A stretch of DNA of 33,987 bases from Prevotellaceae bacterium (GTDB lineage: Bacteria; Bacteroidota; Bacteroidia; Bacteroidales; Paludibacteraceae). The position numbers and the translations under genes were made by a program. The notes under the pieces were generated by a model. It had not been told where the DNA came from and made no database searches. It saw nothing but the letters and a program-made list of their open reading frames with translations. Shown here piece after piece: positions 1 through 33,987 of this stretch. Within the stretch, counting starts at the first letter, position 1; the number at the start of each line of letters is the position of its first letter. The stretch covers positions 1-33,987 of the forward strand of contig JAISKN010000057.1 of NCBI GenBank assembly GCA_031260925.1. Reading direction: 5' to 3'.

Positions 1-13
1 ACTGCATTTGCAC

Positions 14-83
14 CGCAATCCGTTAGGATTGCATCGCTCGGTAGAAAAAATATAAATATAAACCTGCATTCCGTAGGAATGCA
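14..83. repeat. Two short palindromic units (gcaatccgttaggattgc at 14-31; tgcattccgtaggaatgca at 65-83)
   Basis: Both units share the form gcaNtCCGT(T)AGGaNtgc; the first is followed by atcgctcggtagaaaaa. They are about 50 bp apart. Confidence 0.7.
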
Positions 84-117
84 CCCTTAAAAAAACATTT
101 CAACCCCTGATTCGCAT

Positions 118-407
118 AAGTTACAAATTCGCAACAGCACCGCCGAGTTTTTGATTATGCACAAGGTGAATTAAATGGTGAGGCAACTATCTGGAATTTC
201 CGGATAGTTCAACTTGCCGAAAATTCTCTAACGGACAATAAATTAACAGAATTATGATTAAATTTGCATTTTAAAAATCAAAAAAATGAACTACTCGAAA
301 ATTTCGAGTAGTTCGATTTTGCCGAAAGCGAGTTTGAAAAATACCGTATCACGCAAGACCGCCTGTTTGAATCTGATTTTGATAGAGAAATGAAATTGTT
401 GAAATAG
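118..407 (+). pseudogene. Degraded RhuM-family (virulence RhuM/Fic-associated) gene remnant
   Basis: Discontinuous reading frames give KLQIRNSTAEFLI (118-156), FDYAQGELNGEATIWNFRIVQLAENS (about 149-226, another frame) and EFEKYRITQDRLFESDFDREMKLLK-stop (330-407). These resemble N-terminal, middle and C-terminal parts of RhuM-like proteins in the expected order, with the core missing. Confidence 0.6.
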
Positions 408-436
408 CAAGTTTTGAAAAAATAAAAATATTTTAT

Positions 437-444
437 TAATTTTG
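437..444 (+). promoter_or_regulatory. Bacteroidetes-type -7 element TAATTTTG upstream of TA pair
   Basis: TAnnTTTG consensus about 50 bp upstream of the ATG at 493. Confidence 0.5.
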
Positions 445-492
445 CAGACTTGATAATTATCGGTTTTTTACGCAATAAAAAATAAAAACATT

Positions 493-642
493 ATGGAAAC
501 ATTGACAAAAAAATCGGCTGCAACACAGCCAAAAGAATTGTCGCCAATAGGACGATGGCGCAGAGAACACCCTCACGGATTAGAGGGAATTGTTATTAAC
601 GACCCGCGTATTTTAGACGGTTTGTCTATTTATGATTTCTAA
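493..642 (+). CDS. Small putative antitoxin (49 aa, METLTKKSAATQPKELSPIGRWRREHPHGLEGIVINDPRILDGLSIYDF)
   Basis: Short ORF absent from the ORF track, 12 bp upstream of a PIN-domain ORF; gene size and spacing typical of VapBC-like pairs. Confidence 0.6.
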   Translation: METLTKKSAATQPKELSPIGRWRREHPHGLEGIVINDPRILDGLSIYDF

Positions 643-654
643 AAGTTTATTCAA

Positions 655-1074
655 ATGAGATATTTAATAGACACAAATATTCTTATACGATTGGTTAATG
701 AACAAGATGCTATTTCGGAGGATGTGTGGAGTATTCTTAATGATACCGATAACACATTCTATATTAGCACTATGAGCATACAGGAAATTTTTATGCTTAT
801 GCAGGCAGGCAAATTGAATGTAAAACAATGGAATAAACCTGCTGATATATTTAATTATATTGAGTATGAATTTTATTGTTCAATAAAATATGTGCAAAAA
901 GAGCATTTGCTTACTTTTGCCAATTTTACTCCTGCCGAAAATCACGGCGACCCATTTGACCGTATGATTATTGCGCAGGCAATTACCGAACAGATACCAT
1001 TAATTAGCAGCGACAAAAAATTTCATCAATATAGAAAACAAAATTTAAAATTTATTTTTAATGAAATGATATAA
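655..1074 (+). CDS. PIN-domain toxin (VapC-like ribonuclease)
   Basis: MRYLIDTNILIRLV start, conserved E region (SIQEI), C-terminal HGDPFDRMIIAQAITEQIPLISSDKKFHQY motif typical of PIN proteins. Confidence 0.9.
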   Translation: MRYLIDTNILIRLVNEQDAISEDVWSILNDTDNTFYISTMSIQEIFMLMQAGKLNVKQWNKPADIFNYIEYEFYCSIKYVQKEHLLTFANFTPAENHGDPFDRMIIAQAITEQIPLISSDKKFHQYRKQNLKFIFNEMI

Positions 1075-1145
1075 AATTTATAAAATAAAACATAAAACTC
1101 AGACATAACACTTTCTTGATGCTGAAAATTCCACAATTTTAACAG

Positions 1146-1256
1146 TATAGTCAAGAATAAGTAACAAAAAGGCTCGCGGCGGCGTGGGCTTAACTTATTT
1201 GACTATATGGGTAGTGGAATACCTCAGCAGCGGAAAGTGTAAGTCCGCATTTTTTT
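1146..1256 (+). ncRNA. Candidate structured leader/small RNA upstream of HTH gene
   Basis: Long stem tatagtcaagaataagt (1146-1162) with acttatttgactata (1193-1207), then a hairpin gcgga/tccgc (1230-1234/1244-1248) followed by a T-run (terminator-like). The GC-rich loop ggctcgcggcggcgtgggct stands out in an AT-rich setting. Confidence 0.4.
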
Positions 1257-1290
1257 ATTATTTCTTACTCAAAAATAACAATTCAGTAAA

Positions 1291-1542
1291 ATGGAAAAAG
1301 GAAAAACATTTCACATCGGAAACATTATTTGCAACCAATTACAAAAGGAAGGCAGAACAAAAAAATGGCTTGCCGAACAAGTGCATTGCAATCCGAGTTG
1401 TCTGTGCAAAACGCTGAAAAAAAGCAGTTTTGACTTGCATTTATTGCAGCGTATTTCTTTTGCTATGTATCACGATTTTGCAAAATATCTTACCGATTAT
1501 TACAACGAAAACGCCGAAAAACGCCAAAATAATGGCAAATAA
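1291..1542 (+). CDS. Small HTH (XRE-like) DNA-binding protein
   Basis: RTKKWLAEQVHCNPSCLCKTLKKSSFDLHLLQRISFAMYHDF helix-turn-helix-like pattern, 83 aa. Confidence 0.6.
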   Translation: MEKGKTFHIGNIICNQLQKEGRTKKWLAEQVHCNPSCLCKTLKKSSFDLHLLQRISFAMYHDFAKYLTDYYNENAEKRQNNGK

Positions 1543-1621
1543 AGCCATTTTAGATGCAAAATTTGCCATAAAACAGGCATTTTTTGCCACTAAAATAAAG
1601 TGATTTTTAGGTTTTTAAATA

Positions 1622-1629
1622 TAATTTTG
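1622..1629 (+). promoter_or_regulatory. -7 element TAATTTTG upstream of ORF 1690-2394
   Basis: TAnnTTTG consensus. Confidence 0.45.
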
Positions 1630-1689
1630 CAATCTAAATTTTAATAAATTATTTTAATTTTTAACTTAAAAAAACAATTTTATTTTCCA

Positions 1690-2394
1690 ATGAAAAAATT
1701 TTTACTTTTTGCAGCCCTGTTATGCTGCGTAAATGCGTTTGCACAAGACGTAATTCTCAAAAAAGACGGCTCGGAAATCAAAGCCAAAGTGCTTGAAATT
1801 ACCGACCAGCAAGTCAAGTATAAAGACTTTGACTTGCTGGTCGGTCCCACCCGCAACATAGACCTGACCGAAGTGTTTATGATTACCTACGAAAACGGAC
1901 AAAAAGAAGTTTTCAACAAACAAACTCAACCCGCTGTACCAACTACTCGCGGAAGAAATTACAACACGCCCTCAACTGACTTGAAAGCCGAATTTGACAG
2001 AATTGGCACAGATGACGACAAAATGTTGGAATTTTTCAGAAAGAACAATTTCACAAGTTATTACGACGATTTTGAAAGTGCCTGCCGTCAAAGACGTGCT
2101 GGAAAGGGCTTGCTCGGTGCAGGACTTGGACTTACAGGTGGAGGTATAGTATTTATGACCGTTGGGTTAATTATATGGGAACCTGGTTTTTACATTGCTG
2201 GTTATGCTTTGACTGGTATGGGAGAAGTTTTTGTAATCGTCAGCATTCCTGTTTCTGCAAGTGCAGGTGGAAAGAAAAAAGCGATTAAGAATGATTTTGC
2301 AAGAAAAAATTTTGGCGTTGATGGTTACACATATCAACCAAAATTAAATTTCGGTTTAACATCGAATGGAGTAGGTCTTACATTGAATTTCTAA
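1690..2394 (+). CDS. Secreted/membrane hypothetical protein (234 aa)
   Basis: Signal peptide MKKFLLFAALLCCVNAFAQ; Gly-rich hydrophobic segments in C-terminal half. Confidence 0.8.
   Translation: MKKFLLFAALLCCVNAFAQDVILKKDGSEIKAKVLEITDQQVKYKDFDLLVGPTRNIDLTEVFMITYENGQKEVFNKQTQPAVPTTRGRNYNTPSTDLKAEFDRIGTDDDKMLEFFRKNNFTSYYDDFESACRQRRAGKGLLGAGLGLTGGGIVFMTVGLIIWEPGFYIAGYALTGMGEVFVIVSIPVSASAGGKKKAIKNDFARKNFGVDGYTYQPKLNFGLTSNGVGLTLNF
1801..1845. repeat. 17-bp perfect inverted repeat inside CDS
   Basis: accgaccagcaagtcaa (1801-1817) / ttgacttgctggtcggt (1829-1845), 11-nt loop. Confidence 0.9.
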
Positions 2395-2416
2395 TTTATT
2401 AACTAAAAAAATTACA

Positions 2417-2971
2417 ATGAAAAAATTACTTTTTACTTTTGTGTGCCTTTTTGGCGCAATGAGTTTATTTGCAGGAAATCCTGTATCTGTAAAATCGGGC
2501 GATGTTTCGGTTTTAAAAGATGTTACAACTGCGCTTTTGGAACTTGATTTTTCCAATGCAACGGTTGAAGGCAAAACTATTGATGAATATTTGGAGTCGC
2601 GCGGGAGTGATTTCGTAAGAGACTTTCCGCAAGATAAGGAGTATTCTGCATTGATGTTTGCTGCACAGTATAACAAGAAAAACAAAGGGCTGCACGTTGC
2701 AACCGATGTTTCTGATGCTGTTCTCAAATTTGTAATTCACGTTGATAAACTCGACTACGGCAATGCTCACGGACAGTTTATGCCCTTTGCCAGTGCCAAA
2801 TCGGGCGGTTGCATTATCAGTGGAACGATTGATATTATAGATTTGAAAACAAATGAAATTGTCCTCACGCTTTCTATTGATGAGGTTAAAGGGTTGGCTA
2901 ATGTTTCAGACAAAATTCGATTAGGTCTGTGTTTTTTTGAATTAGGCAGCAGTGTTGCCAAAGTGAAATAA
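2417..2971 (+). CDS. Secreted hypothetical protein (184 aa)
   Basis: Signal peptide MKKLLFTFVCLFGAMSLFAG; full-length ORF directly downstream of ORF 1690-2394. Confidence 0.75.
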   Translation: MKKLLFTFVCLFGAMSLFAGNPVSVKSGDVSVLKDVTTALLELDFSNATVEGKTIDEYLESRGSDFVRDFPQDKEYSALMFAAQYNKKNKGLHVATDVSDAVLKFVIHVDKLDYGNAHGQFMPFASAKSGGCIISGTIDIIDLKTNEIVLTLSIDEVKGLANVSDKIRLGLCFFELGSSVAKVK

Positions 2972-2997
2972 TTATTAACTTTTAAATATTTTTAACT

Positions 2998-3393
2998 ATG
3001 AAAAAATTTATATTAATTTTCACATTAGTTGCAACAGGCATATTTTTTACAAGTTGTGACAAAGGCGCAGATATTGCGAAAGGCAAACTCAAAGGTACTA
3101 CTTGGGTGTATAATTGGGATTATTATGGTACTTATATTGATAGTGAAACACACTATACTTACACTTTCTCTTTTATTTCTGACAATGAGGGCAAATTAAC
3201 ACGCACTGGTTGGTACAGAATTGAAAATAAGAGAGAAAACGTAAATCAGAGCCAAACTTTTACCTATATTTTAAAAGAGGGGGTTATTACTTGTGCAAGT
3301 GCAGGAATAAGGAATAAAGGAGGATATCCTTTTACTATTTCAGACGATTTTAAAACTTTATCAATAGGTAGTGAGACATATACACGCAATTAA
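2998..3393 (+). CDS. Putative lipoprotein (131 aa)
   Basis: Lipobox-like MKKFILIFTLVATGIFFTSCDKG. Confidence 0.75.
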   Translation: MKKFILIFTLVATGIFFTSCDKGADIAKGKLKGTTWVYNWDYYGTYIDSETHYTYTFSFISDNEGKLTRTGWYRIENKRENVNQSQTFTYILKEGVITCASAGIRNKGGYPFTISDDFKTLSIGSETYTRN

Positions 3394-3415
3394 AACCAAT
3401 ATTTTTCAAATAATA

Positions 3416-3449
3416 AAAGCACAATCGTTGATAAAAACGATTGTGCTTT
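3416..3449. terminator. Bidirectional intrinsic terminator between convergent lipoprotein and murI genes
   Basis: Perfect 13-bp stem aaagcacaatcgt/acgattgtgcttt with 8-nt loop between two convergent stop codons. Confidence 0.8.
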
Positions 3450-3454
3450 GTTTC

Positions 3455-4270
3455 TTAATTCAGCATCACTCTTTTCGCCTCGATATTTTTATTGAGAAAA
3501 ATGGAGGCGGAACTCTCAAATTTTTCCACAGATTCTGTTGTATAAAACTGAATTGTGGAATTTTTTGTGCAAAGTTTTTCGTGTTCCGAGTGCCGCAGTA
3601 AATAATCTGCCAAACTGTCGGCTACAAGGTTTCCCTGAGTGATAATTTTGATGTTTTCGGGCAAATATTTTCTGATTTTTTCAAGCAAAAGAGGATAATG
3701 CGTGCAGCCGAGAATTATTGCATCAATATTTTTATTTTTTGCTAAAATATTGTCAATGTGCTGTTTAACGAAATAATCTGCGCCGTTTTTTAAATGCTCG
3801 TTGTTTTCCACAATCGGCACCCACATCGGACAATCCTCAGAAACGACCGTTATTTGCTCAAAAAGTTTTGCAATTTCCATTTCGTACGATTTCGACTGAA
3901 TTGTGCCGCTTGTACCGAAAATTCCAACTGTTTTTGTTTTGGTAAAATAATCAATTTTTTCAGCCGTTGGGCGAATAATTCCAAGCACTCGGCGGTTTGG
4001 TGCAATATTTGGCAAATCAGCCTGTTGAATTGTGCGCAGGGCTTTTGCTGAGGCTGTGTTGCAGGCAATAATTATGATTTGGCAATCGAGTTCAAAAAGT
4101 TTTTTGACACATTGCAAAGTGTAGGCATAAACCACCTCAAACGAGCGCGACCCGTATGGCGTGCGCGCATTGTCGCCGAGATAAATATAGTCGTATTGCG
4201 GGAGTTTTTCTACAATTTTTTCTAAAATTGTCAGTCCGCCATAGCCAGAGTCAAAAATTCCGATTTTCAT
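3455..4270 (-). CDS. murI: Glutamate racemase
   Basis: IGIFDSGYGGLTI, IIACNTASAKALR, ILGCTHYPLL motifs. Confidence 0.97.
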   Translation of the reverse strand: MKIGIFDSGYGGLTILEKIVEKLPQYDYIYLGDNARTPYGSRSFEVVYAYTLQCVKKLFELDCQIIIIACNTASAKALRTIQQADLPNIAPNRRVLGIIRPTAEKIDYFTKTKTVGIFGTSGTIQSKSYEMEIAKLFEQITVVSEDCPMWVPIVENNEHLKNGADYFVKQHIDNILAKNKNIDAIILGCTHYPLLLEKIRKYLPENIKIITQGNLVADSLADYLLRHSEHEKLCTKNSTIQFYTTESVEKFESSASIFLNKNIEAKRVMLN

Positions 4271-4387
4271 TTTTTTAATTTTTCACAGAATTAACGGTTA
4301 ATATTTTTTTTGAGGTGCTATTAATTTTTAAAATTATCAAGATAATAGAAAAACAATTAAAAAAACAGAATATAAAATAAAGAAACC

Positions 4388-4460
4388 TGTCATTCCCGCG
4401 CAGGCGGGAATCCCATTTGTACAATGAAGCAAGGAGATTCCAGCCTGCGCGGGAATGACA
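4388..4460. repeat. 73-bp palindromic repeat, type A copy 1
   Basis: tgtcattcccgcgcaggcgggaatccc ... ggagattccagcctgcgcgggaatgaca; about 5 differences from the copy at 30218-30290. Confidence 0.9.
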
Positions 4461-4476
4461 CCTGATTTTGATTGTG

Positions 4477-4484
4477 CAAAGGTA
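4477..4484 (-). promoter_or_regulatory. Reverse-strand -7 element (TACCTTTG) upstream of murI
   Basis: caaaggta on + strand; TAnnTTTG consensus. Confidence 0.5.
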
Positions 4485-4514
4485 ATTAATTTTTTCTGAA
4501 ATTGTTAAACAAGA

Positions 4515-4672
4515 GACTGTCTCAAAAGCACGCAGATGACGCAGATTAGACGGATTTACGCAGATTTTTATTAACAATAAATTAGATAAAAAGCAGATAA
4601 TCAATATTTTAATTATCTGCGTTTATCTATTAAATCAGCGTTATCTGCGTGCTAAAAAACTTTTGAGACAGC
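4515..4672. repeat. Long imperfect inverted-repeat element, type C copy 1 (MITE-like)
   Basis: gactgtctcaaaagcacgcagatgacgcagattagacggatttacgcagat ... atctgcgtttatctattaaatcagcgttatctgcgtgct...cttttgagacagcc; left arm nearly identical to 30131-30176. Confidence 0.8.
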
Positions 4673-4692
4673 CCCTTTTATTAGACTGAATG

Positions 4693-5589
4693 TTAGTTCT
4701 CAATTTCGCGCACCAGAATGAACGGTAAAATTGCTTGTGTGGCAGCAACTAAACGAAATTCCTCTGTTTTGCCCTCTTCGTTGGTAAAGTCGCCGACAAT
4801 TTCAATACTACCGCGTATGAGTTGCAAATTTACAAGCGCACCCTGCGGAATGCCGTCAAAAAGTTTGTTATTTAAGACTGCTTGTCCGTTGTCGTTGGTT
4901 ATAATATCTGCATTGCGTACATATTTTTTGTATTCATTACCGTAAATATCCATTCCGTGCCACTCTACGACTACCACTAAACCGTTTTCATTTTTGGGGT
5001 CTGCATTCCAACCAAGCACAAAATCTTTGTAGTAACAATAGGGCAACAAATCTTCTGGCGTTGCAATGTTTGGCGATGTAATATTCAGCAGTTCAGGCAC
5101 ATACATTTTAATTGTACCGCTACTTGTTTCGTCATTTGCAGGCGTTTTCATTACTCCGCTCGTTGAATTTTCGTTAAAAAGCGAAAAACTTACTTCATTG
5201 CCGAAAAATTGAGTATTTGCGGGCTGCAAAGGTTGCAAATTTTGCGTTAAATCTTTGACATTCATATTATTTACTGCAAAGCCAATATGACGTGTCGGCT
5301 GCATATCTTTTAGCAATTCCTGCGTTGCGTCTTGTTTTGCAAACTGCGAAGGCATTTTAAAAAACATTTCTGCTGCATCTATAGAATTTTGCTTTGTAGA
5401 TAAATAACCTACAATTTCGCCGTCGTGATTAAGTATTTTTGCATAGTTTGTCTGCCCTCTGAAAAGCATTTTTTGCGATACTTCTGTCTGTTTATTATCG
5501 TTGTTTGACGATAAGCCGTCTGATTTTTGACAGCCTGCAATAGCCGAAAAGCAAATTGCTGTTACTGATATATAAATAAATTTTTTCAT
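4693..5589 (-). CDS. Putative lipoprotein (298 aa)
   Basis: MKKFIYISVTAICFSAIAGCQKSDG lipobox. Confidence 0.8.
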   Translation of the reverse strand: MKKFIYISVTAICFSAIAGCQKSDGLSSNNDNKQTEVSQKMLFRGQTNYAKILNHDGEIVGYLSTKQNSIDAAEMFFKMPSQFAKQDATQELLKDMQPTRHIGFAVNNMNVKDLTQNLQPLQPANTQFFGNEVSFSLFNENSTSGVMKTPANDETSSGTIKMYVPELLNITSPNIATPEDLLPYCYYKDFVLGWNADPKNENGLVVVVEWHGMDIYGNEYKKYVRNADIITNDNGQAVLNNKLFDGIPQGALVNLQLIRGSIEIVGDFTNEEGKTEEFRLVAATQAILPFILVREIEN

Positions 5590-5622
5590 CTGAATAATTT
5601 GTTTTAAATGATTAATAATTAA

Positions 5623-6426
5623 TTACTGAATGCCTGTAACTTTTAAGTCCAATTTAGATGCAGACTGCACATTCTGAAGAGTTTGATTTATCATAGCACC
5701 ATTAATGTAAATAGGTTTAATAAATGGTATGTGTGGAGTAATATTGATGGCTGCACCAGAAATATTTAAAGGGTCTATAATTGCACCAACTCTATCGCCT
5801 TCTATAATTAATTCCATCGAAGAATTCCAATTATAATAGCCTCGTTCCCACGTCCACGTCAAATTGTATATCAGTCCATTGTCGCTTTCGTATGGACCAG
5901 ATACAATATACATATTATATTTATGTTTTGTATCACCTCTATTAGAATGCCAGAATTCTATATAGTCATAAACTTCATTATTGTCACGTATGCTCATTCC
6001 TGGCTCATTCCAACTTTGAGGACGTCTGGGGATAGAGGTACAATCATTTACTCCTAATTTAGTGTAAATTTGAGACATATTACTATCATCATAGTCGTTA
6101 TAATCAAGACATTCATCGTTTATTGTGGTTGTTACAATAACTTTTGAATTTGATTGTACGCCTGCAAAATTAGGATGATTGAATACTCCCCAAAAATTGG
6201 TTATTGGGTTATCATCGCTAACTTTTAAATTCTGATAACCTCTGCCTGAATTAACTCTGTAATAATTTCCAACTATGGAAAGATTAAATGGTTTGACAAA
6301 TTTACCAAAATTATTAGAGTTTCCCCACGTTATCTCAAGATTCATATTACATTTATCTTCAGGAATACAACTTGATATGCCGAATAACAGCACAATTAAA
6401 AATACATAATTTTTTGTTTTTTTCAT
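5623..6426 (-). CDS. Putative lipoprotein (267 aa)
   Basis: MKKTKNYVFLIVLLFGISSCIPEDKC lipobox; 33 bp upstream of another lipoprotein gene on the same strand. Confidence 0.8.
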   Translation of the reverse strand: MKKTKNYVFLIVLLFGISSCIPEDKCNMNLEITWGNSNNFGKFVKPFNLSIVGNYYRVNSGRGYQNLKVSDDNPITNFWGVFNHPNFAGVQSNSKVIVTTTINDECLDYNDYDDSNMSQIYTKLGVNDCTSIPRRPQSWNEPGMSIRDNNEVYDYIEFWHSNRGDTKHKYNMYIVSGPYESDNGLIYNLTWTWERGYYNWNSSMELIIEGDRVGAIIDPLNISGAAINITPHIPFIKPIYINGAMINQTLQNVQSASKLDLKVTGIQ

Positions 6427-6501
6427 AATAAGAAAGGTTTAAATTGTTAAAAAAATAAAATTAATTAATTTATGAAAAATTTTACGCGCGATTTTTCGCT
6501 G

Positions 6502-6509
6502 CAAAGATA
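6502..6509 (-). promoter_or_regulatory. Reverse -7 element (TATCTTTG) for lipoprotein pair
   Basis: caaagata on + strand. Confidence 0.5.
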
Positions 6510-6626
6510 TATGTGTTATTTTAATAAATCTACGCGTTTTATACATAAAAAATTCATTATGTACATTCTGCATTGTTTATGTATTTTATACATAATTTTT
6601 ATGTGTGTTGATATGTTTATTTTTAC

Positions 6627-6634
6627 TATCTTTG
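6627..6634 (+). promoter_or_regulatory. -7 element TATCTTTG for S41 peptidase gene
   Basis: TAnnTTTG consensus 23 bp before the ATG at 6657. Confidence 0.6.
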
Positions 6635-6656
6635 CAAAATAAAAATACAATCGCAA

Positions 6657-7784
6657 ATGAAAAAATACTTTTTAATAATTTTCGCTGTTTCTGCATTGTT
6701 TTCGTGCAGAAATGATATAATAACCAAAAGCACTCCCGAAAATGTTTTTCTTGCATTTTGGAAAATAATGGACGAAAATTATGTCTATTTTGAAGAAAAA
6801 GGCATTGATTGGGACAGCGTTTATAATATTTATTACCCAAAGGCGCAAACTGCCAAAACAGACAGAGATTTATTTAATATTTTTGCAGAAATAGTACCGA
6901 TGTTTAATGACAGACACGTTTCTCTTTCGGGTTATTTGCCAAACAATTTTTCTAATGGAACTTTCCCCAGTTACTATATATACGATAATTCGAGTTTTGA
7001 AATTGAAACACTTTTTGAAACAGATACATTGTTTCAAATGCCCAAAGGCGACGATGTTATAGTACATATACCTGATACGGCTTGTGAAATTTGTGTCAAA
7101 GAGGTAATCCTTATGAAATATTTGAACTTTTCAAAAACGCCAATAAAACTTGAGAGTTATCAAAATACAATAAAAAATTATGGAATGATAGTGCCGCGTC
7201 ATTTTGAGAACTCCAATCTTTATGGAAGTGCTAATGAGCAAATAATGACTGAATGTCTAAATAATTTGAATTACAGCAACGGACTTATAATAAATCTTAT
7301 TCATAATGAAGGTGGAACAGATTTATGGGGTATATTATCTTTATTTTATTCTGGCGAACGTACAGTTGCGTACGAACTGTTTAAAACAGGCAAAGGACAT
7401 AATGATTTCAGCGAAAAAATTTATCAAACATTTACAGGCAAAGGGCTTGTGTCAGAAACTGTACCTGTAATTTTACTTACGGGACCAGATACTTTTAGTG
7501 CTGCCAATCAATTTGCTTATATAATGAAGGATTTACCAAACTGTATTCTTATTGGAAAAAAAACAGGTGGGGGCGGTGGTGCAATTCGAGAACTGAAATT
7601 GCCAAATTCGTGGCAAGTTCATTACCCTTTTGAAAAAGGATTTACTATGCAAGACGAGAATATGGAATATCCGCTTATGCCTGATATTTATGTAAAAAGA
7701 GTAAATGCAAATCACGATGTTACAAATGAAAGCGATGTAATACTAAAAGCAATAGAAGTTTTGGACAGCATAAACGGCTTTTAA
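6657..7784 (+). CDS. S41-family (C-terminal processing/tricorn-like) peptidase, lipoprotein
   Basis: Lipobox SALFSCRND; FNDRHVSLSG; ILLTGPDTFSAANQFAYIMKDLPNCILIGKKTGGGGG catalytic region. Confidence 0.85.
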   Translation: MKKYFLIIFAVSALFSCRNDIITKSTPENVFLAFWKIMDENYVYFEEKGIDWDSVYNIYYPKAQTAKTDRDLFNIFAEIVPMFNDRHVSLSGYLPNNFSNGTFPSYYIYDNSSFEIETLFETDTLFQMPKGDDVIVHIPDTACEICVKEVILMKYLNFSKTPIKLESYQNTIKNYGMIVPRHFENSNLYGSANEQIMTECLNNLNYSNGLIINLIHNEGGTDLWGILSLFYSGERTVAYELFKTGKGHNDFSEKIYQTFTGKGLVSETVPVILLTGPDTFSAANQFAYIMKDLPNCILIGKKTGGGGGAIRELKLPNSWQVHYPFEKGFTMQDENMEYPLMPDIYVKRVNANHDVTNESDVILKAIEVLDSINGF

Positions 7785-7801
7785 TTTTATTAAAAAAATT
7801 G

Positions 7802-7809
7802 TACCTTTG
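7802..7809 (+). promoter_or_regulatory. -7 element TACCTTTG upstream of XRE regulator
   Basis: TAnnTTTG consensus. Confidence 0.6.
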
Positions 7810-7827
7810 CAGCAAAAAAACAACATT

Positions 7828-8235
7828 ATGAATGAAATTACTTTTAAGTTAAAAACTGACGAAATACGCCGTATTCGCAGAGATAAAGATTTGTCACAGG
7901 ACTATATGGCGGAAATTTTGGGACTTTCCCAATCGCAATATTCCCGCTTGGAAAACGGAGAAAGCGCAATTTCTATTGATAAAGTGATAGAAATTGCCCA
8001 TAAATTAAATGTGCCTTGTGAAGATATTATTGACGGCGATATAAGGCAAATATTTAATAATTGCAGTCAATCGGGTAATAATATTGAAAAGATTGAAACT
8101 ATCAACAATCATTCAGATTTTGAGCAAGAGAGAAAATCGCTTTTGATGTTTATCGAAAATCTGCAAAAAGACAATGAATTTCTGAAAACGCAAAATGCTG
8201 AATTATTGAGCCGTATACAAAAGCCAAACAAATGA
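7828..8235 (+). CDS. XRE-family transcriptional regulator
   Basis: IRRIRRDKDLSQDYMAEILGLSQSQYSRLENGESAISIDKVIEIAHKLNV; ATG at 7828 preferred over the ORF-track start at 7807. Confidence 0.85.
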   Translation: MNEITFKLKTDEIRRIRRDKDLSQDYMAEILGLSQSQYSRLENGESAISIDKVIEIAHKLNVPCEDIIDGDIRQIFNNCSQSGNNIEKIETINNHSDFEQERKSLLMFIENLQKDNEFLKTQNAELLSRIQKPNK

Positions 8236-8243
8236 AAAAACTA

Positions 8244-8410
8244 ACCTGATTTATACCTGATTTCTCAAACAAAACAACCTGAGTAATAGGAAAATCACAC
8301 ACATACATAACCTGATTACCTAATTAAAAAGGAAAATTAGGTAATCAGGTTTAGAATGGGGGATTTGCAATGTTACTCAGGTTGTTTTGTAAGAAAAATC
8401 AGGTTATATA
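8244..8410. repeat. Nested long inverted repeat (type E) built from cctgatt units
   Basis: Outer arms about 8250-8287 / 8373-8410 (cctgatttctcaaacaaaacaacctgagtaa vs ttactcaggttgttttgtaagaaaaatcagg); inner perfect 17-bp stem 8309-8325 / 8335-8351. Confidence 0.85.
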
Positions 8411-8435
8411 AATTACTGAAAATTAATATAAACAA

Positions 8436-9272
8436 ATGAAAAAAACACTTTTAATAATAATTTCTTTTTGCGCTTTAAATTTATCGGCGCAACCTGTTGA
8501 TAGTTTAAGAAAATCGCACGACTTTTCTCTCGGCACAGGCTATATGCAGATGATGAGCAGTGCATTTCTGCCTTTTGGTATGCCTGCGGTAAATATTGTT
8601 GCTGATTATCAATATTTTAAGCAAAATAAAAAACACAATAAAAATTATTGGGGCTATTGGCTCAAACCGCAGTTTTCATTTCTGCTGACTAACGAGCCGC
8701 GCAGTCCGTACTATGAGCAGATTTCACCGAATATTTATCGTGTAGAACTGAAAACAGGCGGTGTTTGGCTGCGCAAAATGCCGATAAAATCGGAGAAGTT
8801 TCGGCTTTTTGTCGGCGCAGGAGTTTCGTTGAATACGGAGTTTAATTTTGCATTGCAAGCGAGCAAACTCTATTATTACTACATTCCTGATTTGAATTGG
8901 TATTTTTCGCCCGATTTTGCTCTCAAAGCCGAGTATAATTTCAAAAAAGTGCAGTTAAAGGGCGAAATTTCGCTGCCTGTGGCAATGGTCGGCAATTACA
9001 TTGACCAATTTCATTATGTTCCTGTAAATATTGACACTTGCAGCATTGTAAAATACAAACTTACGCCTAACACATTTGTTTTTTGCAACAAAATTTTTCA
9101 GCCGAGTTTGTCCCTTGCTGCAAAATTTCCGCTAAATAAAAACCAAAATGACAAGAAAAAATGGTTTTTCCTTGTCAAATATGTTTTTGAATCGCTTGAC
9201 GTAAATCTCAAAAATTTCGCAGAAAGAAAAGAGCAGCACGATATTAAAATCGGGTTTGTGTGCGAAATGTAA
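8436..9272 (+). CDS. Putative outer-membrane/secreted hypothetical protein (278 aa)
   Basis: Signal peptide MKKTLLIIISFCALNLSAQ; alternating aromatic/beta-strand-like segments, terminal IGFVCEM. Confidence 0.7.
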   Translation: MKKTLLIIISFCALNLSAQPVDSLRKSHDFSLGTGYMQMMSSAFLPFGMPAVNIVADYQYFKQNKKHNKNYWGYWLKPQFSFLLTNEPRSPYYEQISPNIYRVELKTGGVWLRKMPIKSEKFRLFVGAGVSLNTEFNFALQASKLYYYYIPDLNWYFSPDFALKAEYNFKKVQLKGEISLPVAMVGNYIDQFHYVPVNIDTCSIVKYKLTPNTFVFCNKIFQPSLSLAAKFPLNKNQNDKKKWFFLVKYVFESLDVNLKNFAERKEQHDIKIGFVCEM

Positions 9273-9325
9273 TTTTTGTTGTCAATTTTTAGATGTCCCC
9301 CTATTATTATTTGAAATTTTTTTTG

Positions 9326-9333
9326 TAATTTTG
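9326..9333 (+). promoter_or_regulatory. -7 element TAATTTTG upstream of atpD (operon promoter candidate)
   Basis: TAnnTTTG consensus 68 bp before the ATG. Confidence 0.55.
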
Positions 9334-9391
9334 CCCCCTAATTAAAATAAGCAAAATCATCATATTAACATATTATACATTAACACATTAG

Positions 9392-10912
<1,521 letters not shown>

Positions 10913-10917
10913 AAATT

Positions 10918-11415
10918 ATGGAATTGCAACTCGCCAAAATAGAAGATTTGAATATTATTGAAAAAATATTCAAAAATGTTATTCAAAATCTGACTGATAA
11001 TAATATTTTTCAATGGGACGAAATCTACCCGAATGCTACTATTTTGGAAATCGACATTTTAAAAAATCAATTGTACAAAATAATTTTTGAAAATAATATT
11101 ATTTCTGCATTTGTTTTAAATAAAGAGTTTGACAAAGAATATGGCAACGGCAAATGGAATTATTGCGGCGAAAATTTCATTATTTTACACAGATTATGCG
11201 TAGATACTGCGTATCAAAACAAAGGTTACGGCGAAAAAACAATGCTTTTAATAGAAGATTATTTGAAAAATAACGGTATTCAAGCAATACGTTTAGACGT
11301 TTTTCCGCAAAATAATTATGCTATGAAATTATATAACAAACTCGGCTATCGAAAAACGGGCGAAGCGCACTGGCGAAAAGGGCTATTTTATTTATTTGAA
11401 AAAATAATATATTAA
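10918..11415 (+). CDS. GNAT-family N-acetyltransferase
   Basis: [60 protein letters not shown] acetyl-CoA binding pattern. Confidence 0.9.
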
Positions 11416-11420
11416 AAAAT

Positions 11421-12251
11421 ATGATAAAATCTGATGAGATAAAAAAACTTTTTGAGCAATTTGAAGCCGCATCTGCTGAAATCGAAGACATAGAATGTTG
11501 GTCTGCTCGTGAATTGCAAATATTGCTTGATTATTCGCAATGGCGCAGATTTGTTAATGCAATAGATAAAGCCAAAGAAGCGTGTCAAAATGCAGGTATA
11601 AACGTTCAGGAACATTTTGCCGACATCGGCAAAATGATAACTTTAGGTAAAGGTGCGGAAAGAGAAGTAGATGACATACTTTTAACTCGTTATGCCTGCT
11701 ATCTTGTGGCGCAAAACGGTGATAGTAGAAAACCCGCAATTGCTTTTGCACAAAGTTATTTTGCTGTGCAAACACGCCGTGCGGAAATTATCGAACAGCG
11801 CGTTTTAGAATATGAGAGAGTTGAGGCGCGGGCAAAACTGCGTGAAACGGAAAAGCGGCTTTCAGGAGTGTTATATGAACGCGGAGTTGATGATAAGGGT
11901 TTTGCAATTATTCGTTCCAAAGGCGACCAAGCACTTTTTCGGCTTGATACAGCGCAACTTAAACGTAAAATGAATGTTCCGCAGAGCCGCCCAGTTGCTG
12001 ATTTTTTGCCGACTGTAAGTATTAAAGCAAAAGATTTTGCTGCTGCAATGACTGCCGAAAATGTACAGATAAAGGACTTGAAAGGCGTGCCTGCCATTGA
12101 AAAAGAACACGTTGAAAATAATCTCGGTGTGCGCAAAATAATGATTGAACGCGGATTAGTTCCAGAAAATTTGCCGCCTGCCGAAGATGTGCAAAAAATA
12201 GAAAGACGCTTGAAATCAGAAAAAAAGAAGTTATTAGATAATAAAAATTAG
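11421..12251 (+). CDS. dinD: DNA-damage-inducible protein D (DinD)-like
   Basis: [33 protein letters not shown]...[43 protein letters not shown]; 276 aa. Confidence 0.85.
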
Positions 12252-12279
12252 TGTAGTGGCAAACAAAAATTATAAACAG

Positions 12280-12531
12280 ATGAAATTAGAAATCATAACA
12301 CCCGAAAAGACGGTTTTTAGAGGCAATATAAAAAGCGTAACTTTGCCCGGTACATTGGGGCTTTTTGAAGTGCTTGAAAATCACGCACCATTGATTTCTT
12401 CATTGAAAGAAGGAACGGTGAAAATAGTAAAAGCAAACGGCGAAGAAAAAACCGTTGAAATTCTCGACGGCTTTGCCGAAGTGAGCAACAACGAAATAAA
12501 TGTTTGTGTAGAAGGAACAAAAGAAATATAA
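12280..12531 (+). CDS. atpC: F1 ATP synthase subunit epsilon
   Basis: MKLEIITPEKTVFRGNIKSVTLPGTLGLFEVLENHAPLISSLKEG; ATG at 12280 preferred over GTG at 12256. Confidence 0.95.
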   Translation: MKLEIITPEKTVFRGNIKSVTLPGTLGLFEVLENHAPLISSLKEGTVKIVKANGEEKTVEILDGFAEVSNNEINVCVEGTKEI

Positions 12532-12533
12532 TT

Positions 12534-12628
12534 AATTTACAATTTACGATTTTAGATTTACGATTGAATCTGAAATCTAAAATTGTAAATTGCAATTCGT
12601 AAATCAAAAATCGTAAATCATAAATTTA
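12534..12628. repeat. AT-rich inverted/direct repeat cluster (aatttacgattttagattt type)
   Basis: aatttacaatttacgattttagatt / aatctaaaattgtaaatt and further atcgtaaatc units; related aaatcgtaaat...aatcataaat sequence before atpA (about 17969-18002). Confidence 0.6.
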
Positions 12629-12632
12629 ATTG

Positions 12633-13001
12633 ATGCAAAAGAGAATTATCATAGAAATTTGTATTTGCTTGCTGGCATTGCAGTTGGCAGCCTATTTTGT
12701 GTTTAATTTGTTTTATGCAAATACAGCATTTCCGCTTGTGTTTTTGGCTGTTCCGATGTTTTTTCTGCTTGACGGAATTGTTTTAGCGCGTTTTGCAAAA
12801 AAACACCAAGAAACGCCGCCAACGCCCGCTAAATTGCTGTCAGTCAAAATGATAAAACTTTTCGGCGTAATAATTGTTTTTATTATTGGAATAATTTTAT
12901 ACCGAGATTTTATACTGTTTTTTGGTACAAGTTTAATGGTTTTTTACCTGTTTTATTTACTTTATGAAACAATAATTTTATTGAAATTAGATAAAAAATG
13001 A
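12633..13001 (+). CDS. Small integral membrane protein in ATP synthase operon (AtpI/AtpZ position)
   Basis: About four hydrophobic segments; located between atpC and atpB, overlapping the atpB start by 4 nt. Confidence 0.6.
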   Translation: MQKRIIIEICICLLALQLAAYFVFNLFYANTAFPLVFLAVPMFFLLDGIVLARFAKKHQETPPTPAKLLSVKMIKLFGVIIVFIIGIILYRDFILFFGTSLMVFYLFYLLYETIILLKLDKK

Positions 13002-14044
13002 AATATTTTAAACATATAATTTTAATATTTTTTGTGTTGTTTTCGGCAACTGTTTTCGCTGAAAATGACACTGTTCAGACTGCTGAAAATCAGGAGTTTA
13101 ATATAAAAGAAATGATTTTCGAGCATATTGGCGATGCTTATGAATGGCATCTGTTGGGACACACTGCTATTCCGTTGCCGATTATCGTGAGGAGCAGCAA
13201 TACAGGTTGGCACGTTTTTTCGGCGGCGCGTTTGGAACACGGCGAAACTTACAACGGTTTTGTATTCTCCGTTTCTGAAAATCATAAGGGAAAAGTGGTG
13301 GAAATCAACGCACAGGGCGAAGAAATTCGTCCGCTTGATTTGTCGCTGACAAAAAATGTGATTTCTATTTTTATGACTTGCGCCATTTTGCTAACTATCT
13401 TTCTGACAATGGCTTACAAATACAAAAAAGAGCCGATACGTAGCCGCAGAGGTTTTCTCGGCACAATAGAAATGCTGACAATGTCAATTTACGAAGACGT
13501 GATAAAACCCTGCGTGGGACACGATTACAAGCGTTTTGCGCCCTATTTGCTCACTGTTTTCTTTTTCATTTTCACAAGCAATTTGATGGGCTTAATTCCG
13601 TTTTTTCCATTCGGTGCAAATGTTACGGGCAATATCGCGGTAACTTTTGTGTTGGCAATGTTCACGTTTGTAATCACAAATGTTTTCGGCAACAAACATT
13701 ATTGGAAAGAGGTTTTTAACCCAGATGTGCCGATTTTTCTCAAAGCAATTCCGATAATGCCTTTGGTGGAATTTTTGGGGCTTTTCACAAAGCCGCTCGC
13801 GCTGATGATTCGTCTATTTGCAAATATGATGTCGGGACATATGGTGGTGCTGGTTTTTGTGGGTCTGATATTCATTTTTAATATAATGATGGGGGCAGTA
13901 ACAGCATCGTTAGTGTCAGTTGTTTCTGTGGCGTTTTCAATTTTTATGATTGCGCTCGATGTGCTGATTTCCTTTATTCAGGCGTATGTTTTCACTATTT
14001 TGTCAAGTATTTTTATCGGAATGGCAAGGGCGGAACATCATTAA
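12998..14044 (+). CDS. atpB: Fo ATP synthase subunit a
   Basis: PFFPFGANVTGNIAVTFVLAM, FLGLFTKPLALMIRLFANMMSGHMV, ALDVLISFIQAYVFTILSSIFIGMA. Confidence 0.98.
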   Translation: MKYFKHIILIFFVLFSATVFAENDTVQTAENQEFNIKEMIFEHIGDAYEWHLLGHTAIPLPIIVRSSNTGWHVFSAARLEHGETYNGFVFSVSENHKGKVVEINAQGEEIRPLDLSLTKNVISIFMTCAILLTIFLTMAYKYKKEPIRSRRGFLGTIEMLTMSIYEDVIKPCVGHDYKRFAPYLLTVFFFIFTSNLMGLIPFFPFGANVTGNIAVTFVLAMFTFVITNVFGNKHYWKEVFNPDVPIFLKAIPIMPLVEFLGLFTKPLALMIRLFANMMSGHMVVLVFVGLIFIFNIMMGAVTASLVSVVSVAFSIFMIALDVLISFIQAYVFTILSSIFIGMARAEHH

Positions 14045-14098
14045 AAATTGAGAATTAAGAATTAAAAAATTTATAAATATATTAATTTAAAAAATTAA

Positions 14099-14359
<261 letters not shown>

Positions 14360-14372
14360 GTAAGTTGCTGAT

Positions 14373-14864
14373 ATGGAATTATTTACGCCCGAAATAGGAC
14401 TTATATTTTGGATGTTTGTTTCGTTTGCGGTTGTCTTTTTTCTGTTGGCAAAATTCGGTTTTCCCATTATTTTAAAAATGGTGGAAAAACGCAGCGATTT
14501 TATTGACAATTCGATAAAATCAGCCAAAGAGGCAAACGAGCGGCTCGCAGGCATCAAAGAGGAGGCAGAAAAACTCCTCTCTGATGCGCGTGTCGAGCAA
14601 CTTCGCATTCTCAACGAGGCTGGGCAAATTCGCAATAAAATGGTGGAAGATGCCAAAACGCAGGCAAAAAATGAGGCTGTTCTTTTGATTGAAAAAGCAA
14701 CCGCTGACATTGTAAAGGCAAAAGAAGACGCGCTCGCTGAAATTCGCGGCGAAGTTGCTGTTTTGTCTATTGAAATTGCAGAAAAAGTGCTGCGTCAAGA
14801 ACTCGAAAACAAAACGCAACAAACCGATATAATTAATCGGCTGTTGGACGAAATGTATGTTTAA
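14373..14864 (+). CDS. atpF: Fo ATP synthase subunit b
   Basis: Single N-terminal TM then long charged helix; between atpE and atpH. Confidence 0.96.
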   Translation: MELFTPEIGLIFWMFVSFAVVFFLLAKFGFPIILKMVEKRSDFIDNSIKSAKEANERLAGIKEEAEKLLSDARVEQLRILNEAGQIRNKMVEDAKTQAKNEAVLLIEKATADIVKAKEDALAEIRGEVAVLSIEIAEKVLRQELENKTQQTDIINRLLDEMYV

Positions 14865-14934
14865 AAAATTAATTTAAAATTTCAGATTTCAAAATTTGAA
14901 ACCTTAGTAATGCCAAATAAATAACATATAATAC

Positions 14935-15130
14935 TTTATAACACAGAGTTCACAGAGAATACACAGAGAACCACAGAGAAAAATTTATTTTTTCTTCCTC
15001 TGTGAACTAAAAAAAGAGAAGAAAAGATAAAATGAGAAAAAACACAAGAACACAGAGTTTTTTCTGCGAAAAAAATATATAAATATCTCTGTGTAACTCT
15101 GTGCATTCTCTGTGGACTCTGTGTTATAAA
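14935..15130. repeat. Long inverted repeat (type D, acacagag units) between atpF and atpH
   Basis: tttataacacagagttcacagagaatacacagagaaccacagagaa vs reverse complement of atctctgtgtaactctgtgcattctctgtggactctgtgttataaa; about 46-bp arms with about 6 mismatches. Confidence 0.85.
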
Positions 15131-15208
15131 AACAACTTCCGAAGGAATTTAATTATTTTTTTCGCGTTCTTGAAATTGAAATTTGAAATTTGAAATCTTG
15201 AAATTGTT

Positions 15209-15751
15209 ATGAATGAAGGACTTATAGCCGCCAGATATGCAAAGGCATTGTTTGAGTTTGCCCAAAAAGAACGGCAACCCGACAATGTATATCAGGAGGC
15301 GGAGAATGTTTTGAATGTGTTTGCTGCAACAAAACCGTTGCAGCAGGCATTTACAAACCCGTCTGTGAGCCGCGCCGAAAAGCAAAAACTGCTTGTAACC
15401 TGCGCTGGCGCACAGCCTAGTAAGGTTTTTGCGCGTTTTGTAGAGTTGATTTTAGATAAAAAACGCGAAAATCAGTTTCGTGTTATTATGCTGAAATTCA
15501 CCGACTTATACCGCGAAAAATTCAATATTCGCTGCGCACAACTGACCACCGCTGCCAAAATTGACAGTGCAATCGAAAATCGCATTACTGCGTTGCTGCA
15601 AAACAGGCTCGGCGGCACAATAAAAGTGCAGCAAAACATTGATAAAAACCTTATCGGCGGTTTTGTGCTTGACGTAGATTCAAACCGTTGGGACGCGAGC
15701 GTGAGCGGGCAGTTGCGAAAAATCAAAAAGGAACTTTTAGCAAAGAAATAA
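15209..15751 (+). CDS. atpH: F1 ATP synthase subunit delta
   Basis: IAARYAKALFEFAQKE start; C-terminal GGFVLDVDSNRWDASVSGQLRKIKKEL. Confidence 0.96.
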   Translation: MNEGLIAARYAKALFEFAQKERQPDNVYQEAENVLNVFAATKPLQQAFTNPSVSRAEKQKLLVTCAGAQPSKVFARFVELILDKKRENQFRVIMLKFTDLYREKFNIRCAQLTTAAKIDSAIENRITALLQNRLGGTIKVQQNIDKNLIGGFVLDVDSNRWDASVSGQLRKIKKELLAKK

Positions 15752-15789
15752 TATTGAATTAGGCACTTAAATAAGCCATAAAAAAAGAG

Positions 15790-15865
15790 GTGTCATTGCG
15801 GGCTTGACCCGCAATCGCCTGAAACAGTAATAAAAAACGATTGCTGGTCAAGCCCGCAATGACAC
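15790..15865. repeat. 76-bp palindromic repeat, type B
   Basis: gtgtcattgcgggcttgacccgcaatcg ... cgattgctggtcaagcccgcaatgacac; 28-bp arms with 1 mismatch, 20-nt loop. Confidence 0.9.
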
Positions 15866-15905
15866 GAGATTTTTATTGTTATTGAAATCTTTGAAATTAG
15901 AAATT

Positions 15906-16319
15906 ATGGAAATTCCAATACAGGACAGCATTTGCGTAGATGCCTCAACATCGGGCAACCCCGGACCGACCGAATATCGCGGAGTTGATTTTCGGACAGG
16001 GAAAGTTTTGTTTAACTACAAACTCGGTGTGGCGACAAACAATATCGGCGAATTTTTGGCGATAGTTCACGCTTTGGCGTTGTGCAAGCAGCAAAATCTC
16101 TCTGTATCAGTTATTTACAGCGACAGCGTAAGTGCGATTGCGTGGGTGCGCAACAAAAAAGCCAAAACGCAATTTGACCGTAACGAAAAAACCGAAAAGG
16201 TTTATGACCTGATTTTCAGAGCGGAACAATGGCTGAAAACCAACACAACAGACATCTCCATTCTAAAATGGGACACTGAAAATTGGGGTGAAATCCCTGC
16301 GGACTACGGGAGAAAATGA
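15906..16319 (+). CDS. RNase H-like protein
   Basis: ICVDASTSGNPGPTEYRGVDFRTG, NNIGEFLAIVHAL, IYSDSVSAIAWVRNKK, WGEIPADYGRK match RNase HI active-site blocks; ATG at 15906 preferred over TTG at 15876. Confidence 0.85.
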   Translation: MEIPIQDSICVDASTSGNPGPTEYRGVDFRTGKVLFNYKLGVATNNIGEFLAIVHALALCKQQNLSVSVIYSDSVSAIAWVRNKKAKTQFDRNEKTEKVYDLIFRAEQWLKTNTTDISILKWDTENWGEIPADYGRK

Positions 16320-16981
16320 TTGTAAATTTTAAAAATATGACAAATTATCAAAAAGACATAGAAATTTTAAAATTAGAACTTCCAAAACTTTCCAAATTTT
16401 GGGACGGAAAAACCTGCGTTCTCGAACTCAAAGAGGCAGATTATAATTGGCGGCAAATGGAATGGTGGGCATTTTATTTTGAGTGGAAAGTTAAAAGTAT
16501 TTTGACTGATAAATTTACGGCAGGCGATAGATTTAACAATGTTACATTTGATTTGAAGGGCGCAATAAATTGGGACTTGAAGGCAAAAGCGATAAAATCT
16601 GACGACCATAAAGTAATATTAAACGACAAATCGGCAATGGAACAATCTATTGAAAATCACGGTTTTCACGGTGAAATTATTGCTCTTTGCGATGTAGAAT
16701 ATAATGACCACGACCGCAGTTTTCAAAAATGGCATACCGAATTAAAGGGCGGAAAATCAATTTATGAAATAGAGCGAGAGGCGAGAACTTCAATTTCTCG
16801 TTACCGCAAAACCAAAGCAGAATTAACAGAAATAGTTTTGTTGATTTTGAAAAAAGAAGATTTAGACTTGTTGGCAACAATGAAACAAGGCAGAAATTCT
16901 AACGGAAAACCTCGCCCCGAAAAGTATATGCTTGATTTAGAAATGATTGGCGAATTTGAAAATTACATTTTGAAAATATAA
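16316..16981 (+). CDS. Putative type II restriction endonuclease
   Basis: Adjacent to and overlapping a DNA methyltransferase gene; NNVTFDLKGAINWDLKAKAI resembles a PD-(D/E)XK core; overlaps RNase H stop (ATGA). Confidence 0.65.
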   Translation: MIVNFKNMTNYQKDIEILKLELPKLSKFWDGKTCVLELKEADYNWRQMEWWAFYFEWKVKSILTDKFTAGDRFNNVTFDLKGAINWDLKAKAIKSDDHKVILNDKSAMEQSIENHGFHGEIIALCDVEYNDHDRSFQKWHTELKGGKSIYEIEREARTSISRYRKTKAELTEIVLLILKKEDLDLLATMKQGRNSNGKPRPEKYMLDLEMIGEFENYILKI

Positions 16982-17970
16982 TGTTTTACAACGAAGATTG
17001 CATTTTAGGTGCAAAAAAATATTTAAAAGATAATTCTGTCGATTTGATAATTTCAGACCCGCCGTATGGAATTGGCGGCGACAAATTGGACAAGCATTAC
17101 AATCGCGATGAAAGTAATGTGATTGATGGTTATGTGGAAGTGACTGAAAATGAGTACCCTGAATTTACAATGCAATGGATTAAAGAGGCAGAAAGAGTAT
17201 TAAAACCAAGCGGCAGCATTTATATTGTATCAGGTTATTCAAATCTTCGCCATATTCTTAACGCATTGGCAAACACAAAGTTACAGGGAAAAAATCATAT
17301 TATTTGGAAATATAATTTTGGAGTTTATACAAGCAAAAAATACATTTCTTCGCATTATCATATTTTGTATTATGTGAAACCGCCTTGCAATCAGGCAACT
17401 TTTAACACCAATGCTTTTTTTGCCGACAGCGAAAAAGCAGAAAATGGCGGAAGTGCAAATTATCTTGACAGAGAAGACGTTTGGATTATCAACCGCGAGT
17501 ACAAACCAAATCAGATTAAGAACAAAAATGAGTTGCCAAAAACGCTTTTGACAAAAATGATTTTATATTCGAGCAACCCTAATGATATAGTTTGCGATTT
17601 ATTTTTAGGCAGTTTTTCGACTGCAAAAGTTGCAATAGGTTTAGGCAGAAAATCTTGCGGTTTTGAAATCAATAAAAATGCTTTTGATTATCAAATGCAG
17701 GAAATGGAAAAAATAAAATCAGGAGAAATGCTTTCTGAATTAAGGCAAGTGCCTGAAAATAAATTAATTAACAAAGGTAAGCCTTTGTCGAAAGAGGAAA
17801 TTGAAATCATAAAAAATAAATTTACACATTATTTTCGTAAAGGTTATACAAAAAAACGTACAATAGAAACTTTGTCAAAAGAACAGGGAAGGGGTTATTT
17901 TTCAATATTAAATATCGTTGATAAACAGGAATTTAAACATAATAAAATAGCGGAACGTTCATTATTTTAA
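16981..17970 (+). CDS. DNA (N6-adenine or N4-cytosine) methyltransferase, beta-class-like motif order
   Basis: LIISDPPYGIGG (motif IV) N-terminal; NDIVCDLFLGSFSTAKVAIGLGRKSCGFEI (motif I-like) C-terminal; TAATG overlap with upstream ORF. Confidence 0.92.
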   Translation: MFYNEDCILGAKKYLKDNSVDLIISDPPYGIGGDKLDKHYNRDESNVIDGYVEVTENEYPEFTMQWIKEAERVLKPSGSIYIVSGYSNLRHILNALANTKLQGKNHIIWKYNFGVYTSKKYISSHYHILYYVKPPCNQATFNTNAFFADSEKAENGGSANYLDREDVWIINREYKPNQIKNKNELPKTLLTKMILYSSNPNDIVCDLFLGSFSTAKVAIGLGRKSCGFEINKNAFDYQMQEMEKIKSGEMLSELRQVPENKLINKGKPLSKEEIEIIKNKFTHYFRKGYTKKRTIETLSKEQGRGYFSILNIVDKQEFKHNKIAERSLF

Positions 17971-18003
17971 ATCGTAAATTATTAAATTGTAAATCATAAA
18001 TAT

Positions 18004-19587
18004 ATGTCAGAAAAAATAAAAGTTAGTGAAGTTTCAGAAGTGCTTTTAAGGCAACTTGAAGGAATGAGTACAAGCGTGCAGTATGACGAAATCGGCACTG
18101 TACTCGAAGTAGGAGACGGCGTGGCGCGCATCTACGGACTGAACAACGCTGAGGCAAACGAACTCCTTGAATTTGAAAACGGCATCAAAGCCATTGTTAT
18201 GAATCTTGAAGAAGACAATGTTGGTGCGGTGTTGCTCGGCTCTTCGAGCGAAGTCAAAGAAGGCTTTACCGTGAAACGCACGCGCGAAGTGGTAAATATC
18301 GGTGTGAGCGAACAGATGCTTGGGCGTGTGATTAATCCGCTCGGCGAGCCGCTTGACGGCGGCAGCGCAATCGGCGGCGAAAAAATTGAAATGCCGCTCG
18401 AACGTAAAGCACCGGGCGTAATTTTCCGCCAGCCTGTTACCGAGCCGCTGCAAACGGGCTTGAAAGCCATTGATGCAATGATACCAATCGGGCGCGGGCA
18501 ACGCGAACTTATCATCGGCGACCGCCAAACAGGCAAAACCACTATCGCCATTGACACGATTATCAACCAGCGCGCCAATTATGAGGCGGGTGACCCTGTT
18601 TATTGCATATACGTTGCCTGCGGACAAAAAGGCTCAACTGTTGCCTCGATTGTGAATACGCTGCGCGAACACGGCGCAATGGACTACACGATTGTAGTAA
18701 TGGCAACCGCCTCCGACCCCGCAGCAATGCAGTATTTCGCGCCGTTTGCAGGTGCTGCTATCGGCGAATATTTCCGCGACACTGGTCGCCACGCGCTCGT
18801 GGTGTATGACGATTTGTCGAAACAGGCTGTTGCCTACCGCGAAGTTTCGTTGATTTTGCGTCGTCCTTCTGGGCGCGAAGCCTACCCTGGCGATGTATTT
18901 TATCTGCATTCGCGGCTTTTGGAACGCGCAGCAAAAATCATTAAACGCCAAGAAGTTGCGGAGAAAATGAACGATTTACCCGAAAGCCTGAAAAGCAAAG
19001 TCAAAGGCGGCGGCTCGCTTACCGCTTTGCCCATTATCGAAACGCAGGCGGGAGATGTGTCGGCGTATATTCCTACAAATGTGATTTCTATTACAGACGG
19101 ACAGATTTTCCTTGACACAAACCTTTTCAATCAGGGCAATCGCCCTGCGATTGACGTGGGAATTTCGGTGTCGCGCGTGGGAGGCTCGGCGCAGATTAAG
19201 GCAATGAAAAAAGTGGCGGGAACACTCAAAATTGACCAAGCGCAATACCGTGAGTTAGAGGCATTTACGCAATTCGGCAGCGATATGGACGCTGTTACTG
19301 CACGAACTATTGACAAAGGGCGCAAAAACACGAAACTGCTTGTGCAGGCGTTGCACGCTCCGATGACGGTAGAAAACCAAATTGCTGTGCTGTATTGCGG
19401 CACAAACGGTTTGTTGCGGGCATTGCCGTTGGAAAAAGTCGCCGATTTCGAGCGCGAATTTCTCAATATTTTGGAACTCAAACACAAAAACGATGTTTTA
19501 GATATTTTGAAAAAAGGCGTTATTGACGACAGCATAACCGAAATTCTAAAAGAAACGGCTGCGGAAATTATTGATGCAATGAAATAA
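18004..19587 (+). CDS. atpA: F1 ATP synthase subunit alpha
   Basis: [74 protein letters not shown]. Confidence 0.99.
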
Positions 19588-19599
19588 AAAAATACATTT

Positions 19600-20169
19600 A
19601 TGGAAAACTTTAATTATCAAGACAAACACATTTTATTTGTCTGTACGGGCAACACCTGCCGCAGTGCAATGGCAGAGGCTTTTCTCAAAGATGCTTTGAA
19701 GCAGGAAGATATTCCAGAGTTAAAAGGGATTAAAGTCGTGTCTTGCGGCACAGACGCGGAGTATGGATGCTGTCCTTCAATATTTGCGATTGACGCTATG
19801 GCAGAGGCAGATATTGACATACGCAAGCATAGAAGTCAGCCGTTTTCAGAGGATTTAGTTAAAAATTCACTGGCAATTTTTGCATTAGACCAAGTGCATT
19901 TATCAAAAATAGAAAATCGGTACGGTGCTGTTATGCCAGAAGACAGTTATTTGATAACTCATTGGAAAACAATTAATCCGCATCACGGCATATCTGACCC
20001 TTGGGGCAAAACATTTCAATTTTATCAGGAATGTCGAAACAAAATTGCCGATACAATACCGTCAATTTTATTCTTTTTGAGAATGAAATTTTTGCTTAAA
20101 GAAACCGAATTGAACACCGAAAACTCTCAATTTTATAAACCTTATTGCAAAAAAGTGCCTCTTATTTGA
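19600..20169 (+). CDS. Low-molecular-weight protein-tyrosine-phosphatase/arsenate reductase-like protein
   Basis: ILFVCTGNTCRSAMAEAF CX5R P-loop; conserved ISDPWG segment. Confidence 0.88.
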   Translation: MENFNYQDKHILFVCTGNTCRSAMAEAFLKDALKQEDIPELKGIKVVSCGTDAEYGCCPSIFAIDAMAEADIDIRKHRSQPFSEDLVKNSLAIFALDQVHLSKIENRYGAVMPEDSYLITHWKTINPHHGISDPWGKTFQFYQECRNKIADTIPSILFFLRMKFLLKETELNTENSQFYKPYCKKVPLI

Positions 20170-20215
20170 GAAAACAAATATTGTCAAATATATTTGCAGA
20201 ATAAATAAAATTAAC

Positions 20216-20223
20216 TACATTTG
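20216..20223 (+). promoter_or_regulatory. -7 element TACATTTG upstream of TIR gene
   Basis: TAnnTTTG consensus 51 bp before the ATG. Confidence 0.5.
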
Positions 20224-20273
20224 TACAATTTTTTAACTCAAAAAATTAAATGATTAACAAATAAATACAAAAT

Positions 20274-22442
20274 ATGAAAACAAAATATCAAATAATTATA
20301 TTGTTGTCAGTGTTTTCACTGCTTTGGGCTTGTGTAGTTGGTTTATCAAATTCATTTTGGGGATTTGGAAGTGCTGTAAAAACATTTTTTATTTTTCTCC
20401 TTGTTGAAACTTTCCTAACCATATCGGTTTTTGGAGCCAAGTCAATGAATAAATTTCAATTCTTTATGATATTGATGGCGTTATCCATAATTCCAATTTA
20501 TACATTTTTCAAATACGATTACCAGACTGCTGTTGTCGTTGCCATTTATTGTGTTACACCGTTCATATTAATGCTCGTAGATAAACTCCTGCCTAATGAC
20601 CCAAACGAACAAGCCCGTAATACGAAAAGAGAAAATGAGGAAAACTATAGAGAATATGAGTATTTTATATCATTTGCTCCAGAAGACAGAGATATTGCAA
20701 AAAAAATCGCCGAATGTTTAGAGGCTCAAGGAGAGCGTTGCTTGATTTCACCGCACGCGGAGTCTCCTCATTTTATATCTGCAGTAAGAGGTCCCAAGAT
20801 AAATAGAGATGAAGAAAAATTGCTAAGAAAAGAAATTGCAATAAATCTAAAAAAATGCAGGTATTTTCTCTTTGTCAGTTCGGCTTGGAAGTTAAGCAAA
20901 GGAACAGGGGGATACGCCAAAGCGATTCATAGTATTCCCGTCAACGCCTCAAGTCTAAACCATGTAGAAATGTCGATATGGACAAAAAGATATGTTTGTA
21001 CAATTTATATCGCCCGCGTTGCTAAATCTGGAGAGTCTTATAGACTTGAACTACATACATGGGAACCCGCTTATCTTACAATTGGTTATGTTGATGAAGA
21101 TGCCGTTGCTTTCAACGAACAGAAAGAGGCACTCAAAACACAATTAGAGAAATTGTTAAGCAATGGAGTAAAAGACACAACTGATGTACATTTTATGATG
21201 GCAGCAAAAAAAGAAACCAAGCAGGGAATATATGCAGATGTGGATGTTTATGCTTATAGTAAAGAATTTGAGAAATTAGTTGCTGATGAAGTGCGGGCGG
21301 AATTAGGAAAGGCAAATACGCGAAAAAGTTCTCCACATACTTTGGCTTGTGGTGCGAAATTGGAAATAGAACTTCTTTCCCCTAACATTACGATTGAGGA
21401 TAATCGAAAAAAATTCGTCTGGGAAGACGAATATTGTAAAGCAATGTTTCAAATTTACGTTCCAGATAATTATCATAAAGAACAAATTGCATTGAAAGCC
21501 TTTATTTTTGCTGACGATGTTCTAATAGAGCAAATTTCGTCTGCCGTTGATATTAAAAAATTGGATAGCAACCGCAAAATACTTGATGGCATTACAGGGC
21601 GAATTAAAAAATTATTTGTGTCATACGCCAGTGAAGATAGGGATAAAGTAATGGATTGTGTGAAAACAATCAAATCTGTTTCTCCGCAAATGGAGGTTAT
21701 TATTGATGAAGATAGTATTACACAAGAAAAACTTTGTTGGAATCATAAATTGGAGGGAAAAATTACATCTTCAGACGTTTTTTATCTGTATTGGTCTCGA
21801 TATGCGAGCATCTCGGATTTGGTGCGGGAGGAATATAGATACGCGATAAAAAAAGGTGGGGCGGAATTCATTGTCATACACATATTAGAATCAACAGAAA
21901 CACCACCTCCGCTTCCTGATGAATTGTCGGGTTGCAAGCATAATACCGAGCATTTGATGTTGAGAGAAATCAGTACCTTGGAAATAGAAAACTATAATTA
22001 CACAATTAAACTTCATAAATATAATGATATGAAAATAGAAATGGCTCCCCTGCCTAAAGCAGTGTTTATTCTGTTTCTAAGACATGAGGAAGGCATTATT
22101 CTCAAGGAAATAAGTGATTATAAAGATGAATTAACAGCAATATACCAGGTCATCAACAATAGAACAACTGATGAGCAGGAAAATATTCTCAATAATAAAA
22201 CAAATGAAAAGCAGGAAAAAAATATAAACAAGAGTATTGAAAAAATATGCAAACAGGAGTCATTAAATGAGATGATTACCAGAATCAAGGAAGCATTTAA
22301 TGACCCAAAAATAAGAACTGTTGCTGACAACTACTTTATTACAGGAGACGAAAGAGGGGGAGTTAGAAAAATTAAACTTGACAGGAAACTTGTTGTGTTG
22401 CCTGAAAAGTTTAATCGCATACAAAAAGCAAATAAATGTTAA
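20274..22442 (+). CDS. Membrane-anchored protein with two TIR-like domains and an unassigned C-terminal module
   Basis: N-terminal hydrophobic segments; YEYFISFAPEDRDIAKKIAECLEAQGERC (TIR-like 1), IKKLFVSYASEDRDKVMDCVKTIKS...DVFYLYWSRYASISDLVREEYRYAIKKG (TIR-like 2); C-terminal PLPKAVFILFLRHEEGIILKEISDYKDEL...ITRIKEAF...NYFITGDERGGVRKIKL. Confidence 0.8.
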   Translation: MKTKYQIIILLSVFSLLWACVVGLSNSFWGFGSAVKTFFIFLLVETFLTISVFGAKSMNKFQFFMILMALSIIPIYTFFKYDYQTAVVVAIYCVTPFILMLVDKLLPNDPNEQARNTKRENEENYREYEYFISFAPEDRDIAKKIAECLEAQGERCLISPHAESPHFISAVRGPKINRDEEKLLRKEIAINLKKCRYFLFVSSAWKLSKGTGGYAKAIHSIPVNASSLNHVEMSIWTKRYVCTIYIARVAKSGESYRLELHTWEPAYLTIGYVDEDAVAFNEQKEALKTQLEKLLSNGVKDTTDVHFMMAAKKETKQGIYADVDVYAYSKEFEKLVADEVRAELGKANTRKSSPHTLACGAKLEIELLSPNITIEDNRKKFVWEDEYCKAMFQIYVPDNYHKEQIALKAFIFADDVLIEQISSAVDIKKLDSNRKILDGITGRIKKLFVSYASEDRDKVMDCVKTIKSVSPQMEVIIDEDSITQEKLCWNHKLEGKITSSDVFYLYWSRYASISDLVREEYRYAIKKGGAEFIVIHILESTETPPPLPDELSGCKHNTEHLMLREISTLEIENYNYTIKLHKYNDMKIEMAPLPKAVFILFLRHEEGIILKEISDYKDELTAIYQVINNRTTDEQENILNNKTNEKQEKNINKSIEKICKQESLNEMITRIKEAFNDPKIRTVADNYFITGDERGGVRKIKLDRKLVVLPEKFNRIQKANKC

Positions 22443-22490
22443 AATTAAAAAACAAGGTTGTTGAAATTTGGATTGTGTTTTGAAAAGACG

Positions 22491-22498
22491 TAATTTTG
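22491..22498 (+). promoter_or_regulatory. -7 element TAATTTTG upstream of first BspA-like gene
   Basis: TAnnTTTG consensus 61 bp before the ATG. Confidence 0.45.
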
Positions 22499-22559
22499 AG
22501 GCGATATTAAACAAATTAATTTATTAACCGCCCCGCAAGAGGCATAAATCAAATTTATT

Positions 22560-24728
22560 ATGAAAAAGAAAATATTACTTTTTATTACAGTGCTTTTAGC
22601 ACTAAACTCGAATGCACAAACGTGGAATCTTGGTGCAAATGTAACGGCTACACTAACAGAATCTACGCTCACAATTAGCGGTACAGGTCCAATGTACAGT
22701 TTTTGGGACAATCCGCCTTTTGCATCTATGTATGAAGGGCGCGCAGATATTGAAACTATAATTATAGAAGATGGCGTAACTTCTATTGGAGATTATGTAT
22801 TTTGTAGGTTTAGCAACTTAACGTATGTATCTATTCCTGGCAGTGTAAAAACTATTGGCTTTAATGCTTTTTATTTATGTACTGGGCTTACGTCTATTGT
22901 ACTGCCTGAAGGGTTAGAAGTAATTGTTGGGCATGCCTTTTGGGGTTGTAGCGGACTTGTTTCTGTAATATTTCCAAGTACTTTAACACAAATAGGCGTA
23001 GATGCTTTTTATATTTGCCATAGTTTAATTTCTGTAATAATTCCCGAAAATGTAACATATATTGGCAATGGCGCTTTTAAGAGTTGCAGTAATTTAACTT
23101 CTGTTGTTATTTTAGGAGACGAGACATTTATTGACGCTAATGCTTTTCTATCAACGCCGTGGTTAAATAACCAACCAAATGGTGTTATATATGTAGGGAA
23201 AATGCTTTATATATACAAAGGAGAAATGCCTGAAAATACTACTATTGATATTTTAGATGGAACCATTCGAATTTGCGATTATGCTTTATCTGGGTTTACA
23301 GGACTTGTTTCTATAAATATTCCTGCAAGTCTTCATGATTTTCGATATTTTGATTTTCAATCCTGTCCAAATCTTACAGCAATGAATGTTGATATTGATA
23401 ATCCTAATTATAGTTCAATAGACGGTGTGCTATACACTAAAAATCAAGAAACATTAATTTTTTGTCCAAGAGGAAAATCTGGCACACTAATTATTCCTGA
23501 AAATGTTACATCTATTGCTTATTGTGCTGTTCAGTCTTGCAATAATTTATCTTCTGTTGTTATTTCTGACAATGTAACATTTATTGATGCTTATGCTTTT
23601 AATAGTTGTATTAATTTATCTTCTGTTGTTATTTCCGGAGACGAAACGTTTATTGATTCTTACGCTTTTTATAATTGTAGCACTTTGACTTCTGTTGTTA
23701 TTTCTGAAAATTTATCATCTATTGGCTCTGATGCCTTTCTATCAACGCCATGGTTAGATAATCAACCAGATGGCGTCATATATATTGGCAAAGTGCTTTA
23801 TGGGTACAATGGAGAAATGCCTGCTAATACGGCTATTGACATTTTAGATGGCACTGTAAATATTTGCCCTTATGTTTTATCTGGGTTTACAGGACTTGTT
23901 TCTATAAATATTCCTGCAAGTCTTTATGATTTTCGATATTATGATTTTGGCTCTTGTCCAAATCTCTCAGCAATGAATGTTGATATTGATAATCCTGATT
24001 ATAGTTCAATAGAAGGTGTGCTGTATACTAAAAATCAAGAAAGATTAATTTTTTGTCCAAGAGGAAAATTAGGCACACTAACTATTCCTGAAAATGTAAT
24101 AGTTATCGGAAATGGTGCTTTTCAGCATTGCAGCAATTTATCTCATGTTGTTATTTCTGAAAATGTAACATTTATTGAAGATGGTGCTTTTATGTTTTGC
24201 AGTAATTTATCTTCTATCACAAACCGTAGCATTATTCCACAAACAATGAGCAATAATATTTTTTGGTCTATAGATGATATTGAGACAGATACATTATATG
24301 TGTTAAATTATTCGCTTGATTTATACAGAGCAGCCGATATTTGGAAAGATTTTGGAACAATACTTCCGTTAGAAGGTTATTATGCTGTAATCTTTAATAT
24401 AAATGGCGAAATAGCCATAACTCAAACAGTTGTGGATGGTAATAAAGCAACAGAACCAGAAATGCCTCAAAAAGATGGCTATATATTTAAAGGTTGGTAT
24501 AATGGCGAAATTCTATGGGATTTTAATAATGCAGTAAACAACGATATTACTTTGACCGCACACTTTGAGGAAATACCTAATAATATAAACAATGTTTCAG
24601 AGAACTTACCTACATCTTCTATTTATGGCTATTACAATATGATTGGGCAAAAACTGCCAAAAGAACCAGATAACGGTATGTATATTATCTTGTATAATAA
24701 CGGCAAAGCGGTAAAAAAACTAAAATAG
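22560..24728 (+). CDS. BspA-like leucine-rich-repeat surface protein with InlB B-type repeat and T9SS-like C-terminus
   Basis: Signal peptide; LRR_5 units (SIGDYVFCRFSNLTYVSIPGSVKTI); YYAVIFNINGEIAITQTVVDGNKATEPEMPQKDGYIFKGWYNGEILWDFNNAVNNDITLTAHF; C-terminal YNMIGQKLPKEPDNGMYIILYNNGKAVKKLK. Confidence 0.9.
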   Translation: MKKKILLFITVLLALNSNAQTWNLGANVTATLTESTLTISGTGPMYSFWDNPPFASMYEGRADIETIIIEDGVTSIGDYVFCRFSNLTYVSIPGSVKTIGFNAFYLCTGLTSIVLPEGLEVIVGHAFWGCSGLVSVIFPSTLTQIGVDAFYICHSLISVIIPENVTYIGNGAFKSCSNLTSVVILGDETFIDANAFLSTPWLNNQPNGVIYVGKMLYIYKGEMPENTTIDILDGTIRICDYALSGFTGLVSINIPASLHDFRYFDFQSCPNLTAMNVDIDNPNYSSIDGVLYTKNQETLIFCPRGKSGTLIIPENVTSIAYCAVQSCNNLSSVVISDNVTFIDAYAFNSCINLSSVVISGDETFIDSYAFYNCSTLTSVVISENLSSIGSDAFLSTPWLDNQPDGVIYIGKVLYGYNGEMPANTAIDILDGTVNICPYVLSGFTGLVSINIPASLYDFRYYDFGSCPNLSAMNVDIDNPDYSSIEGVLYTKNQERLIFCPRGKLGTLTIPENVIVIGNGAFQHCSNLSHVVISENVTFIEDGAFMFCSNLSSITNRSIIPQTMSNNIFWSIDDIETDTLYVLNYSLDLYRAADIWKDFGTILPLEGYYAVIFNINGEIAITQTVVDGNKATEPEMPQKDGYIFKGWYNGEILWDFNNAVNNDITLTAHFEEIPNNINNVSENLPTSSIYGYYNMIGQKLPKEPDNGMYIILYNNGKAVKKLK

Positions 24729-24875
24729 AAAAAAAGTTGAAACAAAATTGTTTCGTAGCATCTGACTGTGTAGCAAAGACAGTCTCTAACAGGTTTATAA
24801 CTCCTACTATAGTTGTAAAAATCTAAAATTAAACGTTAAAAAAATCAATAATAAACAATTTAATATCTAAACATT

Positions 24876-27704
24876 ATGAAAAAAATATTATTACTCTGCG
24901 TTTGTTTGGTATTTTCGCTCAACATATTTGGGCAAAGCGGAAAATATGAAAAACTCTCGTGGAAATTAGAGAATGGGACATTGACAATTAGTGGAAAAAA
25001 AGATATGCAAAACAGTTTTTGCAAAGTTAATTATTGTAGTGCCCCTTGGTATAAGTATCGCGAAAATATTATCCAAGTTTATATAAAAGATAAGGTAACA
25101 AGCATCGGCAACAATGCTTTTTATGGTTGTAAAAATCTCACGTCTGTAACAATTCCTAATTCTGTTACAAGTATTGGGGAAGGGGCTTTTTATGGTTGTA
25201 AAAATCTCACTTCTGTAACTATTCCAAATTCTGTGATATATATTAGTAGTAGTGCTTTTTATGATTGTAGCAAACTTATCTCTGTATCTATAGGTAATTC
25301 TGTGAAAAGTATTGGATACCGTGCTTTTTATAATTGCAGCAAAGTTACTTCAATAATTATTTCTAATTCAGTAACAAGCATTGAAATGGAATCTTTTGCT
25401 GGTTGCAGTAGTCTTACTTCAATAATCATTGGTAGTTCTGTTACAAATATTGGGGACAGAGTCTTTGAAGATTGTAGTAGCCTAATTGAAATAGATGTAG
25501 ATAGTGCTAATTCTAATTATACATCAAAAAAAGGAGTATTATATAACAAAAACAAAGACTTAATTCAATATCCGACAGGCAAATTGAGATTTGATAGAGG
25601 CGTAGGTGGTATGTTAGCAAAGAATGTTGTATGGAATTTTTCGAATGGTGTTTTGACAATCCGTGGCGATGGAACAATTTCTGATTATTCATTGGGTAAA
25701 TGCCCATGGTATGGTAGGAAAGAAAGTATCAAAAGCGTAATTATTGAAGAAGGAATTAAAAATATAGGAAGCCATTTCTTTTCCCAGTGTAACAATATAA
25801 CTTCTGTCAGTATTCCTAATTCGGTAATAACTATTGGAGATTATGCTTTTAATGGTTGTAATAGTCTTATTTTAATGGACATTCCAAATTCTGTAAAAAG
25901 CATTGGAAATAATGCTTTTTCAGAATGCAGTAATCTTATGCTTGTGACTATCCCAAACTCTGTTAAAAGTATTGGCAATGAGGCTTTTGACGGCTGTAGT
26001 AGTTTATATTCAATAAACATTCCTCCATCTGTAACAAGTATTGGCGATGGTGCCTTTAAAGGTTGCGGTATTAATTCGATAATTATTCCACCTTCTGTTA
26101 CAAGCATTAGAGATTATGCTTTTTATGATTGTAGAAGTCTTACTTCAATAACAATTCCAAATTCTATTAAAAGTATCGGAGATATGGCTTTTGACGGTTG
26201 CAGTAGTCTTACTTCGATAACTATTCCTAATTCTGTAACAAGTATTGGAGAACACGTTTTTGGGTATTGCAGTAGTTTAGATTCAATAACCATTCCAACA
26301 TCAGTTATAAACATTGGTGATGAGGCTTTTAATGGCTGCAGTAGTCTTACTTCAATAACTATTCCTAATTCTGTTACTACTATTGGAAAATCTGCTTTTG
26401 GTGGATGCAAAAAACTTACTTCTATAACAATTCCTAATTCTGTCACAAGTATTGGAGAAAGAGTTTTTAGGGATTGCAGTAGTTTAGATTCAATAACAAT
26501 TCCAATATCAGTTACAAGCATTGGAGATTATGCTTTTAATGGTTGCTATGGTCTTACTTCAATAACTATTCCTAATTCTGTTACAACTATTGGAGAATCT
26601 GCTTTCGGTGGATGCAAAAAACTTACTTCGGTTACTATTTCCAATTCGGTTACTATTATCGGGAATGAGGCTTTTGAGGGTTGTGCTAATCTTATTTATA
26701 TAGATGTAGATAATGCTAATACTAATTATGTATCAGAACGAGGAGTGCTATACAACATAAATAAAACAAGATTAATTAAATATCCAGCAAAAAAAACTGA
26801 AAATACATTTTCAGTACCTAAATCTGTAATAAATATTGAAAATGATGCTTTTCAATGGTGTAGTAACCTTACTTCAATAATCATTTTTAATACGGTAAAA
26901 AGTATTGGAAAGAGTGCTTTTGAAGGTTGTAGCAAACTTGTTTCTGTAATAATTCCCAATTCTGTTACATATATTGGCAATCGTGCTTTTGCAGATTGCA
27001 GCAAACTTGTTTCTGTAATAATTCCTAATTCTGTTACATATATTGGAAATTATGCCTTTGGAGACTGCAGCAAACTTACTTCTGTAATAATTCCTAATTC
27101 TGTTACAGATATTGGAGGTTTGGCGTTTCATAATTGCAATAGTTTAATTTCTATAACAGTAAATAATGCAAATCAAAGTTACTGTTCAGAAAACGGAATA
27201 TTGTATGATAAAAAGAAAACAACTTTAATTATATGTCCAATAAGAAAACAGGGAACGACCCTCGTTATTCCTAATACTGTAACAAGTATTGAAGCCTTTG
27301 CTTTTTATAATTGCAGCCTTACCTCTATTTCTTTACCCCAAACATTAACTACAATAGAACATGCAGCGTTTGAGATGGCAAAACTTAAGTCCGTTACTAT
27401 TCCAAGTTCAGTAACTTCCATTGGGTCTTGGGCTTTTACCAAGTGTCCAAATTTAACTTCTGTTGTTTTTTTAGGAACTGTAGAATATATGGGAGATATG
27501 ATGTTTGCAGATTATTATGTTCCTAAAAATAATCAATGGAAACCAATTCGAGTAGAAGTTAGAAGTAAAGTTCCTTTTAACATTGATTCAAGTTTTCGTA
27601 TTGTTGATTTAGATAAAAGTATATTAATTGTTCCTATGGGAGCAAAATCTGCATATCAAGATGCACCTGACTGGCAAGATTTCGGAACAATTATTGAAAG
27701 ATAA
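24876..27704 (+). CDS. BspA-like leucine-rich-repeat protein (942 aa)
   Basis: Signal peptide [20 protein letters not shown]; more than 20 units of the type [23 protein letters not shown]. Confidence 0.95.
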
Positions 27705-27841
27705 ACAACAAAAAAAACAGATATATTTGCACCATTTATATTATGACAAAGATGGCGTTGATGTTGTGAAGAACACAAATTGGGCTGATATGCACATTTA
27801 ATTATAACAAAATCTATTATTAAAACTAAAACAAATTGAAT

Positions 27842-28627
27842 ATGAATACTGAAAATAGAAATTTAAAAAGCAAGGAGATTCTGGAAGAGATTCGTTGCAT
27901 GATAAATGATAGACGTCCGAATGTAGCCGATGAACTCTATGAAGATTTATGGAAAATCGAGAAAAACGAGGGGGATTTGTCTATAGATGAACAATTGCTT
28001 GTCTCGGAAAACATCAGCAGTGCAGCACTCATTATAGGAGAATTCAAGCAAGACCACATGGATTTTATGGGTCTTAGTAAATGTGTAAAAGATGTGCGTG
28101 TTTTGTGGGAAGAAAATAAAAAATCTGACAACATTACCAAGAACTTCATCGATTTACTGATGGCACTTTTTTATCTCAAACATGTGTTCAAGGAATTTTT
28201 CTATCTTGACGAATATGTCGTGGAAGTACTCGAATTGAGCGAGCAGTATGCGGACAAGCAAGAGATTGCCGAAAAGTCTGCTGTATGTATAGCCAATCTT
28301 GTGGAACTATGCTATAACGGAGTAATCAGTATTGATATTGTCGTATCGCTCATTGACAGGCTCATCGTTATCGCGAAGGCTTATCAAAACAACGCATATA
28401 TCTCTTTGGTATATTTGCGTACTATGGTTACATTTTGCAGTATGATGCAAAGCCACTTTCGACAAGAAATCTATGTAAAATATAATTCGGTATTACAGCA
28501 AAATTTGTGGAGACTGAATCATTTGCCAACTCATGAAGCCTCTGAATTGTATTTTTCTATTAGTGAATGTGGGCTTGCTGGATATGAAAAAAATCCTCGC
28601 CCACCACAAATACAAGTATTCAGTTGA
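27842..28627 (+). CDS. Helical hypothetical protein (possible repeat/TPR-like scaffold)
   Basis: Full-length ORF rich in helix-like segments; ATG at 27842 preferred over TTG at 27836. Confidence 0.65.
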   Translation: MNTENRNLKSKEILEEIRCMINDRRPNVADELYEDLWKIEKNEGDLSIDEQLLVSENISSAALIIGEFKQDHMDFMGLSKCVKDVRVLWEENKKSDNITKNFIDLLMALFYLKHVFKEFFYLDEYVVEVLELSEQYADKQEIAEKSAVCIANLVELCYNGVISIDIVVSLIDRLIVIAKAYQNNAYISLVYLRTMVTFCSMMQSHFRQEIYVKYNSVLQQNLWRLNHLPTHEASELYFSISECGLAGYEKNPRPPQIQVFS

Positions 28628-28655
28628 AATAATATGTGTGCCAACCGAATCTATT

Positions 28656-29186
28656 ATGAAAGAAAAAACATCAGAAAAATGGCTCAAAGAAGGCTATCAA
28701 TATTATAAATGTGCCTACTACAAAGAGGCATCTGAATGTTATGACAAAGTTCTTGAATTAAATCCAACGAACATAGACATTTGGCATAAAAAAGGAGTTA
28801 TTTTTACTAAATTAGAACGGTATGAAGAATCGATACAGTGTTATGATAAGGTAATTGAATTATTGTCAAAAAGCAAAACTGTTTCAATTGATAATCTAAA
28901 AGAAATAGATGTACAAAATAAAAATTACAGCAAACTGTTAGTATTGCGTTATCAATACATAAATTCTTTGGCTTGTAAGGGAAAATATTTATACAAATTT
29001 GACTGCTATCAAGAGGCGATTGAATGTTATGATAAAATTCTCGAAATATCTCCAGATGATGAATATGTACAGAGTTGCAAAGATGATTCTTTATATTTTT
29101 TAAAACTTGATAAAGCAAGAGATAAATATTACAAAAGATACTCGAATCCATCGCCCAAAGTAGATTTGGCAGAGTGTCCTTTTTAA
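28656..29186 (+). CDS. TPR-repeat protein
   Basis: WLKEGYQYYKCAYYKEASECYDKVLELNPTNIDIWHKKGVIFTKLERYEESIQCYDKVIEL and CYQEAIECYDKILEISPDDEYV; ATG at 28656 avoids overlap with the upstream ORF. Confidence 0.85.
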   Translation: MKEKTSEKWLKEGYQYYKCAYYKEASECYDKVLELNPTNIDIWHKKGVIFTKLERYEESIQCYDKVIELLSKSKTVSIDNLKEIDVQNKNYSKLLVLRYQYINSLACKGKYLYKFDCYQEAIECYDKILEISPDDEYVQSCKDDSLYFLKLDKARDKYYKRYSNPSPKVDLAECPF

Positions 29187-29237
29187 TGAAGGACTTGGTA
29201 AAAAAATATAGAAAACTTTTAATAATTGACAAAATAT

Positions 29238-30116
29238 ATGGCTTTAAAAGAAATAAAACAGCGCATTCAGTCGGTTAGTTCGACAAGGAAAATTACGTCT
29301 GCAATGAAAATGGTTGCGTCTGCAAAACTGCGCAAGTCGCAGAAACAGATTGAACACCTTTTGCCTTACGAAAACAACCTTAACTCGTTGCTGACCAACT
29401 TTTTAAGTGCGGAAACAGATAATCTTTCGCCGTTGGCTGCCGAGCGTAGAGTAGAACAGGCGGCTTTGGTCGTAATCAGTTCAAATTCAGCACTTTGCGG
29501 CGCATTTAACAGCAATGTTATCAAGCAAATGAACTCAATGTTGGGTGAATATAAAAATCTGGGCAGCGAAAACATAAAAATTTACCCTGTTGGAAAAAAA
29601 GCGGCAAAGGCGGCTCAAAAAATTGGTTTTGAAATTGAAAATTTTGATGAACTGTCGGAAAAACCGAATTATGACGAGGCATCTGCGCTTGCAGAGCGGC
29701 TTATCAGCGATTTTTTAGAAAAAAAAATTGATAAAGTTGAAATTCTTTTTCACCATTTTCAAAGCAAAAGCCGTCAGGTGCTTACCCGCGAAACATTTTT
29801 GCCGATTACACAAGGCACGGATTACAAATTCGCGCCAGCAAATAAAAATGGAAAGGAACTCAATTACATAGTTGAGCCGAGCCGCGAGGAAATACTTAAT
29901 GTGCTGATACCCAAAGTGATAAAACTGAAACTTTACGCGGCTTTGCTCGACAGCAGCGCGTCAGAACACGCCGCGCGTATGCTTTCAATGCAGATTGCCA
30001 CCGACAACGCAAACGATTTGCTGCAAGACCTCACTTTGCAGTACAATAAATCGCGCCAGCAAGCAATCACCTCTGAACTTTTAGACATCACAGGCGCAAG
30101 TTTCGGAGTTAATTGA
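29238..30116 (+). CDS. atpG: F1 ATP synthase subunit gamma
   Basis: MALKEIKQRIQSVSSTRKITSAMKMVASAKLRK; C-terminal ARMLSMQIATDNANDLLQDLTLQYNKSRQQAITSELLDITGAS. Confidence 0.98.
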   Translation: MALKEIKQRIQSVSSTRKITSAMKMVASAKLRKSQKQIEHLLPYENNLNSLLTNFLSAETDNLSPLAAERRVEQAALVVISSNSALCGAFNSNVIKQMNSMLGEYKNLGSENIKIYPVGKKAAKAAQKIGFEIENFDELSEKPNYDEASALAERLISDFLEKKIDKVEILFHHFQSKSRQVLTRETFLPITQGTDYKFAPANKNGKELNYIVEPSREEILNVLIPKVIKLKLYAALLDSSASEHAARMLSMQIATDNANDLLQDLTLQYNKSRQQAITSELLDITGASFGVN

Positions 30117-30130
30117 TTTGAAGTTTTTTT

Positions 30131-30377
30131 AGCACGCAGATGACACAGATTAGACGGATTTACGCAGATTTTTAATAAAATTAATTCAAATAAACGCAGA
30201 GTACAAATAGAAAAAGGTGTCATTCCCGCGCAGGCGGGAATCCCATTTGTACAATTTAGTAAGGGGATTCCCGCCTGCGCGGGAATGACAGGTTATTTCA
30301 TTTTATATCATAAAACGCAGATTATTAACAATTTAACAATCTGCGTTTATCTATTATATCTGCGTCATCTGCGTGCT
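30131..30377. repeat. Type C long inverted repeat, copy 2, with type A palindrome nested inside
   Basis: agcacgcagatgacacagattagacggatttacgcagattttta ... aatctgcgtttatctattatatctgcgtcatctgcgtgct. Confidence 0.85.
30218..30290. repeat. 73-bp palindromic repeat, type A copy 2
   Basis: tgtcattcccgcgcaggcgggaatccc ... ggggattcccgcctgcgcgggaatgaca. Confidence 0.92.
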
Positions 30378-30388
30378 TTTAGAACAGT

Positions 30389-31741
30389 TTAAACTCCTTT
30401 CACACCGATTTGTGCGGTAGAAAAATTTGTTACTTCTACTTTTGTGCCGTTGAGAATGAATTTGCTGTTGTCAGCGAGCGCGTCATAGACGTTGCCTTCG
30501 ACTTCAACTTTGCCTGCGGGGCGGAGGTCGGTAACGGCAACGCCGATGTAGCCGATTAAACTGCGCTGTTCAGTGGGAACGCCGATAAAACCCTCTTCCG
30601 TTTTTTGGTCAGATTTCAGAGCCAAACGCCCAAAAATGCCATTCGCGCCCATTCGCCAAGTTATCAGAATTATCACCGCAAAGGCAAGCACAAGCCCTCC
30701 CGTAACAGTGCCGATAGCCGAGCCTATTTGCGGTGTTCTGACACCTTCAAAATTAAAATAATCGTTGCCAAGCAGACTGAAAACAAGCCCCAAAAACATT
30801 AAAATTATTCCGCTAACCCCGACAATGCCAAAGCCCGGAATAACAAATATCTCCAAAATCAGCAGCACCACGCCCACAAAAAACATAATTATTTCCCAAT
30901 AAGCCGCCAAACCGTCTATATACAGCGGCGCGAAATATATAACTGCGGCGCAAATTGCCAAGCCGAGCGGAAAACCAATGCCCGGAGTTTGCAACTCAAA
31001 CCAGATACCGCCGATAATAAGCATTATCAAAAGTCCGCGCAAAACAGAACTTGTGAGAACGCCTTTTGTTTTGTCCCAAAATGTTGGTTGAAAGGTGATT
31101 AACTCGTAATCGGAAATGTTTTCCTGTTTTAAAACTTCCTCGATATTTTCTGCCACTCCCTCGCAATAATGGTTTTTTACTGCTTCTTCTGTGGTGAAAG
31201 TGAGTGTAGTAGTTTCGTCGTCAATATTAGGCACTACCACACGGCTATCAACCATTGCCTCTGCAATTAGCGGGTCGCGCACCCATTTTCCGTCTTCAGT
31301 TTTACCGTGCGCCTCCGCTGTTGAACGCATCATTGCGCGCATATACGACTGATATTTGTCGGGCATTGCCTCGCCGCTTGTGCCATCAACCACAGTTGCT
31401 GCGCCGATAGATGCACCTTTGCGCATATAAATTCGGTTGCAGGCAAGCGAAATCAGCGCGCCAGCCGATGCCGCGTTGTTGTCAATAAACGCAACAACAG
31501 GAATTTTTGAGTTCAAAATCACGGTGCGGATTGAGTCGGCAAAATTCAGTTCGCCGCCGTAAGTGTTTATGTGAATGATAATCAGGTCGGCTTTTTTTTC
31601 GCGCGCCTCATTCATTCCGCGTTGCGTATAAACCCACATTTTACTGCCGATTTCGTCGTTAATATCAATTTGATAAACGGTTTTTGCAGAAAGGTTTATT
31701 GCAAAAACAATTAATAAAGTGCTGACAATCAATTTTTTCAT
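30389..31741 (-). CDS. NfeD-family membrane-bound ClpP-class serine protease
   Basis: IHINTYGGELNFADSIRTVILNSKIPVVAFIDNNAASAGALISLACNRIYMRKGASIGAATVV; multiple TMs; C-terminal soluble NfeD domain. Confidence 0.92.
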   Translation of the reverse strand: MKKLIVSTLLIVFAINLSAKTVYQIDINDEIGSKMWVYTQRGMNEAREKKADLIIIHINTYGGELNFADSIRTVILNSKIPVVAFIDNNAASAGALISLACNRIYMRKGASIGAATVVDGTSGEAMPDKYQSYMRAMMRSTAEAHGKTEDGKWVRDPLIAEAMVDSRVVVPNIDDETTTLTFTTEEAVKNHYCEGVAENIEEVLKQENISDYELITFQPTFWDKTKGVLTSSVLRGLLIMLIIGGIWFELQTPGIGFPLGLAICAAVIYFAPLYIDGLAAYWEIIMFFVGVVLLILEIFVIPGFGIVGVSGIILMFLGLVFSLLGNDYFNFEGVRTPQIGSAIGTVTGGLVLAFAVIILITWRMGANGIFGRLALKSDQKTEEGFIGVPTEQRSLIGYIGVAVTDLRPAGKVEVEGNVYDALADNSKFILNGTKVEVTNFSTAQIGVKGV

Positions 31742-31798
31742 AAATTATGTATTAAGTAGTAATTAAAAATTAATGTTATATTTGTAAATAAATATTTG

Positions 31799-31806
31799 CA
31801 AAATTA
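31799..31806 (-). promoter_or_regulatory. Reverse -7 element (TAATTTTG) upstream of NfeD gene
   Basis: caaaatta on + strand. Confidence 0.45.
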
Positions 31807-31864
31807 CTTAATTATTTTGTTTAAAAAAAATGATGAAAAATTTTGTAATTAAATAAAAAAGCGT

Positions 31865-31872
31865 TACCTTTG
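31865..31872 (+). promoter_or_regulatory. -7 element TACCTTTG upstream of tRNA-His
   Basis: TAnnTTTG consensus about 25 bp before the tRNA 5' end. Confidence 0.6.
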
Positions 31873-31896
31873 CAGCCAATTTTTTAGGAAATAAAT

Positions 31897-31974
31897 GGTG
31901 GCTGTAGTTCAGTTGGTTAGAGCGTCAGATTGTGGTTCTGAATGTCGTGGGTTCGAGTCCCATCAGCCACCCCA
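31897..31974 (+). tRNA. tRNA-His (anticodon GTG), encoded CCA and G-1
   Basis: Acceptor gtggctg/cagccac, anticodon arm tcaga-ttGTGgt-tctga, T-arm gtggg-ttcgagt-cccat, CCA encoded. Confidence 0.97.
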
Positions 31975-32057
31975 TTTTAAAAATAATGACAAAAATGAAA
32001 TGCGCCGATAGAAAATTATTTATTGGCGCGTTTTTTTAAGAAAAAAATATAATAATT

Positions 32058-33545
32058 ATGGAAATATTTTTGATAAAAGCCGCTCAACTTATGGCGGCAT
32101 TGGCAGTGCTTGTGTTCATTCACGAACTTGGACACTTTCTTTTTTCGCGAATGTTCGGAGTTCGCGTTGATAAATTTTACCTCTTTTTCAACCCGCAAAT
32201 TTCGATTGTGCGGTTTAAAAAGATTAACGGAAAATGGAAATTCAAGTTTTTTGCAAAAAATTTACAGACCGAAGTTCCTGTTTTAGACGAAAACGGCAAA
32301 CAGAAAACTGATAAAAAAGGCAAAAAAATGACCGAGCCGATTGACATCAGCACGTTGGAGGCTGACGATTGGCGGCGTTTCCCCGAAAAAACCGAATGGG
32401 GAATTGGCTGGCTGCCTGTGGGCGGCTACTGCAAAATTGCGGGAATGGTTGATGAGTCGAAAGACGAAAATGCAAAGCGCGTGAGCCAAGAAAGTTGGGC
32501 ATACGAGTCGCACCCTGTTTGGCAGCGCATATTGATTTCGGCGGGCGGCGTGATTTTCAATTTTGTGTCGGCAATTTTGATTTTCGCAATGATGCTTTTC
32601 CATTATGGCGAACAAACTATTCCGCTCGAAAGCGAATATCTCGGTTATAATTACTGCGAAACGGCGCAAAATTACGGCTTTGTAAATGGCGACAGAGTGC
32701 TTTCGATTGATGACGAGGCGGTTTTTGAAAAATTTGATGTAGCGCAAAAAATAATTATCGAAGGCAGACAAAAAGTTGTGCTTTTGCGTGATACTGAGGA
32801 AGTTACGTTGAATTTACCAAAAGATTTCAGCGAAAAAATTATTGCCGCAAAAGAGAAAATATTTATGACAGAGCGCGTACCTTTTGTGGTTGATAGCGTT
32901 ATGCAAAAATCGCCTGCAAGCGATGCTGGACTTCAAAAAGGCGACAGCATTGTTGGCATAAACTCCAAACATTTATTTGATTATCAGGACATTACAAAAG
33001 AGTTAGCCGACTGTAAAACAAAAAAAGTAGGCATTGATTTTTATAGAAATGGAGAATTAATTTCCGACAGCATAACAATTAATGAAGAGGGAAAAATTGG
33101 TGTTGGACTGAAAAATTATTTATCATTTTTCAAACTCAAAACGGTAAAATACGGCTTTTTTGCCTCATTTCCTGCTGGTTGGCGGCACGGTGTAGAAACA
33201 CTTGTGAATTATGTAAAACAGTTCAGACTTGTTTTCACCAAAGCAGGCGCGCAAAGTTTAGGCGGTTTTGGTACTATCGGCTCACTTTTTCCTGCACAAT
33301 GGGACTGGGCAACATTCTGGAGTATGACCGCGTTTCTCTCTGTAATTCTGGCATTTATGAATATTCTGCCATTGCCGATTTTAGACGGCGGCTACATTCT
33401 GTTTTTGCTTTACGAGGGAATTACGCGCAAAAAACCGAGCGAAAAATTTATGGACGTTGCGCTCAACATCGGGCTTTGGCTGCTCGTTGCACTAATGATT
33501 TTCGCCAACGGAAATGATATTTTGCGAGCCTTCGGACTGAACTAA
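32058..33545 (+). CDS. rseP: RIP metalloprotease (site-2 protease) RseP
   Basis: VFIHELGHFLFSRMFGVRVDKF (HExxH), PDZ-like segment, NILPLPILDGGYILF. Confidence 0.95.
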   Translation: MEIFLIKAAQLMAALAVLVFIHELGHFLFSRMFGVRVDKFYLFFNPQISIVRFKKINGKWKFKFFAKNLQTEVPVLDENGKQKTDKKGKKMTEPIDISTLEADDWRRFPEKTEWGIGWLPVGGYCKIAGMVDESKDENAKRVSQESWAYESHPVWQRILISAGGVIFNFVSAILIFAMMLFHYGEQTIPLESEYLGYNYCETAQNYGFVNGDRVLSIDDEAVFEKFDVAQKIIIEGRQKVVLLRDTEEVTLNLPKDFSEKIIAAKEKIFMTERVPFVVDSVMQKSPASDAGLQKGDSIVGINSKHLFDYQDITKELADCKTKKVGIDFYRNGELISDSITINEEGKIGVGLKNYLSFFKLKTVKYGFFASFPAGWRHGVETLVNYVKQFRLVFTKAGAQSLGGFGTIGSLFPAQWDWATFWSMTAFLSVILAFMNILPLPILDGGYILFLLYEGITRKKPSEKFMDVALNIGLWLLVALMIFANGNDILRAFGLN

Positions 33546-33564
33546 AAGACAAAAGATAAAAATT

Positions 33565-33611
33565 AATACCTTGCAATAACGAACAAATGAAGTCCGTAGT
33601 TGCGGGGTATT
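33565..33611 (+). terminator. Possible terminator downstream of rseP
   Basis: aatacc...ggtatt stem extended by ttgc/gcgg region, followed by a short T tract. Confidence 0.35.
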
Positions 33612-33684
33612 TTCTAAATAATCCGATAAGTTCCATTAGTAAAGTTATAAAATAGAAAAAAATTGATAATTAAAAAATAAATCG

Positions 33685-33692
33685 TAATTTTG
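33685..33692 (+). promoter_or_regulatory. -7 element TAATTTTG upstream of IPT/TIG lipoprotein
   Basis: TAnnTTTG consensus. Confidence 0.5.
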
Positions 33693-33736
33693 CAACTTAA
33701 AATTTTTAATTTTTTAACCCTAAAAATGTATTTTTT

Positions 33737-33987
33737 ATGAATAAACTATCAAAAATCAGCGTGCTTGTTGCCGCAATTATTGCAATTATGTTGGTGTCTT
33801 GCAACCCTGAAGAGCCAGAGATTAGCATTACTATCACCAGCGTTGCGCCTACAAAAGTAGTAGCGGGCGATGTTATCACAGTTACAGGAACTCATTTTGA
33901 CAAAATTACAGAGGCGGCTTTTGGCACTGTTAAGGTTGCAAAAACCGCGATTACATTTGTTTCGAGCGAGGAGATAAAACTTGCCGT
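33737..33987 (+). CDS. IPT/TIG-domain lipoprotein (partial, runs off window end)
   Basis: MNKLSKISVLVAAIIAIMLVSCNPEEPEISITITSVAPTKVVAGDVITVTGTHFDKITEAAFG. Confidence 0.8.
   Translation, partial: MNKLSKISVLVAAIIAIMLVSCNPEEPEISITITSVAPTKVVAGDVITVTGTHFDKITEAAFGTVKVAKTAITFVSSEEIKLA

Follow-up and report, generated by a model that had tools for sequence, protein, structure and literature searches.

Among the described bacterial systems closest to the protein analyzed here, Thoeris (ThsB), CBASS (its TIR effectors) and Pycsar (PycTIR) use the TIR as an output domain. The protein is encoded within a stretch of DNA of 33,987 nucleotides, the whole of which is referred to below as the window, and its likeness to these systems would lie in the same use of a TIR. 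Unlike them, its gene has neighbors which, as far as they were examined in the window, do not include ThsA, CD-NTase, STING, SAVED or cyclase genes. When the ORFs of the window were scanned with Pfam, no neighbor from a known defense system was detected. In terms of Thoeris, the ThsB_TIR profile scored 16.8 bits against a cut-off of 21.2, and no SIR2/SLOG protein, as expected of the partner ThsA, was found among the larger ORFs of the window. Similarly, no CD-NTase or nucleotide cyclase gene, which would point to CBASS or Pycsar, was present among the Pfam-scanned ORFs. A PADLOC candidate (PDC-S66) was rejected, its match covering only 40 of the 282 profile positions, at the start of the TIR.

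Genomic setting of the TIR-TIR gene

The gene (20274-22442, forward strand) is one intact ORF of 722 aa, with an ATG start and zero internal stops. It is present as a single copy in its own genome, an incomplete Bacteroidales assembly of gut type, and a whole-protein query against genome contigs found no relative. The gene is located in a 9.6-kb insertion between atpA (18004-19587) and atpG (29226-30116), a gap that measures 16-333 bp in six relatives. In addition, the insertion carries an LMW phosphatase gene, two BspA-type LRR genes, a Pfam-less ORF and a TPR gene. The GC3 values of the inserted genes range from 0.18 to 0.35, versus 0.44 to 0.52 for the atp genes, and no direct repeats of note were observed at the edges of the insertion. 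The surroundings of the TIR-TIR gene are accessory in character and low in GC, and the atp operon around them is split.

The F-type ATP synthase operon (9401-30116; atpD, C, B, F, H, A and G were identified) has kept its gene order while being split by accessory genes at other points as well: atpD and atpC are interrupted by GNAT and BRO-N genes, and atpH and atpA by RNase H-like and N6/N4 DNA methylase genes. The two BspA-type LRR genes, which are adjacent to each other and directly 3' of the TIR gene (22560-27704), are composed of 23-codon (69-bp) repeats.

The Bacteroides-type promoter pattern matched six times in the window (3.1 matches expected), which is weak evidence when taken alone. 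The candidate listed in the table is plausible because it is placed before an ORF with a 104-bp gap upstream.

Table. Features of the TIR-TIR gene and of its insertion, in window coordinates.
Feature	Position	Strand	Basis
Insertion of 9.6 kb between atpA and atpG, holding the TIR-TIR gene	19588..29225	+	atpA-atpG gap in relatives, Pfam, GC3
Candidate Bacteroides-type promoter, TTTG-N19-TACATTTG, 51 bp 5' of the start codon	20193..20223	+	Pattern TTTGN{18,22}TANNTTTG
Four hydrophobic segments, probably membrane-spanning, residues ~4-107	20283..20594	+	Kyte-Doolittle peaks
TIR1 (divergent; residues ~126-250), carrying two loop insertions	20649..21023	+	Pfam TIR_2 and TIR profile of relatives
E232 codon (TIR1; candidate for the catalytic Glu, of uncertain register)	20967..20969	+	Offset by two columns from the conserved Glu
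Middle β-rich domain, residues ~315-440	21216..21593	+	Profile of TIR-linked middle domains
TIR2, residues ~445-552, canonical	21606..21929	+	Pfam TIR_2
E520 codon, putative catalytic Glu of TIR2	21831..21833	+	Glu column in 10/10 relatives
C-terminal module, residues 567-712, unnamed Bacteroidales family, OmpR-like winged-helix layout predicted	21972..22409	+	Family profile, AlphaFold2 model, fold comparison
Module helix with the highest conservation (SLNEMITRIKEAF; consensus NSINEKCxRIREAF), recognition-helix position	22254..22295	+	AlphaFold2 helix 106-119

Domain organization

From the N- to the C-terminus, the protein comprises four hydrophobic segments, a first TIR (TIR1), a β-rich domain, a second TIR (TIR2) and a C-terminal module. 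The 19-residue hydrophobic peaks lie at residues ~6-27, 33-56, 61-81 and 84-106, and no Pfam match was obtained for this part of the protein. The full protein had no NCBIfam match, and searches of the PDB sequences, either with the whole protein or with each TIR alone, returned nothing usable.

Pfam TIR_2 (PF13676) was found twice in the whole-protein scan, with an E-value of 9.1e-14 for TIR2. Scanned alone, TIR2 scored 34.6 bits (E 3.1e-8), above the Pfam cut-off of 28, while TIR1 scored 25.7 bits (E 1.7e-5), slightly under the same cut-off. A TIR profile constructed from ten relatives gave 77 bits for TIR2 and 14.3 bits for TIR1; the latter score tops all 1000 shuffles of TIR1 itself (best 8.3). 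The loops inserted in TIR1 amount to 20 residues after the second strand and 15 residues before helix C. In the automatic alignment with the relatives, TIR1 holds H230 in the conserved glutamate column and E232 two residues later; an ungapped match by eye of the pattern S-x-L-x-x-x-E (S226..E232 with S514..E520) would place E232 in register. Judged from these alignments, the presence of one catalytic-looking TIR (i.e., TIR2) is well supported, that of TIR1 as a second catalytic TIR is doubtful, and TIR1 looks degenerate.

The first-pass annotation had described a membrane anchor, two TIR-like regions, a β-rich middle and a distinct C-terminus. All four were borne out: the anchor by the hydrophobic segments in residues 6-106, the TIRs by the matches of each when scanned alone, the middle by its profile match (see below), and the C-terminus in that residues 567-712 constitute a real domain, recurrent elsewhere and confidently modeled. 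Its additional claim, a candidate catalytic glutamate context in each of the TIRs, is supported for TIR2, in which E520 occupies a column that is Glu in 10/10 relatives, and is unconfirmed for TIR1, in which the automatic alignment puts E232 off that column.

A profile of middle domains linked to TIRs, from which the window protein had been left out, gave 46.5 bits for the middle domain here (best shuffle 7.8). This domain consists mostly of strands in a low-confidence model; AlphaFold2 on TIR1-β-TIR2, using an alignment with one relative, gave a pLDDT of 37. Elsewhere, homologues of the middle domain are located directly before TIRs, and the β+TIR pair occurs behind an HSP70-like part (L025), kinase-like parts (L026, L027) and pentapeptide repeats (L121), of which the HSP70-like and kinase-like parts were named from reading of the sequence and the pentapeptides were confirmed by Pfam. 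Fusion to such parts is what an output unit would show. The full TIR-β-TIR order, with two TIR_2 stretches in each case, was detected in a plasmid protein of the cyanobacterium Allocoleopsis franciscana (WP_015211574.1; L133), encoded near a caspase-family gene, and in a protein of an IMG/VR contig (L136). Full-length matches to the β+TIR profile were observed in 2 of 395 Bacteroidia genomes, that of the window included (strict E limit of 1e-10). The double-TIR core is a recurring though rare unit and no invention of the window gene.

A full-length relative was absent from the ~1,960 genomes searched (several of them by partial query) and from plasmid and phage collections, and a literature search on such a TIR protein, the coverage of which excluded subscription papers, returned nothing matching. 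The proposal in the first-pass annotation of an unusual immune architecture is upheld only in part: the TIR-β-TIR order recurs in other organisms, and it is the joining of membrane segments, TIR-β-TIR and a Bacteroidales module that was not met elsewhere.

The C-terminal module family

The C-terminal module is the most informative part of the window protein. In related genomes, nearly all of the matches to the whole-protein query fell on residues 563-721 (in 18 of 101 genomes), and independent pairwise matches to the module in other genomes reached E-values down to 1.2e-20. The window module matched the family profile A1, of which its own sequence is one row, with an E-value of 1.1e-42 over positions 1-135 of 136. 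In total, at least 214 module loci were detected elsewhere in a scan with a five-sequence alignment; the 80 that were listed are all titled Bacteroidota, and their genomes come from the rumen, the gut and, in some cases, the environment. The distribution is patchy (17 of 247 genomes in an even sample across the order Bacteroidales), with up to four copies per genome. No Pfam match was obtained for the family, and PDB sequence searches with two module profiles returned nothing usable. As identities for the C-terminus, Pfam GDH_C and PADLOC MTase_III were both discarded (E ~0.006, below cut-off or weak, in one protein each).

Members of the family such as L034, L080 (from Prevotella ruminicola), L083 and L116 exhibit 25-51% identity to the window protein over the C-terminal ~145 residues. 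The usual front end of the family is a ~200-residue region that starts with 'IYIE(N)EYD...NEYI' and is often preceded by hydrophobic helices; in its place, the window protein carries the membrane segments and TIR-β-TIR. No TIR was present in the ~100 other family proteins examined, zero TIR genes were detected among the neighbors of 85 family members, and the window gene is the only TIR fusion to the module found. The modules carry a mildly positive net charge (median +2). Recurring neighbors of the module include BspA LRR, vWA-like, ADP-ribosylglycohydrolase and DUF6717 genes, each at no more than 15 of 85 loci; these associations are suggestive and do not amount to a defined operon.

Two further observations concern individual members. 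On a plasmid of Prevotella sp. E2-28 (L134, 1-12360), a module copy that is missing from the gene table lies in a mostly same-strand run of ADP-ribosylglycohydrolase, DUF296, AAA ATPase and kinase genes, possibly a conflict-type cluster. A subgroup of the module proteins (L191, L194 and L197) has another front domain in common, with a conserved cysteine pattern (IGCMND..NK..I..KLRTGDIC..C), unlike the usual front end.

Predicted fold of the module

An OmpR-type winged helix was expected from the sequence pattern, ahead of the fold search. AlphaFold2 modeled the module from 70 sequences with a pLDDT of 87 and a pTM of 0.84, in the order of three short strands, a helix, a long helix, an extra helix, a helix and a two-strand hairpin. 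In a Foldseek comparison with the PDB, ranks 1-7 were occupied by MtrA, ToxR on DNA, GlnR on DNA (twice), ToxR, ArlR and OmpR. Their TM-scores by target length were 0.54-0.66 for isolated domains, with a best E-value of 0.9, such that none of the matches is individually significant. In contrast to the PDB result, a viral fold library produced no consistent match to the module (TM-scores ≤0.39). The model indicates that the module probably has a winged-helix-like layout. Sequence comparison leaves its membership in the OmpR family unsupported: hhalign of the module against 15 OmpR domains of relatives scored 14.9, inside the shuffled null (maximum 18.9), and Pfam Trans_reg_C did not match any of 19 module members.

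In the most conserved helix of the module, N, E, R and F are invariant in the 70 sequences, and the front ends of the members are unrelated to one another. Families of regulators usually vary their recognition helix. Because the helix in the recognition position is nearly invariant here, it seems likelier that the module family shares a single target, either DNA or protein, than that it serves many operators.

Proposed mechanism and alternative readings

Tentatively, and with somewhat less than even confidence, the protein is considered a membrane-tethered TIR sensor/effector with an NAD+-cleaving TIR2 and a C-terminal module that would bind a common DNA site or partner. The four N-terminal helices would anchor it in the inner membrane, with the remainder in the cytoplasm, and the divergent TIR1 and the β domain would act as assembly parts. 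A trigger would lead to self-association, upon which TIR2 could cleave NAD+ via E520, thereby draining NAD+ or yielding an ADP-ribose signal; a role in defense may be envisaged. The C-terminal module, which appears to have been swapped among Bacteroidales proteins with different front ends, would confer a common binding function, its target, a DNA site or else a partner protein, being the same throughout the family. Counted in favor of this sensor/effector were the intact ORF, the hydrophobic segments, the TIR_2 E-values of TIR2 and TIR1, the conservation of E520, the recurrence of TIR-β-TIR, the patchy, multi-copy module with its varied and often hydrophobic front ends, the pLDDT of its model, the OmpR/PhoB/ToxR-type proteins at PDB ranks 1-7 and the low-GC, split-operon setting. 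Counted against it were the zero known defense neighbors in the window, a TIR1 without a clear catalytic column, the individual insignificance of the fold matches, the profile comparison within the shuffled null and the low pLDDT of TIR-β-TIR.

The main rival is a one-component transcription regulator that is anchored in the membrane like ToxR or CadC and the winged helix of which would bind promoters; TIR-β-TIR would provide a ligand-binding or oligomerization input instead of killing. The fold matches to DNA-bound ToxR and GlnR and to the OmpR, ArlR and MtrA domains are consistent with this arrangement, as are the often hydrophobic N-termini and variable front ends of the family, both as in regulators, and the mildly positive modules. 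However, their net charge is small, no sequence link to OmpR was obtained, the would-be recognition helix lacks the variation usual in regulator families and TIR2 retains its catalytic glutamate; a regulator of this kind is possible but rather improbable. A version in which the TIRs are coupled to a ToxR-like winged helix that belongs to a new family and is anchored in the membrane, such that a TIR event at the membrane alters transcription, with the module swapped among many Bacteroidales sensors, is unlikely.

The retention of E520 and its context in TIR2, as in all ten relatives, also argues against a non-catalytic scaffold, in which both TIRs would only assemble and the C-terminal module would recruit a partner, although TIR1 is degenerate and the module, exchanged between proteins as a common part, has a conserved face. 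There is precedent for such a scaffold in the EAD-like adaptor logic of bacterial conflict systems, in which one adaptor on many effectors has been documented (PMC8195603), and the scaffold is assigned a low probability. It is still less probable, and indeed quite unlikely, that the gene is a chance fusion or is being lost, without coherent function. Such an origin would fit its single copy, the lack of a full-length relative in the collections searched, the weakness of TIR1 and the metagenome quality of the genome; against it stand 722 stop-free codons, family-level conservation in all of the parts and a module in which the conserved residues are mostly retained.

The undescribed module family is the most interesting part of the window protein. 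The predicted fold suggests a connection, via this protein, between a membrane TIR signal and either DNA or a shared partner, and a TIR pair is joined here to a domain that ends hundreds of unnamed Bacteroidales proteins. The binding target of the module, once found, would explain a whole uncharacterized gut and rumen family and would show whether TIR signaling in Bacteroidota can act via a membrane-bound DNA-binding module or an adaptor module. Through the TIR fusion, a family otherwise without any assayable handle gains one, in the form of NAD+ cleavage and toxicity.

Comparison with known proteins

Among the proteins with Pfam TIR_2, the window protein has a typical TIR2 with the conserved glutamate and, in TIR1, a divergent member. 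It differs from them in having two TIRs per chain together with membrane segments, and its C-terminal module was seen in no other TIR protein of this analysis. WP_015211574.1 and the IMG/VR protein follow the order of the window protein, with a divergent TIR at the N-terminus, then a β domain and then a canonical TIR at the C-terminus, but are without a window-like N-terminal hydrophobic run and without the C-terminal module. Conversely, the members of the unnamed Bacteroidales family share the C-terminal ~145 residues and differ in front, where they carry the ~200-residue region, often with hydrophobic helices, and sometimes TPRs after the module. In the case of the OmpR/PhoB winged helix, including its membrane-bound version ToxR, the likeness lies in the way strands, helices and wing are predicted to follow one another and in the top PDB matches, whereas the module model has an additional helix, inserted after the second helix and before the recognition-like one, and a sequence relationship is undetectable. 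The TIR domains, the TIR-β-TIR cores and the Bacteroidales module are each present elsewhere; their combination with membrane segments was met only in the window protein among the collections searched.
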